From positions 125,140 to 189,139 of the forward strand of contig NZ_KE384027.1 in the NCBI RefSeq assembly GCF_000423505.1: DNA of 64,000 nucleotides, in the 5' to 3' direction. A program made the position numbers and the translations under genes. This DNA is from Pseudoclavibacter soli DSM 23366. Lineage in GTDB: Bacteria; Actinomycetota; Actinomycetes; Actinomycetales; Microbacteriaceae. Each line of letters begins with the position of its first letter. The first letter of the stretch is position 1. This document shows, piece after piece, positions 1 through 64,000 of this stretch. A model generated the notes under the pieces. That model saw nothing but the letters and a program-made list of their open reading frames with translations. It was not told the DNA's origin and made no database searches.

Positions 1-150
1 GAGCTCCCCGCGAGAGCGGGGGTGATCCGTGGCGTGATCGTGGTCTGGTCGCGACGAAGATGAGCTCCCCGCGAGAGCGGGGGTGATCCCAAGACGTGCC
101 TTTCGCCTTATCAACAAGGTCGGAGCTCCCCGCGAGAGCGGAGGTGATCC
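1..150 (+). CRISPR. Distal end of a type I-E CRISPR array (3 repeats, 2 spacers)
   Basis: Three copies of a 28-bp repeat start at 1, 62 and 123. Each begins GAGCTCCCCGCGAGAGCGG and ends GTGATCC, with the inverted CCCCGC/GCGGGG arms typical of type I-E repeats. The period is 61 bp, leaving two unique spacers of 33 bp (29-61 and 90-122). The third repeat has one changed base in the second arm (GCGGAGG for GCGGGGG), as expected of the degenerate terminal repeat at the leader-distal end. The leader, newer spacers and cas genes should therefore lie to the left of the window. No cas gene is present here. The repeat class is established family knowledge; the orientation is inferred from the terminal variant and the similarity to E. 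coli-type I-E repeats. Confidence 0.93.
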
Positions 151-194
151 GGCCATCCAACCGATAAGCGGCGCCTGGCGCCAGGGGCCGTGAA

Positions 195-482
195 TCAGCG
201 GAAGAGGTCGTGCTCGTTGGCCTTGATCCAGTTCTGCTCGTTTTCGCCGAGGGTTGAGCGACCGCTGCCTCGCGTTGTTTCTGTGACCTCGCCCTTCAGT
301 GGGAGGGCAAGGCCGAGCAAGGCTGCCACGACAAGAATTCCCAGTGCGAGAGGGCGGTTGTTGGGGTTGGTGCTCACCCACCTCGAGGTTGCGGTGATCG
401 CAATGCCGCTGTAGATGATGCAGCGGCCTAAGCGCCAGAAGATCGGTCGAGCCGAATGTGTGTATGAGACCATTTTTGTCAT
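195..482 (-). CDS. Small membrane protein of unknown function (95 aa)
   Basis: The family is not recognised. The predicted protein has a hydrophobic segment at about residues 22-31 (IIYSGIAITA) and a clear membrane helix at about 47-64 (LALGILVVAALLGLALPL), followed by a polar tail of about 30 residues ending ANEHDLFR. The ATG at 482 was chosen because it lies one base after the TGA of the upstream gene (TGATATG) and has GAGGTG about 9 nt ahead of it; an earlier in-frame ATG at 500 would overlap the neighbour. Tight coupling suggests co-transcription with the Arg-rich membrane protein, and possibly with the broken LRV gene further upstream. It is real by context and hydrophobic pattern, but no homologue can be named. 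Confidence 0.55.
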   Translation of the reverse strand: MTKMVSYTHSARPIFWRLGRCIIYSGIAITATSRWVSTNPNNRPLALGILVVAALLGLALPLKGEVTETTRGSGRSTLGENEQNWIKANEHDLFR

Positions 483-483
483 A

Positions 484-945
484 TCAGCGCACCTCGTCAT
501 AGGGCGATTGCGGCGGGCGGATGGCCGGACGCAGCAGGTTGCGATCCACATTGATGTCGCCCACCGTGCCTGAGAACGGGCGTGGTGTGTAGCGCGCGCT
601 GGCGCGTAGCCTGCGACGTCGGAACCAGGATCGGCGCACTCTGGCGGAGCTGCTGCGGCGAACTCGCACCTTGGCCGAGGCCGACCGTTGGCGCTGGCGA
701 TGGCGCTGGCCTGGTGCAGGAATAAACAGAATGACGACCAACGCGATGGCGATGGCTGCGCCCAGTGTCCACTCTGGTGATGTGTGAAGCCATACTCCGG
801 CGCGCATAGTGCCGAGTGCGAGCACCCCGGCGATCGCGATTCGCCCGTACAGCGGTATCCCCCATGATTTGCTCATAGGAGAATCATAGATTCGATGGAG
901 TCGGAATCGGTGGAGCAGGCTCTCCCGCCGTATCGCCGACCTCAC
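484..945 (-). CDS. Membrane protein with Arg-rich tail, unknown function (153 aa)
   Basis: The family is not recognised. Two membrane helices are visible (about residues 34-52 and 59-76, the second WTLGAAIAIALVVILFIPA). They are followed by a strongly basic stretch of about 40 residues rich in Arg and Ser and a C-terminal tail ending QSPYDEVR. The GTG at 945 was preferred because GGGAGG sits 7 nt upstream; GTG at 966 and ATG at 876 (start of MSKSWG) are alternatives, but the ATG has no Shine-Dalgarno sequence. The gene starts about 32 bp after the stop of the broken LRV gene and abuts the next small membrane gene, so the three look like one transcription unit. The basic tail next to the membrane suggests a cytoplasmic region binding lipid head groups or nucleic acid; that is only inference. 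Confidence 0.55.
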   Translation of the reverse strand: MRSAIRRESLLHRFRLHRIYDSPMSKSWGIPLYGRIAIAGVLALGTMRAGVWLHTSPEWTLGAAIAIALVVILFIPAPGQRHRQRQRSASAKVRVRRSSSARVRRSWFRRRRLRASARYTPRPFSGTVGDINVDRNLLRPAIRPPQSPYDEVR

Positions 946-977
946 TGTCAAGCCTCCCGAAATCACGTCGTCGCAGC

Positions 978-2094
978 TCAGCGCCCATAAACGTACGGCT
1001 CGTGATCAAGTACCGAAGTGATCTCGAGGCCGTCATCGGTGAATTGCAGCTGGTAAGTGATATCTTCCGAAAGGTCGAATCGATAATCTGAATCCCACTC
1101 ATCGACGCTGTGCGTCATTTTCACTGTTGGGCCGGTTCCATTGCCTCCTGGTGCCGTGAGCGAGTGCCCCCACCCATCTATTGCCCCGCTGGGCAGTTCG
1201 AAGCCACTCGCGTCTTTATACATGGTCTCTAGCAGCGAGGTACCACCGGTATTGGGGCTGATCAATTCGCACTGGCCGAGCACTGTCAAACTGTCTCCGT
1301 TTGCGTTCGCTGTGTACACGCTCAGTGCCAACGGGTCATTCATGCCGACAGTCCCACCTCGACCGCCAAAGCCGCCGGTATACGCTTCCAGCTGTGTCAG
1401 CGTCACGATGTCGTTAGCTCCGTCGCCATTGACATCGCCCACGTAGGGGTCGATGGCGTAGGCAGCGCTTGACTCCTCGCGCTCATGGCCAGCCGAAAAC
1501 CCGTTGCGCGGAAACCCATCGATGTAGAGGCCGAGGGCACCTTCTGTCTGAGACTCAGCGTTGAGTACCTCGGTCGGGCTCCAGATGGCGCCGTCTTCAA
1601 AGTTCGTGGCCTCGTCAGGCAGCTCGGCATCCTCGGGCGTGCCTAAGAACCCGGCATTCTGCTCGATGAATTCGCGATCGAAGTCGGTGACGGGTGCGGT
1701 TTTGAGTAGCTCGAGTAGGGCGTCTTCGCTGAGGGATGCGTGGGCTGGTGCCGGAGGCGATTTGTCCGGCGAGGTCGGTGCCGCCTGCGGCGGTGACCCC
1801 GGTGCCGGCCTGTGTGGCGGCAAGGCCGGTGGTGGTGGCTGCGGATGCGGCGATGCCGGTGGCTGCTGGGCCGGCGAGGTAGCCGCGTTTTTGGTCTTGT
1901 TCGGGTTGCAGCCCGCGCAGCCATTGGGCCAGCTGCGGGTAGATGTTGGGGTGGGCGAGCAGGGGTGCGATCAGCTCGGGGTGTTCAGGTGCATGCGTGG
2001 CGATTTGCTGCGACTGTGCCGGGGTGGTGGTGAGCTCACGCACCTGCGCAAGCAGGGCATCCACCGGCTGATTTGGGTGTGGTTGTTCGGTCAT
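978..2094 (-). pseudogene. Broken LRV/FG-GAP-like membrane protein (internal deletion and frameshift)
   Basis: Residues 1-104 or so (ATG at 2094, MTEQPHPNQ) match the N-termini of the two intact paralogues at 20863-23814: a leucine-rich-repeat-variant block (VDALLAQVRELTTTPAQ) followed by an Ala/Thr/Gly-rich linker. After AAGGTDLAGQIASG the reading frame is lost. From about 1750 leftwards a different frame encodes the matching C-terminal domain (APAHASLSEDALLELLKTAP and a calcium-loop-like DVNGDGANDIVTL). The segment missing at the junction (about 1745-1755) corresponds to roughly 120 residues of linker plus the only membrane helix in the paralogues. The deletion thus both removes the membrane anchor and puts the halves out of frame. 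A short GC-rich match at the two deletion edges suggests recombination inside the repetitive linker. The C-terminal half is still open to the TGA at 978, so decay is recent. Confidence 0.8.
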
Positions 2095-2467
2095 TTCTCC
2101 CCCCGGATCGTCTGACGGTCGACAGGCTATCACGGGGGGCATGACAGAGCCACGGTGGTTGCTGTGGTACGCCGTCGAGTGTGCAGAAGAACCACCTATG
2201 TGAGGTTTCAGGTGTCACGACTTATGGTTTCGACGTGGTGAAATCGCATCTCGTGACACCTCTCTTGTGGCACTGCAGATTTGCGGTGCAAACGTGCGCA
2301 CGTGTACAGCAAACAGGCACATCAATCGTCATCAAGTGTCGGTGACAGAATGAACCCGCCTTGATCTTCAGGATGAGCTTGAAGTGAATCCAAGAATCAA
2401 TCGGGTTTTTGACGCGTGGAGGCCGAAATCGAGCCTTCATGTCGGTGGTTGGTGTTGGAATGTCAGT
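2095..2467. other. Intergenic region between divergent genes
   Basis: 373 bp between the broken LRV gene (minus) and the DUF222/HNH gene (plus). It should hold both promoters. The only clear structure is the 11-bp inverted repeat at 2210-2261. A minus-strand reading frame through 2222-2494 has no family resemblance or ribosome binding site and is not accepted. Confidence 0.5.
2210..2261. repeat. 11-bp perfect inverted repeat, 30-nt loop
   Basis: AGGTGTCACGA at 2210-2220 and TCGTGACACCT at 2251-2261 are exact reverse complements separated by 30 bases. It lies in the divergent intergenic region about 207 bp upstream of the DUF222/HNH start. It could be a bipartite operator, a stem, or a remnant of terminal repeats. 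There is no T-run, so it does not look like a standard terminator. Confidence 0.6.
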
Positions 2468-4342
2468 ATGAACGCCAAGGCACACGCACAACACGCGGCA
2501 GCTGGCGCCAGTGCGCTGGCGGCGGCGCTCAGCGAGCTGAACGCGGCCGCTGAACGTGTTGTGAGGCTGTGCGTTCGGGCCGATCAGTCTGGCGCTTGGG
2601 GGCAGTCCGTTCTCGCTGTGTTATCTGGTGGGGCAGGCCAGCCTGGGGCGTTTGCGCTGCACGACATGGCGGGCGTGCAGGTAGTGCACGCTGCGCAGGC
2701 GATCGAGCGGGTGAGCCGGCTGGTCTCGGCTGTGCAAGTGAGCTTGGCAGGTGAAGTGCAGGCGCGGTGCCAGTCTCCTGAGCTCGAGCCAACGCCGAGC
2801 GCTGCCGGAGCGGGCGTCGGCGTGGGTACGGGCACAGGTACTGCGACCACTACTGAGGCAGCAGCAGTGGTCGATCCGGCGAAAACCCCGACGACTGGTG
2901 CGGCTGTAAACGCGGCTGCAAGCGCTGGCGAATGGACAGTTCCGGGGCAGGGCAGCGCTGTTGCCGGTGCGGCGACTGACCTGCGTGAAGTGTTCGGGGT
3001 GCGAACGGCCTCGGCGCTCTTGCAGCAGGCATGCGGGGTGGGCGCACGAGTGGCACGGGGGCGTATACGTCTGGCCGAGCAGGTGCTGCCCAGGCGAAGT
3101 GACACGGGGATGATTCTGTCGGGGCTGCATCCCCGGGTTGGTGCTGCCATGTTCGCCGGGGCGATCAGCGTTGAGACAGCCCAGGTCATTGTCGGTGAGT
3201 TGCAGACTGTGGCCGATCGTGCGCACCCCGACGACCTCGCGGCCGCTGAAGCGCACCTTGTTGCTGAGGCGAGCTTCGAGTCACCGACGACTGCCGACGC
3301 AGGCGACGCGGCTGTTTCAGAGGCGGCTTCAGCACCTGAGCTGGCTGCGAAGGCGGGGTTGTCTGTGAAGGCGAGGTTGTCTGCGAAGGAGGGGCTGTCT
3401 GCGAAGCTGGGGCTGTCGCCCGAGTTGGTGAGAGTGCAGGCACAAGCGTGGCGTGATGCGCTTGATCCTGATGGGGTTGAGCCGAAGTTCGATACACAAT
3501 TGCGTCGCCGCTACCTCAGTATTTCGGCTACGCCTCGTGACGGCATGCACAGCATTTCAGGTGCGATACCGCCCGATGTCGCGGCCAAAGCTCTCGCGAT
3601 TCTGGGTGCGCTCACAACGCCAAGACGATCAACCGGCAGAGATAGTGCAGTCGACTTGGCGAGTGGGTTGGGCGATGTTCCTGCCGATAAGCGCACGGTC
3701 GGCGAGCGTCGGGCTGACGCATTTGCCGCGATGGTCGCTGCTCTGAGCAACGACACCACTATGTTCACCACTCCGCCGTCGGTGATCATCACGACGAGCG
3801 CAACGAGCGCAACGAGTGCTGGCACACTTGCGAGCAGCCCCGGCCGCATCAGCGGCATCGCCGAACTCGTGCCACCTTCGGTGATCGCTCAGCTGGCTGA
3901 CGACGGTGGCGTTCAACACGCCCAATCTGACCCTCGCGGCGCAGTGGTCGCGCTGAGCAGCGCACAACGGGTGTTCACCGCATCTCAACGCAAGGCGATG
4001 GTTGCCCGCGACGGTCATGAGTGTGTGATTCCAGGCTGTCGCATTCCGGCCATCGGCTGTGAAGCTCACCATGTCACCGCTTGGCAGCACGGCGGGCGCA
4101 CCAGCATCGACAACGGAGTGCTGCTCTGCTGGTGGCATCACCGCACCATAGACACCGGGCCCTGGCGCATCGACATGCAGCATCGCCGACCTGTTATCAC
4201 GCACAAGTACTGGCGCGGTCAATGCTGGCAACCGAGCGCTCACCATGCCACGACGGTTCGCGAGATCTCGTCGCGTGGCACGCAAATCCCTTCGCCTCGG
4301 CACCGAGTGAGCAGGCATCGTCATGAGGTCATGCAGACCTGA
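2468..4342 (+). CDS. DUF222 / 13E12-type HNH endonuclease-domain protein (624 aa)
   Basis: A member of the large actinobacterial DUF222-HNH family (13E12 repeat proteins). Its role in the cell is not established, though the HNH fold implies metal-dependent DNA cleavage or binding. The N-terminal two thirds is Ala-rich and carries the DUF222 region, followed by HNH at about residues 505-570: CVIPGC, EAHHVTAWQHGG, then LLCWWHHRTID, with the Cys pairs and the His residues expected of the motif. Residues 295-318 are four tandem six-residue units (KAGLSV, KARLSA, KEGLSA, KLGLSP). The ATG at 2468 (MNAKAHAQH) was chosen over GTG at 2384, which would add an atypical Trp-rich leader; the Shine-Dalgarno sequence is weak. 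The gene stands alone, with a large cell-wall protein downstream. Such genes are often multicopy and linked to mobile DNA, but no mobile feature is attached here. Confidence 0.87.
   Translation: MNAKAHAQHAAAGASALAAALSELNAAAERVVRLCVRADQSGAWGQSVLAVLSGGAGQPGAFALHDMAGVQVVHAAQAIERVSRLVSAVQVSLAGEVQARCQSPELEPTPSAAGAGVGVGTGTGTATTTEAAAVVDPAKTPTTGAAVNAAASAGEWTVPGQGSAVAGAATDLREVFGVRTASALLQQACGVGARVARGRIRLAEQVLPRRSDTGMILSGLHPRVGAAMFAGAISVETAQVIVGELQTVADRAHPDDLAAAEAHLVAEASFESPTTADAGDAAVSEAASAPELAAKAGLSVKARLSAKEGLSAKLGLSPELVRVQAQAWRDALDPDGVEPKFDTQLRRRYLSISATPRDGMHSISGAIPPDVAAKALAILGALTTPRRSTGRDSAVDLASGLGDVPADKRTVGERRADAFAAMVAALSNDTTMFTTPPSVIITTSATSATSAGTLASSPGRISGIAELVPPSVIAQLADDGGVQHAQSDPRGAVVALSSAQRVFTASQRKAMVARDGHECVIPGCRIPAIGCEAHHVTAWQHGGRTSIDNGVLLCWWHHRTIDTGPWRIDMQHRRPVITHKYWRGQCWQPSAHHATTVREISSRGTQIPSPRHRVSRHRHEVMQT
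3350..3421 (+). repeat. 18-bp tandem repeat, 4 units, in frame in the HNH gene
   Basis: Four consecutive 18-bp units (3350-3367, 3368-3385, 3386-3403, 3404-3421), each starting AAG and encoding K-x-x-L-S-x. The array is in frame, so copy-number change would alter linker length without a frameshift. Confidence 0.75.
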
Positions 4343-4519
4343 GCGTTTACGGGTGTGAATGTTTGGCAAGGTGAGCGCTGCGAGGCCATTTCCAGTTCAC
4401 TTTCCGGTCATAGGCACGACACCGCCCGAACACCTGTCGGACACGTTCCGGGCACGTCGAGTTCACGCTTGCCTCCTACGGTTTCAGGGTCTCACCTGTA
4501 CCCCCGAAGAGGAGCACCC

Positions 4520-7500
4520 TTGTCCCCCGAGCATATCCATCCCACTGCGCCCGAACCCGCACCGGCGCCTGCGCTCGAGACTGAGCCGTCGCGGCAGGTG
4601 TGTGATCACGCCGAACGCACTGGTCGCGCTGGTATTCTCTCGCGCATCCTGCGCGGCCTGACCGCATCAGCCGGCGTTGCCGCACTGATTGCCGCAACGC
4701 CAGGTCTGGCCGACCTCGGCGCGGCCGCAGCGCCAGCCGCCGTCACCGGGCCCATCGTCACCGAAATCCAGGGCGACAACACCGGGTATGACAACTTCGA
4801 GTACATCGAGCTGTATAACCCGCTCGAAGTGGCAGTCGACTTCGCGGCCGACGGCTTCAGCTTGGGCTATGACAACGGCGGCACCATCAAGACCCTTACC
4901 ACTGCGAACATGGACGGCACCGAGGGGTCGCCGAACCTGGTGCTGCAGCCGGGCGCCACGGTCATGCTGTGGCTGTCGTACAACGACGGCAAAAGAGTCG
5001 ACTCGTTTGCCAAGACCGAGCAGGAGTTTCGTGAGGCGATCAGCCTGAATGACTCCACGGTGCCCGTCGTGCGCCTGACCGGGCAAGGCGGTATCGCCAA
5101 TGGCGGCGAGCGTGGCGTCGTGGTGCAAAAGAATGGGCAGACCATCGCCGAGTCGTACCTGCCGGCGATCTCGCCGCAGGCGCCCGGCACCTCGACCCAC
5201 TTCGCTCTGCCGATCTCGCAGACCGACAAACACCTGAGCGTGTGGCAGCAGTCGGCAGACCCCACCCCTGGCGTGGTTGACAAAGCCCAGCTGGTGAACT
5301 CCAGCAGCGACGATGACGGCTCAGATGACGGCACCGGTGGCACCGACCCCGAAACACCGGTCGACACCGACCCCACGCCCGGCTTCGACCCGGTTGCCGA
5401 CCCCAGCGCCACCGGCTCGCCGCTGCAGATTACTGAGCTGCTGCCCGACAGCTCCAACGTCGGTGGTTCAGACGGTTACGAGTTCATCGAGGTGTACAAC
5501 TCATCCAGCACCGCCGTCGACTTCGCCGACTACGTGCTCACCTATCTGATCCCCATCGATTACGACAACAACACCACCGAAACGCTGTGGCCGTCGACGA
5601 AGCGCGATGTGGTCATCCAGCCGGGCGCCACGCTGGTGTTCTGGGTGAAGAACTCGGCCAATCAGCAGCTGACCGTCGATGACTTCAACACGAAGTTCGG
5701 CACGGCGCTGGTCGACGGCGAGACGATTGTCGAGGTGCAGTCGTCAGGCATGGCCAACGGCTCGATGCGCGGGGTCGCGCTGCGCACCAACACGGGGTAC
5801 ACCGTCAGCCGCGCGTATTACAACATGAGCGTGGGCCAGGGCACGAAAGACACGGTTGTCGATCAGGGCCTGCACTACACCGCGGGCACCGACGCCGATC
5901 GTCCCGAGGTGCAGCGCATTCTCGAAACCTCAGCGGCAACGCCCGGGCAGGTTTCGCAGCAGCAGGTGGGCACCAGCCTTATCGTCGCGCCCACCGACAC
6001 CACGTCACCGGTGATCGAAAACCGCACCACCGCATCCACCGATGGCACCGGCGACCTCACCATCTCGGCGCACATCACTGACAATCAGCAGGTGCGCACC
6101 GTCGAGCTGACCTACCGCAACAACGTCGACAACACTGATCGCACGCTGCAGCTCAAACGGGGCTCTGGCGATGTGTATTCAACGACGATTTCGTCGGGCG
6201 ATCTCGCCGGCAAATCGACGATCAGCTATCGATTCACGGCGACCGACGGGCTGTCCACTCCGGCTGAGGAGTCGGGCACTGTGACCATCGAGCGTGACGA
6301 CGCCGGGCCGGTGCAGCTGAATATCGCTGAAGGCCAGATTGTCGCGGGCAGTCTCGACATCGTGGCGAGCGGTGACGCGGGCGGTACAACGGTGGATGTC
6401 GATGGCCAGACCCAGCAGACGTCGCCCAGCCTGCCCAGTCAGCCGACCTTCTTGTTTGAGGCCACCAACACCGACGTGTTCTTCCGCAACGGGGTGAAAG
6501 TGGCCCTTGGTGAGGACAAATACGACGTGCTCAACATCTTCGATGACGGTACGTACTCGAATACCGTCACGATCAGTACGCCGGTGCCGCTGAGCTATCT
6601 GACCAAGGGCTCACCGGTGAAGCTCAGCATCTGGGCGGGCACCAAGGCTTGGCCTGATATCGACGAGAATGAGAACAACGACGATTTCGAGGTCAAGAAC
6701 CTGCGCCTTGTGCTGCCCGACGGCCGCACGCTGCGCTCGACGGAGTGGGCGGACGCTGACCAAGTGATCCAAATGGGCGACTCAACCGGCAAACACGATT
6801 ACATCGAGGGCACGTTCACCCTTGATGATGCTGACTTCAGCGGGGTTGGTTTCACGTGGAACACCGCCACCGTGGCTGACGGCATGCACACCATCACTGC
6901 GCGTTCCGGCGACGAGACGCTCACCCGGCAGGTGCTCGTCGACAACACCGCGCTGACGGTTTCGCCCTCGGTGACCTCAGATGCCGAGAGCGAGCAGGGT
7001 CTGCACGGGGCCATCACGCTCGACGCCTTGGTCAGCGATGGCGACGGCGACGTTTCTGGTGTGCCCGATGGTGCGGTGTCGGCAACGCTCGACGGTCAGA
7101 GTATCGAGCTGCCCTATGTCACCAGCAGCACCGATCTCGCTGCCGGCCAGCACACGCTGTCGGTGACCGCGACTGATGCCGCTGGCAACACCACCACTGA
7201 GACCCGCACGTTCACCACCATCGACGAGACGCCTTCTGCAGCCGAGCTCTCGGTTGGCAGTACCGCCACGATGAATGCCGACGGCACGGCGACGGTCGAT
7301 CTGCAGGCGACGGCGACCGACCCAACCGGTGGCAGCCTCACGGTCAACTTCAACGAGGGCTCGGCCGAACAACTCGGCGACGGGGTGCAAGTGGCCACTG
7401 GGACGACCAATGACGCTGCGGCGACCGACCGCTCGAGTGCGGTGGCGGTGAGCGCCGACGATTTAGCTCGGCTGACTGCTGCCGATGGCCAGGGCGTGAC

Positions 7501-9265
7501 GACCACCGGCACCGACGGACTGCCGTATCAGTTGTTCACGGTCACCGTGCCCGAGGGCGTGACCAGCGGCCAGGTGCGTGCCAACTGGACCGGGTCGAGC
7601 AACCCCAACGCGCAGGTGACCCTGTTCGCGTTGAGGTCTGATGGTTCGGCCTGGGACCAGGTTGATCGGCACTACACACCGGCTGACGACACCGGCGCGA
7701 ACTTCGATTTGAGCGGGTACGTCAACGTGGCGTCACACGCGAAGGATGGCGTGGTCACCCTGGTCGTGCAGCATTCAGACGGATGGTCGGGCGCCGACAC
7801 CACCACGAGAGACTCTGACGTGGAGGCGTATAACGCCGACGCCACTGACCGCAGTGACTACGACTTCACCCTGGCCTGGGAATCGGACACGCAGTACTAC
7901 AACGAGAACCTCACCCAGAACTTCAGGTACCAGCAAGACATTCATCAGTTCTTGCTCGATCAGCGCAAGAACCTGAACCTGAAGTACATGTTCCACACCG
8001 GCGACATCGTCGATGACTTCGACCAAGAGTATGAGTGGCAGAACGCCGATGAGGCATACAGCATGCTCGAAGAGGATGCCGACGGCAACCCGCTGGCATA
8101 CGAAGACCGTATTCCGTACGGCGTGCTCGCGGGCAACCACGACGTGGGTCACAAGTCAGACGACTACAGCACCTTCAGCACCTGGTTCGGGTCCGATCGC
8201 TTCTCGGGATCGCCGTGGTTCGGCGGCGACTACAACAACAATCAGGGTCACTACGACCTGTTCAGCGCCGGAGGCATCGACTTCATGGTGGTCTCGATTG
8301 GCTGGGACCCAGGCGATGAAGAGATCGCGTGGATGAACCAGGTGATCTCCGAGCATCCAGAGCGCACCGTGATTCTCAACCTGCACGAGTTCATGCTGAC
8401 CACCGGCGGCCTCGGCCCCATTCCCCAGCGCATTATGGATGAGGTGGTCGCCACGAACCCGAACGTCAGCATGGTGTTCTCGGGTCATTATCACGACGCC
8501 TACACGCGTCAAGACTCGTTCGATGACGACGGTGATGGGGTGAACGATCGCGTCGTGACCTCGATGCTCTTCGACTACCAGGGGCTCGAGCAGGGCGGTC
8601 TCGGGTACCTGCGGCTGCTGCACTTCGACAACGAGTCGCAGACCATGCGGGTGCGCACCTACTCGCCGAGTCTCGATGACTTCGACGCCGAAGAGCCCTC
8701 GCTGGCCGACACCAACGGCGACCTGAGCACGTATCAGGACTTCGCGATCTCGTATGCCGATCTCGGCATACAACCCCAGACCAAAACGCTGACGACTGAC
8801 TCGTTCACTGCGTCGGTGCTGAGCAATCGTGGCGTGAGCACTTTCTCGCGCATGGTCTCGACCTCCGGGGCGATCGCCTCGGTGACGACGCCCAGCGGAG
8901 TCACCGCCAGCACGCAGTGGACCGTGCCGGGGCCGGGCGTCTACGGCTGGTACGCCGAGGTCACCGGGCAGTACGGTGCGCAGCTGGTGTCGCCGGTGAT
9001 GACCTTCACCGTGCGCAGCGATGGCAGTGTTGTTGAGGGAGTGGCCGATCCGCAGGTCGACGACACGACCTCAGGTGAAGGCTCGAATACCGCGACAAGC
9101 GGGGGGTCGGGCAATGGTGACAGCGGTATCTCGGCAGACACCGGCGCGCAGACTGAACCCGCGCTCGCTGCCACCGGAGCCGATCAAGCGCTGCTTGGGG
9201 CGGGCATCCTGACGCTCATGCTGGGCGGCATGCTGCGTCTGCTGACCCGCCGGCGCGTGCGCTGA
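4520..9265 (+). CDS. Cell-wall-anchored lamin-tail-domain metallophosphatase (1581 aa)
   Basis: A secreted multidomain calcineurin-like phosphoesterase attached to the cell wall. TTG at 4520 is taken as start because AGAGGAG lies 5 nt before it. The N-terminus is a proline-rich lead, then a basic stretch and a hydrophobic segment (GLTASAGVAALIAATPGLADLG) that should act as signal peptide. Two lamin-tail (LTD) domains follow at about 78-250 and 300-485 (ITEL...YEFIEVYN). Ig-like/beta-sandwich modules fill about 490-1110. The phosphoesterase at about 1113-1400 keeps its metal motifs: WESDTQ, GDIVDD (about 1161), GNHD (about 1204), LHE and GHYH (about 1322). LAATG at about 1549, a hydrophobic helix and RRR at the end form a LAxTG sorting signal of the class E sortase type. 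Many bacterial LTD proteins are extracellular nucleases or phosphatases; nucleotide or phosphodiester scavenging is likely, but the substrate is unproven. A nested hairpin follows the stop. Confidence 0.88.
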   Translation: MSPEHIHPTAPEPAPAPALETEPSRQVCDHAERTGRAGILSRILRGLTASAGVAALIAATPGLADLGAAAAPAAVTGPIVTEIQGDNTGYDNFEYIELYNPLEVAVDFAADGFSLGYDNGGTIKTLTTANMDGTEGSPNLVLQPGATVMLWLSYNDGKRVDSFAKTEQEFREAISLNDSTVPVVRLTGQGGIANGGERGVVVQKNGQTIAESYLPAISPQAPGTSTHFALPISQTDKHLSVWQQSADPTPGVVDKAQLVNSSSDDDGSDDGTGGTDPETPVDTDPTPGFDPVADPSATGSPLQITELLPDSSNVGGSDGYEFIEVYNSSSTAVDFADYVLTYLIPIDYDNNTTETLWPSTKRDVVIQPGATLVFWVKNSANQQLTVDDFNTKFGTALVDGETIVEVQSSGMANGSMRGVALRTNTGYTVSRAYYNMSVGQGTKDTVVDQGLHYTAGTDADRPEVQRILETSAATPGQVSQQQVGTSLIVAPTDTTSPVIENRTTASTDGTGDLTISAHITDNQQVRTVELTYRNNVDNTDRTLQLKRGSGDVYSTTISSGDLAGKSTISYRFTATDGLSTPAEESGTVTIERDDAGPVQLNIAEGQIVAGSLDIVASGDAGGTTVDVDGQTQQTSPSLPSQPTFLFEATNTDVFFRNGVKVALGEDKYDVLNIFDDGTYSNTVTISTPVPLSYLTKGSPVKLSIWAGTKAWPDIDENENNDDFEVKNLRLVLPDGRTLRSTEWADADQVIQMGDSTGKHDYIEGTFTLDDADFSGVGFTWNTATVADGMHTITARSGDETLTRQVLVDNTALTVSPSVTSDAESEQGLHGAITLDALVSDGDGDVSGVPDGAVSATLDGQSIELPYVTSSTDLAAGQHTLSVTATDAAGNTTTETRTFTTIDETPSAAELSVGSTATMNADGTATVDLQATATDPTGGSLTVNFNEGSAEQLGDGVQVATGTTNDAAATDRSSAVAVSADDLARLTAADGQGVTTTGTDGLPYQLFTVTVPEGVTSGQVRANWTGSSNPNAQVTLFALRSDGSAWDQVDRHYTPADDTGANFDLSGYVNVASHAKDGVVTLVVQHSDGWSGADTTTRDSDVEAYNADATDRSDYDFTLAWESDTQYYNENLTQNFRYQQDIHQFLLDQRKNLNLKYMFHTGDIVDDFDQEYEWQNADEAYSMLEEDADGNPLAYEDRIPYGVLAGNHDVGHKSDDYSTFSTWFGSDRFSGSPWFGGDYNNNQGHYDLFSAGGIDFMVVSIGWDPGDEEIAWMNQVISEHPERTVILNLHEFMLTTGGLGPIPQRIMDEVVATNPNVSMVFSGHYHDAYTRQDSFDDDGDGVNDRVVTSMLFDYQGLEQGGLGYLRLLHFDNESQTMRVRTYSPSLDDFDAEEPSLADTNGDLSTYQDFAISYADLGIQPQTKTLTTDSFTASVLSNRGVSTFSRMVSTSGAIASVTTPSGVTASTQWTVPGPGVYGWYAEVTGQYGAQLVSPVMTFTVRSDGSVVEGVADPQVDDTTSGEGSNTATSGGSGNGDSGISADTGAQTEPALAATGADQALLGAGILTLMLGGMLRLLTRRRVR

Positions 9266-9278
9266 GTGCGACCTGAAT

Positions 9279-9332
9279 CAGGCGCCACGAGATACGGACT
9301 GCCGCTGTGCGGCTCGTGCCTTGTGGCGCCTG
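9279..9332 (+). terminator. Nested hairpin after the metallophosphatase gene
   Basis: CAGGCGCCAC (9279-9288) pairs perfectly with GTGGCGCCTG (9323-9332). Between them sits a second hairpin, GCCGC-tgt-GCGGC (9301-9313). There is no U-tract apart from a short TTCGG, as is common for high-GC terminators. It lies 14 bp after the TGA of the metallophosphatase gene and 53 bp before the SPFH gene. Confidence 0.65.
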
Positions 9333-9385
9333 TTCGGTTGGATGCGCCTCTCGCCAGATTCACAGCTCTCACGTAGACTGCACCC

Positions 9386-10285
9386 ATGGGCCTCATCACA
9401 CTGATCATTGTCGCCGTCATTGTCGTTCTGCTGCTGATCGGCACGTTCTTCACCGTGCAGACGCAGACCAACATCATCATTGAGCGGTTCGGGCGTTTCG
9501 TGCGCATCGCCAACCCCGGTCTGAACGTGAAGATTCCGGTGATCGAGAAGAAGGCGGGCATCGTCTCGCTGCGGGTGCAGCAGATCGACCTGCAGATCGA
9601 GACCAAGACCAAAGACAACGTGTTCGTGCTGGTGCTGGTCTCGGTGCAGTACGCCGTGCTGCCCAACCGAGTGGCCGATGCCTGGTATCGCCTCGAGAAC
9701 CCCGAAGCCCAGATCAAGAGCTACGTGTTCGATGCCGTGCGAGCCACGGTGCCGAGCCTGCAGCTCGACGAAGCGTTTGAGCGCAAAGACGATATCGCTC
9801 AGACGGTGGGCACCGCGCTCGCCGGCGAGATGGGCGAGTTCGGGTACCAGATCATCAAGACCCTGGTCACCGACATCAACCCCGACTCGAGCGTCAAGGC
9901 GGCGATGAACAAGATCAACGCGGCGCAGCGCGAGCGGGTTGCCGCCCAAGACCTCGCTGAGGCCGACCGCATTCGCGTGGTCACCGAGGCTCGGGCCGAA
10001 GCCGAGGCCAAGCAGCTGCAGGGTGAAGGCATCGCGAATCAGCGCAAGGCCATCATCGACGGCCTGCACGCCTCGATCGCTGAGCTGCAAGAGCAGGGCA
10101 TTCGCGAGGCCGATGTGATCAACCTTATTCTGCTCACGCAGTACTTCGACACGCTCACCTCGCTGGGCAAAGACGGTGCCACCACGGTGCTGCTGCCCGG
10201 CTCGCCGCAGGGTGTCTCACAGCTCGGCGACGAGATTCGCAACGCCCTGCTGGTCGCCGGGGCGGTGCCGCAGCGCGAGCAGTAG
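9386..10285 (+). CDS. SPFH/Band 7 (stomatin/prohibitin-like) membrane protein (299 aa)
   Basis: A QmcA/HflK-like SPFH protein. One N-terminal membrane helix (about residues 3-22, LITLIIVAVIVVLLLIGTFF) is followed by the SPFH domain (IIERFGRFVRIANPGLNVKI to about residue 190, with the typical NP-G-N and EAFERKDDI sequences) and an Ala/Glu-rich coiled coil (about 175-245, AEADRIRVVTEARAEAEAKQLQ). Such proteins oligomerise into membrane scaffolds, organise microdomains and often modulate membrane proteases. The length is typical of the family. The ATG at 9386 has no obvious Shine-Dalgarno sequence. It is flanked on both sides by hairpins and by cell-wall-anchored giant proteins, so it is probably a separate transcription unit, and no partner (NfeD-type protein) is adjacent. 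Confidence 0.9.
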   Translation: MGLITLIIVAVIVVLLLIGTFFTVQTQTNIIIERFGRFVRIANPGLNVKIPVIEKKAGIVSLRVQQIDLQIETKTKDNVFVLVLVSVQYAVLPNRVADAWYRLENPEAQIKSYVFDAVRATVPSLQLDEAFERKDDIAQTVGTALAGEMGEFGYQIIKTLVTDINPDSSVKAAMNKINAAQRERVAAQDLAEADRIRVVTEARAEAEAKQLQGEGIANQRKAIIDGLHASIAELQEQGIREADVINLILLTQYFDTLTSLGKDGATTVLLPGSPQGVSQLGDEIRNALLVAGAVPQREQ

Positions 10286-10301
10286 CGCTGCACTGAGATC
10301 A

Positions 10302-10346
10302 CGCGACGCCATCCGAGGAGTTCTTCGGATGGCGTCGCGGCGTTTT
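10302..10346 (+). terminator. Rho-independent terminator of the SPFH gene
   Basis: A perfect 15-bp stem: CGCGACGCCATCCGA (10302-10316) and TCGGATGGCGTCGCG (10325-10339), with an 8-nt loop and the T-rich CGTTTT just after. It begins 17 bp after the SPFH stop codon. Confidence 0.9.
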
Positions 10347-10443
10347 CCCACCGTTCACTGCTGGGTTACCTCAGGGCACTTGTCGGTTCAGACTGCACTT
10401 TTATGCTGCATTCGTTCACCTGACAACAGCAGAACGGACCACT

Positions 10444-13400
10444 GTGCTCTTCCCTCGACGCACCTCACACCTTGCTTCTTTAACAATCTGGACTCGCCCG
10501 GTTCGGGCCGCGCGGTTCGCTGCCGCGATTGCCGCTGCAGCCACGCTCCTGGCCGGATTGCAGGCGCCGGCATTCGCTGATGCGAACCAGGCGAGCGATA
10601 CGCTCGAATCGTCGACGGCAATCCAAGCACTGGTGAGTGCTGTCGACTCCAACCAGCCCAACAGCGGCGGCAAGGAGTCGGTCGCTAACCTCGCTGATCA
10701 GAACAGTTCGACCAAGTGGTATGAGGGCAGCGGTGCAGCGCCCTCCGCTCAAGCTCCTATCTACGCGGTGTATACGCTCAGTCGACCCGCTTCGGCCATC
10801 GGCTACACTCTCACCTCTGGCAACGATGAGTCGAAGCGAGATCCGAAGACCTGGCAGCTGCTTGGCACGAACGATGCGGTGGTTGCGGCTGATGCAGCAT
10901 CTGACCAGTGGCAGGTGCTCGATTCGCGCGCTGATGAGTCGTTCTCACAACGCGCTCAAACCAATGGGTACTCCATCGCCAACCCGGCGAATTACACCTA
11001 TTACCAGCTGCGCGTGACCGCCAATGAAGGCAACACCAACCAGTTCCAGATTGCCGATTTCACTTTGCTGGGCTCGACAGGCACAGCACGAGAGCTTGTT
11101 GGCGCAAGCGCCGAGTGGTCGTATTGGGACACGACCGATAGCTCAGACACAGCCTCTGACCCGACAGCGGGCTCGGATGCACGCACCAGTTGGAGCGCAA
11201 CCGATGCGGTTCTGCGCACCGGCTGGAAGACCGGGGTCGGCCCGTTCGGCGTGAAAAAGCAATCTGATGGATCAGACGGAGCTGACTTGGGCAACGGTTT
11301 CAGCGCAAGTACAGTGCTGCAACGGGCACAGGGCTCATCAATCGTGCCGGCATATTTCTTCCGCACACAGTTCTCGTTGACGCAAGGCGATCTCGGCACT
11401 GTCGGTGGCCTCGTGGGTACCATCGCCTTCGATGACACCGCGACCGTGTATGTCAATGGTCAGCGGGTGACAGGGTGGGATGATGCGGATGTCACCTCGA
11501 ACACTGCCGCACTAAAATATGACGGCAAGGGCGATCCGCAGACACGATTGTTCACCGTGCCCGCCGGGCTGCTCACCGTTGGCACGAACACGATCGCCGT
11601 CGAGGTGCATCAGTGCAACCAGTCCAGCTCCGATGCGTGGTTCGCGATGCCGACACTGGTAGCGACCGCTGACTACACGTCGCTGTCGTACACCGGGTCA
11701 GAGCGTGACCGCAGCTATTCCTCAGACAGCTGGCCGGCGACCGCTGATGGCAGTGACGGCTTTGTCAGTCTGCTCAGCGGTTACAGCGATCTCGCTGATC
11801 AGTCGACGGTCTGGGGCGGCAACTCAGTGCTGCCCAAAGACGCTGAACTGACTGCACGCAACGACCAGCTCATCGTACAAATCAACAATGAGGCCACCGA
11901 TGAGCAGGTCAGCCGAGCCATCACTGACGCGAACAACTCCCCTGTGCAGACTGAGTACGACGGCTTGGGGGAGCGCCTGGGCTCGCTGTACAAGACAGCG
12001 CTTAACACTGGTCAACTCCCTAAGACAGCTGAGGTGCTTTCGCATCTGATCACTGATGACATCGACGGGCACAACACGGCCAAGTCGATCTTCACTGAGA
12101 AGCGACCCTACGAACGTCTCGGGTTCACCTCAGACGGCGGGCGTATTCAGAAATACGACATCGGTTACGGGTTCAGCAATGACTCATTCCCCAGCGGGCA
12201 CACCACAGGCGGTTACATGGTGGGAACCACGCTGGCGACGCTGCTGCCAGAGCTTGCCCCACAGATGCTTGAACGCGCCAGCGAATACGGCAACAACCGC
12301 ATCGTGCTCGGCTTTCATTACCCCATCGATGTGATGGGCGGGCGCATCGGCGGACAGGCGATGGTTGGTTATCGCTGGTCAGATAGCGACTTCCGTCAGC
12401 TGCTGCTGGCCGCGCATGACGAGATCGAGAGTGTGCTGACGGCAGCCTGTGTGGATGCCGGCTATGGCAGCACGCTTACGGAATGCGCTTCTGACGCGAA
12501 CGACACTTCGAGTGCAGTGAACACCTATACCGAGAGGCTCACTTATGGCTTCTCATCCAGTGCTGCCGCTGTCACCGGAAACGCCGATCTCGTGGTGCCC
12601 ACCGGTGCGGCCGACCTGCTGTTGACCTCGTATCCACAACTGACCCAGGCGCAGCGTGCGGCCATCATTCGTCAGACTGCGCTGAGCGCAGGGTACCCGC
12701 TCGATCTCACTGCAAGAGGTGAGGCGAGTTGGCAGCGAGTTAACCTCGCGGCTGCGTTGACTGCGGAGGTGCAAGTCATTTCGGCAGACCAGCTGTCGAT
12801 CAACGGGGTGACCGTCGACGTGACGCAGGTCGACGACGGCGATGACGGAGCATCCACCGAGACAGACCAGAAGGCGCAGGATGCAACCGTCGGCTCGCTG
12901 ATCGAATACCAGCGTCTCGGGCTCTCAGCAGATGTTGACGAAGCCGTGGCGAGCTTGGCCGAGACCGATGCCCAGAAGGCGCAGGCCTGGTCGGAGATCG
13001 CCCAGGCCTGGACGGATGATTTGTACCGATTCGACCCTCAGGGTAGCGATGACGCGACGAGTCTGGAGGGCATTCCTGACGGACTGCCCAATGCTCGCAG
13101 CCAAGTGTTTGTGGTGCTGGGGAACAAACTCAACGACGACGGCTCGGCGAAGCAGGAACTGATCGATCGTCTTGAAGTAGCCAGGGCTGCGCTCACGAAG
13201 TATCCGAACACGCGCGTGCTGGTGACGGGCGGGCACACCGCCGGCAGCGACAAAGACAGCGAGGGCGAGGTGATGCAGAAGTGGCTGATCGCTCATGGCA
13301 TTGCAGCAGACCGCATCCTCGTCGAGACGGAATCGAGTGACACCCCCGACAACGCGACGATGTCGATGCCGATGCTTTACGGGCAGACCGGCGACGACGC

Positions 13401-15030
13401 AGTCACGACAATTTCGGTCATCACTTCCCAGTGGCATCAGCGTCGGGGCACCATTCTGTTCGAGGCTGAGACGCGTCTGCTCGCCGACGCGCTGGGCGTG
13501 CAGCCGATTACGGTGCTCGACGGGGCCACGTGTGCGACGTCGAGCTGTACAAACAGCTCGTACGCGACCCCGCCGGCATTCGTCGGTGACGATGAGCGTG
13601 ATCTCATCGCAAGAAATGTGGCCAAGGTCGCGAGCAACATGACGGTACACTCCGGCCTGGGCACCGCTCGCGGTGTCTCGGACGCCTACAGTGCGGCGCG
13701 CGCGACGACTGATCAAGCCAGCACCGACTTGTCTCGAGTGATCTGGATGCAGAGCAACGGGTACACCGGGGACACATCGACTGCGCGAGACAATCTGCTT
13801 GACGTGCGTCGCGCGATCGCCGATACCGCTGCTTCGTCGCGCACTTATGGCGACGAGCTGCAGCGCTTCACTGAGACGTGGGATGCGGCACTTGCGCCCC
13901 AGCGCGTCAGCGACGAGATTCCAGACGACCTGCCGACAGCGGCGCATGCGTTCGTGCTGATGGGTGCCGACGGGGGTGGCAGCACCGCGATGAAGAACCG
14001 CATCGCGCTCGCAAAGAACGCATTGGCTGAGTACCCGAACTCGATCGTGCTGGTTGCCGGCAACCAGGGCGAGATCACCGCTGGGTATCAAGGTCTGACC
14101 ACTGGTGACGATGCGGTCGATGCTTCGCGCATCGTGAAGGTCGCGGTAAGCACGGATGCTCCCAGCGGGGCAGTCAACGTGATGCGTCAGCTGTACAGCA
14201 TGAACGGAGCCGTCACGTCGTATACGGTCATCGTTTCTGGCAACTATGTGCGTCGTCCTACGGTGCTTTTTGCGGCTGCCGAACTGCAGCAGCGGCAGGC
14301 CCAGCGTGCCGACTTCGCGATCAGCTCGACAGAGATGATCGCGGAGACCTCGACGGGCACACCTGACGCTGCAGTGGCCACGTCTGACGCCTTAGGCAAG
14401 ATCGCGACCAACGTCGCCCAGGTCTTTGGCGTTTCGAGCGCATATTCGAGCCGAAACTCCGAGAACACACCGTTGTCGGCGCTCACCGGGCTGAGCATTG
14501 TGCTGCCCAATGACGCACGCTTGAGCCGCTCAGCGGTGACGCCGCTGGCTGCCCAGCAGCCGAGAGTCTATGCCGAGCTCGACAACGGTGCAGAGGGGTC
14601 GGTCGAGGTGACCGATCTGGTAGAGCTCGTCACGAGCAGCGAAGAGGTGCCCGAGGGCACGAAGACTACGTGGTCAACAAGCTTTACCTACCGAGGGATC
14701 ACAAAGGAGGCGAGCGCTTCGAAGATCACAGCGGCAGACAGCGGAACCGACGATGGGTCGGCTGAGAATGGAGGTGAGGCCAACGGTGCCGGCACTGGTA
14801 CGGAGAACGGGCACGAAACTGACTCAGGCGGCGCCACCGACGATGCTCAAGACACCAGCATCAACACCAGTGCCGCTGAGCAGAGCGACGCGGCCGAGCT
14901 CTCTGTCGCTGAGGAGCATGATGGGCTTGCCAGCACTGGCGGCGTCTCGTTCGTCGCGGCAGGTTCGGCGCTGGCTCTGCTCGCACTCGGCGCGGGGGTG
15001 CTCGTTGTGGCACGTCGCCGCGCCGAGTGA
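10444..15030 (+). CDS. Cell-wall-anchored PAP2-type acid phosphatase fused to two YdcF/DUF218 domains (1528 aa)
   Basis: A giant secreted protein. GTG at 10444 opens an N-terminus with a basic region and a hydrophobic core, with likely signal cleavage after APAFA (residue 45). Order of parts: F5/8-type-C-like sandwich (about 60-215); a second jelly-roll (about 225-410); a class A PAP2 acid phosphatase whose three signatures are intact, KRPYERLG (about 551), SFPSGHTTG (about 580) and GFHYPIDVMGGR (about 622); a YdcF/SanA-like DUF218 domain (about 886-1009) with VVLGNKL, TGGHT, SEGEVM and SQWHQRR; a second, degenerate DUF218 domain (about 1168-1285) lacking the Glu and the WH residues; a Thr/Gly/Asp-rich linker; then LASTG at about 1496, a hydrophobic helix and RRR. 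LASTG is a LAxTG-type sorting signal, like the one at 9164. PAP2 plus DUF218 suggests removal of phosphate from a lipid or cell-envelope intermediate, but that is inference. The gene converges with the dehydrogenase operon, 14 bp away. Confidence 0.88.
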   Translation: MLFPRRTSHLASLTIWTRPVRAARFAAAIAAAATLLAGLQAPAFADANQASDTLESSTAIQALVSAVDSNQPNSGGKESVANLADQNSSTKWYEGSGAAPSAQAPIYAVYTLSRPASAIGYTLTSGNDESKRDPKTWQLLGTNDAVVAADAASDQWQVLDSRADESFSQRAQTNGYSIANPANYTYYQLRVTANEGNTNQFQIADFTLLGSTGTARELVGASAEWSYWDTTDSSDTASDPTAGSDARTSWSATDAVLRTGWKTGVGPFGVKKQSDGSDGADLGNGFSASTVLQRAQGSSIVPAYFFRTQFSLTQGDLGTVGGLVGTIAFDDTATVYVNGQRVTGWDDADVTSNTAALKYDGKGDPQTRLFTVPAGLLTVGTNTIAVEVHQCNQSSSDAWFAMPTLVATADYTSLSYTGSERDRSYSSDSWPATADGSDGFVSLLSGYSDLADQSTVWGGNSVLPKDAELTARNDQLIVQINNEATDEQVSRAITDANNSPVQTEYDGLGERLGSLYKTALNTGQLPKTAEVLSHLITDDIDGHNTAKSIFTEKRPYERLGFTSDGGRIQKYDIGYGFSNDSFPSGHTTGGYMVGTTLATLLPELAPQMLERASEYGNNRIVLGFHYPIDVMGGRIGGQAMVGYRWSDSDFRQLLLAAHDEIESVLTAACVDAGYGSTLTECASDANDTSSAVNTYTERLTYGFSSSAAAVTGNADLVVPTGAADLLLTSYPQLTQAQRAAIIRQTALSAGYPLDLTARGEASWQRVNLAAALTAEVQVISADQLSINGVTVDVTQVDDGDDGASTETDQKAQDATVGSLIEYQRLGLSADVDEAVASLAETDAQKAQAWSEIAQAWTDDLYRFDPQGSDDATSLEGIPDGLPNARSQVFVVLGNKLNDDGSAKQELIDRLEVARAALTKYPNTRVLVTGGHTAGSDKDSEGEVMQKWLIAHGIAADRILVETESSDTPDNATMSMPMLYGQTGDDAVTTISVITSQWHQRRGTILFEAETRLLADALGVQPITVLDGATCATSSCTNSSYATPPAFVGDDERDLIARNVAKVASNMTVHSGLGTARGVSDAYSAARATTDQASTDLSRVIWMQSNGYTGDTSTARDNLLDVRRAIADTAASSRTYGDELQRFTETWDAALAPQRVSDEIPDDLPTAAHAFVLMGADGGGSTAMKNRIALAKNALAEYPNSIVLVAGNQGEITAGYQGLTTGDDAVDASRIVKVAVSTDAPSGAVNVMRQLYSMNGAVTSYTVIVSGNYVRRPTVLFAAAELQQRQAQRADFAISSTEMIAETSTGTPDAAVATSDALGKIATNVAQVFGVSSAYSSRNSENTPLSALTGLSIVLPNDARLSRSAVTPLAAQQPRVYAELDNGAEGSVEVTDLVELVTSSEEVPEGTKTTWSTSFTYRGITKEASASKITAADSGTDDGSAENGGEANGAGTGTENGHETDSGGATDDAQDTSINTSAAEQSDAAELSVAEEHDGLASTGGVSFVAAGSALALLALGAGVLVVARRRAE

Positions 15031-15044
15031 GCGCGAGCAGTAGC

Positions 15045-16487
15045 TCAGCCGATCCGAACGCCGTCGACCAGTGCGGGCACGGCTCCGTCGCGCAGCGATG
15101 CGGGCAGCAGCGCCTGCGGCAGGTTCTGGTAGGCCACGGGGCGCACGAACCGGGTGATTGCGGCCGTGCCCACCGATGTGGTGGTCGACGCTGTGGTCGC
15201 CGGGTAGGGGCCGCCGTGCTGCTGGGCGTAGCTCACTGTCACCCCGGTGGGCCACTCGTTCCACAGCACACGACCGGCACGCCGGGTCAGCGTGGCGATC
15301 AGCGGCGGGGCGATGCGGTCATCCTCATCGGCGATCAGAGTCGCGGTGAGCTGCCCGGGCAGGCGCTCGGCGAGCTCGACGAGCTGCTGCTCGTCGGTAT
15401 ACGACACCACCAGTGCCGCCGGCCCGAACACCTCGTGCAGCAGCTCCGCATTCGTCAGCACCGTCTCGATATCAGTGGCCAGCAGCGTCGGCGCCGGTGG
15501 GTTATCGGTGCTTGCGGTGCTGCGCTGTAGCGGTGCGACGCCGGGCTGCAGCTCGAGCTCGCTCAGCGATTGTGTGAAGCCGCTTTGGATGCGCGGGTTC
15601 AGCAGCTGCGCGGCTGGCGGCAGGCTCGCTTCGGCGAGCAGCGCTCGGATGCCCGAATCGGCCGGGTGCAGCAGCAGACCGGGTTTGGTGCAGAACTGCC
15701 CGGCACCCAGGGTGAATGACGCCACGAACTGTTCGACGATCTGCTCGGGGCGGCCTGCGGCGGCCTGCTCGGTGATGAACACCGGGTTCAGGCTGCCGAG
15801 TTCGCCATAGAACGGAATTGGCTCAGGGCGCGATTGGGCGAGATCGAACAGCGCCCGCCCGCCCGGGATCGAACCCGTGAACGCACCGGCCTGCACCCGG
15901 GGGTCAACGATGGCCGCACGACCGGCCTCGGTGCCCGTGATCATCTGCAGCAGATGCGCGGGGGCCTCGACTGAGGCGAGCGCATCCACCACAACCTCAG
16001 TGGTCAGCGCCGACAGCTCGGGATGCCCGGAGTGCGCTTTGAGCACCACCGCGTTGCCGGCAGCCAGCGCGGCAGCCGAGTCGCCGCCGATCACCGAGAA
16101 GGCGAACGGAAAATTGCTCGCAGCGAAGACTACGACTGGGCCGATCGGCACCAACACGCGGCGAATGTCGGGGCGCGCGCCCATCGGCCAGGCCGGGTCG
16201 GCGTGATCAATGCGCGCGTCGAGGTAGCCACCGTCACGCACCACCTCGCCGAGCAGACGCAGTTGGAAGCTCGTACGCGTCAGCTCGCCGCGCAATCGTG
16301 GCTCACCCAAGTGCGTTTCGCGCATGGCGACCGGTACCAGTGTGTCGGCCGCCGCATCCAGCGCATCGGCGACCGCATCCAGCGCCGCAGCACGAGTCGG
16401 CTCATCGGTGGCCGCCCACGCGCGCGAGGCGGTCACGGCATTGCCGACCATGGTGGTGATCTGCTCGGCAGAGGTGGGTGCGATCAT
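15045..16487 (-). CDS. Aldehyde dehydrogenase, 2,5-dioxovalerate (KGSA) dehydrogenase type (480 aa)
   Basis: An NAD(P)-dependent aldehyde dehydrogenase closest in layout to alpha-ketoglutaric semialdehyde (2,5-dioxopentanoate) dehydrogenases of sugar-acid catabolism. The catalytic Cys is in GAGQFCTKPG and the general-base Glu in YGELGSLNPVF; the cofactor region reads FAASNFPFAFSVIGGDSAAALAAGN. It is the last gene of the ADH-MFS-aldolase-ALDH operon: its ATG overlaps the aldolase stop (ATGA at 16484-16487), with GGAGG inside the aldolase end. An upstream aldolase releasing a semialdehyde would supply its substrate. Exact substrate (KGSA, succinic semialdehyde or other) cannot be told from the sequence. 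Confidence 0.87.
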   Translation of the reverse strand: MIAPTSAEQITTMVGNAVTASRAWAATDEPTRAAALDAVADALDAAADTLVPVAMRETHLGEPRLRGELTRTSFQLRLLGEVVRDGGYLDARIDHADPAWPMGARPDIRRVLVPIGPVVVFAASNFPFAFSVIGGDSAAALAAGNAVVLKAHSGHPELSALTTEVVVDALASVEAPAHLLQMITGTEAGRAAIVDPRVQAGAFTGSIPGGRALFDLAQSRPEPIPFYGELGSLNPVFITEQAAAGRPEQIVEQFVASFTLGAGQFCTKPGLLLHPADSGIRALLAEASLPPAAQLLNPRIQSGFTQSLSELELQPGVAPLQRSTASTDNPPAPTLLATDIETVLTNAELLHEVFGPAALVVSYTDEQQLVELAERLPGQLTATLIADEDDRIAPPLIATLTRRAGRVLWNEWPTGVTVSYAQQHGGPYPATTASTTTSVGTAAITRFVRPVAYQNLPQALLPASLRDGAVPALVDGVRIG

Positions 16488-17278
16488 GAGTGGTTCCTCC
16501 AGGTGTGTGCGATGGCCAACTGCTCGGCGGCGGCACGCGCGAGCACGTTCAGATCGGTGGTCACGGTGACCACACGGAATCCTTGGGCGGCGCGCTTGGC
16601 GGCGGTTTCGCCATCAGGTGTGTGAATGCCCGAGACCTTGCCGGCCGCCTCGACGGTGCTGCGAATGCGCTCGACGGCCGCTTCGAGATCAGGCAGGATG
16701 GCTGGCTCGAGCGGTACCTCGGCGCCGAGCCCCAGCGACAGGTCGTAGGGGCCCACGTACACACCGTCGACGCCGTCGACTGCGACGATCTCGTCGAGGT
16801 TGTCGAGGCCTTCGCGGGTCTCGACCATCACGAACAGCGCCACGGTGTCGTCAACCTCGGCCGGGTTCGACCCGAACAGGCTTTCGGCGCGCATCGGCCC
16901 GTAGGATCGGGCCCCGCCCGAGACGGGGTAGCGCATGGCGCGCACCGCCGCCCGAGCCTGCTCTGCTGTGTTGACCAGTGGCACGATCACCGCGCTGGCC
17001 CCGGCGTCGAGCGCCTTGCCGATGTCGGCGGCGCTGTTCTCGGGCACGCGCACCACAGGTACCGGGCCTCCGGCGGCCTCGATCACGAGCAGTCCGCGGA
17101 TCACGTCGCCGTAGTCGATCAGCCCGTGCTGCCAGTCGACACAGACGTAGTCGAAGCCTTGGCGGGCGGCCAGCTCGAGCGCAGCGGTGGGCTCCACCGC
17201 GTTCCACAGCCCGAATGATGTCTCAGGTGCGCGAAGTCGGGCCAGCGCTTCTCGGCGAGCCTGGGTTGCGGGGCTCAT
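16484..17278 (-). CDS. HpcH/HpaI-family 2-keto-3-deoxy acid aldolase (264 aa)
   Basis: A class II (metal-dependent) pyruvate aldolase of the HpcH/HpaI family, as in 4-hydroxy-2-oxoheptanedioate aldolase and 2-keto-3-deoxy-sugar-acid aldolases. Recognisable elements are FGLWNAVEP near the N-terminus, CVDWQHGLIDY (catalytic His), VRVPENSAADIGKALDAGA, the metal-binding Glu in MVETREGLDN and the Asp in YVGPYDLSLGLG. The length is normal. It overlaps both neighbours by 4 bp (ATGA), so expression is coupled to the symporter upstream and the dehydrogenase downstream. Family knowledge: it cleaves a 4-hydroxy-2-oxo acid to pyruvate and an aldehyde. Which acid is used is unknown. Confidence 0.9.
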   Translation of the reverse strand: MSPATQARREALARLRAPETSFGLWNAVEPTAALELAARQGFDYVCVDWQHGLIDYGDVIRGLLVIEAAGGPVPVVRVPENSAADIGKALDAGASAVIVPLVNTAEQARAAVRAMRYPVSGGARSYGPMRAESLFGSNPAEVDDTVALFVMVETREGLDNLDEIVAVDGVDGVYVGPYDLSLGLGAEVPLEPAILPDLEAAVERIRSTVEAAGKVSGIHTPDGETAAKRAAQGFRVVTVTTDLNVLARAAAEQLAIAHTWRNHS

Positions 17279-18636
17279 GCGGTCACCTCTTCTGTCTCAT
17301 TGCTGCGACGCAGGTGCGTGGTGTCGTCGAGCTCCTGGTCGTAGCGCTCTTTGGCGAACGACACAGCGACCAGTGAGATGGCTGCACAGGCGATCACGAA
17401 CAGGCCGACCGGCACGTAGTTTCCGCCGAATCCAGCCAGCAGGGCGGTTGCAATCAGCGGGGCCGGGCCGCCGGCGATGGCCGCGCCCAGCTGATAGCCG
17501 AGCGAAGCGCCGGTGTAGCGCACCTCGGGGGCGAAGCTTTCGGCGAGCAGGGTGCCGATCAGCGAGCCGTAGGTGGGCCACACGATGAAGAACGAGATCA
17601 GAATGGCGGCCGCCGCAGCGACGTTGTTGTGTGTGTTGAGCAGCCACAGGTAGGGCAGGATGAACACGGCCACCGCGACGGTGCCGCCGATGAACACCTT
17701 CTTGCGACCGATGGCATCAGAGAGTCGGCCGTAGAAGAGCATGCCGCCGACACCGAGCACCGCGGCCAGCAGCACCATGTTGAGCACGAACTGGCGTTCG
17801 TAGCCGAGGCTCACCGCGTAGCTGATCGAGAAGGTCGCGAAGATAAAGAACGTCGAAGTCTCGATGAACTTGGCACCGGTGGCGATCAGTACCTCGCGCC
17901 AGTGGTGGCGCAGCGTCGCAGCCAGTGGCACGCGCTCCTGCTTGCCCTGGGCCTGCACGGCGCGGAACGAGGGGGTCTCATCGACTTTGTGACGAATCCA
18001 CAGACCGATGGCCAGCAGCACGATCGAGATCAGGAACGGGATGCGCCAGCCGATTGAGAGGAACAGATCATTGGGGAACACCCAGCCCGATACCACCAGG
18101 GCGAGGTTGCCGAGGGCGAGACCGGTCAGTGCGCCCACTTGGGGCACGGCGCCGTAGTAGCCGCGCTTGCCCTTGGGTGCATACTCGACGGCCAGCAGCA
18201 GCCCACCGCCCCACTCACCGCCGAGGGCCACGCCCTGCAGCAGACGAAGCAGCGTGAGGATGATCGGGGCCGCAACACCGATGGTCGCGTAGGTGGGCAC
18301 CAGACCGATGGCCACAGTCGTCAGGCCCATCAGGGTCAGTGTCATCACCAGGGTGCGCTTGCGGCCGATGCGGTCGCCGATATGGCTGAAAATCACGCCG
18401 CCGATGGGGCGAATGAAGAAGGCGAGGGCGAACGATGCCAGAGCCAGCAGCTGGCTGACCAGCGGGTCATCGCTTGGAAAGAAGAGCGGTCCGAAGACCA
18501 GGCCGCTCATGGTGCCATAGAGAAAGTAGTCGTACCACTCGATGGTGCTGCCGATCGCGCTGCCCCAGAGCGCGCGCGTGCGGTCTTGCTGACTGACGGC
18601 TGGTGGGGCGACGGTGCCCGCGGTCGTATCGGTCAT
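17275..18636 (-). CDS. MFS metabolite:H+ symporter (MHS family, 453 aa)
   Basis: A 12-helix major facilitator of the metabolite:H+ symporter family (ShiA/ProP/KgtP-like). Signature parts are GSTIEWYDYFLYG at the start of helix 1, the loop DRIGRKRTLVMTL between helices 2 and 3, GVALGGEWGGG in helix 4, and the second-half repeat GRLSDAIGRKKVF. ATG at 18636 is chosen for the AAAGGAAAA site ahead of it. It is the second gene of the operon, 70 bp after the alcohol dehydrogenase stop and overlapping the aldolase start by 4 bp. It should import the organic acid that the following enzymes break down. Substrates of MHS members include dicarboxylates, shikimate, aromatic acids and betaines, so specificity cannot be assigned. 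Confidence 0.92.
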   Translation of the reverse strand: MTDTTAGTVAPPAVSQQDRTRALWGSAIGSTIEWYDYFLYGTMSGLVFGPLFFPSDDPLVSQLLALASFALAFFIRPIGGVIFSHIGDRIGRKRTLVMTLTLMGLTTVAIGLVPTYATIGVAAPIILTLLRLLQGVALGGEWGGGLLLAVEYAPKGKRGYYGAVPQVGALTGLALGNLALVVSGWVFPNDLFLSIGWRIPFLISIVLLAIGLWIRHKVDETPSFRAVQAQGKQERVPLAATLRHHWREVLIATGAKFIETSTFFIFATFSISYAVSLGYERQFVLNMVLLAAVLGVGGMLFYGRLSDAIGRKKVFIGGTVAVAVFILPYLWLLNTHNNVAAAAAILISFFIVWPTYGSLIGTLLAESFAPEVRYTGASLGYQLGAAIAGGPAPLIATALLAGFGGNYVPVGLFVIACAAISLVAVSFAKERYDQELDDTTHLRRSNETEEVTA

Positions 18637-18706
18637 TGGTGTTTTCCTTTGTTCGGGTGGTGGCACGGTCGTCCATGACCACGCCACGGAGGGGGAGGGG
18701 GTGGCG

Positions 18707-19819
18707 TCAGCTGGTGGCGCCGGACTGCGGAAGAATTACAGGGCGCCCGATGGCACCTGAGGTGAGTGAAGCGAGCGCTTCGTCGATCTCTTCGAGTCGA
18801 TAGCTGCGGTCGATGAGTCGGTCGAGGGACAGGCGCCCGGCCAAGTACAGGTCGAGAATCTCGGGAACCTGCACCGGCGTGTTCGACGAGCCGTAGAGCG
18901 AGCCGTCGATGCGCTTGCCCTGCTGCACAAGGTGGTTGATCGGCAGCTCGGCGGTGTCGGTGGCTGAGCCGAGCCCCGCGATGACGGCCGTGCCGCCCTT
19001 GCGCAGCGCATGGATGGCCTGCGTGATGGTTGCGGACCGACCGATCGCCTCTACCGCGTAATGTGCACCCGAGCCGGTGATGCGCTGGGTCTCGGCCACG
19101 ACATCCTGCGTCGCCGCATTGATCACGTGCGTGGCACCCAGCTCGAGTGCCTTCTCGAGGCGGGCGGGCACCACGTCAGAAACGATGATCTGTCGAGCGC
19201 CCACCAACTGTGCGCCGAGCACTGCCGAGAGACCGACGCCACCAGCGCCGATGATCAGCACCGAGCGACCGGTGAGATCGGGCAGCCGGTTGAGCACCAC
19301 GCCCATGCCGGTGATGACCGCGCAGCCGGTGATCGCAGCGATCTCGCTGGGCACCTCGTCGGGCACGCGCACCAGCGACTGTTGTGGCACCACGGCCTGC
19401 TCGGCGAAGCAGGAGATGCCCATCAGGTGGTAGCGGGTCTCGCCGTTGAGGCTCAGGCGGGTGCCACCGCCGATGAGCTCGTTGGTGGTGCCATGCACCG
19501 CGCCTTTGTCGCACAGGGCGGGCTGTCCCGACAGGCAGTATTCGCACTCGCCGCAGCGGGGGCGCCAGAGCATCACAACTTTGTCGCCTGGTGCGAAGGC
19601 GGTGACGCCGGGGCCAACCTGCTCGACGATGCCGCAGCCCTCGTGGCCGAGCACGAGGGGGTGATGTGCGGCGAGGTCGCCCTGCCAGTAATGCAGGTCG
19701 CTATGGCAAACGCCGGCCGCTTCGATGCGCACGAGCACCTCTCCGGCCGCCGGGGCATCGAGGGTCAGATCCTCGATGATCACCGGTTCGTGGGGGCGGT
19801 GCATTACCGCTGCTCTCAT
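18707..19819 (-). CDS. Zn-dependent alcohol dehydrogenase, class III-like (370 aa)
   Basis: A medium-chain dehydrogenase/reductase. Catalytic zinc ligands are seen in GVCHSDLHYW and LGHEGCGIVE; the structural-zinc loop has four cysteines (CGECEYCLSGQPALC). The Rossmann motif is GAGGVGLSAV. The overall pattern (CHSD, CDKGAVHGTTNELIGGG) resembles the class III/AdhD-like branch that uses NAD and oxidises primary alcohols. It is the first gene of a four-gene operon (ADH, MHS symporter, HpaI aldolase, ALDH) and lies 246 bp downstream of an IclR-family gene. An alcohol-to-aldehyde step feeding the ALDH at the other end of the operon is plausible but not shown. Confidence 0.92.
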   Translation of the reverse strand: MRAAVMHRPHEPVIIEDLTLDAPAAGEVLVRIEAAGVCHSDLHYWQGDLAAHHPLVLGHEGCGIVEQVGPGVTAFAPGDKVVMLWRPRCGECEYCLSGQPALCDKGAVHGTTNELIGGGTRLSLNGETRYHLMGISCFAEQAVVPQQSLVRVPDEVPSEIAAITGCAVITGMGVVLNRLPDLTGRSVLIIGAGGVGLSAVLGAQLVGARQIIVSDVVPARLEKALELGATHVINAATQDVVAETQRITGSGAHYAVEAIGRSATITQAIHALRKGGTAVIAGLGSATDTAELPINHLVQQGKRIDGSLYGSSNTPVQVPEILDLYLAGRLSLDRLIDRSYRLEEIDEALASLTSGAIGRPVILPQSGATS

Positions 19820-19844
19820 CGGGCACTCCTTTGTGTCTGAGGGC

Positions 19845-19932
19845 GGTCGCCCGGGGAGGCGACCGTGCGACCGCGATAGCGGTCAGGTCGATGTGCGGCG
19901 AGGCCAGGGGGAGTTGCCCCGCCACACATCGA
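19845..19932. promoter_or_regulatory. Cluster of inverted repeats upstream of the ADH operon
   Basis: Three stems lie in the leader of the minus-strand operon: GGTCGCC/GGCGACC (19845-19851 and 19858-19864); GACCGC-gata-GCGGTC (19869-19884); and a 12-of-13 match, TCGATGTGcGGCG (19888-19900) with CGCCaCACATCGA (19920-19932). They may form a terminator for the upstream IclR gene or an RNA leader for the dehydrogenase gene; the sequence alone does not decide. Confidence 0.5.
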
Positions 19933-19977
19933 CTGCTCACACATTCTGGGGAGGGTACAGGCGCAAATGCGAAAAGT

Positions 19978-19994
19978 GTTCCGGTGAGTGGAAC
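19978..19994. promoter_or_regulatory. Candidate IclR-type operator
   Basis: GTTCC-ggtgagt-GGAAC is a short dyad with 7-bp spacing between the IclR gene and the operon it probably controls. IclR proteins bind dyads of about this size; assignment to this regulator is inference. Confidence 0.35.
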
Positions 19995-20064
19995 GAAGAT
20001 CGTATCTGATCGCTGGCATCGACCAGCGACTCAGTCGCGCTCGCGATGGCACTCAGTCTGCGCG

Positions 20065-20844
20065 TCAGAGGGTGTTCAGTGCTGCGTTGGCGCGGATCTG
20101 TCGGTTCAGACCGAGCGTGGCCGCATGAATGGTGGGGCCGAAACGGCGAATATCGCCGTCAGAGGTGGGTCCGGTGAGTGAGATGGCAGCGATGGGTGAC
20201 TGATCGTGCCGCAACAGGGCTGCGGAGGCGCACGCGACGCCTTCCGCGGACTCTTCAACCTCATAGGCCACCCCGGTTGCGCGCACTTCGGCGAGCTGGC
20301 GGTAAAGCTCGGCACTATCAGTGATGGTGCGTGGGCCGAGGCGTTCAAGCCCACGCGAGAGAATGTCATCGGTGACCGCGGCATCAGAGAAGGCCATCAG
20401 CGCTTTGCCTGCTGCTGAGGCATGCGCGGGTACTCGGCCACCAACTCGTGATGGCAGATGCTCGGGGATGCTGCGCCCGCGCAGAATCTCGATGTAGACC
20501 AAGTCGCGGCCGCGCAGCACCGTCAGCTGCACCGTGAGCCCGGTGGCCTGACGCAGGTCGGCCATGGCGGCTAAGGCCAGTCGACGCAGCAGCTTCGAGC
20601 GGCCCACCATCTCGCCGAGTTCAAAGCAGCGCATGCCCAGCTGGTAGCCGTGTTCGACGCGCTCGAGCAGGTCGGCTTCGACCAGTTCGCTGGTGATGCG
20701 CGCCACCGTCGGCTTGGGAATACCCGTGCGTTTGGCGATCGCTCCCAGCCCGAGCACCGGGTCGGCGACGCTGAATGCCTGCAGAATCAGCGACACACGG
20801 CCGATCATGGTTTTCGGAATCGGAGGAGTTGGTTCCGGGGTCAT
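20065..20844 (-). CDS. IclR-family transcriptional regulator (259 aa)
   Basis: N-terminal winged helix-turn-helix (about residues 13-75; GLGAIAKRTGIPKPTVARITSELVEADLLER) followed by an IclR effector domain (about 85-250) with the usual HASAAGKALMAF and the C-terminal GVACASAALL and AISLTGPTSD stretches. The ATG is at 20844. It is 18 bp downstream of the LRV gene stop and 246 bp upstream of the alcohol dehydrogenase operon on the same strand. It most likely senses an intermediate of that operon's substrate and controls it. Whether it is transcribed with the LRV genes ahead of it is open. Confidence 0.92.
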   Translation of the reverse strand: MTPEPTPPIPKTMIGRVSLILQAFSVADPVLGLGAIAKRTGIPKPTVARITSELVEADLLERVEHGYQLGMRCFELGEMVGRSKLLRRLALAAMADLRQATGLTVQLTVLRGRDLVYIEILRGRSIPEHLPSRVGGRVPAHASAAGKALMAFSDAAVTDDILSRGLERLGPRTITDSAELYRQLAEVRATGVAYEVEESAEGVACASAALLRHDQSPIAAISLTGPTSDGDIRRFGPTIHAATLGLNRQIRANAALNTL

Positions 20845-20862
20845 TCCGGCAGTGTAGCGGGG

Positions 20863-22290
20863 TCAGTAATCGTGAGTCACTTCGGGAGTGTCGAAGGCGA
20901 TGGCATCGTCTTGCCATGAGATGTGGAACGTCGCGGTATAGCCTTTGTTGACGGAGTTGCTCAGATCTTCACCCATAGCTTCTCGATTCATCGTCAGGAT
21001 TGCGCCGGCGTCTGTGCTCTTGAGCTGGCGGTCCCAATAAGAGACCTTGACATCGCCATCGGTGACCGCTGCATCGGGTACTGCCTTGCGGAACGCCTCT
21101 TCCAACTTGGTGCTGTAGTCGACGTTGTCGGCACTGCGACTCTCTCCGGACTCTGGAGAGCTCATATGCTCAGCGTCAGTCAGCACCTCCTGGTTGAGCA
21201 CCTCAAGGGCAGTGCCATCGGCATTGGGCGTGTAGATCGTCAGAGCGGTGTAAACGGCGCTGCTGCCCCAGCCTGCATCTCCGTAGGTCGACATCATCGA
21301 GAGCGTGACGATGTCGCTGGCGCCATCGCTGTTGATGTCGGTGACCACGATGTCATTCGATGATCCGGGTTTGGTGCGGTAATACCCATGCTCATAGGCC
21401 ATATAGGTGCCGTCGTTAGTGAGCATGGTCGTGAAGGCCTCTGTTGAGGGTGAGGTCTGCTGAGGCGACGAGCCCTCTTCGAGTGAGATAACGCTGTCGG
21501 TAAACCGCTCTGGTGCCTGAGCTCCATCGTTCAGGTTCGCATAGAGCTGTTGATCATGCTCGCCGAGCGGGGCAGTGAGCAGCAGTTCGCGTAGTGCGGT
21601 TTCGCTCAAGGATGCGTGGGCTGGTGCGGTTGTCACGGTTTCGGCGGTGGTGTTGGTCGCGTCGTTGTTGAGGGCGATGTAACCGGCCGTGCCACCGCCT
21701 GCGACGACGGCGACGGTGGCGACGCTGGCGACGACTTTGCCGGCCGTGATGCCGGTGGCGGTTTTGGTCGCTGCGGCGGCGCTGGCTTTGCCTGCGGTTG
21801 CGGCGCCGGCTTTGCTGGCCGCTGCGGTGGCGGTGGTGGGGTCGATCGGGGTGATGCCGGCACCCAGCGAGCTTGGTGTGGCGGCGTGGGTGGTAGCTTG
21901 CGCGGCGTGTTCGATGGCGGTGTTGGCCAGGCCTGCGGCGTCGGTGGTGGCCGAGGCGGCGGCTCCGGTGCCAGCCTGTGTGGCGGCAAGACCGGTCGTG
22001 GTGGCTGCCGATGCGGCAACGCCGGTGGCTGCTGGGCCGGCGAGGTAGCCGCGTTTTTGGTCTTGTTCGGGTTGCAGCCCGCGCAGCCATTGGGACAGCT
22101 GCGGGTAGATGTTGGGGTGGGCGAGCAGGGGTGCGATCAGTTCGGGGTGTTCAGGTGCATGGGCTGCGATTTGCTGCAACTGTGCCGGGGTCGTGGTGAG
22201 GTCACGCACCTGCGCGAGCAGGGCATCCACCGGGCTGGAACCGCCAGCACCCGTCGCCGCATCGTTAGTGTTGACTGGCTGATCGCTCAT
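20863..22290 (-). CDS. LRV-domain membrane protein with FG-GAP-like exodomain, paralogue 2 (475 aa)
   Basis: The N-terminal about 75 residues are a leucine-rich-repeat-variant (LRV) block (VDALLAQVRDLTTTPAQLQQ, then HPELIAPLLAHPNIYPQL). An Ala/Thr-rich low-complexity linker runs to about residue 185, and one membrane helix lies at about 187-207 (VVASVATVAVVAGGGTAGYIAL). The outer C-terminal domain starts with APAHASLSETALRELL and carries a calcium-loop-like DINSDGASDIVTL (about 318-330) of the FG-GAP/VCBS type. There is no N-terminal signal, so the LRV part should be inside and the rest outside. AGGGGGAA precedes the ATG at 22290. It follows its paralogue by 36 bp. No function is known to me; a surface sensor or binding protein that reports inward is a reasonable guess. 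Confidence 0.8.
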   Translation of the reverse strand: MSDQPVNTNDAATGAGGSSPVDALLAQVRDLTTTPAQLQQIAAHAPEHPELIAPLLAHPNIYPQLSQWLRGLQPEQDQKRGYLAGPAATGVAASAATTTGLAATQAGTGAAASATTDAAGLANTAIEHAAQATTHAATPSSLGAGITPIDPTTATAAASKAGAATAGKASAAAATKTATGITAGKVVASVATVAVVAGGGTAGYIALNNDATNTTAETVTTAPAHASLSETALRELLLTAPLGEHDQQLYANLNDGAQAPERFTDSVISLEEGSSPQQTSPSTEAFTTMLTNDGTYMAYEHGYYRTKPGSSNDIVVTDINSDGASDIVTLSMMSTYGDAGWGSSAVYTALTIYTPNADGTALEVLNQEVLTDAEHMSSPESGESRSADNVDYSTKLEEAFRKAVPDAAVTDGDVKVSYWDRQLKSTDAGAILTMNREAMGEDLSNSVNKGYTATFHISWQDDAIAFDTPEVTHDY

Positions 22291-22326
22291 GAAATTCCCC
22301 CTTGATGTGTCGTTGCAGATACGCGT

Positions 22327-23814
22327 TTACTGCCAGGCCACCAGCGACAGGGGCTTGACTTGGATTGCCTTGTCGATGGTCACCTCATCGTCGGAGAAGC
22401 CGATCGAGAAGGTGACGAGATCGGTGCCCTGAGAGCTCGGTGCGTCTCCGTCGGAGCCCCAGTAGTTGCTGCGCCGTGCGGTGAGTGTGGTGCCGTCTTC
22501 GTTGAGCGCGATCGCTGTGTAGCCGGCGGCTTGGCCGCTGGTGCTGGTGTGCGTGCCACCCGCTGCCTTGTACGCGGTATCGAGCTGTGGGCTGGCGCTG
22601 GCAGTGCCGTCGATGACGTCTTTTGTCTCGTCGAAGATGGAAAGCTGCGATCGCACGGTGAGTGCGGTGCCGTCTTCATTGGGGGTATAGACGGTGAGCG
22701 CCGAGAAGCCGTCGCCTGACCCGTTGGTTGTGACTGTCGATTTCGGATCGGGATTGGTCACGATGGTGACGATGTCTTTGATGCCATCGCCGTCGACATC
22801 GCGCACCGCTGGGCGCTGGCTGCGGGTGATGCCGTATGACGAGAGCGTCGGGAAGTTTGTGCTGGTGATCAGTGAGCCGTCATTGGTGACTCGAATGCTC
22901 ACGCCGCTTGCCGACACGGTCAGCAGTGACCCGCTATACGAGGTGAGACTGGGCGCGGTGCCACCGTTGAACGCTGCGATGTCGGTCAGATAGCTGCGCT
23001 CAAGATCGCCGACCGGTGCGGTCTTCAGCAGAGCGAGCAGCTCATCGTCGCTGAGCGAAGCCGCTGCCGGCAGTGTTTCTGAAGGCTCTGCGGAGGTGCT
23101 GGCGGTCTCGGTGGTGTCATCGCTGCTGTTGAGCGCGAGATACCCGGCGGTGCCGCCGCCCGCCACGAGAGTTGCGGCCGCGAGCCCGGCGATGATCTTG
23201 CCTGCACTGAGCCCGGTGCCCGTTTTGGCAGCTGCGGCCGCGCCCGCCTTACCAGCGGTTGCTGCTGCGGCTTTGCCGGTTGCTGTGGTGGCGGTGGTGG
23301 GGTCGACTGGTGGGATGGGCGTGGCCGCGCCGCTGGCAGCGTGTGCGGTTACGGTGCTGGCAGGGTCGATGGGCGGCAGTGAGGCCGCACTGGTGGCAGT
23401 GTGTGCGATGGGGTCGATGCTGGGAATGGGCGGGATGGCGCCGGAGGCGATTTGCCCGGCGAGGTCGGTGCCGCCTGCAGCGGTGGCTCCGGTGCCGGCC
23501 TGTGTGGCGGCAAGCCCGGTGGTGGTGGCAGCGGATGCGGCGACGCCGGTGGCTTCCGGGCCGGCGAGGTAGCCGCGTTTTTGGTCTTGTTCGGGTTGCA
23601 GACCGCGCAGCCATTGGGCCAGCTGCGGGTAGATGTTGGGGTGCGCCAGCAGGGGTGCGATCAGTTCTGCGTGTTCAGGTGCATGCGTGGCGATTTGCTG
23701 CAACTGGGCCGGGGTCGTGGTGAGGTCACGCACCTGCGCGAGCAGGGCATCCACCGGGCTGGAGCCGCCGGCACCCGTCGCCGCGTCGTTGGCGTTGGCT
23801 GGCTGATCGCTCAT
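22327..23814 (-). CDS. LRV-domain membrane protein with FG-GAP-like exodomain, paralogue 3 (495 aa)
   Basis: Same architecture as the next gene downstream. The first about 110 residues are nearly identical to paralogue 2. The linker is longer and contains Pro/Ile/Asp-rich units (IPPIPSIDPIA, LPPIDPAST, IPPVDPTT). The membrane helix is at about 207-228 (IIAGLAAATLVAGGGTAGYLAL), and the outer domain has DVDGDGIKDIVTI at about 339-351. ATG at 23814 is chosen because AGGGGGAATC precedes it and it aligns with paralogue 2; a longer reading frame to 23922 has no support. The conserved N-terminus and divergent outer domain suggest selection for variation outside the cell. It probably starts a two-gene transcript. 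Confidence 0.8.
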   Translation of the reverse strand: MSDQPANANDAATGAGGSSPVDALLAQVRDLTTTPAQLQQIATHAPEHAELIAPLLAHPNIYPQLAQWLRGLQPEQDQKRGYLAGPEATGVAASAATTTGLAATQAGTGATAAGGTDLAGQIASGAIPPIPSIDPIAHTATSAASLPPIDPASTVTAHAASGAATPIPPVDPTTATTATGKAAAATAGKAGAAAAAKTGTGLSAGKIIAGLAAATLVAGGGTAGYLALNSSDDTTETASTSAEPSETLPAAASLSDDELLALLKTAPVGDLERSYLTDIAAFNGGTAPSLTSYSGSLLTVSASGVSIRVTNDGSLITSTNFPTLSSYGITRSQRPAVRDVDGDGIKDIVTIVTNPDPKSTVTTNGSGDGFSALTVYTPNEDGTALTVRSQLSIFDETKDVIDGTASASPQLDTAYKAAGGTHTSTSGQAAGYTAIALNEDGTTLTARRSNYWGSDGDAPSSQGTDLVTFSIGFSDDEVTIDKAIQVKPLSLVAWQ

Positions 23815-23931
23815 GATTCCCCCTTGATATGTGGTTGTCGGATGGCTCTGCTCGTCGCAGAGACCAACCCGTGGCGCGCAGTGCCGTGCGGCCGAGGTCA
23901 GCCTACCAAAGGCCTCCGACATGCCCTGCGC

Positions 23932-25038
23932 TCAAACGCGGGGCCACACCTCATCGGCGATGCGCACGATCTCGGCGAGCTTGTTCCACTGCTGCTGCTC
24001 GGTGAGCACGTTGCCCTCTTCGGTAGAGGCGAAACCGCACTGTGGGCTCAAGGCAAGCTGTTCGAGAGGTGCGAAGCGTGAGGCCTCGGTGATGCGTGCC
24101 CGCACAGCCTCGGGGCTTTCGAGGTCGCCCGACTTCGAGGTGATCAGGCCGAGCACCACGCGTTGACGGCCGTGGGGCAGAAAGCGCAGGGGCTCAAACC
24201 CGCCGGCACGTTCGGTGTCGTACTCGAGGAAGAAACCGTCGTAGTTGGTTTCGCCAAGCAGCTGCCGAGCCACTGGCTCATAGCCGCCGGAGGCGATCCA
24301 GGTGGAGCGGAAGTTGCCGCGGCACACATGCGTGGTGATGGTCATGTCGCTGGGTTTGTCGCGCAGAATCTCGTTGAGCAGCGCCGAGTAGGCATCAGCC
24401 AGCCCGTCGGTGTCGAGGCCGCGTTCGCGGGCCCGTTCGAGTTCTTCGTCAGAGCACAGGTACGCCCAAGCGGTGTCGTCGAACTGCAGGTAACGGCAGC
24501 CCTCGGCATAGAACGCGGCGATCGCGTCGCGCCAGGTCTGCGCCAGGTCTGCGAACAGGGCGTCGCGGTCGGGGTAGATGTCGCTGGCGATGCTCTCGGG
24601 CGCGAGGCGGAAGTGCAGCACTGTGGGGGCGGGAATGCACTGCTTGGCCACTACTGAGGCGTGGTCGCGCACGAAGCGGAAGTGTTCGAGCATCGGGTGG
24701 TCGGCGGGAAAGCCGATGCGGCCGGTGATGTGCACCGCGTGTGGCTTGGGCGCCACACCCTTGAACGCCATGCCGGAGTCTTCGGCGACGATCTCGACCC
24801 CGTCGAGCCCGCCGAAAAAGTCGAAGTGCCAGAAGGCGCGACGGAACTCGCCGTCGGTCACCGCGTGCAACCCGACCTGTTGCTGCTGCTCGATGGCGTG
24901 CAAGATCGCTTCGTCTTCGACCGCGCGCAGGGCGGCGGCGTCGATCTCGCCGTGCTCGAAACGAGCACGTGCGTCGTGAACGGATGCGGGGCGCAGCAGG
25001 CTGCCGACTTGGTCGGCGCGGAACGGGGGTGTCGTCAT
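23932..25038 (-). CDS. Cobalamin-independent methionine synthase-like methyltransferase (YxjG type, 368 aa)
   Basis: Resembles the C-terminal catalytic half of MetE (as in B. subtilis YxjG/YxjH): RADQVGSLLRP near the N-terminus, VTDGEFRR, DDTAWAYLC, and the zinc-ligand motifs THVCRGN and SPQCGF plus the intervening FFLEYD. About 370 aa is the normal length for these stand-alone single-domain proteins. They transfer a methyl group to a thiol such as homocysteine; the methyl donor for the short forms is uncertain. The ATG at 25038 is preferred over GTG at 25044; neither has a clear ribosome site. It lies downstream of a hairpin that ends the Zn-dehydrogenase transcript, so it is probably its own unit. 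Confidence 0.88.
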   Translation of the reverse strand: MTTPPFRADQVGSLLRPASVHDARARFEHGEIDAAALRAVEDEAILHAIEQQQQVGLHAVTDGEFRRAFWHFDFFGGLDGVEIVAEDSGMAFKGVAPKPHAVHITGRIGFPADHPMLEHFRFVRDHASVVAKQCIPAPTVLHFRLAPESIASDIYPDRDALFADLAQTWRDAIAAFYAEGCRYLQFDDTAWAYLCSDEELERARERGLDTDGLADAYSALLNEILRDKPSDMTITTHVCRGNFRSTWIASGGYEPVARQLLGETNYDGFFLEYDTERAGGFEPLRFLPHGRQRVVLGLITSKSGDLESPEAVRARITEASRFAPLEQLALSPQCGFASTEEGNVLTEQQQWNKLAEIVRIADEVWPRV

Positions 25039-25075
25039 GCACACCAGTGTAGGCCTGCACCCCGTCGGCTGACGG

Positions 25076-25113
25076 CAGTGGCCGCGCCCGGGAGTTCCGG
25101 AGCGCGGCCACTG
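25076..25113 (-). terminator. Hairpin after the Zn alcohol dehydrogenase gene
   Basis: Perfect 12-bp GC-rich stem: CAGTGGCCGCGC (25076-25087) and GCGCGGCCACTG (25102-25113), loop 14 nt, starting 20 bp beyond the stop of the minus-strand dehydrogenase. There is no T-run, so it is either an actinobacterial-type terminator or an RNA 3' end stem. Confidence 0.7.
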
Positions 25114-25133
25114 TCTGAGGAGGAGTCAGGCGA

Positions 25134-26189
25134 TCAGTGCACGTAGACCTTGAGCGCCTTGGTGTTCTTGGCGTCGGCGAACACCTCGTAGGCCTTCTCG
25201 AACTCGTCGAAGGCGAACTCGTGGGTGACGAACCCGCTCACGTCGAGCTTCTTGGCAGCGACGAGGTTCAACAGCATCTCGAGGGTGGTGGTGTTCACCA
25301 GGCCCATCGTGATGTCGATGTTCTTGGTCCACAGCTTCTCCATGGCGATCTCGACGGGCTTGCCGTGCACGCCGATGTTGGCCACGTGGCCGCCGGGGCG
25401 CACGATCTCGGTGGCCAGCTGCAGAGTCGGTGGAATGCCCACGGCCTCGATAGCCACATCGACGCCCTCGCCGTCGACGGTCAGCGCCTTGATCTGGTCG
25501 ATCACGTCGGCCGCACCCGAGTTGACGCCGTCGGTGGCGCCGAACTTCTTGGCCTCGGCGATGCGGTTGTCATCGAGATCGACCGAGATGATCTTGGCCG
25601 GGCCGTACAGGCCGGCGGTGGCGACAGCCGAGAGGCCGACGGGGCCGGCGCCGATGATGGCGACGGTGTCGCCGGGCTTCACGCGGCCGTTCTGCACGCC
25701 GATCTCGAAGCCGGTGGGCAGGATGTCGCTCAGCAGGATCGCGTCGCGGTCGTCCACGCCCTCGGGGATGCGGTAGCTGGAGGTCTCGGCGTAGGGCACG
25801 CGGCAGTACTCGGCCTGGGTGCCGTTGATGTAGTGGCCGAACGCCCAGGCGTCGCCGGCGGCGCCCTCGGGTGCGAGGCAGTGGCTGAGCAGACCCTTGC
25901 GGCAGTTCGCGCAGCGGCCGCAGGTGGTCATGCAGCTGAGCAGCAGCTTGTCTCCGACCTTGATGTTCTCGACCTCGGAGCCGATCTCGGTGACGATGCC
26001 CACGCCCTCGTGGCCCAGCACGGTGCCGACCGGGGTCTCGGGCACATCGCCCTTGAGCACGTGCAGATCAGAGCCGCAGATCGTGGTGGCGGTCATCTTG
26101 ACGATGACGTCGGTGGGCTGTTCGATGACCGGATCGGGCACGTCCTTCCACTCGCGAATACCGGGACCGCCGTAGACAAGACCCTTCAT
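25134..26189 (-). CDS. Zn-dependent alcohol dehydrogenase, threonine/sorbitol dehydrogenase-like (351 aa)
   Basis: A medium-chain zinc dehydrogenase. Catalytic zinc residues are in TTICGSDLHVL and LGHEGVGIV; the structural cysteine loop is CGRCANCRKGLLSHC; the NAD site is GAGPVGLSAV with an acidic residue after the second strand (SVDLDD), which favours NAD over NADP. A strong AAGGAGGA lies 6 nt before the ATG at 26189, so it is probably well expressed. The gene faces away from an IclR regulator and is followed by a GC-rich hairpin. Similar proteins act as isopropanol-type or short-chain secondary alcohol dehydrogenases in actinomycetes; the nearby AcoR-like activator fits control by alcohols, aldehydes or ketones, but this is inference. 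Confidence 0.9.
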   Translation of the reverse strand: MKGLVYGGPGIREWKDVPDPVIEQPTDVIVKMTATTICGSDLHVLKGDVPETPVGTVLGHEGVGIVTEIGSEVENIKVGDKLLLSCMTTCGRCANCRKGLLSHCLAPEGAAGDAWAFGHYINGTQAEYCRVPYAETSSYRIPEGVDDRDAILLSDILPTGFEIGVQNGRVKPGDTVAIIGAGPVGLSAVATAGLYGPAKIISVDLDDNRIAEAKKFGATDGVNSGAADVIDQIKALTVDGEGVDVAIEAVGIPPTLQLATEIVRPGGHVANIGVHGKPVEIAMEKLWTKNIDITMGLVNTTTLEMLLNLVAAKKLDVSGFVTHEFAFDEFEKAYEVFADAKNTKALKVYVH

Positions 26190-26278
26190 GGGTTCCTCCT
26201 TGAATCAGATGTCAGGCCGGCGCCTCGCCGTGGGGGTTCAGCGGCCGGATGCGAGCTTCAGCGCTCGCTCCTTCTCAT

Positions 26279-26305
26279 GGTTCCAGCCGGGTCGGCTGCA
26301 GAACC
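26279..26305. promoter_or_regulatory. Imperfect dyad in the ADH-IclR divergent region
   Basis: GGTTCcAGCCG (26279-26289) and CGGCTgcaGAACC (26293-26305) form a dyad around GGT, 90 bp upstream of the dehydrogenase start. It is a possible regulator site; no factor can be assigned. Confidence 0.35.
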
Positions 26306-26347
26306 GGGGTTAGTCGCCCTGATGTGTGCGAAGATGACACAGTATGT

Positions 26348-26364
26348 CCTCCACAATGTGGAGG
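26348..26364. promoter_or_regulatory. 17-bp perfect palindrome, candidate operator
   Basis: CCTCCACA-A-TGTGGAGG is a perfect dyad ending 14 bp before the ATG of the IclR-family gene, in the region shared with the divergent alcohol dehydrogenase. Position and symmetry fit autoregulation by the adjacent IclR protein, or a stem hiding its ribosome binding site. Confidence 0.6.
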
Positions 26365-26378
26365 TGGGGAAGGTGGAT

Positions 26379-27236
26379 ATGGCAGCCGAGCGCAGAACAG
26401 GCACACAGGCACTGCACCGTGCGGCCGACCTGCTGGCCGAGCTGGCACGTGACGCGGGGGCGCCGCGCCGCATCGCATCCATCGCCCGAGCGCTGGCACT
26501 GCCTGAGCCCACCGTCGCCCGACTGCTCGGCGGTCTGGCCGAGGTAGGGCTGGTCGAGCGGCTGCCGCACAGCCTGCTCTGGCGACTCGGCCCCGAGATC
26601 GACGCCCTCGCGCAGGCGCGCCCGGTGCTGTCGCCGTCTTTCTGGCGCGAGGCCGACGCCGTGCTCGACGAGGTGGCCGACACTACCGGAGGCACGGTGA
26701 CGCTGTGGCTGCGCAGCGGCGACGATCGTGTGTGCGTGCGCCGGGCTGACGGCGTGCTGGCTCCCGATTCGGTCAGCGTGGTGCGGCTGGATGCGGCATC
26801 GTCAGACACCTCGTTCATCGTCGACGACGGGCATGACGCCTGCCCCGGTGACCGCGCGCCCCTCGGCATCGGCGCGGGTGGGCTGGTCGAACTGGCTGGC
26901 CTGAGCGCCGAGGATCAAGGTGCGATCGTGGGGCGGCTGTGGCCGCGCATCCTTGCGTCGGAGCATATGCCGAGATCGGAATACGATGCCCAGGTTGATG
27001 CGCTGCGCGAGCAGGGCTATGCCACCGATGACTCGCACGACTGGCAGCATTCGTTCTGCACGGCGGTGGCGCTCACCGATGCCGCCGGTGCACTGATCGG
27101 TGATCTTGTGGTGGTGCAACGTCTCGAGTTGGCGTCGGTATCGCGCCGACTGGCCGCTGTGCAGGCGTTGCAGCGCGCCGCCCGGCGACTGGCTCAGTCG
27201 GTTTCAGACAGGCCGTATTCGGCGAGTCTGCGGTAG
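26379..27236 (+). CDS. IclR-family transcriptional regulator (285 aa)
   Basis: A winged helix-turn-helix sits at about residues 6-65 (ALHRAADLLAELARDAGAPRRIASIARALALPEPTVARLLGGL in two parts), then an effector domain somewhat diverged from standard IclR proteins: the usual AxGKA loop is not clear, and WREADAVLDEVADTTGGTV, CVRRADG and a terminal SRRLAAVQALQRAARRLAQS are seen. The ATG at 26379 is chosen because the winged helix begins right after it; the frame is open far upstream only because it lies opposite the dehydrogenase. It is divergent from the dehydrogenase with a perfect 17-bp palindrome between, and its last 43 bp overlap the 3' end of the AcoR-like gene on the other strand. Confidence 0.8.
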   Translation: MAAERRTGTQALHRAADLLAELARDAGAPRRIASIARALALPEPTVARLLGGLAEVGLVERLPHSLLWRLGPEIDALAQARPVLSPSFWREADAVLDEVADTTGGTVTLWLRSGDDRVCVRRADGVLAPDSVSVVRLDAASSDTSFIVDDGHDACPGDRAPLGIGAGGLVELAGLSAEDQGAIVGRLWPRILASEHMPRSEYDAQVDALREQGYATDDSHDWQHSFCTAVALTDAAGALIGDLVVVQRLELASVSRRLAAVQALQRAARRLAQSVSDRPYSASLR

Positions 27237-29110
27237 AGCGTCGACCGTGAGATGTCGAGGGCGCGGGCGGCGGCTGCCCGATTGCCGCCCGCACGATAGA
27301 GCGCGGTCATGATGGCGGCCCGCTGCTGTCGCTCGGCCTCGGTCAGATGACGCAGCGCGGCGCTGAAAGCGTGCGGCGGCAGGTCTGCGGTGGTGATCTC
27401 GCCGACGGGGCGCTGGCGCAGGGCATGCCGCAGGGCATCGGTCAGCTGATGGATGTTGCCCGGCCAGTGCCCCTCGGCGAGGGTGCGCAGCGCCTCGGGT
27501 GCGAGCCTGCGCGACGAGCCGGGCTGGAGTGCTTCGAGAATTGAGGTCACCAGACTCGAGAAGTCGGCCCGGCGCTGCCGCAGTGCGGGCAGCGTCACCG
27601 TGTGCGCGACCATGGGCAGCGCGGTGGCGATGGGCTGGCCGTCGCTGATCTGATCGTTCTCTGCGGTGAGCACCACGCGCACGGGCTGGCCGTGCAGACG
27701 AGGGGCCCGCAGCCACTGAGTGACTTCGGCGAGCGTCGACTGCGGCAGGCGATGGGCGTTGCGCAGCACGAGCACCGGGGCGCTCTGGCGGGAGGTTGGG
27801 GTCGCGTCGCCGGGCACATCAGCGTCGGCCTCGCACACGGCCAGGGCTTGGGCGAACCCGCCGGCACGGGTGACAGTCTCGGGCGCGATGGTGTGCGTGT
27901 GCCAGCCCTCAGCCCGGGCCACCTCGTTGACCAGCGACACCTTGCCGGTGCCGATCTCACCGAGCACGAGCGTGGTCTCGAAGCGCCGCAAACTGCGCGT
28001 GAGGTCGCGGCGAGCCAGGGCCCAAGTGCTCGATTGGCTCTGCCGACCGAGCGTGAGCTCGTCGACCACGTGCAGCGATTCTGGCTCGGGCGATGCTGAT
28101 GGGCGACGCGGTGAGTGCCGTGCGGGGCGAGCCGGGCGATCGGCGATCTGGGGCATCCTGCGGGCCCAGATGAGCACGCCGTCGGCCACCCCGTTGATGC
28201 GGGCGGCTGAGACCTGCGCGGCGAGTCGGCCGGCGGCTGCAGACAGCACCACTGATGTTTCGGTGGCGTTGGATGCGGCGAGGCTGCGGCGCACCTGCTC
28301 GACCAGTTTGGCCGTGGCGCCCTCGTCGAGCAGGCGACGGGCCGTCACATTGCGCAGGGTCAACAGGGGAGTGGCGGCGATGACGGCGAGGCCGGGCTGC
28401 CCGTGGGCCTCTGCTCGAGCGCGGGTGAAGGCCTCGAACACGCGGCGCTCGGCACTTGAAGAGGCCTGAAAGAGCTCGTGCTCGACGGCGCGGGCACCCT
28501 GCACGGCGATGACCTGCATCATGGGGCTCGCGTCGCGAATGTCGCAGGTGAGGTCGAGTACACCCTCGAGGCGGCCGGTAATCGGGTGGATGATCGGCGC
28601 TCCTGCGCACACGTAGCGCAGGAAGCGCTCTTGGTAGTGGGCCGCGCCGGCGACGTAGATGGGGCGGCGTGTCTCGATCACGGTGCCCACGCCGTTGGTG
28701 CCCACGAACCCCTCGCTGAAGTCGAAGCCGGGGGCGAGATCGATGTGGTTGACCAACGCCTGTGCGGTGTGGCCGTTGTCGGCGCGGGCGAGCACGTGCG
28801 AGTTGTCGTCTGAGAGCACCACGCTCACATCGAGACTGCCGAGCTGGTGCACGAGTTCGTTCATCGGCTCGGTCGCGCAGCGCGAGAGCAGAGTGTCGTC
28901 GGTCACGGTGACGCGGCGGGAGTCGCTGCTCTCGGCGTCCACGCCGGCGCGCACCGAGCGCTGCCACGATCCGGCGATGGGCAGGGGCACGCCGGTGGTC
29001 CAGGTGGTGGGATCAGCCGCGTGTGTGTTCTGGTTTGCGGGCGCACTGTCTTGTCGGGTGGCGCGGATGAAACGCTCCCGTGCCCTAGCGACGTCATCGA
29101 CGGAGTGCAT
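27194..29110 (-). CDS. AcoR-like GAF/AAA+/Fis transcriptional activator (638 aa)
   Basis: Layout of the NtrC superfamily AcoR branch: an N-terminal helical segment with the SWQRSVRAGVD sequence, a GAF-type sensor at about residues 100-215 (GFDFSEGFVGTNGVGTVIETRRPIYV, a hallmark of AcoR), a linker, a degenerate AAA+ module with Walker A GEIGTGK (about 383-390), and a C-terminal Fis-type helix-turn-helix (NRAAAARALDISRSTLYRRLAEYGL). The sigma-54 contact motif GAFTGA is absent and the Walker B region is eroded (PVLVLRNA). This fits an actinobacterium without sigma-54, where such proteins work with the main RNA polymerase. Members respond to acetoin, alcohols or aldehydes. Neighbouring Zn alcohol dehydrogenase is the obvious candidate target. 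ATG at 29110 chosen as the start nearest the conserved part. Confidence 0.88.
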   Translation of the reverse strand: MHSVDDVARARERFIRATRQDSAPANQNTHAADPTTWTTGVPLPIAGSWQRSVRAGVDAESSDSRRVTVTDDTLLSRCATEPMNELVHQLGSLDVSVVLSDDNSHVLARADNGHTAQALVNHIDLAPGFDFSEGFVGTNGVGTVIETRRPIYVAGAAHYQERFLRYVCAGAPIIHPITGRLEGVLDLTCDIRDASPMMQVIAVQGARAVEHELFQASSSAERRVFEAFTRARAEAHGQPGLAVIAATPLLTLRNVTARRLLDEGATAKLVEQVRRSLAASNATETSVVLSAAAGRLAAQVSAARINGVADGVLIWARRMPQIADRPARPARHSPRRPSASPEPESLHVVDELTLGRQSQSSTWALARRDLTRSLRRFETTLVLGEIGTGKVSLVNEVARAEGWHTHTIAPETVTRAGGFAQALAVCEADADVPGDATPTSRQSAPVLVLRNAHRLPQSTLAEVTQWLRAPRLHGQPVRVVLTAENDQISDGQPIATALPMVAHTVTLPALRQRRADFSSLVTSILEALQPGSSRRLAPEALRTLAEGHWPGNIHQLTDALRHALRQRPVGEITTADLPPHAFSAALRHLTEAERQQRAAIMTALYRAGGNRAAAARALDISRSTLYRRLAEYGLSETD

Positions 29111-29318
29111 ATCTCTATTGTCCGCTCTCTGCGCGCTGTTGCGCTGCCTGTGCACGTTGATTTGTGGTAAATCGAGGGGTTTCTCACAGACTCTTCCGCG
29201 CAGGTAGCGGGCGCGGGAGAGTGCGTATGCGTGCGCGAGTCAGGGCGCGGGGATGCTGTGCACATACACTGAGAGGGCACATACCCTGAGAGGGTTCGTC
29301 ACTCGCGAAGGATGCCTC

Positions 29319-30077
29319 ATGTCGATGCCCGAAGATCTACCCCTGCGAATCGACCCCGCGGGGGTGGTGATCGAGCAGCTGGTCGATCAGGTGATCGCAT
29401 TGTCTGCCGAGTCTCAGGCGCGATTCGCCGAGACCTACGCCGCACATGCTTGGCAGGCCGATCTGCGCGAGCCGGCCAAGTTCACCTTCGACACCGACCC
29501 GGTGACTGTTTTCGAGCCGCAGTTTCTCGGCACCACGGCCGACGCCTCCAACTCGTGGCTGTGGGGCTGGGAGAACGTAAACGGGTTTCCCGCCTCGGTG
29601 CTGCAATGCGCCGAGCGCGTGCGCGGCGTCGGAGAGCACTTCGAAGTGCCCGAGCTGACCACCGCGATTCAACCGCTCGACGCCGAGCAGCGCCGCGCCG
29701 CCGGGCTCAACGCAGCCAACGCCGCGCAGCAGACGCTGGTGTACGCCGCCATGGCGATCGCGGGCTACCCGGCGCCGGTGTTCTACCGCGGGCCGGTGGG
29801 GCAGGGTTCATATGCCTGGTTTCTGCTCGACAACCCCGATGCGTTCAGCCTGCCGGCGCCCACCACACTTGCCACTGCCGAGGCGTTCACCGCCGCGATC
29901 GACAGCGGCCACCTGCACGACCATCGCCTCGTGGTGCAGGGGTACGCCGACCGGCGGGAAGGTGTCGACCTGAGCGAAGACGGGCCCGACGCGCTGCTGA
30001 CGGTGAGCGACGGCGTGGTGCGCATCATGTTCGACGACCAAGGTCGCATGTCGCAGATCAGCGGTGAGGTGGGCTGA
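29319..30077 (+). CDS. DUF6882-like protein of unknown function (252 aa)
   Basis: It resembles actinobacterial proteins annotated as DUF6882: the conserved core is TADASNSWLWGWENVNGFP and the following helical region ending AANAAQQTLVYAAMAIAGYPAPVFYRGP. No signal peptide or membrane helix is seen, so it should be cytoplasmic. The ATG at 29319 has GAAGGA 6 nt ahead; an earlier in-frame start at 29253 lacks support. It is a single gene, divergent from the AcoR-like regulator, and is followed by the compound repeat element at 30092. No catalytic motif can be identified. Confidence 0.72.
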   Translation: MSMPEDLPLRIDPAGVVIEQLVDQVIALSAESQARFAETYAAHAWQADLREPAKFTFDTDPVTVFEPQFLGTTADASNSWLWGWENVNGFPASVLQCAERVRGVGEHFEVPELTTAIQPLDAEQRRAAGLNAANAAQQTLVYAAMAIAGYPAPVFYRGPVGQGSYAWFLLDNPDAFSLPAPTTLATAEAFTAAIDSGHLHDHRLVVQGYADRREGVDLSEDGPDALLTVSDGVVRIMFDDQGRMSQISGEVG

Positions 30078-30091
30078 GGCTCTGTCGTCAC

Positions 30092-30323
30092 TGTGCACTC
30101 CTGCCCAGCGATCAGGCCCGCGCAGCGGACGGGCTTGTGCACTCCTGCCCAGCGATCAGGCTGCAAGTGGCGCGCGGCACTTGTGCAGCCGCCACTGCGG
30201 CGCGTGATTTCGGCAGACACTGCGGCGACGTGGCAGCGCGGCAGGCCGATCACTGGGCAGTTCGGTACACCCCGGGATCGCACCTGAGCATGGAGTGTCG
30301 CGTTCACTGGGCAGTTCGGTACA
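30092..30323. repeat. Family 1 palindromic intergenic repeat, compound copy
   Basis: Left ends occur twice as identical 26-bp direct repeats (30092-30117 and 30136-30161, containing CTGCCCAGCGATCAGGC). Right ends occur twice as identical 20-bp repeats (30250-30269 and 30304-30323, containing TCACTGGGCAGTTCGG). The reverse complement of the right end matches the left end through TGCCCAG-(T/C)-GATC. The same end motif bounds the repeats at 52643-52783 and 53951-54095. Doubling of both ends suggests nested insertion or local duplication. It separates the DUF6882-like gene from the acyltransferase gene, whose 3' ends converge here, so it may also act as a bidirectional terminator. Confidence 0.75.
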
Positions 30324-30333
30324 GCCCCGCCTC

Positions 30334-32454
30334 TCACACCGCCAGATGCCGCCCGGCCGCAGCCGCATCGACCGCCTGCGCGAGCACATCGGTGAATTCC
30401 GCGTCGAACCACGGCGCGAGCGTCTGCACATACGCACGCGTGGGGTGATTGTTGTCGATGTAGATCACACGACCGCCGATCGCCGGTGGGCAGACGTCGC
30501 CGGTGCAGAACAGGTCGGCCAAATCGATCGTGAGCACCAGGGGGTCGTCGGCCAGCGTGGTCGGCAGAGCCTCTGAAAGGTCGACGTCGGCGAGCACTTG
30601 GTCGCGTGGCACCGAGCACGTCTCGATGCCGATCACTTGGTCGGGCTGCTGCGCCAGGCAGGTGCTCGGCGACTGGCTGAACCGCGGGTTGTCACGCATC
30701 AGAATCACCGGAACGCCCAGCGCGGTGATGCGCTCGGTGTGCTCGACCAACGAGTCAGCCACGGTCAGCTCGGGCGAGTCGGCCACTGAGCGGTTGCCCA
30801 CGGTGAATACGGCGTCAGGATGCTCGGCCGCCACCGCGTCGATCAGCGTCTCGTTCATTGCGATGCAGTCGGTGGGCTTCTGCCCCACGTCGGGCTCGAA
30901 CAAGCCGTCGTCACCGGTGCCCATCGCGCATCCGCCGAGGATGAACGTGCGGATGGTCCATCCGTTGCGCTCGGCCAGCTGAGCCAGCAGCGTGACCCAA
31001 GTGTCGGCATGCGAGTTGCCGGCGACGAAGATCGTGCGGGGCTGCTGCCCGTCGGCGGCGGCAGCCTGCGGGTCGTTCACGCAGGTGATCAGCTGGCTGT
31101 CGTGGCTGTCGATCGTCTCGCATCGCGAGGCCCACTCGGCCCACTGGTCATCGAGGGTGGTGAGCGCCGGCTGCAGCGACGTGAACAGCTGCGGCCCCGC
31201 GTAGTCGGCCGCCAGGGCACTGGCCCCCGGGTTGTCGTCACTCGCAGTGCTGGTGATCTGCGTGATATCGCGCTGCCACATGCCGACGACCAGCCCGAGC
31301 GCCAACGCGATGCCGGTCAGCCGCAACGCGGGGCGACGAAGGTGAGCGAGCATCCTGCGGGCCGATGCGGCACCGGCGGCCGACCGAATCGGCTGCTCGA
31401 CGAACCGGGTGCTCAGCCAGGCCAGGCCGATCGCTGCCGCGATCACGACCAGGCCCTCGGTCGGGCTCAGCTGCTGCTCGCCGGTGTGTGCGAGCCAGAG
31501 CGTCATGATCGGCCAGTGCCACAGGTAGATGCCGTAGCTGATGCCGCCGAGCCACATCAGCGGGCGAGCCGACAGCCAGCGGCCGACGCCAGCTCTGTCT
31601 GGCGTCGCATCTGGGGTGGCGCCCGACACGAAGATCAGGGCCGCAAAGGTCAGCGGAACGGCGGCGATCACGCCCGGGAACGAACCCGACACGTCGGCGA
31701 CGAAACCGAACGAGACCAAACCGGCCACGCCCATCCACCCGCTGACCACGCGGAGTGCGCGCGGCAGCCGCAGATGCGGCAGGGCGAGGGCGAACAGGCC
31801 GCCGGCGCAGAACTCCCAGACCCTGGCGAAGGTGTCGTAGTAGGCAAAGGGCTGGCGCGACGCAGTGGTCGCCACTGAATAGGCGAGCGAGGCGAGGGCG
31901 ATGCTGCCGAGCGCGACGGCGACGGCGGTGCTGGGTGTGCGGCGCAGCCTTCGGGCGGCCCAAATCGCGGCGCCGATCAGCAGTGGCCAAACCAGGTAGA
32001 CCTGCATCTGCACGGCCATGGCCCAGAAGTGCTGCACCGGGCTTACGGTGTCGCCGTTGTGGATGTAGGCGACGTTGTCGAACGCGAGCGTCCAGTTGAC
32101 CGTGAACAGGGCGGCCGACTCGAGCTCGGTGAGAATCTGCCGCCACCAGGTGATTGGGGTCAGCAGGATGCTCGCGACAGCGGTCGCGGTCAGCACCGTC
32201 CAGGCCTGGGGCAACAGCCGTTTGGCGAGATTGCGCCAGAACCCGGCCACCGCGTGCCAGCCGCTTTCGGGCAGGCGCCGCAGCAGCGACGTGGTCATGA
32301 AGTAGGCCGAGATGAAGAAGAAAAGGTCGACCGCGCCGGAGACGCGGTGGAACCAGATGTGGTACGCCGCCACCAGCAGCGCCGCCAGCGCGCGCAGCCC
32401 CTGGATGTCGGTGCGGTAGCGCCTGGGCATGGTTGCGGGGTGGGATTTTGGCAT
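30334..32454 (-). CDS. Acyltransferase-3 membrane protein with C-terminal SGNH domain, paralogue 1 (706 aa)
   Basis: An OafA-type O-acyltransferase. The N-terminal half has about 10-11 membrane helices and starts RYRTDIQGLRALAALLVAAYH, with the family's catalytic His (YHIWFHR) and Arg-rich cytoplasmic loops (FWRNLAKRLLPQAW); LWHWPIMTLWLA and the FVEQPIR segment close it. A SGNH/GDSL-like domain follows (about residue 450 on) with VAGNSHADTW for the nucleophile Ser and DNNHPTRAY for the Asp/His pair. Such fusions O-acetylate cell-wall or extracellular polysaccharides. About two thirds of residues match the second copy at 58275-60440. ATG at 32454 is used; GTG 32460 and ATG 32430 are alternatives and none has a good Shine-Dalgarno sequence. 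It stands alone between repeat elements. Confidence 0.9.
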   Translation of the reverse strand: MPKSHPATMPRRYRTDIQGLRALAALLVAAYHIWFHRVSGAVDLFFFISAYFMTTSLLRRLPESGWHAVAGFWRNLAKRLLPQAWTVLTATAVASILLTPITWWRQILTELESAALFTVNWTLAFDNVAYIHNGDTVSPVQHFWAMAVQMQVYLVWPLLIGAAIWAARRLRRTPSTAVAVALGSIALASLAYSVATTASRQPFAYYDTFARVWEFCAGGLFALALPHLRLPRALRVVSGWMGVAGLVSFGFVADVSGSFPGVIAAVPLTFAALIFVSGATPDATPDRAGVGRWLSARPLMWLGGISYGIYLWHWPIMTLWLAHTGEQQLSPTEGLVVIAAAIGLAWLSTRFVEQPIRSAAGAASARRMLAHLRRPALRLTGIALALGLVVGMWQRDITQITSTASDDNPGASALAADYAGPQLFTSLQPALTTLDDQWAEWASRCETIDSHDSQLITCVNDPQAAAADGQQPRTIFVAGNSHADTWVTLLAQLAERNGWTIRTFILGGCAMGTGDDGLFEPDVGQKPTDCIAMNETLIDAVAAEHPDAVFTVGNRSVADSPELTVADSLVEHTERITALGVPVILMRDNPRFSQSPSTCLAQQPDQVIGIETCSVPRDQVLADVDLSEALPTTLADDPLVLTIDLADLFCTGDVCPPAIGGRVIYIDNNHPTRAYVQTLAPWFDAEFTDVLAQAVDAAAAGRHLAV

Positions 32455-32540
32455 AACCACTCAAGTCTAGTCGAGGGGTGTGGCGGTGCCTGTGGGGGCG
32501 CTGGCGGCGCTTCCGCCTCCCCGTGCCTCTTGCTGCACCG

Positions 32541-32600
32541 GTTTCTGCGTCGTTCTCGCAACTCTGGGGCGCGTATGAGGCCGTTTTCGACGCAGAAACG
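32541..32600. repeat. Family 2 palindromic intergenic repeat, copy A
   Basis: Ends form a perfect 12-bp inverted repeat: GTTTCTGCGTCG (32541-32552) and CGACGCAGAAAC (32588-32599). A 56-bp core matches 47581-47636 with 7 differences by eye. It lies between the acyltransferase start and the LysR gene stop. A single stem-loop RNA would form on either strand. Confidence 0.75.
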
Positions 32601-32621
32601 CGTGTGCACAGCGCGCTGACC

Positions 32622-33539
32622 TCAGCCCACAATCGTCGAGCGGTGGATCACCTCACGACAGATCGTGGTGAACGCCTTGGCTCGGGCGGTCAACCCCTCG
32701 CCAGAGCGGTAGGCGAGCACCACGTTCAGGGGCTTGACTGGCTCGATGACTGGCACGGCTGTAATCGGCAGGCCTGAATAGGTGAGCTCGTGTGAGGGCG
32801 CCTGGTTGAGCAGCGTGAACCCGTGACCGCCGGCGACCATGCTGCGCACCGTTTCGAAGCTCTCGAACTCATAACCGATGTGCGGCACGATGCCATTCGA
32901 CGAGAACGCATTCAGAAAGTACTCGCGACTGGCGGGCAGGTTCAGCAGAATGAAGGGCTCGTCGGCGAGTTCGCGCAGCGAGATGGCCGACCGTGACGCG
33001 AGCGGATGGTTCGTCGATAGACCGATATAGGCCGGGCGCTCCTGCAGCACCTCGTAGTGCACAGCTGGGTCTGCCACGATGTCGTAGAGCAGGGCCACGT
33101 CGATGCGGCGATCTTTGAGCGCCTCAATACCCTCGGGACACGACAGCTCGGTCACCTTCACGTGCAGGGTGGGGTAGGCCTCGGAAAGGCGTGCCCAGAT
33201 CGGCGGAAGATAGAACGGCGCGAGCGTCTTGAAGCAGGCCGTGTCGAGCACACCACTGGTCGCCTCGGGGCTGACCGAGTCGATGGCATCGCGGATCGAG
33301 GTGAGGATCTGTCTGGCGCGCACCAGCAGTTCGCGGCCATCGGCGGTGAGTTCGAGCCCCTTGGCGCGCTTGCGCAGAAAGAGCGTGGTGCCTAGGCGCC
33401 GTTCGAGCAGGCTGATCGAAGTGGAGACGGCAGACTGCGCAACGAACAGTTCATCTGCTGCAGCGGTCATGCTGCGATGCTCGGCCGCGTGCACGAAATA
33501 GGTCAGCTGGGCGATTGAGATCTCCGGTGCCGCGCTCAT
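32622..33539 (-). CDS. LysR-family transcriptional regulator (305 aa)
   Basis: A standard-length LysR protein: helix-turn-helix at about residues 8-66 (QLTYFVHAAEHRSMTAAADELFVAQSAVSTS, LERRLGTTLFLRKRAKG) and a periplasmic-binding-protein-like effector domain from about 92 to 300. AAGGAGGAGC precedes the ATG. It is divergent from the flavin monooxygenase gene that opens the catabolic cluster, and the 333-bp region between contains a CAATATC/GATATTG dyad. It is therefore the likely activator of that cluster, with a pathway intermediate as co-inducer; both points are inference from layout. Confidence 0.93.
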   Translation of the reverse strand: MSAAPEISIAQLTYFVHAAEHRSMTAAADELFVAQSAVSTSISLLERRLGTTLFLRKRAKGLELTADGRELLVRARQILTSIRDAIDSVSPEATSGVLDTACFKTLAPFYLPPIWARLSEAYPTLHVKVTELSCPEGIEALKDRRIDVALLYDIVADPAVHYEVLQERPAYIGLSTNHPLASRSAISLRELADEPFILLNLPASREYFLNAFSSNGIVPHIGYEFESFETVRSMVAGGHGFTLLNQAPSHELTYSGLPITAVPVIEPVKPLNVVLAYRSGEGLTARAKAFTTICREVIHRSTIVG

Positions 33540-33872
33540 GCTCCTCCTTCGTGCTGTCTGAACTCTACGTCGCGTTGGTTGCGACTGTATTTCGTTGATG
33601 TTACCCGGCTACAGCATATGGAAAGTCGATGCAGGGTGACGTGAAAAGTGCGGTTTCGCATCCATTCGGCCTGTTTGCGAGGAGGCAGAACCGCGCAATA
33701 TCGGGCTTTGTGGCCAAATGAGCCGAGCTCGCGTTACGAATGTGTTTCGAAGATATTGCAGGCAGCACAATATCGCTTTTTCTGATGCCCATGACCAGTT
33801 GTGATTACTTGCTCTGCGTTTCCGAGGCTCCCTAAATTGGGCTCATCAACGAGCCACGGGAACGGAGATGGA
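33540..33872. other. Divergent promoter region of the LysR gene and catabolic cluster
   Basis: 333 bp, more A/T-rich than its surroundings (tracts near 33730-33790). It holds three copies of the half-site CAATATC (33696-33702, 33752-33758 inverted, 33768-33774). No other reading frame in it looks coding. Confidence 0.6.
33752..33774. promoter_or_regulatory. Candidate LysR operator
   Basis: GATATTG-N9-CAATATC is a perfect 7-bp dyad with a third CAATATC half-site at 33696-33702. LysR regulators bind interrupted dyads of the T-N11-A type and an accessory half-site, so the pair fits. It is 99 bp upstream of the monooxygenase ATG. Confidence 0.5.
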
Positions 33873-35189
33873 ATGTCCAAGTACGAAGAGACCGAGGTGC
33901 TGGTGGTCGGTGGCGGCCAGGCCGGCGTCGCCATGAGTGAGCACTTGTCGGCCCGAGGAGTGCCGCACATCGTGCTCGAGCGCGGTCGCATCGCTGAGCG
34001 CTGGCGCTCAGAGCGCTGGGATTCATTGGTCACCAACGGCCCCGTCTGGCACGACCGCTTTCCGGGTCTGGAATTCATCGGCGACGATCCCGATGCCTTT
34101 GTGCCGAAAGAGCGCGTGGCGCAGTACTTCGAAGAGTACGCCCGCAAGATTGAGGCTCCCGTGCGCTGCGGCGTCGAGGTCACTTCAGTGACCAAAAACG
34201 AGGGCGAGCCCGGTTTCACTGCCGAGTACACGACAACGGATGGCCAGACCGGCTCGATCCGCACCCGCGCGGTGGTTGCCGCGACCGGTGCGTTCCAGCA
34301 GCCCGCCATTCCACCGATCGTGCCGACAGACTCACCCCTGCAGCAGATCCACAGCAGCCAGTACCGCAACCCCGAGCAGCTGCCGGCCGGCAACGTACTC
34401 GTGGTCGGCGCCGGCGCCTCGGGCGTGCAGATCGCCGACGAGCTGCAGCAGTCGGGCCGTCAGGTCTACCTCTCGGTGGGCCCGCACGACCGCCCACCGC
34501 GGCGCTACCGTGACCGTGACAACGTGTGGTGGTTGGGCGTGCTCGGCCTGTGGGGCAAGGCGACTCCACCCGAGGGAGCAGACCATGTGACCATCGTGGT
34601 CAGCGGAGCCAACGGCGGCCATACCGTCGACTTCCGAGACCTCGCGGCCAGCGGCATCACACTGGTGGGGCGCACAGCTGCGTTCGACGGCACGACCATG
34701 CGCTTCAATGAAGACCTCGCGACCAACATTGCCCGGGGCGACGCGAACTACTTGTCGGTGCTCGACGCCGCAGACGAGTACATCGAGCGCAACGGCCTCG
34801 ACCTGCCCGAAGAGCCCCAGGCTCGCGTGCTGGGGCCGCTGCCCGAGTGCGCCGTGCACCAGATCACCGAGCTCGACCTGGCTCAGGCCGGGGTCACCTC
34901 GATCGTGTGGGCCACCGGGTTCCGGCTCGACTACAGCTGGCTGCATGCCGATGCATTCGACGACCGTGGCGTGCCGGTGCAGCAGCGCGGCGTCTCGAAC
35001 GAGCCCGGGGTGTACTTCCTCGGGCTGCCCTGGCAGGCGAGTCGCGGGTCGAGCTTCATCTGGGGTGTCTGGCATGATGCCAAGTACGTGGCCGACCAGA
35101 TTCAGATTCAGCGCAACTACCTGACCTATTCCTCGCCGGCTGAGCAGAGCGAGACCACCGACCATCTCGAGAAAGCGAGCGCACGATGA
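33873..35189 (+). CDS. Flavin-containing monooxygenase / CzcO-like flavoprotein (438 aa)
   Basis: A FAD- and NAD(P)H-dependent class B monooxygenase-like enzyme. FAD motif GGGQAG at about residues 12-17; second Rossmann motif GAGASG at about 175; WDSLVTNGPVWHDRFPG and the ATG-like motif VVAATGAFQQP are typical of FMO/CzcO proteins, as is FIWGVWHDAKYVADQI at the end. ATG at 33873 follows a GGAGATGGA site. It is the first gene of a six-gene cluster and overlaps RidA by 4 bp. In family terms it could hydroxylate a nitrogen or sulphur atom or perform a Baeyer-Villiger reaction; the initial oxygenation of the cluster's substrate is the obvious role. Confidence 0.85.
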   Translation: MSKYEETEVLVVGGGQAGVAMSEHLSARGVPHIVLERGRIAERWRSERWDSLVTNGPVWHDRFPGLEFIGDDPDAFVPKERVAQYFEEYARKIEAPVRCGVEVTSVTKNEGEPGFTAEYTTTDGQTGSIRTRAVVAATGAFQQPAIPPIVPTDSPLQQIHSSQYRNPEQLPAGNVLVVGAGASGVQIADELQQSGRQVYLSVGPHDRPPRRYRDRDNVWWLGVLGLWGKATPPEGADHVTIVVSGANGGHTVDFRDLAASGITLVGRTAAFDGTTMRFNEDLATNIARGDANYLSVLDAADEYIERNGLDLPEEPQARVLGPLPECAVHQITELDLAQAGVTSIVWATGFRLDYSWLHADAFDDRGVPVQQRGVSNEPGVYFLGLPWQASRGSSFIWGVWHDAKYVADQIQIQRNYLTYSSPAEQSETTDHLEKASAR

Positions 35190-35638
35190 CCGCGCACACC
35201 AGAATCCGCCCCTTCAACACCAAAGACACCTATCCCGAGCAGAACCTCGACAACGACCTCTGCCAGGCCGTGGTCGCCGGTGGTGTGGTCTACCTGCGAG
35301 GCCAGATCGGCCAAGATCTCGAGACCCGGGAAAACGTGGGAGTGGGCGATGCCGAAGCCCAAGCTGAGAAGGCGATGTCGAACATCGCGATGCTGCTCGA
35401 CGAGGCTGGCAGCCGACTCGAAGATGTGGTGAAGGTCACCATCTACCTTGTCGACATTCGTTACCGCGAAGAGGTCTATCGCGTGGTCGGTCGTTGGCTC
35501 AAGGGTGTGTTCCCGGTGTCGACCGGCATTGTGATCTCGGCGCTGGCCCGCCCCGAGTGGTTGGTCGAGATCGACGCGACCGCGGTGATCAGCGACCCCG
35601 AAACCGGCCAGGCGCCGGTGGCGAAGGCGGGCGCCTGA
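35186..35638 (+). CDS. RidA/YjgF-family protein (150 aa)
   Basis: A RidA-superfamily protein: AVVAGGVVYLRGQIGQD near the start, the long central helix with AEKAMSNIAMLLDEAG, LEDVVKVTIYLVDIRYREEV, and LARPEWLVEIDATAVI at the end, where an acidic residue follows the conserved Arg. RidA hydrolyses reactive enamine/imine intermediates made by amine-oxidising or PLP enzymes. It overlaps the monooxygenase by 4 bp and the DUF1028 gene by 1 bp, so it is translationally coupled and probably removes an imine formed in this pathway. It is longer at the C-terminus than the usual 125-130 aa. Confidence 0.93.
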   Translation: MTAHTRIRPFNTKDTYPEQNLDNDLCQAVVAGGVVYLRGQIGQDLETRENVGVGDAEAQAEKAMSNIAMLLDEAGSRLEDVVKVTIYLVDIRYREEVYRVVGRWLKGVFPVSTGIVISALARPEWLVEIDATAVISDPETGQAPVAKAGA

Positions 35639-36312
35639 TGACGTTCTCGCTCGCCGCACACGATGCCGCCACGGGCCGGTTCGGGCTGGTGCTCAGCTCG
35701 TCGAGCCCTGCGGTCGCCGCACGCTGCGTAAACCTGCGCGCCGGAGTCGGTGCGGTCTCGTCGCAGAACGTCACCAACCCCGGGCTCGGCCCCATCGGGC
35801 TCGATCTGCTGGCCGAGGGGCTGACTCCTGAAGATGTGGTCGCTCGCCTGGGTGAGTACGACCCGTACCTCGAATATCGTCAGGTCACCGTGCTGGATGC
35901 GCACGGCCGTTCTGCTGTGTTCAACGGCTCCGGCACGCTCGGCGTTCACGCCTTCGCGCAGGGTGAGGGCGCGGTGGCCGCTGGCAATATGCTCGCCGAC
36001 CCCGGTGTGCCACAGGCCATGATCGACGGCTACCTGGCCAGCGACGCGCAGGAGTTCGAGCAGCGCCTGCTCGACGGCATTGCCGCCGGGCTGGCGTTGG
36101 GCGGCGAGGCCGGGCCCGTGCGCTCGGCCGGTTTGGCCGTCGTCGACGACCGGCCGTGGCGGCTGACCGATCTGCGAGTGGATGACGCCGACGCACCTTT
36201 GACCGAGCTGCAGCGACTGCTCGACCTGTGGCTGCCGCAGCGCGACCAGTACGCCCTGCGCGCAGTGCTGCCGGCTGATGCCCCGAGCTATGGCGTGCCC
36301 GGCGATGAGTGA
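35638..36312 (+). CDS. DUF1028-family protein (224 aa)
   Basis: Typical DUF1028: begins MTFSLAAHDAATGRFGLVLSSSSPAVAARC, then GVGAVSSQNVTNPGLGP and a GNMLADPGV region. The fold is Ntn-hydrolase-like by family knowledge, with hydrolysis of amide bonds proposed but not generally proved. The true start is the ATG at 35638, overlapping the RidA stop (TGATG). The gene sits between RidA and an M20 amidohydrolase, an association often seen for this family. Its place suggests a peptide/amide-bond step or a supporting role in the same pathway. Confidence 0.9.
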   Translation: MTFSLAAHDAATGRFGLVLSSSSPAVAARCVNLRAGVGAVSSQNVTNPGLGPIGLDLLAEGLTPEDVVARLGEYDPYLEYRQVTVLDAHGRSAVFNGSGTLGVHAFAQGEGAVAAGNMLADPGVPQAMIDGYLASDAQEFEQRLLDGIAAGLALGGEAGPVRSAGLAVVDDRPWRLTDLRVDDADAPLTELQRLLDLWLPQRDQYALRAVLPADAPSYGVPGDE

Positions 36313-37450
36313 GTCACCGCAGCAGCGCGTGCGTGCGGTCGTCAACGACCGTGCCGAAGAGCTCATCGCCGTGCGCGACGAGCTCTTCGCGCATCCTGAA
36401 ACCAAATGGGAAGAGCATGCCAGCGCTGCGCTGCTCAGCGGGGCGCTGGAAGGCGCCGGGTTCACGGTCACTCGTGGCGTGGCCGACCTGCCGACCGCGT
36501 TCGTGGGCACGTATGGCACTGGCGCGCGCCGCGTAGGCATCGTGCTGGAGTACGATGCCCTGCCGGGGCTCGGCCAGGCCTGCGGCCACAACATCATCGC
36601 CGCGGCCGGCCTCGGTGCGGCGCTGGCCCTCGCTGCGATCGCCGATGAACTCGGCATCACGGTGGTGGCCATCGGCACGCCCGCCGAGGAGGGCGGCGGC
36701 GGAAAGATCCTGATGCTCGAGGCTGGGGTGTTCGACGGCCTCGACTTCGCGATGATGGTGCACCCCGGCCCGGCTGATCGAGCGTGGGCTCGCCCGCTGG
36801 CAGTCGCGCACCTCGACGTGCGCTTCACCGGCCGTGGCTCGCATGCCGCCGCCTACCCCGAGGCCGGCGTCAATGCCAGCGACGCGATGGTGATCGCACA
36901 GGTCGCCATCGGCCTGCTGCGGCAGCAGCTGCCGGCCGGCACGAGAGTGCACGGTATCGTGAGCCAGGCCGGTACCGCACCAAACGCCATCCCCGAGACC
37001 GCAGCAGGGCACTGGTACGTTCGCGCCCAGACGCTGGAGCAGCTCGACGAACTCTTCGATCGAGTGATTCACTGCTTCGAGGCGGGGGCGCTGGCCACCG
37101 GATGCTCGTTCGCGTATGAAGAGACCAGCCCGCGCTACAGCGAATTCCGCAACGATCCGGCCCTGCTGAAGCGCTTCGCGGCCAACGCCGCTGAACTGGG
37201 AAGAGACATGGACGTCGAGGAGCGTCTGCCCGGCGGCATGAACACCGCCTCGACCGATATGGGCAATGTCTCCCGCGTGGTGCGGGCCATCCACCCCTAC
37301 CTCGGCATCGACTCGCTGCCGGCGGTGAACCATCAGGCGGAGTTCGCCGATGCCACCATGACCGATGCTGGTCGACAAGCCGTGCTCGATGGTGCGTTGC
37401 TCATGGCGCTCACCGTCGTGGATGAATGTCTGGCGACCCCAGCCTCCTGA
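36305..37450 (+). CDS. M20-family amidohydrolase (AbgB/PM20D2-like, 381 aa)
   Basis: A metal-dependent amidohydrolase of peptidase family M20. The start region ELFAHPETKWEE, the first metal-binding sequence VLEYDALPGLGQACGHN, the catalytic Glu in GTPAEEGGGGK and the dimerisation-domain FTGRGSHAAAYPEAGVNASDA all match the AbgB/p-aminobenzoyl-glutamate hydrolase-like branch. It overlaps DUF1028 by 8 bp, so translation is coupled. The reaction is hydrolysis of an N-acyl or peptide-like amide bond; the natural substrate here is not known. It is followed after 21 bp by an aldehyde dehydrogenase. Confidence 0.92.
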   Translation: MSESPQQRVRAVVNDRAEELIAVRDELFAHPETKWEEHASAALLSGALEGAGFTVTRGVADLPTAFVGTYGTGARRVGIVLEYDALPGLGQACGHNIIAAAGLGAALALAAIADELGITVVAIGTPAEEGGGGKILMLEAGVFDGLDFAMMVHPGPADRAWARPLAVAHLDVRFTGRGSHAAAYPEAGVNASDAMVIAQVAIGLLRQQLPAGTRVHGIVSQAGTAPNAIPETAAGHWYVRAQTLEQLDELFDRVIHCFEAGALATGCSFAYEETSPRYSEFRNDPALLKRFAANAAELGRDMDVEERLPGGMNTASTDMGNVSRVVRAIHPYLGIDSLPAVNHQAEFADATMTDAGRQAVLDGALLMALTVVDECLATPAS

Positions 37451-37471
37451 CCGACTGAGAAAGGCCCGAAG

Positions 37472-38968
37472 ATGACCGACACCCGAACCCTGCGTGAGCG
37501 AGCCGCAGCGCTGCAGCCGCGCACCGAGCTCTACATCGACGGCGCATTCGTGCCAGCGGCAGACGGCCGCACCTTCGAGACCCGAGACCCCGGCACCGGG
37601 CGGGTCATCGCCGAGATCGCCCGAGGCGGGCAGGCCGACATCGATCGCGCTGTGGTCGCCGCCCGGCGAGCCTTCGACAGCGGTGCATGGAGCGACGCCA
37701 CCCCACGTGAGCGCCGCGCTGTGCTGCTCGCACTGGCCGATCTCATCGAGGCCAATGGCGAAGAGCTCGCCCTGCTCGAGAGCCTCGACGGCGGCAAGCT
37801 CTACAGCCAGACCAGCACCGAAGACATTCCGGGCACGGCGGCGATCTTCCGCTGGTACGCCGAGGCGCTCGACAAGGTCTACGGAGAGGTCGCCCCCACC
37901 GGAGGCGACGACCTGGCCATCGTGACTCGTGAGCCGCTCGGCGTCGTCGGCGCGGTCATCCCGTGGAACTACCCGCTCGAGATGGCCTCGTGGAAGCTCG
38001 CCCCCGCGCTCGCGGCCGGCAACAGCGTGGTGCTGAAGCCTGCGGAAGAAACCCCGTTGACCGCGCTGCGTCTGGCCGAGCTGGCCACCGAGGCCGGTCT
38101 GCCGCAGGGTGTGCTCAACGTAGTGACGGGCTACGGCGTCGAGGCCGGGCAGGCACTCGGTCGACACCCCGACGTCGACAGCATCGCGTTCACCGGCTCG
38201 ACCGGGGTGGGGCGCATGTTCCTCGAATACGCCGGCCAGTCGAACATGAAGCAGGTGTGGCTCGAGTGCGGTGGCAAGAGCGCCAACTTGATCTTCGACG
38301 ACGTGGCCGATCTCGACACGGCGATCGACTTCGCTGCGCAGGGCATCTTCTCACTCAGCGGCCAGGTGTGCTCGGCCAATTCGCGTCTGCTGGTGCAGCG
38401 CTCGGTCTACGACCGCGTGGTCGAGGGCGTGGTGGCCCGCGCCAAGGCGCTGCGGGTCGGCGACCAGTTCGACGAGCAGGCCGAGATGGGGCCGCTCGTT
38501 TCGGCCACGCAGCTCGGCCGAGTGTCGAAGTACGTCGAGACCGGCCGCACCGAGGCCACGCTGGCCGCGGGTGGCACGCGACCGGATGCGCTGGCCACGG
38601 AGCTGGCCGAGGGCAGCTTTCTGCAGCCCACCGTGTTCACCGGGGTCGACCCCGAGGCGACGATCGCCGTCGAGGAGATCTTCGGCCCAGTGCTCGCGAT
38701 CATCCCCTTCGACACTGAGGAGGAGGCCATCGCCCTGGCGAATGCGAGCGAGTACGGACTCGCCGCATCGGTCTGGACCGACAGTCTGCGTCGTGCCCGC
38801 CGGGTGAGTCGGCGCCTGCAGGCAGGCACCGTCTCGGTCAACACCGTCGACGCGCTCGATGTGACCGTGCCGTTCGGTGGCGTGCGCCAGTCGGGCTTCG
38901 GCCGCGATCTCTCGCTGCACGCCCTCGACAAATTCACCTCGCTGAAGACCACCTGGTTCGCCAGCTGA
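37472..38968 (+). CDS. NAD-dependent aldehyde dehydrogenase, betaine/aminoaldehyde type (498 aa)
   Basis: A full-length ALDH. Cofactor entry is IPWNYPLEMASWKLAPALAAGN, the Glu is in WLECGGKSANLIFDD and the nucleophile Cys in LSGQVCSANSRLL. EIFGPVLAIIPF and PFGGVRQSGFGRD close the family pattern. The sequence type is like betaine-aldehyde, gamma-aminobutyraldehyde and related amino-aldehyde dehydrogenases, which suits a pathway oxidising an N-substituted alcohol or amine. GAAAGG lies 7 nt before the ATG. It is followed by a GMC oxidoreductase after 14 bp; alcohol oxidation followed by aldehyde oxidation (as in BetA/BetB) is a natural reading. Confidence 0.9.
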   Translation: MTDTRTLRERAAALQPRTELYIDGAFVPAADGRTFETRDPGTGRVIAEIARGGQADIDRAVVAARRAFDSGAWSDATPRERRAVLLALADLIEANGEELALLESLDGGKLYSQTSTEDIPGTAAIFRWYAEALDKVYGEVAPTGGDDLAIVTREPLGVVGAVIPWNYPLEMASWKLAPALAAGNSVVLKPAEETPLTALRLAELATEAGLPQGVLNVVTGYGVEAGQALGRHPDVDSIAFTGSTGVGRMFLEYAGQSNMKQVWLECGGKSANLIFDDVADLDTAIDFAAQGIFSLSGQVCSANSRLLVQRSVYDRVVEGVVARAKALRVGDQFDEQAEMGPLVSATQLGRVSKYVETGRTEATLAAGGTRPDALATELAEGSFLQPTVFTGVDPEATIAVEEIFGPVLAIIPFDTEEEAIALANASEYGLAASVWTDSLRRARRVSRRLQAGTVSVNTVDALDVTVPFGGVRQSGFGRDLSLHALDKFTSLKTTWFAS

Positions 38969-38982
38969 TTGAAAGGACCGCC

Positions 38983-40551
38983 ATGACCGCCGCGCACACC
39001 GAACTCGCCACTGACTACCTGGTGATCGGGGGTGGCACTGCGGGTTGCATCGTGGCGGCCCGACTGGCCGACGCCCCCGGGCATCCTCACGTCACGGTCG
39101 TTGAGTGGGGGCCCGACGATGCGTTCGAACCGCGCGCGCAGGCCATCCGCCGGTGGGATGAGATGGTTGAGAGCGAGTATGCCGTGCAGCATCACACGGT
39201 GCCGCAGCAGCGCGGCAACAGTGGCATCGACCATACCCGGCTGCATATTCTCGGTGGATGCTCGACGGCCAACACGATGATCTCATGGGTGCCTTTTCGC
39301 GGTGACCTGCAAGAGTGGGAGCGGCGTGGCGCCACCGGTTGGGGCCCCGACGAGCTGTTGCCGTATGCGTCGCGCCTGCGCACGCGCATCTCGGTGATTC
39401 CACCGGCTGACCAGAATCCGCGGCTGTCGCGCATGGTCGATGCCGCCGCTGCGGGGCTCGATGTGCCACGGGTGGTGGAGTGGAACGATCACGACTATCA
39501 GCCGGGCGCGGGGTTCTTCGAGATCGGCTACATCCCCGAGACGAACCAGCGTTCCAGTGCCTCGAATGCCTATCGCGATCTGCTCACGAGGGCCCAGCTG
39601 CGCGGCAATCTGCGTCTGTTGACCGGGCAACGCGCGCGGCGCATCCTGCTCGACGGGGACCGTGCGATCGGTGCCGAAATCATCGACGCGACCGGCACCG
39701 TGACCGTCGTGCGCGCCGCACGTGAGACGGTGGTGTGCGCCGGAGCCTACGAGACCCCGAAGCTGCTGATGCTCTCGGGCATCGGCCCCAGCGATGTACT
39801 CGCCGAGGCCGGTGTGCCGGTGACGGTCGATCTGCCCGGGGTCGGCGAGAATCTGCAGGATCATGCCGAGGGCATCGTGGTGTGGGAGGTCACCGGGCCG
39901 GTGGAGCCAGCTAACGCCACGGGCTGGGATGCTGGATACCTCTACGGCGACGCTCATGCAGGTGACCCAGAATATGGCGACCTCGACCCGGTGCCGGTGG
40001 TGGCCAGTCACCTGCCGCAGGTGCCCTGGGTTGAGCAGGTACTGCGGGCCGGCGTCGAACTGCCCGAGCACATCGCTGCCGTGGCGCCGAACGTGGCGCG
40101 CCCGCACAGTCGAGGCCGGCTGTGGATCACCGGCTGCGACTTGGATGATGAGTTGGCGATTGACTACCGCTACTTCACCGATGAGGGTGGCCGTGATGAA
40201 GCGGCGCTCGTGCTGGGTGTGCGCAACGCGCGACGGCTGGCGGAGCAGCAGCCCTTTGCCGCCGAGGTGGTGCGCGAGGTGTTTCCGGGTGAGCAGGTGC
40301 GCACTGATGAGGCGATTTCAGCTGCCGAGCGCGCGGTGCACCAGACGGTCTACCATCCCTGCGGCACCTGCCGCATCGGCGCCGATGACGATCGACTGAG
40401 CGTGCTCGACCTCCAGCTGCAGGTGCGTGGCGTGCGCGGGTTGCGCGTGGCCGATGCCTCGGCGTTTCCCACCATCACGTCGATCAACCCGGTGATCACC
40501 ATCATGATGCTGGCTGAGCGCGCTGCGGATCTGATCCTGGCTGAGAGCTGA
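38983..40551 (+). CDS. GMC-family FAD oxidoreductase (choline dehydrogenase-like, 522 aa)
   Basis: A glucose-methanol-choline oxidoreductase. ADP-binding motif VIGGGTAGCIVAARLAD at about residues 12-28, GGCSTANTMISWVPFRGD (GMC signature 1 region), GAYETPKLLMLSGIGP (signature 2), HPCGTCRIGADDD with the active-site His, and SINPVITIMMLAERAADLI at the C-terminus. GAAAGGACC precedes the ATG. It is the last gene of the monooxygenase cluster and converges with the ABC/OCD operon. Likely reaction: oxidation of a primary alcohol to an aldehyde for the preceding ALDH. The alcohol is not known; choline itself is possible but not indicated by any specific residue that can be seen. Confidence 0.92.
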   Translation: MTAAHTELATDYLVIGGGTAGCIVAARLADAPGHPHVTVVEWGPDDAFEPRAQAIRRWDEMVESEYAVQHHTVPQQRGNSGIDHTRLHILGGCSTANTMISWVPFRGDLQEWERRGATGWGPDELLPYASRLRTRISVIPPADQNPRLSRMVDAAAAGLDVPRVVEWNDHDYQPGAGFFEIGYIPETNQRSSASNAYRDLLTRAQLRGNLRLLTGQRARRILLDGDRAIGAEIIDATGTVTVVRAARETVVCAGAYETPKLLMLSGIGPSDVLAEAGVPVTVDLPGVGENLQDHAEGIVVWEVTGPVEPANATGWDAGYLYGDAHAGDPEYGDLDPVPVVASHLPQVPWVEQVLRAGVELPEHIAAVAPNVARPHSRGRLWITGCDLDDELAIDYRYFTDEGGRDEAALVLGVRNARRLAEQQPFAAEVVREVFPGEQVRTDEAISAAERAVHQTVYHPCGTCRIGADDDRLSVLDLQLQVRGVRGLRVADASAFPTITSINPVITIMMLAERAADLILAES

Positions 40552-40567
40552 GGGTCGCGGGAACGCT

Positions 40568-40612
40568 CTGCGCACGAAGTTGCGGTGCTCCAGGGCGGGC
40601 AAACGTGCACAG
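40568..40612. repeat. Hairpin between convergent genes, possible divergent family 2 copy
   Basis: CTGcGCACG (40568-40576) pairs with CGTGCaCAG (40604-40612), extended inside by TTGC/GCAA. On the minus strand the order of conserved blocks (TGTGC, CGTT, CTGG, TTCG, GCGCAGA) follows that of the family 2 repeats at 32541 and 47581, but the match is weak. It lies between two converging operons and may serve as bidirectional terminator. Confidence 0.4.
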
Positions 40613-40643
40613 GCCTAGGCGAGGGCGGCGAGTGCTGTGCAGA

Positions 40644-41762
40644 TCAGCGCAGCGCGGGTGACTCCCACACCGGCAGCTCTACACCGATGCCAGCGGCGGT
40701 GGCCCGGTCAAAGAGTTCGGTGGCCCAGCCGACGTCTTCGACGGGCAGGCCGCCCGTGCCGAAGAAGATGATCTCATCGTCATCGCGGCGGCCGGCATGT
40801 GCTCCGGTGAGCACGTCGGCCAGCGCCACTGGGGTGGCCGAGGACGCATCGGCGGCATGACGCTCGGCCAGCTGCACGCCGAACAGCCCGCGAATCGACT
40901 CACGCGGCGGCGGCACCTCGAGCATCCACTGGTCATACAGTCGGATGCTGTCGACGACCGTCGTCTGCCGCCAGGCATCGTCATCGAGTGCGATGTCGGC
41001 CGGTAGACACACCAGCGCGCCGGGCTTCAGATCGGCGGTGGCGATGGCGGGTGGCTCGTCGCTCGAGATGGCGATGCTCACGATGTCGGCATCGGCCAGG
41101 GCTTCAGCAGTGGATGCCGCGGTCACGATTTCGGGCAGGTGGTCGATGCGCTCGACAAGAGCTTGTGCGAAGTGGTCGATGCCGGCTTGAGAACGGCCGA
41201 CGACCGTGATGCGCTCGATGCCGGGTCGAGCGACCAGATATGCCTCGACGGCCGCGATGTTGATGGCGCCGGGGCCAACGACGGCGAGCACGCGGGCATC
41301 CTCACGAGCCAATGCGCGAGCGCCGACACCCAGCACACCGGCGGTGCGGTAGGCACTGATCAGGTTGCCCGACATGATGCACACCGGGGCGCCGGTGTCT
41401 TTGTCGTGCAGCGCGATCATGTGAATTGAGCGAGGCAGGCCCTTGCCACGGTTGTCGACGTTGGAGGCGTACCACTTAAGGCCGAGCATGTCGAAGCGGC
41501 CACCCAGGTAGGCGGGCATGGCGGCGAATCGTCGGTCGGGGCCGTTGAGCGGCATGTTCGCGAACGGGCTGCTGTCGGGGAAGCCCATCTCGAGGCCATG
41601 CGACTCGCCGAGTTCGCCGGCCATCACGTAGTCGCCCGAGGCGAGCAGTGCGAATACCTCTTCGAGGGTGCTCATGCAGGCCGCCATGTCGAGGGCGCCG
41701 CAGCGAATCAGCGCTGGTTCGTCGAGATAGCGAAACCCGACGGCGCCGGTTGCCCGGCTCAC
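40644..41762 (-). CDS. Ornithine cyclodeaminase / mu-crystallin family protein (372 aa)
   Basis: NAD(P)-binding protein of the ornithine cyclodeaminase/mu-crystallin family, of the longer form sometimes annotated tyramine oxidase subunit B. Seen: PAYLGGRFDMLGLKWYASNVDN, SGNLISAYRTAGVLGVGARALA (substrate carboxylate region), the dinucleotide site VVGPGAINIAAVEAYL and DIVSIAISSDEPP. Family members remove ammonia from amino acids or reduce cyclic imines (ketimine reductase). It overlaps the ABC ATPase stop by 4 bp and so is made with the transporter. A role on an imine or amino acid product of the imported compound is likely. Confidence 0.83.
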   Translation of the reverse strand: MSRATGAVGFRYLDEPALIRCGALDMAACMSTLEEVFALLASGDYVMAGELGESHGLEMGFPDSSPFANMPLNGPDRRFAAMPAYLGGRFDMLGLKWYASNVDNRGKGLPRSIHMIALHDKDTGAPVCIMSGNLISAYRTAGVLGVGARALAREDARVLAVVGPGAINIAAVEAYLVARPGIERITVVGRSQAGIDHFAQALVERIDHLPEIVTAASTAEALADADIVSIAISSDEPPAIATADLKPGALVCLPADIALDDDAWRQTTVVDSIRLYDQWMLEVPPPRESIRGLFGVQLAERHAADASSATPVALADVLTGAHAGRRDDDEIIFFGTGGLPVEDVGWATELFDRATAAGIGVELPVWESPALR

Positions 41763-42526
41763 TCGAACTCGCTGAGAATGTCGGCGTACAGGTCGCGGAA
41801 GTGATCGCTGATCAGCACCTCTTTGCCACGGGGGCGCGGCAGGTCGACGGGCACTTCACGCTTAATGGTGCCGGGCCGGTTGCTCATGATCACCACGCGG
41901 TCAGAGGTGTAGACCGCCTCTTCGATGTCGTGGGTGATGAGCATGACGGTGAGCTTGTGCTGCTCCCAGACGCGGGTCAGCAGCTCTTGCATGCTGCGAC
42001 GGGTCAGCGCATCGAGGGCGCCGAAGGGCTCGTCCATCAGCAGCACGCGCGGCTTGTACGAGAGTGATCGGGCGAGTGCCACGCGCTGCTGCATGCCCCC
42101 GGAGAGCTGGTTGGGGAACTTGTCGCCGAAGCCGTCGAGACCGACCAGGTGGAGGTACTCCGCAGTGATTTCGCGGGCGTCGGCCTTCGAGAGGTCGGGC
42201 TCGCCCTTCAGCGCGAACATCACGTTGTCGGTGACGGTCAGCCAGGGCAGCAGGGTAGCGCTCTGAAAGACGACACCGCGGTCGCGGCCGGGGCCGACGA
42301 TCTCGCCGCCGCCGACGGTCACCACACCTGAGGTGCTCGGCTCAAGGCCAGCGATGATCGACAGCAGAGTCGACTTGCCGCAGCCAGACTGCCCCACGAT
42401 CGAGACGAACTCGTTGTCATGCAGGGTGAGTGAGACGTCTTGCAGGGCGGTCACGTCTCCGAACTGCTTGGTCACGTTCTCGACGCGCACCACATCGGTG
42501 GTGGCGAGTGGAGTGGAGGTGTTCAT
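41759..42526 (-). CDS. ABC transporter ATP-binding protein, SsuB/TauB type (255 aa)
   Basis: ATPase of a nitrate/sulfonate/taurine-type importer. Walker A GQSGCGKST, Q-loop VVFQSATLLPWLTV, signature LSGGMQQRVALARSL, Walker B VLLMDEPFGALD, and the switch His in LITHDIEEAV. ATGA overlaps link it to the permease before (42523-42526) and the OCD-like gene after (41759-41762). It drives uptake by the permease-binding protein pair encoded upstream. Confidence 0.95.
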   Translation of the reverse strand: MNTSTPLATTDVVRVENVTKQFGDVTALQDVSLTLHDNEFVSIVGQSGCGKSTLLSIIAGLEPSTSGVVTVGGGEIVGPGRDRGVVFQSATLLPWLTVTDNVMFALKGEPDLSKADAREITAEYLHLVGLDGFGDKFPNQLSGGMQQRVALARSLSYKPRVLLMDEPFGALDALTRRSMQELLTRVWEQHKLTVMLITHDIEEAVYTSDRVVIMSNRPGTIKREVPVDLPRPRGKEVLISDHFRDLYADILSEFE

Positions 42527-43374
42527 GAGCGTCCTTTCAGATAGCGGAACATGCGGCGTCCGGCGCCACGCATGATCTGGTCGAAGACCAGACCGAGCAC
42601 GCCCAGCACGATGACGTAGCCGATAATGGTGTCGGTGGCCAAAAAGCGCTGTGCCTGCGTGATGCGGTAGCCCATGCCGCTGGTCGCGGCGACGAGCTCG
42701 GCGACCACGAGCCAGGTCCAGGCCCAGCCGAGGCAGATGCGCAGGGTATCCCAGATGCGCGGCATCGAAGCCGGAAGCACGATGCGAATGAGAATCTGGA
42801 GCCGGGACATGCCGAGGGTCGCGCCCAGGTTCTGGTATGAGCGGGGCACCTGCCGCACGGCGTCGGCGACCATGAGCACCTCTTGGAAGAAGGTGCCCAG
42901 CCAGATGATGAAGAACTTCTGCAGGTCGTCGGTGCCCATCCAGAGGATGGTCAGCGGCACGAACGCCACGACCGGCATGTAGCGAATGAAGTCGACGAAC
43001 GGCTCGATGGCCGCCTCGAAGCGGGGGTCGGAGCCAGCCAGCACGCCCAAGGGGAGGGCGATGACACTGGCCAGCAGGTAGCCGACCATCACGCGGTAGA
43101 TGCTCACCGACATGTCATCCCACAGCTGGCCGTCCTGCACAGCCTCGACGAGGGTGTCGAGAACGGCCAGCGGTGAGGGGAGGAACATCTCTTTGACCAG
43201 ACCGAGCCCCGTGATCAGGGACCACACGATCAGCACGGCAACGAACGAGCCGATGGCGATGCCGATGTACTTGAAGCGGCCGATGGGTGCGGGCAGCACG
43301 TTGCGGAATTTGCGCGCGCTGCTGCGCTGGCGGCCGGTGGTCGCCTCGTCACCGTTGCGAGTGATCGATGTCAT
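42523..43374 (-). CDS. ABC transporter permease, SsuC/TauC type (283 aa)
   Basis: An integral membrane permease of the BPD inner-membrane family with about six helices; a cytosolic basic lead (about 1-35) precedes the first. The EAA-type cytoplasmic loop appears as RSYQNLGATLGMSRLQILIRIVLPASMPRIWDTLR. It is coupled to the ATPase by a 4-bp overlap and preceded 39 bp away by the binding protein. Confidence 0.94.
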   Translation of the reverse strand: MTSITRNGDEATTGRQRSSARKFRNVLPAPIGRFKYIGIAIGSFVAVLIVWSLITGLGLVKEMFLPSPLAVLDTLVEAVQDGQLWDDMSVSIYRVMVGYLLASVIALPLGVLAGSDPRFEAAIEPFVDFIRYMPVVAFVPLTILWMGTDDLQKFFIIWLGTFFQEVLMVADAVRQVPRSYQNLGATLGMSRLQILIRIVLPASMPRIWDTLRICLGWAWTWLVVAELVAATSGMGYRITQAQRFLATDTIIGYVIVLGVLGLVFDQIMRGAGRRMFRYLKGRS

Positions 43375-43413
43375 GATCCCGAGTCCTCTCTGAACAGGGT
43401 CTGGTCTGGGTGA

Positions 43414-44421
43414 TTACTTGACGAACTGCGTGTCGACCACGTCGTTCAGGTCGAGTTTTTCGGTGAGGATGCCGGCGCTGAGGGCCGACTCCTGCACGCT
43501 GGGCAGCACGTTGGTGAGGTAGTCGCCGCCGAGCTCGGTCTTGTTGTCGTCGAGGCTGAAGAACTTGACTCCGTCAAACGCGGTCTTCAGATCTTCTGCT
43601 GACGAGCCGACATTCTTCGCGATGATCTCCTGCGCCTCGTCAGTGTTCGAGTTGTAGAAGTCGACCGCGGGGCCCCAGGCTTGGATGGCCTTGCGCACGG
43701 CTTCAGGCTTCTCTTCCAGAGCCTTCTTCGAGACGAACAGCACGTCAGAGATCAGGCCCTCCTGCTCATCTGCGGTGTACAGCTTCTTGATCGACGAGTC
43801 TTGGGCCAGCGAATCGGTGATGTACGGCTCGTAGGTGACCGCAGCATCCACCCGGCCGGAGGCCAGTGCGACCGCAGCGTCGGAGGGATCCATCGGCACC
43901 GACTCGATGTCGTCGATCGACATGCCGTTGGCGCTCAGCGCGTGATCGAGCAGCAGGTTGCTCACCGAACCCTCTTCATAGGCGACCTTCTTGCCCTTGA
44001 GGTCAGAGATGGAGTTGACGTTGGGGCCGGCCAGCACAGCATCGGCGGTCAGCGAGGTGTCGAGCAGCAGGGCGATGTAACCCTCCTGGCCATTCTCCAG
44101 CCACTGCAATGCGGTGTGCGATGCCGCGTTGGCGATGTCGACCTCGCCCGAGCCGAGGGCTGCGGTCATCTGCGAGTCGTCGTCGAAGCTGGTGATCTTG
44201 GCGTCAACGCCCTGGTCTTCGAAGTAGCCGTTCTCTTCGGCGATGTACCACGGGCCGTAGCCGAGCCAGGGCTGCGTGGCGATCGAGATGGTGTCGCTGT
44301 CAGCTGAAGAGCTGCTGGAGTCGCTCGAGCTGCAGCCGACGAGGCTGGCCGCGACCGCAGCGATCAGAACAGTCGAGGCAATGGCGAGGCGCCGGGGTCG
44401 GCGAGATGCTTTGGTGATCAA
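43414..44421 (-). CDS. ABC transporter substrate-binding lipoprotein, SsuA/NMT1-like (335 aa)
   Basis: A secreted lipoprotein: basic N-terminus, hydrophobic stretch and lipobox SLVGCSS (Cys at about 30), then a Ser/Asp-rich tether. The mature domain (SIATQPWLGYGPWYIAEENGYFEDQG onwards) is of the NMT1/SsuA type that binds nitrate-, sulfonate-, pyrimidine- or amine-like ligands. The start is TTG at 44421 with GAAGGAG 5 nt ahead. It is the first gene of the binding protein-permease-ATPase-OCD operon, divergent from the YtcJ-like amidohydrolase. Ligand presumably is the compound degraded by this locus; its nature cannot be read from the sequence. Confidence 0.92.
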   Translation of the reverse strand: MITKASRRPRRLAIASTVLIAAVAASLVGCSSSDSSSSSADSDTISIATQPWLGYGPWYIAEENGYFEDQGVDAKITSFDDDSQMTAALGSGEVDIANAASHTALQWLENGQEGYIALLLDTSLTADAVLAGPNVNSISDLKGKKVAYEEGSVSNLLLDHALSANGMSIDDIESVPMDPSDAAVALASGRVDAAVTYEPYITDSLAQDSSIKKLYTADEQEGLISDVLFVSKKALEEKPEAVRKAIQAWGPAVDFYNSNTDEAQEIIAKNVGSSAEDLKTAFDGVKFFSLDDNKTELGGDYLTNVLPSVQESALSAGILTEKLDLNDVVDTQFVK

Positions 44422-44744
44422 GGGGGCTCCTTCGGTTGCGTGGGGCGTTTCACACGAGGTGACGGTGCGCCTGGTGAGTCAAGATTCGGCCGCCGAGAGG
44501 TGCCTATGCAAATGTTGATCCGTTGCTCATGACATCAAAATAATTGATATAAGTCATTTGTAATAACGAAGAAATGAATATGTAACATCGTTGCAACTTA
44601 ACCGGCCGAACGTCGCCTGAAACGTCTCGGCGGCGTTTACAGAACCGTCACATCTGGATTCGGCATGCGCTTCGTGCCCGCTGGTGATTTGCTTTCAGCC
44701 CCGTGCAACCCGCTGAATGAGTACAGCACCTGAGGAGGCAGCAC
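44422..44744. promoter_or_regulatory. Divergent promoter region, importer operon versus amidohydrolase
   Basis: 323 bp between two divergent units. The centre (about 44525-44600) is strikingly A/T-rich against the GC-rich background, as expected of two back-to-back promoters. A near-perfect dyad, AACGtCGCC (44609-44617) and GGCGgCGTT (44629-44637), lies 108 bp ahead of the amidohydrolase ATG. A minus-strand frame crossing 44637-45038 is not accepted as coding. Confidence 0.55.
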
Positions 44745-46382
44745 ATGAGCACATCGGCAGCGTTCACCATCACCGACGCCAGTATTTACCTGGGAGACGG
44801 GCAGTGGACGCTCGGCGATCTGCAGGTGCGCGATGGTCGCGTCGCCGCGATCGGTTCGAGTCTCGGCGACGACGGGTCGACCCGAATCGCCGCCGCGGGG
44901 GCCAGCCTGCTGCCGGGGTTTCAAGATGCGCACGTGCACCCCGAGCATGGCGGCGCAGGCCTCTTGGGGGTCGACCTCGCCACAGTGCACGACGTGGCCG
45001 CCTACCAGCGGCTGTTGGCCGAGTACGCGAGTGCGCATCCTGACGAATCGGTGATCTCGGGATACGGCTGGTACGGCGACCTATTCGAATCGGGCATGCC
45101 CCAGGCCGCGGTGCTCGACGAGGTGATCGCCGACCGCCCGGTGGTGATCAACGGGCATGACGGTCACAGCATGTGGTGCAACACGGCGGCCCTGCGTGCA
45201 GCCGGCATTTCGGCGACCACCCCTGACCCGTACGGCGGTCGCATTGTGCGTGACGCCGACGGTCAGCCGACCGGTACACTGCTCGACGCCGCGATGGATC
45301 TGGTGGTGCGACTTCGTCCGGCCAAATCGCAGGCGGTGGTCAAGGATGCCCTGCTCGCGGCCCAGCAGCGGCTCGCCTCAGTGGGGGTCACTGCGTGGGC
45401 AGATGCGATGGTCGGCGTCTCAGAGCTCGGCCCCGACCCGTTCAACGCGTATCGAGAACTCGAGCAGGAGGGGCTGCTGCACGCGCATGTGTCGCTCGGA
45501 CTCTGGTGGGATCGCGCTCGCGGGCTGGAGCAGATCGACGAGTTCGTGGAGCGCCGCGCTCAGCTGGCCGACCACCGGCTGCTGCGCGCCGGCACGATCA
45601 AGATCATGCAAGACGGCATGGTCGAGAACCACACGGCCTCGATGCTCGAGCCCTATGCCGATGCCGGCGATGCCGGTCAGGGCGCCTCGTTTATTGCCCC
45701 CGATGAGCTCGATGAGATCTCGCGACGATTGGATGCCCTCGGCTTCGATATTCACTACCACGCCTGCGGTGACCGTGCGGTGCGCGAGTGCCTCGACGCA
45801 GTGGGTGCGGTGCGCGCTGCGGGCGGAGGCGCTGGGCGGCGCCACCAGATCGCCCATCTCGACGTCGTCAGTCGCACCGATCTGCCTCGTTTCGCCGAGC
45901 TCGACGTGAGTGCGAACATCCAGATGCTCTGGGCGCGCCGAGACAAAGAGATGATCGAGCGCAAGCTGCCGCAGCTGGGAGCCGCTCGAGAACTCGATCA
46001 GTTTCCATTCGCCTCGCTGCGACGTGCCGGTGCACGTCTGGCCGCCGGCAGCGACTGGCCGGTCAGTGATCCCAATCCGCTGTGGGCCATCCATACCGGC
46101 ATGCTGCGCACGGCGCCGAGTGCCGATGTGCACGCTATTGGCGACGAGGCGCTCACGCACCCGCTCGAACGGCAGGAGGGGCTCGACTTCACCGACGCAC
46201 TCGACGCGTATCTCACTGGTGCCGCCTATGTGAACCGGCTTGATGAGCGCGGGCGCATCACGGTTGGCGCGCCCGCCGATCTGGTGCTGTTCGACGCCGA
46301 TCTGCGGCAGACGCCCGACTTGTCGCAGGTGGCCGTGCGGCGCACCTACGTTGACGGCGTCGAGGTGTATCAAGCCGACTGA
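44745..46382 (+). CDS. YtcJ-like metal-dependent amidohydrolase (545 aa)
   Basis: An amidohydrolase-superfamily enzyme of the YtcJ (amidohydrolase family 3) type. Metal ligands: DAHVHP (about residue 65), Lys in TIKIMQDG, His in HYHACGDRAV, HLDVV, and the final Asp in AGSDWPVSDPNPL. GQPTGTLLDAAMD and PYGGRIVRDADG are usual for the subfamily. AGGAGG stands 6 nt before the ATG. It is divergent from the importer and followed 56 bp later by a sarcosine-oxidase-like gene. The expected reaction is hydrolysis of an amide or N-formyl-like bond in the imported compound or its product. Confidence 0.9.
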   Translation: MSTSAAFTITDASIYLGDGQWTLGDLQVRDGRVAAIGSSLGDDGSTRIAAAGASLLPGFQDAHVHPEHGGAGLLGVDLATVHDVAAYQRLLAEYASAHPDESVISGYGWYGDLFESGMPQAAVLDEVIADRPVVINGHDGHSMWCNTAALRAAGISATTPDPYGGRIVRDADGQPTGTLLDAAMDLVVRLRPAKSQAVVKDALLAAQQRLASVGVTAWADAMVGVSELGPDPFNAYRELEQEGLLHAHVSLGLWWDRARGLEQIDEFVERRAQLADHRLLRAGTIKIMQDGMVENHTASMLEPYADAGDAGQGASFIAPDELDEISRRLDALGFDIHYHACGDRAVRECLDAVGAVRAAGGGAGRRHQIAHLDVVSRTDLPRFAELDVSANIQMLWARRDKEMIERKLPQLGAARELDQFPFASLRRAGARLAAGSDWPVSDPNPLWAIHTGMLRTAPSADVHAIGDEALTHPLERQEGLDFTDALDAYLTGAAYVNRLDERGRITVGAPADLVLFDADLRQTPDLSQVAVRRTYVDGVEVYQAD

Positions 46383-46438
46383 GCCGGTCGGATGCGCCAG
46401 TCGCGCGTTGCGACCGGCTGAGAGCAGAAGGAGAGAAC

Positions 46439-47578
46439 ATGCATGCAGATGTTGCAGTGGTGGGGCTCGGCACGGTGGGTGCGCTCACCTTGGCCGAGCT
46501 GAGCCGACAGCCCGACCTCACGGTCGTGGGTATTGAGCAGTTCGGGCCGGTGCACGCGCATGGGTCGTTCACGGGAGAGTCGCGGGTCTTCCGCACCGCC
46601 GTGCATGAGGGCGATCGATATGTGCCTGCGCTGTTGCAGGCACGTCGGCTCTGGAAGCAGTTGGGCGCCGAGGTCGGGCGTCAGCTGCTGCTTGAGACGG
46701 GCGTGCTCTCGATCGGGCCCCAGGGGTCGGATGCGATCGAGACGACTCGTCGCGAAGCCGCAGGATTCGATCTGCCGCATGAGGCGCTCTCTCACGATGA
46801 GCTCGCCGAGCGATTCCCCCAGCATGACCTAGACCCCGATGACGTCGGTTTCGTCGACCTGCTGGGCGGCGGGCTGCGTCCTGAGCTGACGGTGCTCAGC
46901 GGGCTCGAAATCGCCCAAGCCCATGGGGCGCAGCTGCTCACCCGCTCGCCGGTGCTCGCGATCGAACATCGTGCCGACGGGGTGGCGATCGTGATGGGTG
47001 AGGAGACGGTCATCGCCGACCGCGTCGTGGTCTGTACAGGTGCCTGGTCGGGCGAGCTGCTGGGTGAGCTCGACGGCATGATCCGTGTGACTCCGCTGGC
47101 GTTGACCTGGTTCGCACCTCATCACATTGAGCAGTTCTCGCCCGAGCGGTTCCCGGTGTTTCTGCGCGATCGCGGCAATGAGCACCTGTTCGGCGTGCCC
47201 ACCCTCGACGGGTTCAGCATCAAAGCGAGCGCCGGAGACCTCTGGGGAGACTTCGCGCGGGTGGCCGATGCGCCCACTGAGGTCGACCTGCCCTCGTTGG
47301 AGCGCATCGCGAAGGCGGCGGCGTGGTTCATGCCCGACCTCAACCCCGAGCCCGTGCGCGCGAGTATGCACTTCGACGGCTACGCGAGTGACCGGGTACC
47401 GATCATCGACGCGTCAGCTGACGGGCGCATGGTGATCGTGGCCGGACTCTCCGGGCACGGGTTCAAGTTCGCCCCGCTGTTTGCGCAGTGGGCAGCACAG
47501 CTGAGTCTGGGTGACGAGCCCGAACTCTATGACGCCGCGACGTATGCGCTGGCGGCGCACCGCAAGTTGGAGTTGTAG
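46439..47578 (+). CDS. Sarcosine oxidase-like FAD-dependent amine oxidase (379 aa)
   Basis: A FAD enzyme of the monomeric sarcosine oxidase/N-methyltryptophan oxidase (SoxA/SolA) family: dinucleotide motif VVGLGTVGALTLAEL at residues 6-20, GSFTGESRVFRTAVHEGDRYVPA (the typical SH-GxTR-like loop, here with F-T-G-E-S-R), VVVCTGAWSGELLG, and FDGYASDRVPIID and GLSGHGFKFAP at the C-terminus. The flavin is usually bound covalently to a Cys near the C-terminus in this family; no Cys is seen at the expected position (the loop reads AGLSGHGFKFAP and the rest has no Cys), so attachment may be non-covalent. AGAAGGAGAG precedes the ATG. Expected reaction: oxidation of a secondary amine or amino acid with imine release, which suits the RidA in this locus. 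Confidence 0.87.
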   Translation: MHADVAVVGLGTVGALTLAELSRQPDLTVVGIEQFGPVHAHGSFTGESRVFRTAVHEGDRYVPALLQARRLWKQLGAEVGRQLLLETGVLSIGPQGSDAIETTRREAAGFDLPHEALSHDELAERFPQHDLDPDDVGFVDLLGGGLRPELTVLSGLEIAQAHGAQLLTRSPVLAIEHRADGVAIVMGEETVIADRVVVCTGAWSGELLGELDGMIRVTPLALTWFAPHHIEQFSPERFPVFLRDRGNEHLFGVPTLDGFSIKASAGDLWGDFARVADAPTEVDLPSLERIAKAAAWFMPDLNPEPVRASMHFDGYASDRVPIIDASADGRMVIVAGLSGHGFKFAPLFAQWAAQLSLGDEPELYDAATYALAAHRKLEL

Positions 47579-47580
47579 CT

Positions 47581-47636
47581 TTTGTGCGTCGTTCTCGCAG
47601 CGCTGGGCCGAGAATGACGCCGTTTTCGACGCAGAA
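47581..47636. repeat. Family 2 palindromic intergenic repeat, copy B
   Basis: Begins TTTGTGCGTCG and ends CGACGCAGAA. An inner stem, GCGTCGTTCTCG with CGAGAATGACGC (11 of 12), is present in this copy. It starts 2 bp after the flavoenzyme stop and lies between two converging genes. 49 of 56 positions match copy A at 32542-32597 by eye. Confidence 0.75.
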
Positions 47637-47690
47637 CTCAGGCGGCGCTGATGGTGCGGACTTTGCGCTGGGGCGGCGCCGCGCCCGCCC

Positions 47691-49022
47691 CTACCCCCAG
47701 GGAATCACGCCGACCACGATGCCCACCGCGAGCATCACGAGCGACACCACGGCGGCGCGCCACAGCACCTTGCGGTGGTGGTCGCCGAGGTCGACCTTGG
47801 CCAGCGTCACCAGCAGCAGAATGGCCGGCACCAGCGGCGACTGCAGGTGAAACGGCTGCCCGATGATCGAGGCCCGCGCCATCTCGACCGGCTCGATGCC
47901 GAACCCCTGTGCGCTCTGGGCGAGCACCGGCAGCATGCCGTAGTAGAAGGCGTCATTGCTGATGAAGAAGGTCATCGGGATGCTCAGCACACCGGTGATC
48001 ACGGCAAGGTACGGACCCATCGACGCTGGGATGACCGACACCAGCCACGACGACATCGCATCGACCATGCCGGTGCCGTCGAGCACACCGATGAGCACTG
48101 CAGCGGCCATCACCATCGACACCACGGCGAGCACGCTCGAGGCATGGGCGGTCAGCTGCTTGAGTTGTGCGGCAGGTCGCGGGAAGTTCACGATCAGCGC
48201 CAGCGCCGTGCCGAGCATGAACACGTAGTACAGCGGCAGCACGTCGACGACCAGCAGCACCAGCACCACGACGGTGAGCACCGCGTTGAACCAGAAGAGA
48301 CGTGGGCGCAGGGTTTCGCGCTGCGGATCGAGCATCCCTGAGACGAGGCTGTCTTGCGAGACCGTGGTGAGCACGCTGGTGTTGACCGACGGCTCACCGC
48401 CGCCCACCTTGGTAAGGCGGCGCCGCTCGAGCACGCCGAGATGCCAGGCGAACGCCAGCATCACGACCAGGCCTGCGCCGAGTGAGGGCAGCATCGGCAC
48501 GAACACGTCGGTGGCGCTGACCTGCAGCGCGGCGGCGGCGCGCACGGTCGGCCCGCCCCACGGGATGATGTTCATGGTGCCGTTGGCCAGGCCCGCCACG
48601 CAAGTGAGCACCACGGGGCTCAGCCCCATCTTCAGGTAGATCGGCAGCAGTGCCGAGGTCACCACGATGAACGTGGTGGAGCCGTCGCCGTCGAGTGAGA
48701 CGACTGTGGCGAGCACGGCGGTGCCGACCACGATCTTCACCGGATCGGTGCCGCACACCCTGGTGATGCCGCGCACCAGCGGGTCGAACAGCCCCACGTC
48801 GAGCATGGTGCCGAAGTAGACGATCGCGAAGCTCAGCAGGGCCATGGTCGGCGCGAGGCTCTTCAGCGCCGGGGTGATCGCATCGCCCAGGCCCCAGCCG
48901 ATGCCGGTGAACAGCGCGAAGACAGTCGGCACGGTGATCAGGGCGACCGCCGGCGACAGGCGCTTGGTCATGATGAGCACCATGAACACCAGCACCATGC
49001 CGAATCCGAGTATGACGAGCAT
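47691..49022 (-). CDS. CitMHS-family citrate/metal-citrate transporter (443 aa)
   Basis: A secondary transporter of the CitMHS family (CitM/CitH, proton-coupled uptake of citrate complexed with Mg or Ca). About 12 membrane helices; family sequences include VVSLDGDGSTTFIVVTSALLP, NIIPWGGPTVRAA, SIPMTFFISNDAFYYGMLPVL and QPFHLQSPLVPA. ATG at 49022 has AAAGGAG 6 nt ahead. In the same neighbourhood is a CitA/CitB-type two-component system reading away from it, the usual regulator of such transporters, but separated from it by the repeat-flanked DUF3800 gene. Confidence 0.93.
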   Translation of the reverse strand: MLVILGFGMVLVFMVLIMTKRLSPAVALITVPTVFALFTGIGWGLGDAITPALKSLAPTMALLSFAIVYFGTMLDVGLFDPLVRGITRVCGTDPVKIVVGTAVLATVVSLDGDGSTTFIVVTSALLPIYLKMGLSPVVLTCVAGLANGTMNIIPWGGPTVRAAAALQVSATDVFVPMLPSLGAGLVVMLAFAWHLGVLERRRLTKVGGGEPSVNTSVLTTVSQDSLVSGMLDPQRETLRPRLFWFNAVLTVVVLVLLVVDVLPLYYVFMLGTALALIVNFPRPAAQLKQLTAHASSVLAVVSMVMAAAVLIGVLDGTGMVDAMSSWLVSVIPASMGPYLAVITGVLSIPMTFFISNDAFYYGMLPVLAQSAQGFGIEPVEMARASIIGQPFHLQSPLVPAILLLVTLAKVDLGDHHRKVLWRAAVVSLVMLAVGIVVGVIPWG

Positions 49023-49198
49023 TGTGACTCCTTTGTCAGTGCGTCTCAGCCAGAGGCGCGCCTCGCCCCAGGGGGGAAGAATGGGGCGAGACACGCCCGG
49101 CAACGGTACGACTGGCTTGTGTGTCCGCGCGCGATTGCGCGCATTGCTGCGGGAATGCCGCGATAAACCGATTGTGTGCATTGTGTGCATGGGGTGGA

Positions 49199-49304
49199 CA
49201 GGCGCTCTCGGGGTGCGGGGAGGGGCAGGCGCTCTCGGGGGCGATGTGCGGTGGGGGTGAAAAGGTCCGGTGGGGGTGACGCAGCCTCACCCCTGCCGCA
49301 CATT
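49199..49304. repeat. Short direct and inverted repeats in the CitMHS upstream region
   Basis: CAGGCGCTCTCGGGG occurs at 49199-49213 and 49226-49240. GGTGGGGGTGA occurs at 49250-49260 and 49269-49279. GATGTGCGGTGGGGGTGA (49243-49260) is complementary at 15 of 18 positions to the stretch ending at 49304 (TCACCCCTGCCGCACATT). Within 49023-49370 nothing else looks coding, and the CitMHS promoter must be here. Confidence 0.6.
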
Positions 49305-49336
49305 CGCCGCATTCTTCACCCCTGCCGCGCGTCGCG
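49293..49336 (+). repeat. 44-bp direct repeat, left copy
   Basis: Contains GCATTCTTCACCCCTGCCGC. Matches 50068-50111 at 41 of 44 positions. The two copies bracket the DUF3800 gene and lie in the same orientation. Confidence 0.8.
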
Positions 49337-49370
49337 TGAAGACATGAGCGCGCTGCTACGATTTGCCCCT

Positions 49371-49940
49371 ATGAGCTGTCGCGCCTGGGGAGACGAAAGC
49401 GTACGCAGAGACTCTGAGTCAGGAGCGTATCGCTACCTGATCGGCGTGTTCATTCAAGACGAGTATTCAAGTGACATCGCCGAGAGGCTCAGAGCGGTGA
49501 AGCCTTCCGCCCTGCCGAAACTGCACTGGCGCGATCTTCGCTCAGCCGAGAGGGAGAGGTCTATTGAAGCCATTGCCCGCCTGCGCTCCATGCAGCTCGT
49601 GCTCGTCACCACGCCGCTGGAGCACGTTGCTGAAGAAAGAGCGCGCCGGAAGTGCCTGGCGGCGCTGTTTCGTGAGCTTGACGGGTATGACGGGCTCGAT
49701 CGGCTCATTCTGGAATCCCGAACTGCGCAGCAGGACAAGCGAGACAGAGCACTCTTCTTGAGATATCGGCAGAGGACAAAGAAAGGCGGCTTTGACATCG
49801 AACATCGGTCGGGGCAGGATGCGCCGGAACTCTGGGTGCCTGATCAGGTGCTGGGTGCTTACGGTGACCACCTGCGTGGTCGTGATGATCACTGGTCTGC
49901 CCTTCGTGACCAGACGATCGTGACCGAGATCGAGATCTGA
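49371..49940 (+). CDS. DUF3800-family protein (189 aa)
   Basis: The N-terminus carries the DUF3800 acidic signature (GDES, followed by YRYLIGVFI on the next strand), then KLHWRDL, LILESRT in the middle, and a C-terminal LWVPDQVLGAYGDHLRG, matching the family pattern in which a second Asp follows the aromatic strand. The fold is thought to be RNase H-like; DUF3800 genes are frequent in genomic islands and beside defence genes, but the reaction is not settled. ATG at 49371 is used; ATG at 49344 is a possible alternative. It is bracketed by 44-bp direct repeats and followed by a hairpin terminator, and it splits a citrate transporter from its sensor-regulator pair, so it looks inserted. Confidence 0.78.
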   Translation: MSCRAWGDESVRRDSESGAYRYLIGVFIQDEYSSDIAERLRAVKPSALPKLHWRDLRSAERERSIEAIARLRSMQLVLVTTPLEHVAEERARRKCLAALFRELDGYDGLDRLILESRTAQQDKRDRALFLRYRQRTKKGGFDIEHRSGQDAPELWVPDQVLGAYGDHLRGRDDHWSALRDQTIVTEIEI

Positions 49941-49953
49941 CCCCCGGCAGCGC

Positions 49954-49992
49954 GAAAGCCGGGCCCTATGCATCACAGGGCGTCCGGCTTTC
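49954..49992 (+). terminator. Hairpin terminator after the DUF3800 gene
   Basis: GAAAGCCGG (49954-49962) pairs with CCGGCTTTC (49984-49992). An inner CCCT/AGGG pair extends the stem. It begins 13 bp after the DUF3800 stop. Confidence 0.75.
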
Positions 49993-50067
49993 ACTTCTGG
50001 ATCCCCTCGGGGCCAGCGTGAGATTAAGTATGCGTCTCCGCTTCCAGCCCTGTCAATCCTGCGTAGC

Positions 50068-50111
50068 CTGCCGCACATTCCACGCATTCTTCACCCCTGC
50101 CGCGCATCGCG
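50068..50111 (+). repeat. 44-bp direct repeat, right copy
   Basis: Three differences from 49293-49336. It ends about 90 bp before the sensor kinase start and may lie inside that gene's promoter region. Confidence 0.8.
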
Positions 50112-50201
50112 GCGGCGCCTGCCGACGCACGCCCCAATGCGCTCCAGATGGGTATGCTGGTGCGCACCCGCTCCACGAGCCCCCGATCGAAAAGGAGTCG
50201 C

Positions 50202-51992
50202 ATGGCCCGACGTCGCTCCTTCACCGGGCAGATCATCATCCTGCAGCTGCTCACCATGCTGGGTGTGGCCGCGTTGCTGTCGGCATCCTGCAGCTGGCTC
50301 ATCTGGCAGCAGCACCTCGCCGCAGCAGACGCGCAGACCCTCGCGATCGCGCGCACCGTGGCCAGCGACCCGCAGGTGAGGGAGGCGGTGGCCGCGTCCA
50401 ACGCCGGCGGGCGTGACATGACGGATGCTCGAGTCGCCTCGATCGCCGCAGTGGCCGATCAGATTCGTGCGCGTACTGGGGCGCTGTTCGTGGTGGTTGC
50501 AGATGCTGACGGGTATCGCCTGTCGCATCCCAACCCCGATGAGATCGGCCGCCAGGTGAGCACCGACATGAGTCAGGTGCTCGCCGGCCAGGAGGTGGTC
50601 ACCGAGGAGACCGGCACGCTGGGCGACTCGTCACGCGCCAAGGTGCCGGTGTGGAACGACGACGGTGGGCAGGTCATCGGCGAGGTGAGCGTGGGGCTGT
50701 CGCGCACATCCATCTGGTCGGGGCTGCCCACTGTGCTCTGGCCGGTGCTGCTGGCGACCTCGGGCACCGTGGCGCTCGCCGTGGTCGCGTCCGTGATCAT
50801 CTGGCGACGCCTGCGCAGGCTGACGCTCGGCGCCCGGCCCGAGGATTTCGTCGCGTTCGCACAGAACCAGGAGGCCGTGCTCGGCAGCGTCGACGAGGGT
50901 GTGATCGGCGTCGACATGAGCGGCAGGGTCACCGTGGCAAACGACGCCGCGGCCCGCCTGATCGGCGACGGCGCACTGATCGGACGCCTGTTCGCCGAGA
51001 TCGCGGCGCCCGACGCCCTGCACGCCGCGGTGCGCGCCACGCTCGACGACCGGCGGGGCCGCGCGCTCGAGGCGGTGGTCGCAGACCGTGTGGTGCTTGC
51101 CGATGCCCGGCCGGTCGATCGCGACGGCCGTCGGGTGGGCTGTGTCATCGTGCTGCGCGACAAGACCGATGTGCTGCAGCTGACCGACCGGCTGCAGGCG
51201 GTGGATGCGATGAGCCAGGCCCTGCGCGCGCAGCGGCACGAGTTCGCGAACCGGCTGCATGCGGTGCACGGGCTGCTCGAGGTGGGCCAGACCGACGAGG
51301 CGCGCGGCTACCTCGCGCGGCTGCTTGAGCGGGGGCCACTGCGCTTTCCTGTGCGCCACCTGGACCGCATCACCGACCCGTATCTGCAGGCGTTCGTGGG
51401 GGCCAAGGGGGCGCAGGCATCCGAGGCCGGCGTGGCGCTGACGGTCGGCACCGAGACCGCGCTGGGCGGCAGACTGCGCGACGCCGAGACCGTGGCCACC
51501 GTGCTCGGCAACCTGATCGACAACGGCGTACGTGCGGCGGCGCAGCGCGGCGACGACCCGTGGGTCGAGATCGAGATCATGAACGACGGCGACGAGTGCG
51601 TGCTGGTGGTAGCCGACTCCGGGTTCGGCATGGATGACGACCTCGACCCGTTCACCACCCACACTCAGCAGCTGCGCACGACCGATCCGATGTGCGCGCA
51701 GGTCGGGGCCGGTGGGTCGGGGTCGGCTGGTGCACCCGCCGCAGCCGCCCTGCTCGAGAACGCACACGGCCGCGGCATCGGGCTGCCGCTCAGCCGCGAC
51801 ATCGCGCGCCGACTCGGCGGCGACGTGTGGGTGGCGACGCGGCGGGCACCCGGGGCCGGCGCCGTCTTCTGCGCGCGACTGCCCGGGCTGGTCGATGCCG
51901 CGGCTGCCGCACAGGGCGCGGTCGTCGGCACGCCCAGGCTCACCGAGCGCGGCGACGCTGCCGCGGCATCAGAAGGCGAGGAACGATCATGA
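50202..51992 (+). CDS. CitA/DcuS-type sensor histidine kinase (596 aa)
   Basis: Membrane sensor of the CitA family. Helix 1 at about residues 8-35 (FTGQIIILQLLTMLGVAALLS), an extracytoplasmic PDC/Cache-like sensor to about 175 with the CitA-like LFVVVADADGYRLSHPNPDEIGR, helix 2 at about 178-203, a PAS domain (about 220-315), then the phospho-acceptor His in RAQRHEFANRLHAVHGLLE (about 346), and an ATPase domain with NLIDNGVRAA, DSGFGMD and GRGIGLPLSRDIARRLGG. ATG at 50202 has AAAGGAG 4 nt ahead. About 50 residues of Gly/Ala-rich insertion sit before GRGIGL. It overlaps the response regulator by 4 bp. Likely signal: citrate or a related di/tricarboxylate, by family and by the nearby CitMHS gene. 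Confidence 0.92.
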   Translation: MARRRSFTGQIIILQLLTMLGVAALLSASCSWLIWQQHLAAADAQTLAIARTVASDPQVREAVAASNAGGRDMTDARVASIAAVADQIRARTGALFVVVADADGYRLSHPNPDEIGRQVSTDMSQVLAGQEVVTEETGTLGDSSRAKVPVWNDDGGQVIGEVSVGLSRTSIWSGLPTVLWPVLLATSGTVALAVVASVIIWRRLRRLTLGARPEDFVAFAQNQEAVLGSVDEGVIGVDMSGRVTVANDAAARLIGDGALIGRLFAEIAAPDALHAAVRATLDDRRGRALEAVVADRVVLADARPVDRDGRRVGCVIVLRDKTDVLQLTDRLQAVDAMSQALRAQRHEFANRLHAVHGLLEVGQTDEARGYLARLLERGPLRFPVRHLDRITDPYLQAFVGAKGAQASEAGVALTVGTETALGGRLRDAETVATVLGNLIDNGVRAAAQRGDDPWVEIEIMNDGDECVLVVADSGFGMDDDLDPFTTHTQQLRTTDPMCAQVGAGGSGSAGAPAAAALLENAHGRGIGLPLSRDIARRLGGDVWVATRRAPGAGAVFCARLPGLVDAAAAAQGAVVGTPRLTERGDAAAASEGEERS

Positions 51993-52642
51993 CCGACCTG
52001 CGAGTGCTTATCGTCGACGACGACTTCCGCGTCGCGGCCCTGCATGCGCAGTACGTTGATGCGGTCGACGGGTTCGTGGCACTGCCACCTGTGCACAGCG
52101 CGCGGGCGGCCGTCGAGGCGATTCGCGCCGAGCATCCTGACCTGCTGCTGCTCGATCTGTACCTGCCCGACGTCAGCGGCGCCGCCCTGCTGCGCGATGT
52201 CGACGTCGACGCCTTCGTGCTCAGTGCCGCCGATGACGCCGACACCGTGCGCCGGGTGATCCGCAGCGGGGCGCTCGCGGTGCTGATCAAGCCGTTTGCA
52301 CGGCCGGTGCTGACGGCGCGCCTGCAGGCGTACGCGCGGTACCGGTCGGTGCTGGCCCAGGGCGCTCAGGTCGATCAGGAGGCGGTCGAGCGTGCTCTGC
52401 GCATCATGCACAGCGGAGATGTGGTGGTGAGGTCGCGATCCGAGACCGAGCGCGCCGTGGTCGCCGCCCTCGATGAGCAGGCCGAGCCGGCCTCGGCGCA
52501 GCAGATCGCCGAGCTCGTCGGGGTGTCGCGCTCGACGGCGCAGCGCTACCTGACGGCGCTGGCTGCCGACGGGCTGGTGCAGGTGCAGCTGCAGTACGGC
52601 CAGGCTGGCCGTCCCGAGCATCGGTACGCGCGGGTGCGATAG
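51989..52642 (+). CDS. CitB/DpiA-type response regulator (217 aa)
   Basis: Receiver domain (about residues 4-118): acidic pair in VLIVDDDFRVA, phospho-acceptor Asp at about 56 (LLLLDLYLPDVSG), Thr/Ser SAADD and Lys in VLIKPF. The C-terminal DNA-binding domain (about 150-215; SAQQIAELVGVSRSTAQRYLTALAADGLV) is of the CitT/DpiA helix-turn-helix type. It is translated from an ATG overlapping the kinase stop (51989-51992). Its most likely target is the CitMHS gene about 3 kb to the left. The stop is immediately followed by the family 1 repeat. Confidence 0.93.
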   Translation: MTDLRVLIVDDDFRVAALHAQYVDAVDGFVALPPVHSARAAVEAIRAEHPDLLLLDLYLPDVSGAALLRDVDVDAFVLSAADDADTVRRVIRSGALAVLIKPFARPVLTARLQAYARYRSVLAQGAQVDQEAVERALRIMHSGDVVVRSRSETERAVVAALDEQAEPASAQQIAELVGVSRSTAQRYLTALAADGLVQVQLQYGQAGRPEHRYARVR

Positions 52643-52783
52643 GGCGTGTCCCTTCCTGCCCAGTGATCGCGTGTGGTGCTGGGGCGGCGCTGGTGCTGGC
52701 CGCGAGATCTCGCGGGAAACCGTGGGCGTTCACTGTGCCCGCGCCGCCCCAGCGCCGATCACTGGGCACGACGGTACGCCTCC
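52643..52783. repeat. Family 1 palindromic repeat, left copy flanking HEPN/MNT
   Basis: 141 bp beginning right after the response regulator stop. Both ends carry TGCCCAGTGATCG in inverted orientation; GCTGGGGCGGCGC (52678-52690) pairs exactly with GCGCCGCCCCAGC (52741-52753); the centre holds a perfect palindrome CCGCGAGATCTCGCGG. The whole element can fold into one long stem. About 90 percent identical by eye to 53951-54095 in the same orientation. It has no open frame of interest. Confidence 0.85.
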
Positions 52784-52791
52784 TTCGTGCG

Positions 52792-53199
52792 TCAGTGGCG
52801 GCGCAGCACGTCTTCCATGCTGTCGACGACGCGTTGCGCGCGCTTGAGATGCGCGGCAGTTTCACTCAGACTCACTTGGCCGTGCCCGTACTGCGCAAGG
52901 CTCTTGGCCTCGATTAGTCGGCTGAACCCTGCCGCTACGGGAGCTTGCCCTGGCAGCGCCGCCTTGAGCAGAGCGATCGCCTCACGATGATCGTCGCCCC
53001 GTGCATATTCTCCGAGCCGGCACATGCAGATGACATCGCTTGCGGCGATCGCTGCCAGCACGGCATTGCTCACCGATGTCGCCCGCTGGGCGCTGGTCTC
53101 GCCGCTCACGTGAAGGTCGGCGAATGCCAAGAACTCGCGAGCGCGGTCGGCCCGCTCTCTCAGCTGTGCCTCGTTGAGATGACCTCGGCGTGCGAACAT
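52792..53199 (-). CDS. HEPN-domain protein, probable toxin of a HEPN/MNT pair (135 aa)
   Basis: A small all-helical protein with the layout of HEPN toxins: two long helices, and between them CRLGEYARGDDHREAIALL, where an Arg (61 or 67) and His71 make the R-x(4-6)-H-like active motif of HEPN ribonucleases; the spacing from Arg67 is short, so Arg61 may be the functional residue. The start is directly after the MNT gene stop (TGA at 53200, ATG at 53199), as in HEPN/MNT operons. In such pairs the HEPN protein cleaves RNA and the MNT protein inactivates it, often by AMP addition. The pair is bracketed by family 1 repeats. Confidence 0.78.
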   Translation of the reverse strand: MFARRGHLNEAQLRERADRAREFLAFADLHVSGETSAQRATSVSNAVLAAIAASDVICMCRLGEYARGDDHREAIALLKAALPGQAPVAAGFSRLIEAKSLAQYGHGQVSLSETAAHLKRAQRVVDSMEDVLRRH

Positions 53200-53811
53200 T
53201 CACGCCTCCAGATGCTCGGGCACAGATTGACCAACGAGAGTCACACCGTCGCGCAGCCATGACGTCACGATGGGGTCTGTCGCTGCCGCCTTCTGCCGCA
53301 GTGTGGACACATCCAGCTCGTATACCTGGGCCGGATTGCCCGTCCATCGGGTCACTGCGCTCGACAGGCTGCTGGCGAGCGCATCGCGCGCGTCAGCAGG
53401 GGCATCTTCGGGGCAGATGAGCACTAAGTCGATGTCGCTCACATCGGTCGCATCGCCGCGCGCAGTCGACCCATACAAAATCACGGATGCTCTAGGCAGC
53501 GCAGAGCTCGTCACGAAATCGCGAATTCGTTGATGCAGCTGCTCGGGTGTCGACAGTGCCGCCTGAATTGCCGGCCAGAGCAGATGTTCATCGTTGATGG
53601 CGTAGAGGTAGGCATTACCTGCCGGTTTGCGGGTAATTAGGCCGATGTGTGTCAAGAGCTGCAGCGCTCGCGCGGTCTGCGTTGGAGAGACATGAATGAC
53701 TCGCGCGATCTGTCTGCCGGTCATGGCGTAGTCGACATTAGCTATGGCTGTCAACGCACGAGCCGGGTCGGGGCGCAGCAGCAGCGATTGAAGAGGCGTG
53801 TTGAGATCCAC
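53200..53811 (-). CDS. MNT nucleotidyltransferase-domain antitoxin with N-terminal HTH (203 aa)
   Basis: Residues about 20-62 form a winged helix-turn-helix (MTGRQIARVIHVSPTQTARAL), and residues about 105-160 a minimal nucleotidyltransferase of the MNT type: ILYGSTARGDATDVSDIDLVLI holds the GS-x10-DxD catalytic motif (Gly114-Ser115, Asp126, Asp128). The start is GTG at 53811. It is the first gene of the pair with the HEPN protein. The fused DNA-binding domain and the 26-bp palindrome 26 bp upstream suggest autorepression. MNT proteins of this type AMPylate or otherwise neutralise the HEPN toxin; that is family knowledge, not shown here. Confidence 0.85.
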   Translation of the reverse strand: MDLNTPLQSLLLRPDPARALTAIANVDYAMTGRQIARVIHVSPTQTARALQLLTHIGLITRKPAGNAYLYAINDEHLLWPAIQAALSTPEQLHQRIRDFVTSSALPRASVILYGSTARGDATDVSDIDLVLICPEDAPADARDALASSLSSAVTRWTGNPAQVYELDVSTLRQKAAATDPIVTSWLRDGVTLVGQSVPEHLEA

Positions 53812-53836
53812 GGAGTCAGTGTATCCAATAATGGTA

Positions 53837-53862
53837 CATATGTGTCATATATGACACATATG
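53837..53862. promoter_or_regulatory. 26-bp perfect palindrome, probable operator of the HEPN/MNT operon
   Basis: Each half is CATATGTGTCATA and its exact complement; the dyad centre is between 53849 and 53850. It lies 26 bp before the GTG of the MNT gene in an A/T-rich patch, where a promoter is expected. The HTH at the N-terminus of the MNT protein is the obvious ligand. Confidence 0.8.
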
Positions 53863-53950
53863 GGTCTATGTGGAGTACATGCGTACCACGTCTCATGCGA
53901 ATGCTTTTCATGTGGAGTGTTGCGCTGGGCGCCGTACTGCCGGCGTCGCG

Positions 53951-54095
53951 AGGCGGTGTACCTTCCTGCCCAGTGATCGCGCGTGGTGCCGGGGGCGGTG
54001 CCGGTGCGGGCCGCGAGATTTCGCGGGAAACCGTGGGCGTTCACTGTGTCCGCGCCGCCCGCAGCGCCGATCACTGGGCACGACGGTACGCCTCC
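53951..54095. repeat. Family 1 palindromic repeat, right copy flanking HEPN/MNT
   Basis: 145 bp, same orientation as 52643-52783. Ends share GTACC and TGCCCAGTGATCG; the centre palindrome is CCGCGAGATTTCGCGG, with one base changed against the left copy. It stops 61 bp before the SDR start codon. Confidence 0.85.
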
Positions 54096-54156
54096 CGCGC
54101 CCACCACAGCCCACCCACCGCGGCTACGCTGTTCATGCCCGCACCGAGAGGATCCC

Positions 54157-54936
54157 ATGTCACACCAATCAACATCCACCAACGCAGCAGCAGCACCTTC
54201 AACCCCGCGCCCCGTCGCCGTTGTCACAGGCGCGACCGGCGGCATGGGGCGCCGCATCGTGGCCGACCTCGCGCGAGATCACGACGTCTACGCGCTCGGG
54301 CGCAACGAGCAGGGGCTGGCTGCTCTCGCCGCATCTACCGGCGCGCACAGCGTGCGCATCGACCTCGCTGATCTCGACACCAGCGGCAGCCCGGTGGATG
54401 GCGTACCCGCCTCATACGCCCGGCTCGCCGCCGATCTCGCGCGGGTCGACGTGCTGGTGCACGCCGCTGCGGTGGCTGACGCGCGCAGCGTCGAGTCGGG
54501 GTCGGTCGACGACTGGCAGCGCGAGTTCGAGCTCAACGTGTTCGCGCCGGCGCTGCTGACCCGTGCCCTGCTTTCGGGCTTGCGCGCGGCCGAGGGCATC
54601 GTCGTGTTCATCAACTCTGGCGCTGGGTCGAACCCGCAGCCGGGCAACGTGATCTACGCGGCGTCGAAGCATGCGCTGCGCGGGCTGGCCGATTCGTTGC
54701 GTAAAGAAGAGGCGAACGCGGGCGTGCGCGTGTCAACGGTGAGCCCGGGGCAGACCGACACCGAGATGCTGCGCGGTCTCGTGGCGGCTTCGGGCGCACA
54801 GTACGTGCCCGAGCACTACATCGATACCGAGCAGATCGCCGAGGCGGTGCGGTTCGTGGTCGACGCGAGCCCCCGCGCACAAATCACGGATGTCGCAGTG
54901 CGGCCACGCGTGGAGGTCGCCGAGCGCACGCGCTGA
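54157..54936 (+). CDS. Short-chain dehydrogenase/reductase (259 aa)
   Basis: A classical SDR: cofactor motif TGATGGMG at about residues 25-32, Asp in the second strand (RIDLADLD), NAA-like VLVHAAAVAD, catalytic Ser in VVFINSGAGS, Tyr-Lys in YAASKHALRG, and PGQTDTEM after strand 6. The start ATG at 54157 follows GAGAGGATCCC. It is a single gene between the repeat and a decayed toxin-antitoxin remnant. Substrate unknown; the motif set gives NAD(P)-dependent alcohol/ketone oxidoreduction. Confidence 0.93.
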   Translation: MSHQSTSTNAAAAPSTPRPVAVVTGATGGMGRRIVADLARDHDVYALGRNEQGLAALAASTGAHSVRIDLADLDTSGSPVDGVPASYARLAADLARVDVLVHAAAVADARSVESGSVDDWQREFELNVFAPALLTRALLSGLRAAEGIVVFINSGAGSNPQPGNVIYAASKHALRGLADSLRKEEANAGVRVSTVSPGQTDTEMLRGLVAASGAQYVPEHYIDTEQIAEAVRFVVDASPRAQITDVAVRPRVEVAERTR

Positions 54937-54958
54937 ATGGTAGTGCCGGGCTGGGCGC

Positions 54959-55270
54959 TCAGTCCAGTTCCGTGTGCTGCTCGCCGATCACATAATCTAC
55001 GGAAAGACCGCCGACTGCCTCAAGGTATCTGCGAGACTGTACCGATTCTTGCGCTGTCAAGATCTCCGTTCTCGATCTTGGAGATTTGCCGCTGTCCAAC
55101 TCCGATGCACTCGGCGAGCTCGGCCAGGGTGAGCCCGGCAACTTGCCGTAACTCGCGCAGGTGATACGTGCGGGGCTCGGAGAGTAGCGCTGCTTATGCT
55201 CATCGATTTCCGCAGGGTCTTCCGGGGTGAGTAGGTGCTTCTGAAGATCCTATTGGTAGGTGAGAGCCAT
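54959..55270 (-). pseudogene. Decayed XRE-family (HigA-like) antitoxin gene
   Basis: Read on the minus strand, the pieces match a HigA-type antitoxin in three frames. The ATG at 55270 gives MALTYQ then a stop. A second frame gives LLTPEDPAEIDEHKQRY. A third gives TYHLRELRQVAGLTLAELAE followed by CIGVGQRQISKIENGDLDSARI, an XRE helix-turn-helix. After a further shift near 55085 the C-terminus VDYVIGEQHTELD runs to the TGA at 54959. At least two frameshifts and a stop prevent a full product. The family assignment rests on the HTH and the typical C-terminal motif. Confidence 0.72.
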
Positions 55271-55274
55271 TGCG

Positions 55275-55340
55275 TCACTCCCATTTCGTGTCTCGTAAAT
55301 GCGCGTCTAGGAGCTCGTTGGCAACGGCAATGATTGACAT
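55275..55340 (-). pseudogene. Probable 3' remnant of a HigB/RelE-type toxin gene
   Basis: The frame ending ANELLDAHLRDTKWE stops 4 bp before the HigA-like ATG, the normal toxin-first order of HigBA modules. Upstream the frame is not coherent, so only the last about 20 codons survive. The assignment depends mostly on position. Confidence 0.4.
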
Positions 55341-55402
55341 GTTCCCCGGCGACACCCAGCAGGGTCTGCAGGACATTCGAGCGGGTGTCACGATGGGGTT
55401 CG

Positions 55403-55882
55403 TTACCCGCTTACCTTGGCACCGAACACCCACCATCGATAGAGGGCGAACCGAACCACTGTCGTGAACCCGATCGATGCTAGGTTCACGATGTTGACGG
55501 CGAACGGTCCAGCTGAGCGCCCAAGTATCAGTGAGACCGCGTGCACACCGACCCAGAGCAGGAGCACACCGAGACCGAGGCAAGCTCCGTTCACCAGAAG
55601 AAAGGAGATCGCCTCGTTCGCTGGCGCCCTTCTGCGAGCGCCTTTGAACGCCCAGAGGCGATTGCCGAAGTATGCATTAACTGTTGAGAGAGTCACTGCG
55701 CCAACCTTTGCCCACACCAAGGACCAGCCGAGCCACACGAATGCGTTGAACAACACAATCTCGATCAATGTGCTGAGCGCTCCGACTGAGAGGAACTTTC
55801 CGGAAGTTACTGCGAGTTCGTATAGCCGACCATGCCTATCGGTCTGGGTATCAGGTGCAGCTGCGGCAAATTCAGAGATCAT
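55403..55882 (-). CDS. GtrA-family membrane protein 1 (159 aa)
   Basis: A GtrA-like protein with four membrane helices (about 29-50, 57-77, 92-115, 128-148) and the usual NAYFGNRLWAFKG between helices 2 and 3 and FALYRWWVFG near the end. GtrA proteins are thought to flip or pass polyprenyl-phosphate-linked sugars across the membrane in surface polysaccharide glycosylation. ATG at 55882 is used. It is divergent from the GT2 gene at 55950, 67 bp away, and is probably a functional partner of that transferase. Confidence 0.87.
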   Translation of the reverse strand: MISEFAAAAPDTQTDRHGRLYELAVTSGKFLSVGALSTLIEIVLFNAFVWLGWSLVWAKVGAVTLSTVNAYFGNRLWAFKGARRRAPANEAISFLLVNGACLGLGVLLLWVGVHAVSLILGRSAGPFAVNIVNLASIGFTTVVRFALYRWWVFGAKVSG

Positions 55883-55949
55883 CACTGTTCAGCCTAGACT
55901 TGTCGCGGTGTCGGCAGAGACCCGACAATGTGGGAGAGGGAAGCGGCCT

Positions 55950-56771
55950 GTGAGAATTGCACTCGTGATGCCGGCGTACAACGAAGAAAGTGGCATTGTC
56001 GAATTCCTCGACGAGCTCTTGGTGACAAGCCCGTTGACCGCAGCAGACTCACTCCGCATCATCGTGGTCGATGACCATTCAACTGATGCTATGCCTGAGG
56101 TCCTTGACGCCTACGCCGCTGACCACCCTGATGTGGGCGTATTGCACTCCTCGAACAACCAAGGCCATGGCCCTACGGCGCTGCGGGCATACCGTGAAGG
56201 ATTAGCGAGCGAGCCAGATTGGTTGGTATTTGTTGATGGAGATGGTCAGTTCACAGGGGTTGACGTCTGGCGAACAGTACGTGCTGCGGTGAGTTTAGGC
56301 GCTGACGTGATCCACGGAGTTCGCACCCACCGTGACGAGCCCTGGTATCGGCGGATGCTCACTTCGGCTCTCGGGTCGGTGGTCGCAGTCGTGGCGGGAG
56401 GTCGCGTACCAGATGTCAACACCCCTTTGCGTGTCTACCGCCCGCCATTGGCGCGTGCACTGATTGATCTCGTGCCCGAGACGGCGCTCGTTCCCCATGT
56501 GCACTTTTCCATCGCGGAGCAGCGCGCGCATTTGAGAAGAGGAGCGCTGGCTGTCCGGTCGATCCCTCGTCGTGGTGGCGTGTCTCAGGGCAGTACTTGG
56601 GGTGGCCAGCGCGTGCCTCTTCTGCCTCCAAAACGTCTTCGCACGTTTGTGCGCAACGCAATCGCAGAAGTCTGGTGTGTTTCTTTGCGCCCGGGCAGCA
56701 CGCGTCGAACGCGTCATGCCCTACGCAACACGCCATCTGGTGGCAAGGCTTCGAAACGGGAATTCGCTTGA
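55950..56771 (+). CDS. Family 2 glycosyltransferase, dolichyl-phosphate-sugar synthase-like (273 aa)
   Basis: GT-A fold enzyme: RIALVMPAYNEESGIVEFLDEL at the start, IVVDDHSTD, then HSSNNQGHGPTALRAYREG and the DxD-type VFVDGDGQF. It is close to polyprenyl-phosphate glycosyltransferases (DPM1/GtrB-like) but ends without membrane helices, in a basic tail. GTG at 55950 is chosen because the family's first strand begins at once. It overlaps the next membrane-protein gene by 1 bp and is divergent from a GtrA gene, the usual partner of GtrB-like enzymes. It probably makes a polyprenyl-phosphate-linked sugar for cell-surface glycan modification. Confidence 0.85.
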   Translation: MRIALVMPAYNEESGIVEFLDELLVTSPLTAADSLRIIVVDDHSTDAMPEVLDAYAADHPDVGVLHSSNNQGHGPTALRAYREGLASEPDWLVFVDGDGQFTGVDVWRTVRAAVSLGADVIHGVRTHRDEPWYRRMLTSALGSVVAVVAGGRVPDVNTPLRVYRPPLARALIDLVPETALVPHVHFSIAEQRAHLRRGALAVRSIPRRGGVSQGSTWGGQRVPLLPPKRLRTFVRNAIAEVWCVSLRPGSTRRTRHALRNTPSGGKASKREFA

Positions 56772-58246
56772 TGACCACGAAGGTCGAGACTCCTGTGAGA
56801 ACGCAGCGACCGTATCTCACGGCTGTACTTTCAGCTTTCATTGGCGCCATAGTGGTCGGGGTCTGGGGGCTCGTGCTCTACCAGAGCGTCTTTGTACACA
56901 TGGTCTGGGAAGATGAAGCGTTCAATCTCACCGTTGTCCGTAACATGGCTGAAGGGCTCGGGTACACGAGCGATGGCGTGCTGAGCGGCAACGAACTCGC
57001 GCCCTTTGACGTTCGTATCTCCACCGGGCCTGTGGTGCTTCTCCCAGCGGCTCTCCTGGGCGGGATTGGTGTTGATCTGGTGCTGGCAGCGCGCATCGTG
57101 GTGGCGCTATATGCGGTGTTGCTCGCGATGGGGCTCTACGTTCTGGGCGCCAGGCTGCATCGGTCTGGCGAGGCCGAGCGGCAGCCCGGTATCAGCTGGG
57201 TCGGCTTGTTGGCGGCACTCACCCCGCTGACGTTCAACACCTGGCTCACGATTTCTCCCATCCAAGGTCCTGCCGACGTACTGGGTGAGTTCCCAGCAGC
57301 AGCGTTGCTGGTGTGGGCGTTGATTTGGCTTGACCGGAAGCCGTGGCTGGCAGGTCTGCTCGTCGGTCTGGCGATCCAGGCGAAGTTCATCTCAGTATTG
57401 GCTCTGCCAGCATTTGCAGTGGGTGTGTTATTGCAGGGGCCTGTCAAGCTGCGTGAGCGTTCGGGGCGCCTTTTCAAAGCGGCCGTGTTCGTAGCCCTGC
57501 CATCTTTCGTCTACGAGGCATGGGTGTTTATCAGTCTTGGCTGGTGGCGATTCCGATATGAGCATTTGCGTGATTTCGGAAGTTTCTTGCTTCACGGGTA
57601 CGACTACGGCTCCTCCCCTCTGAACAAACTCGCCACTTTCTTCCAGGCGTGGTTTTTGCCTGAGATACTGGCTATCGCGTTGCCTTTCTTGGTGATGGGG
57701 GTATGCGTATGGCTTTGGATAAGACGCGGGCGCAGACTTGGCTCCAGAACGGTAACTCTCCTTGTTGCGGCGCTGGCATGGCTAACTTATGTGGGGTGGT
57801 GGGTCAGCTCTACTTCGACTCCGGTGTGGGTACGACATCCAGCGATCGGTGTCATTGCGTTCACTCCCGTCTTAGTCGCAGGCGCCTGTACGCTTTTGTC
57901 AGAAGAAGCCGGACGAGGGAAGCTTCGCTATGTGTCACGGGTCACGCTTGCAAGCCTGTTGCTCGGGCTAGTGGTTCAGGTGAGTGGGTATGTTGATGGG
58001 CAACTCGCCCCCGGATATTCGCTGGATACCCAGCGGGCTGAAGCTGTCGAACTCTCGACCACTGACGAATCTGTAGCTGTCCCGTGGGGGTTGACTGTGA
58101 GTATGGGAGTGCTCACCGGCGCCCATGTGGTAAATCTGGATGGGCCGGATGAGACGTGGCGGGGGCTCGATCGAATTCTGCCAGCAGGCGGGTGTATTGA
58201 CCCGATACGTATGACTGCAAATTTCGTGCGCTGCTCGGCATTATGA
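56771..58246 (+). CDS. Polytopic membrane protein, GT-C glycosyltransferase-like (491 aa)
   Basis: About ten to twelve hydrophobic helices. After the first helix comes VWEDEAFNLTVVRNMAEGLGY, an acidic loop like the D/E motif of GT-C transferases of the ArnT/PMT class, followed by an extracytoplasmic C-terminal part with two Cys (GGCIDP, VRCSAL). The ATG overlaps the GT2 stop by 1 bp, so the two are coupled. A GT-C enzyme using the polyprenyl-phosphate sugar made by that GT2 protein and passed by GtrA is the natural model, but the family identification is by pattern only. Confidence 0.72.
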   Translation: MTTKVETPVRTQRPYLTAVLSAFIGAIVVGVWGLVLYQSVFVHMVWEDEAFNLTVVRNMAEGLGYTSDGVLSGNELAPFDVRISTGPVVLLPAALLGGIGVDLVLAARIVVALYAVLLAMGLYVLGARLHRSGEAERQPGISWVGLLAALTPLTFNTWLTISPIQGPADVLGEFPAAALLVWALIWLDRKPWLAGLLVGLAIQAKFISVLALPAFAVGVLLQGPVKLRERSGRLFKAAVFVALPSFVYEAWVFISLGWWRFRYEHLRDFGSFLLHGYDYGSSPLNKLATFFQAWFLPEILAIALPFLVMGVCVWLWIRRGRRLGSRTVTLLVAALAWLTYVGWWVSSTSTPVWVRHPAIGVIAFTPVLVAGACTLLSEEAGRGKLRYVSRVTLASLLLGLVVQVSGYVDGQLAPGYSLDTQRAEAVELSTTDESVAVPWGLTVSMGVLTGAHVVNLDGPDETWRGLDRILPAGGCIDPIRMTANFVRCSAL

Positions 58247-58274
58247 TCAGCCACCGTTGTTGAGTGGCTCGCCC

Positions 58275-60440
58275 TCAGCTCTCGCTCTGCACGCTCTGCG
58301 CCTCGAGCGCGCCGTCTTCTCCCAGCGCCTGGCGGAAAGCAGCCATGAACCGTTCGTCGAACTGTGGCGCCATCGTCTCGACGTACTCCCGAGTTGGATG
58401 ATTGCCATCAAGATAGACCAGCACGCCACCGATGGCAGGGGGGCAGACCATATCTGAGCAGAATAGATCTGAGAGGTCCAAAGGAATCACCAAGGGATCT
58501 TCCTGAAGTTCGGACGGGAGCAGCTCTGCCAAGCTCCTTGAATCGAGAACTTGATCGCGTGGGATCGAGCAGTTCTCGACGGCATGCTCTGAGTCTGTTT
58601 CAGCGGCTAGGCAAGTTGACGGCGAAACCCCGAAACGCGGATTGTCGCGCAAGGCGATTACGGGCACATTTGCCACTGTAACTTGTTGCGCACGGGTGAT
58701 GAACCGGGCATCGAAGAGGGTTTCAGGTGAGTCAGGTACTGACCGATTTCCTGTGGTGAATAACACGCTTGGCGGTTCAGTCTGAATCATGTCCCAAGCG
58801 ACCTGATTCTGCGCTTCGCAATAGTCCTGAGTCGTTCCGAGTAAGTCGGGCTGCTCAGCGTCATTCGCCCAAAGGTCGCAACCAGGGCCGACGATCACTT
58901 GGAGATTGAATCCTTGCTGAACGGCCAACCTATAGAGCAGCGTGGTCCAAGTGTCAGTGTGAGAGCTGCCGACTACCATGACTCTCGGGCTCTGAGCTGT
59001 GTCGGGGGTGACATCGTCGGCAGGAGTGTACTCACAAACACGCACGTCCTCACCGTAAGTATCAACTTCACGGCAATCGGTAGGAGACCACTGCGGCCAC
59101 TGCTTATCCAGTGCAGCAAATGATGGAGTGAACTTGGAAAACAGGAGCGGCCCGTCATAATCTGCGGCCAGCACAGCCGCGCCCGGGTTCGAGGTGGACG
59201 CAGCTCGAGCCGTCAGGCGATACACATTGGCATACCAGCTACCCAATGCCAGGGCCAGCACCGTGGCAAGAGCGCTCAGCCGCAGCACCGGGTGGGCTCG
59301 CTGTCGCCAGGGCAGCTTCTGATGCGCCTGCTTCCTGGTGGCGACGGCACCCGCAGACGGTCGCACCGCAGTGGATGCGCGAATCGGCTGTTCCACGAAT
59401 CGCGTCGTGCCCCAAGCGAGAAGAATCGACAGCTCAATGGCGAACAGCCCCTGCGTGAAACTCAGCTGCTCGGCGCCATTTCGCGCAAGCCAGAGGGTCA
59501 TGATCGGCCAGTGCCACAGGTAGATGCCGTAGCTGATGCCGCCCAACCACGTCAGCGGTCGACTCGAGAGCCAGCGGCCCACGCCGAAACGATCTGCGAC
59601 GGCGTCGAGCCCATCCTTGCCGTCAGTGCCGGCGATGAAGATCAACGCTGCGAAAGCCAGCGGCACGGCTGCGATCGCGCCCGGAAAACTGTTCGAGACA
59701 TCGAACACCATGCCGAAACCCAGCAGTCCGATGACGCCCACCCAGCCGGCAGTGACCCGCAGCAGGCGTGAGGGGCGCAGATGCGGCAGCAGAATCGCGA
59801 AGAGCCCGCCCGCAGCGAACTCCCACGCTCGAGCAAAGGTGTCGAAGTAGGCGACGGGTTGATTGGTTGCCGTCGTGATCACTGAGTAGGCGAGCGAGGC
59901 CACCAACAGCAGGCCCAGTACAGTGCCGATCGATGTGGTGATCTTCGCATGGATGCGCTGGCCGACCGCCGCGGCCAGCCAAAGTACCAGCGGCCAGACC
60001 AGATACATCTGCATCTGTACCGCCATGGCCCAGTAGTGCTGCACAGGGCTGACCACGTCGCCGGCGTGCAGGTAGTCGGTGCCGTTGGCTGCGAGCACCC
60101 AGTTCACCGTGAAGGTGGCGGATGCTGTGACCTCCTGTAGCATCTGCCGCCACCACGTCATCGGAGTGATCACGTAGCTCACTCCGGCAACTACCAGCAG
60201 CACCGCCCATGCCTGCGGCAGCAGGCGTTTGGCAAGCCCCTTCCAGAAGCGCACTGTCGTTGCCCAACCGCCAGAAGGCAGGCGACGCAACAGCGACGTC
60301 GTCATGAAGTAGGCGGAGATGAAGAAAAACAGGTCGACGGCACCCGACACCCGGTGGAACCAGATGTGGTAAACGGCCACCAGCAGCGCGGCGAGGGCGC
60401 GCAGGCCTTGGATATCGTTGCGGTACTTGGGGGAAGACAT
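58275..60440 (-). CDS. Acyltransferase-3 membrane protein with C-terminal SGNH domain, paralogue 2 (721 aa)
   Basis: Same architecture as the gene at 30334-32454: MSSPKYRNDIQGLRALAALL, YHIWFHRVSGAVDLFFFISAY, FWKGLAKRLLPQAW, LWHWPIMTLWLA and RFVEQPIRAS in the membrane half, then VVGSSHTDTW (nucleophile Ser) and DGNHPTREY (Asp/His) in the SGNH half. The SGNH domain has a cluster of Cys (CREVDTYGEDVRVCEY) expected of a disulphide outside the membrane. Here it lies within the polysaccharide locus, which supports O-acetylation of that glycan. It converges with the GT-C-like gene 28 bp away. Confidence 0.9.
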   Translation of the reverse strand: MSSPKYRNDIQGLRALAALLVAVYHIWFHRVSGAVDLFFFISAYFMTTSLLRRLPSGGWATTVRFWKGLAKRLLPQAWAVLLVVAGVSYVITPMTWWRQMLQEVTASATFTVNWVLAANGTDYLHAGDVVSPVQHYWAMAVQMQMYLVWPLVLWLAAAVGQRIHAKITTSIGTVLGLLLVASLAYSVITTATNQPVAYFDTFARAWEFAAGGLFAILLPHLRPSRLLRVTAGWVGVIGLLGFGMVFDVSNSFPGAIAAVPLAFAALIFIAGTDGKDGLDAVADRFGVGRWLSSRPLTWLGGISYGIYLWHWPIMTLWLARNGAEQLSFTQGLFAIELSILLAWGTTRFVEQPIRASTAVRPSAGAVATRKQAHQKLPWRQRAHPVLRLSALATVLALALGSWYANVYRLTARAASTSNPGAAVLAADYDGPLLFSKFTPSFAALDKQWPQWSPTDCREVDTYGEDVRVCEYTPADDVTPDTAQSPRVMVVGSSHTDTWTTLLYRLAVQQGFNLQVIVGPGCDLWANDAEQPDLLGTTQDYCEAQNQVAWDMIQTEPPSVLFTTGNRSVPDSPETLFDARFITRAQQVTVANVPVIALRDNPRFGVSPSTCLAAETDSEHAVENCSIPRDQVLDSRSLAELLPSELQEDPLVIPLDLSDLFCSDMVCPPAIGGVLVYLDGNHPTREYVETMAPQFDERFMAAFRQALGEDGALEAQSVQSES

Positions 60441-60468
60441 GACCGACCAAGTGTACCGGAGGGTACAT

Positions 60469-60879
60469 TCATGGCCGAAAGACGACCTTCGCGTAGAGCA
60501 CGTAGTTCCAGATGAGTGTGATGGCCGTGGCCGCAGCCTTAGCCATAAGTAGCACCCAGGAAGTGGACAGTCCTCCGTGGAAGGCGGCCGTGATCAGCGG
60601 AGAGATCAGCCAGATGACGACCGGCTGAATCGCCCAGAGGCCAAACAAGGTAACCATGATAAACAAGGTCATCTGGCGCGCCACTGAACCGCTGGCTGCC
60701 TGAAATGTATATCGACGATTTGCGAAGAAGCTGAACGTGAATGCCACCCCGGTCGAGATGGTGTTCGCGACTAGGGGTTGAGACCCGAGAGAGACGAGGA
60801 GGAACAGCGAGCCAAAATCAATGACGGTGTTGACGGCGCCCACGAGCAAGAAGCGCATTGCAGTCTGTTTCTTTGTCAT
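60469..60879 (-). CDS. GtrA-family membrane protein 2 (136 aa)
   Basis: Four helices, starting MTKKQTAMRFLLVGAVNTVID, the commonest GtrA opening; FANRRYTFQA follows helix 2 and NYVLYAKVVFRP ends the protein. ATG at 60879 chosen by that match; the frame is open further upstream without support. It is divergent from glf (141 bp). A second GtrA in the same locus implies a second sugar-lipid transfer system or a paired role with glf-dependent glycan. Confidence 0.9.
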   Translation of the reverse strand: MTKKQTAMRFLLVGAVNTVIDFGSLFLLVSLGSQPLVANTISTGVAFTFSFFANRRYTFQAASGSVARQMTLFIMVTLFGLWAIQPVVIWLISPLITAAFHGGLSTSWVLLMAKAAATAITLIWNYVLYAKVVFRP

Positions 60880-60954
60880 CTGATTGCTCGTGCACTGGCT
60901 GTGAGAAGCCAGTGGGCGGCTGCTTCGTCGAAAGTCAATATCATCCCTTGGTAA

Positions 60955-62172
<1,218 letters not shown>

Positions 62173-62186
62173 AAAACGGTGCACTT

Positions 62187-63866
62187 ATGTTGAAGATTTT
62201 CCGCGTAGAGACTCCGGAAGGCTATGACTCGGCCCTTGCGCGTCTGAGCCTGCGCCAACGAACCCTGTTGGCGGGCGCTGTGACCTATCATTCGCTCATC
62301 AACCCGGGCAGGCGTCTGCACTATCGGGTTTATGTTGGAGGCGAGAACCAATACCCGCGACTTACGGATACATCCACACTCGATGGAGTTAACGTTGAGG
62401 GGCTTGTAGCATTAGGCGAATTTGACGCCTCTGGTATCGCCCCACACCGCACGGATTTCACACCACGCCTCTACGCTGGAAATATTCCAGTGCGAGATCG
62501 GAACATCCGATATATCTTACTGACTCCTGATACGGCATCAGATGACGTGACTCGTTCCGCACATGGGGGGTCTCCTGTTCACAGACTCTACTCTGAGCTT
62601 GAACGTCATGCCCCGGCTGTATTGGATGCTGGACTCTCAGCACTAACGACAGCTCGAATAGCGGGTCTCAAACGCTACGTGCCCCGTCGAAGAGTGGAAA
62701 GCCCGCAGGCAATTGCCAGACGGATGGGCGTGACGCGGCCAATATGCGCTGTTGCTCCAGGGCCCTGTGTTCCCAATGCGGCACCGGCCGCACTCATCGG
62801 CATGCATTGGTTGCAAGCGGGGGGTGCTGAGCGGTGGGCAGTGGAGACCGTTGCGCTTGCCAGAGCAGCAGGGCTCAGGCCCATCGTGGTCACTGATCAT
62901 GACTCGCACAGTCCGTGGATTACTCGGGCTGAACTAGACGGGGCCCTGATCATTCCGTTGACCTTTCCCGCCCAAGAGCAGATTGGCGATGAGCCGTTTT
63001 TGCGCGCGATCTTCGAGGCATTTGACATCCGCGGAGTGTGGCTTCATCACTCACAATGGCTCTACGATCGTCTCCCTTGGATCAAGCAATACCGGCCAAA
63101 GGTGCCAATTATTGATTCACTTCACATCTTGGAGTACAAGGGCGGTGGTTTCCCGGCTGCCGCAGTGCATGAGGATGCCTTTATAGACGCTCATCACGTC
63201 ATTTCTCCTCAACTGAAGCGATGGATGATCGAGACTCAGAAGGTTTCTAGCGAGAAGGTAGTGCTCGCACCTCTCGGTGGACTTACTTCCTCAGAGGGCA
63301 CTGGGTTCAGAGCGAGAACTGTGAACGGCTTTACTGTCTCATTCATTGGTCGTTTGGCGAGACAGAAACGGCCAGAGTTGTTCCTGCGCTTCGCAAAGCG
63401 AGCCAGCAAACGTTTTCCAGAGGTGCGCTTTGTCATGCATGGGGACGGTGAACTTGACGAAGTAATCGGGCACCTGATTGATCAGTTTGGGTTATCTGAT
63501 GTCGTCACGCGACGCAGCAGTGAGGTGCCAATCAGTGATACCTTGGTGGAAAGCGACCTCCTACTGATCACCTCGATTAATGAGGGCATTACTCTGACGA
63601 CGTTTGAAGCGGTTGCTGCCGGGGTTCCGGTAGTTTCGTCGAGGGTCGGGTCTCAGGGGACATTGATTCCTCCGGAGGGGCTGTTGCCCTACTCGGCGGA
63701 CTCATTTCTCAGACATGGGCTTGTGACGTTGGAGAGGTTGCTCACAGAGGAAAACCAACGTCGCTCGCTCTGGAAACGCGAGCGCGAAGCCGTGACAATG
63801 TTCGATAGGCTGCAAACAGCCACTTCATGGGCGAAAGGCCAGATCAGTACATGGGCACAAAAGTAG
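62187..63866 (+). CDS. GT4-family glycosyltransferase with N-terminal extension (559 aa)
   Basis: C-terminal about 370 residues form a GT-B enzyme of family 4: GMHWLQAGGAERWAVETVALA at the start of the domain, then FIGRLARQKRPELFLRFAKRA, the E-x7-E-like region SINEGITLTTFEAVAAG and PVVSSRVGSQG. About 190 N-terminal residues have no named domain. No signal or membrane helices. ATG at 62187 lies 15 bp after glf, while the next gene starts inside its 3' end (63851), giving one transcript. Base composition is lower in GC than the rest of the window, as often in glycan loci. It probably adds a sugar during assembly of the galactofuranose-containing glycan. Confidence 0.85.
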   Translation: MLKIFRVETPEGYDSALARLSLRQRTLLAGAVTYHSLINPGRRLHYRVYVGGENQYPRLTDTSTLDGVNVEGLVALGEFDASGIAPHRTDFTPRLYAGNIPVRDRNIRYILLTPDTASDDVTRSAHGGSPVHRLYSELERHAPAVLDAGLSALTTARIAGLKRYVPRRRVESPQAIARRMGVTRPICAVAPGPCVPNAAPAALIGMHWLQAGGAERWAVETVALARAAGLRPIVVTDHDSHSPWITRAELDGALIIPLTFPAQEQIGDEPFLRAIFEAFDIRGVWLHHSQWLYDRLPWIKQYRPKVPIIDSLHILEYKGGGFPAAAVHEDAFIDAHHVISPQLKRWMIETQKVSSEKVVLAPLGGLTSSEGTGFRARTVNGFTVSFIGRLARQKRPELFLRFAKRASKRFPEVRFVMHGDGELDEVIGHLIDQFGLSDVVTRRSSEVPISDTLVESDLLLITSINEGITLTTFEAVAAGVPVVSSRVGSQGTLIPPEGLLPYSADSFLRHGLVTLERLLTEENQRRSLWKREREAVTMFDRLQTATSWAKGQISTWAQK

Positions 63867-64000
63867 CCGCAGTCATAGTCACGTTCAATCGGCTGGAGAA
63901 GCTGAAGACGGTGCTAGCTTCCGTCGAACGCCAAGAACGGACGCCAGACCTACTTGTCATAGTTGATAATGCCTCGACAGATGGAACGGCCGAGTTCTTG
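63851..64000 (+). CDS. GT2 glycosyltransferase, GlfT-like, partial (cut by window end)
   Basis: Only the first 50 codons are in the window: MGTKVAAVIVTFNRLEKLKT followed by VDNASTDGTAEFL, the nucleotide-binding strand of GT2 enzymes. The start overlaps the GT4 gene by 16 bp. Linkage to glf makes a galactofuranosyltransferase (GlfT-like) likely, but the deciding part lies beyond the window. Confidence 0.8.
   Translation, partial: MGTKVAAVIVTFNRLEKLKTVLASVERQERTPDLLVIVDNASTDGTAEFL

Follow-up and report, generated by a model that had tools for sequence, protein, structure and literature searches.

Intergenic repeats of bacteria are usually read as hairpins or as mobile debris. In looped operator pairs of the Lac, Gal and Ara type, two binding sites share one face of the helix and are separated by a short loop. 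REPINs and BIMEs of Pseudomonas and E. coli are, according to an excerpt of PMC3116915, dispersed extragenic pairs of inverted words with a preferred spacing and less conserved spacers. The internal eliminated sequences (IESs) of Paramecium show, at lengths below 150 bp, steps of one helical turn that are explained by DNA looping between the ends (excerpt of PMC3464196). Strong gyrase sites, which are present in BIME-2 repeats, extend over about 130 bp, and their G/C content follows a 10.75-bp rhythm that is symmetric around the point of cleavage (excerpt of PMC6379681).

We describe here a family of 18 elements in the 2.22-Mb draft genome (9 contigs) of Pseudoclavibacter soli DSM 23366. Three lie in the analyzed stretch of 64,000 nucleotides (C1:125140-189139, hereafter the window) and 15 lie elsewhere. 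As in REPINs and BIMEs, they are inverted doublets at a preferred spacing, with 18 of 18 pairs facing inward; unlike in those systems, the arms are non-palindromic, copy number is low, a RAYT was not found, the spacing is quantised in helical turns and the arms set the phase of an A/T rhythm. Of the marks of a REP, a palindromic hairpin word and a RAYT in the genome, neither was found. Among the marks of a MITE, terminal inverted repeats are present, and a target-site duplication, a common core and an autonomous partner were not found. Helical quantisation of length is shared with Paramecium IESs, a single 125-bp element excepted, but the present elements are bacterial, number 18, have long specific arms and extra outside arms, and give no sign of programmed excision. 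A length of about 130 bp in 10 of the 18 (129-131 bp) and a rhythm of about 10.7 bp recall strong gyrase sites as defined by the Topo-Seq motif, whereas the anchoring of the rhythm to sequence-specific arms rather than to a cleavage site, and the length classes from 98 to 131 bp, do not. Looped operator pairs differ from this set of 18 loci, several of which have no nearby promoter, and which have apparently shape-coded cores and zipper-like extra sites. In their apparent way of working, the elements resemble an IES or a looping operator pair; on present evidence, we place them in neither class.

Arms, elements and their distribution

The family is built from a 22-bp arm that is not a palindrome, GTRCC-nnn-CTGCCCAGYGATCR, beyond which weaker G-rich positions follow. 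The preliminary description of the window had reported three loci with inverted ends containing TGCCCAGTGATC, and these are present as described. All five exact matches of TGCCCAGTGATC in the window fall inside them; at up to two mismatches, 18 matches were counted in the window against 8.0 expected, a number attained in none of 100 shuffles. The features of the three loci are listed below with arm scores from a position matrix, the offset being the distance between the outer ends of the inner arm pair.

30093..30114, + strand: outer left arm of element 1 (GTGCACTCCTGCCCAGCGATCA), 31.0 bits
30137..30158, + strand: inner left arm of element 1, 44 bp inward of the outer one, 28.1 bits
30159..30246, unstranded: core of element 1, without kinship to other cores by core comparison; inner arm offset 131 by arm geometry
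30247..30268, - strand: inner right arm of element 1 (GTACCGAACTGCCCAGTGATCG), 31.6 bits
30301..30322, - strand: outer right arm of element 1, 54 bp outward of the inner one, 32.9 bits
52648..52669, + strand: left arm of element 2, 35.0 bits
52756..52777, - strand: right arm of element 2, offset 129, 33.2 bits
52792..53811, - strand: two-gene cassette between elements 2 and 3, with a 135-aa ORF that matched no family and a gene for a nucleotidyltransferase (NTP_transf_2); the layout is toxin-antitoxin-like
53958..53979, + strand: left arm of element 3, perfect consensus, 39.8 bits
54068..54089, - strand: right arm of element 3, offset 131, 33.2 bits; core a near-copy of that of element 2

Both ends of element 1 are doubled in exact copies, as had been noted: the left duplication is exact over 26 bp (30092-30117 and 30136-30161), and the right one, of 20 bp (30250-30269 and 30304-30323), can be read from the sequence. 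The nested insertion proposed to account for these doubled ends is not needed, since the distances to the extra arms are whole helical turns. Also in agreement with the preliminary description, each of the loci at 52648 and 53958 forms one long stem on folding. The central CCGCGAGATCTCGCGG-type palindrome that it noted in these two is a property of this one duplicated pair and not of the family, because the cores of elements 2 and 3 are near-copies (93% identical, alignment z 17.6).

The genome-wide search for further copies yielded the 15 elements beyond the window. The position matrix was applied to fetched stretches and a sequence-only arm model to the whole genome, and the two were concordant on the count of 18. 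A pattern search of the same genome with up to three mismatches found 44 places, compared with one for a backward control. All 50 arm matches of the model with E < 0.02 fall within the 18 inward-facing pairs; its list lacks the right arm of each of two degenerate elements (C2:135926 and C2:138552; 9.6 and 15.9 bits by the matrix). The model gave no elements beyond the 18 in the whole genome, where 150 of 1948 first-look candidates were scored, so that very weak copies may have been missed. According to a simple gene caller and inspection by eye, 13 elements precede some gene by up to about 0.6 kb, three lie between convergent gene ends, one is inside a gene and one is unclear. The neighboring genes have no evident common function. 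With dnaA at C1:70 kb, no near-origin pattern of elements was seen on the unordered contigs.

Among 99 genomes searched at up to two mismatches, the family occurs only in its own genome, with one unpaired match each in G025, G028 and G089. The arm model found nothing above chance in three congeners (best E 0.02, unpaired). The same layout with another motif was also sought there, and no inverted-pair 10-mer family at three or more loci was found in 248, 256 and 286 kb; the contrast with P. soli is biased, as its own 212-kb comparison set was chosen around the elements. The strict exact paired pattern had no match in genome contigs of 84,980 species or in viral contigs, the exact single-arm pattern had none in viral contigs, and the largest array had none by blastn among plasmids or phages, all three in collections from which records of this and near genomes were possibly excluded. 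Rfam gave no match in the window, and no description of such an element family was found among open-licence papers.

Other repeats were also observed. A second family, of similar but tighter layout, is built around GTAGGGGTGAA, with an inner inverted pair 30 bp apart and additional direct copies spaced at 29 bp on one flank and at 19 bp on the opposite flank. It occurs in the window at 49249-49327 and 50102, at C2:132003-132081, 147470-147621, 149117-149155, 151163-151241, 152653-152853 and 588981-589059, and at C1:329375-329453; related stretches are found elsewhere in the genome and in the congener G002. A third, palindromic repeat of 56 bp (TTTSTGCGTCGTTCTCGCA...GTTTTCGACGCAGAA) lies at 32542-32597 and 47581-47636 of the window, the two copies being 88% identical. 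Three copies of a CRISPR-like 28-bp repeat with 61-bp spacing lie at the window edge (1-150), and three 300-bp stretches of about 91% identity (window 1766-2065, 21932-22231 and 23456-23755) are probably from paralogous genes.

Helical phasing of arm spacing and core composition

The offsets of the 18 elements are 131 (seven elements), 130 (two), 129 (one), 125 (one), 120 (two), 119 (two), 110 (one), 99 (one) and 98 (one). Five of the elements have extra outside arms, which are direct repeats 42-44, 53-54 or 65 bp further out, and the largest array has seven arms on one side and four on the other. The spacing step is about 10.7 bp in the inner and outward sets alike. Near this period, the phase concentration R of the inner spacings is 0.82 for all 18 elements and 0.956 for 14 non-duplicates; in neither case did any of 4000 uniform random sets, allowed their best period between 10.0 and 11.2 bp, come out equally strong. 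The 14 were obtained by omitting one member of each cassette-flanking pair (window 52648, C2:172465, C2:135801 and C2:149323), an arbitrary choice by which the outlier at 125 bp and the element of 110 bp dropped out. Outward spacings reach R 0.96 at 10.7 bp (n = 17), and these values are not independent because the arms are partly tandem duplications. The degenerate 125-bp element departs from both the spacing and the A/T rhythm (projection 0.00), and a phasing test with one value per length class gave p 0.33 with it and 0.016 without it.

Apart from a few pairs, the cores are not related in sequence. Clear kinship is confined to the four cassette-flanking pairs (z 17.6, 12.7, 12.3 and 5.1; next value 4.6), and alignments above z 3 make up 10 of 306 comparisons, these four included. 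In eight elements of 130-131 bp, agreement in A/T or G/C class is slightly above chance (0.584 versus 0.566, sd 0.009), and base agreement once the class is given is about at chance (0.531 versus 0.521 and 0.502 versus 0.510), so that no common descent is visible.

What the cores share is an A/T rhythm of 10.7 bp counted from the arms, with a coherent amplitude of 3.46 in the 14 non-duplicates. Random intergenic stretches had a mean amplitude of 0.42 and a maximum of 1.86, none of 2000 draws reaching 3.46; likewise, none of 2000 random genomic draws matched the strength of the rhythm, and none of 200 base shuffles of the cores attained the observed amplitude at periods of 10 to 11.5 bp. The period of 10.7 bp was the strongest of ten tried. 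No such rhythm was detected in 22 outside flanks (amplitude 0.52, with 164 of 500 shuffles equally strong). The phase agrees across length classes (2.30 radians at 131 bp, n = 8; 2.12 at 120, n = 4; 2.17 at 98-99, n = 2), and the projection is positive in 17 of 18 elements, being 0.00 at C2:135801. Counted from the arm start, A/T maxima lie at about 28, 38, 49-50 and 60 bp, and G/C maxima at about 33, 43, 54 and 65 bp.

Bending anchored at the arms would predict a G/C-rich midpoint for elements of 131 and 110 bp and an A/T-rich one for those of 120 and 99 bp. The A/T bases counted at the midpoint were 6 of 46 in the 129-131 class, 15 of 22 in the 119-120 class, 5 of 11 in the 98-99 class and none of 5 in the only element of 110 bp. 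With the latter set aside as a duplicate, the flip between the long class and the shorter ones was attained in 1 of 3003 exact permutations at the level of elements.

Two further observations concern the composition and folding of the elements. Strand bias is extreme (G+T at or beyond 0.5 +/- 0.2) in six of 18 cores, namely C2:171220, C4:186380, C2:135801, C2:138433, C2:149323 and C2:172465, compared with 3.9% of 586 intergenic windows. Rho rut sites were considered for the C-rich cores and dropped on inspection by eye, with a strand misfit at C2:149323. Folding was better than that of the shuffled core at z <= -3 in only 3 of 18 elements, and 36 single inner arms with flank had a mean single-stranded DNA energy of -2.21 versus -3.03 when shuffled.

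Origin of the copies, associated genes and candidate partners

The element at C1:334259 lies inside a gene, and orthologues from three congeners align without gaps there. A 34-residue segment scores 24, 20 and 21 at the homologous register, compared with a mean of about -30 and a maximum of 6 at 84 other registers. Two of the three congeners carry ACC-GTG-CTG exactly at the place of the left arm's GT-ACCGTGCTG-CCCAGTGATCA. Given the gap-free alignment and this congener sequence, the copy seems to have been created by substitution in place, without insertion. The rare GTG linker is found in both of its arms, and in-place substitution accounts for the left arm only.

Some intergenic spacers with elements, in turn, exceed those of the congeners, as insertions would give. 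The DUF3097-HrpA spacer measures 224-250 bp between aligned blocks versus 28-79 bp in three congeners, and the spacer upstream of a TetR gene measures 199 bp versus 124 bp in G002; in the other two congeners, 1.7-1.9 kb intervene. Between gmk and pyrF, a block of about 3 kb (element, genes, element) stands against 39 bp in G001, none in G003 and 329 bp in G002. A convincing target-site duplication, which the preliminary description had suggested seeking, was not found: across 18 elements and 14 offsets there was no 4-bp and one 5-bp flanking repeat, near the chance rate, and a duplication of 2-3 bp is indistinguishable from chance in this test. The in-gene and the longer-spacer evidence do not yet fit one simple history of the copies.

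Neighboring elements are less than 3 kb apart in five intervals, and toxin-antitoxin-like genes occur in five of five, an apparent link that was noticed post hoc:

window 52792-53811: NTP_transf_2 nucleotidyltransferase and a small partner ORF
L060: AbiEii and a winged-helix partner
L061 12959-14422: excisionase-type HTH gene, ribbon-helix-helix gene and small ORFs
L059: XRE-type HTH gene, a Gp49-like gene just under cut-off and an HSDR_N gene
L061 11354-12205: AbiEi_4 gene

The window cassette may be of the HEPN/MNT kind; its MntA match falls under the NCBIfam cut-off. In four of the five intervals, the flanking elements are near-copies in the same orientation. The cassettes may enter at an element or travel with one. 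Toxin-antitoxin genes flanked by repeated sites are also a feature of the pdif modules of Acinetobacter, but the sites seen here are arm pairs or arrays of 100-540 bp. As a separate observation, a pyrF-like protein (L059:18590-19495, - strand) has an internal run of AAGVGQ-type repeats.

The search for a partner protein covered Y1 transposases and rve-domain (DDE) loci. The only Y1_Tnp match in the genome is the tnpA of an IS605-type element, which lies beside its own tnpB; three congeners had no Y1_Tnp match. This single element (L123, C5:71809-72174) has tnpA and tnpB divergent, and no arms were found around it within a 20-kb stretch, for which reason a REP/RAYT partnership was rejected. A DDE partner was rejected likewise, as four rve-domain loci of about 3.3 kb each have no arms. 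No autonomous partner with the same ends was found, all arm matches with E < 0.02 belonging to the 18 elements; a partner could be missing from the data because the assembly is a draft in 9 contigs. The REP-associated tyrosine transposase or other partner that the preliminary description had suggested looking for was not found in these searches. Its picture of a REP/MITE-like element moved in trans is borne out as to dispersal, mostly intergenic position and inverted or multiplied ends. The REP or MITE nature and the movement in trans are not supported, in view of arms that are not hairpins, no target-site duplication beyond chance, cores unrelated except in four pairs, an in-gene copy and no partner found.

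A putative loop-closing protein and alternative readings

We consider it reasonably probable that the elements are sites at which a putative DNA-bridging protein draws DNA into a tight loop. Each element would present binding sites for one putative sequence-specific protein; these sites would be asymmetric, face inward and form a pair or, in some cases, a longer zipper. The protein would dimerize or polymerize across the two arms and so form a small loop. The cores would be kept for shape rather than sequence, with A/T recurring in 10.7-bp steps aligned to the arms and so easing the bend, and extra outside arms, roughly 4, 5 or 6 turns of the helix away, would allow more protein to bridge both flanks. 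We infer the protein, the loop and selection for the loop; a bridging protein that closes a loop would be the simplest way to account together for the quantised spacing, the arm-locked rhythm, the free core sequence, the inward orientation and the outward extension. As regards length, the reasoning is that already applied to Paramecium IESs (excerpt of PMC3464196).

The alternative that the elements are very short non-autonomous mobile elements, with the arms as transposon ends and the quantisation arising from synapsis of two ends on DNA below its persistence length, as has been proposed for Paramecium IESs, is unlikely but deserves consideration. It would be in keeping with the inverted ends, with spacers longer than those of congeners (as at DUF3097-HrpA), with the block between gmk and pyrF and with length steps like those in the excerpt of PMC3464196; for old copies, core similarity could have been lost while ends, length and bendability were held by selection for synapsis. 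Against it stand target-site duplications no more frequent than by chance, conserved arms with unrelated cores, the in-gene copy without insertion, and the finding of no arm-bearing transposase gene, with all model matches of E < 0.02 in the 18 elements and with the four rve-domain loci and the IS605-type locus armless.

Strong gyrase-binding sites, with about 130 bp wrapped on gyrase and flanks of periodic G/C content, are a very unlikely explanation. Most elements do measure 129-131 bp with a 10.7-bp rhythm, near the gyrase values in the excerpt of PMC6379681, but the gyrase pattern is fixed on its center, whereas the rhythm here is locked to the arms, with a midpoint G/C-rich at 131 bp and A/T-rich at 120 bp, and conserved specific 22-bp arms are foreign to gyrase sites. 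It is highly improbable that the elements are looping operators of an ordinary transcription factor regulating a set of genes: three of 18 are flanked by convergent gene ends, one is inside a gene, and the neighboring genes have no evident function in common, even though 13 of 18 lie within about 0.6 kb upstream of some gene. Hairpins acting as RNA or single-stranded DNA, such as REP-like elements or terminators, would fit the long stems of elements 2 and 3 and the inverted pairs at preferred spacing, which are reminiscent of REPINs in the excerpt of PMC3116915. That reading is highly improbable, given that folding beats the shuffled core at z <= -3 in just three of 18 elements, that single arms are not hairpins, that the window has no Rfam match and that a single-stranded loop leaves the helical steps unexplained.

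As for the role of the loop that a bridging protein would close, the weakest step of the proposal, it might lie in local chromosome architecture, for example in holding a supercoil at its tip or in insulating neighboring genes; regulation of the cassettes or synapsis of a mobile element are other candidates. We tentatively suggest, as a possibility that may well not hold, that the elements represent a new class of dedicated DNA-loop sites. Such a site would combine clamps that recognize a sequence with a core coded by shape and free in sequence; selection would have created it in place at many loci, and additional clamps, several turns of the helix away, would have lengthened it like a zipper. 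A specific DNA-bridging protein and tiny loops are the predictions that follow, and the 18 loci with spacing steps of a helical turn amount to a natural helical-twist experiment. If the suggested class is real, it would be DNA mechanics, not sequence, that is conserved between copies, and a loop tied by a protein would be readable from a raw genome.
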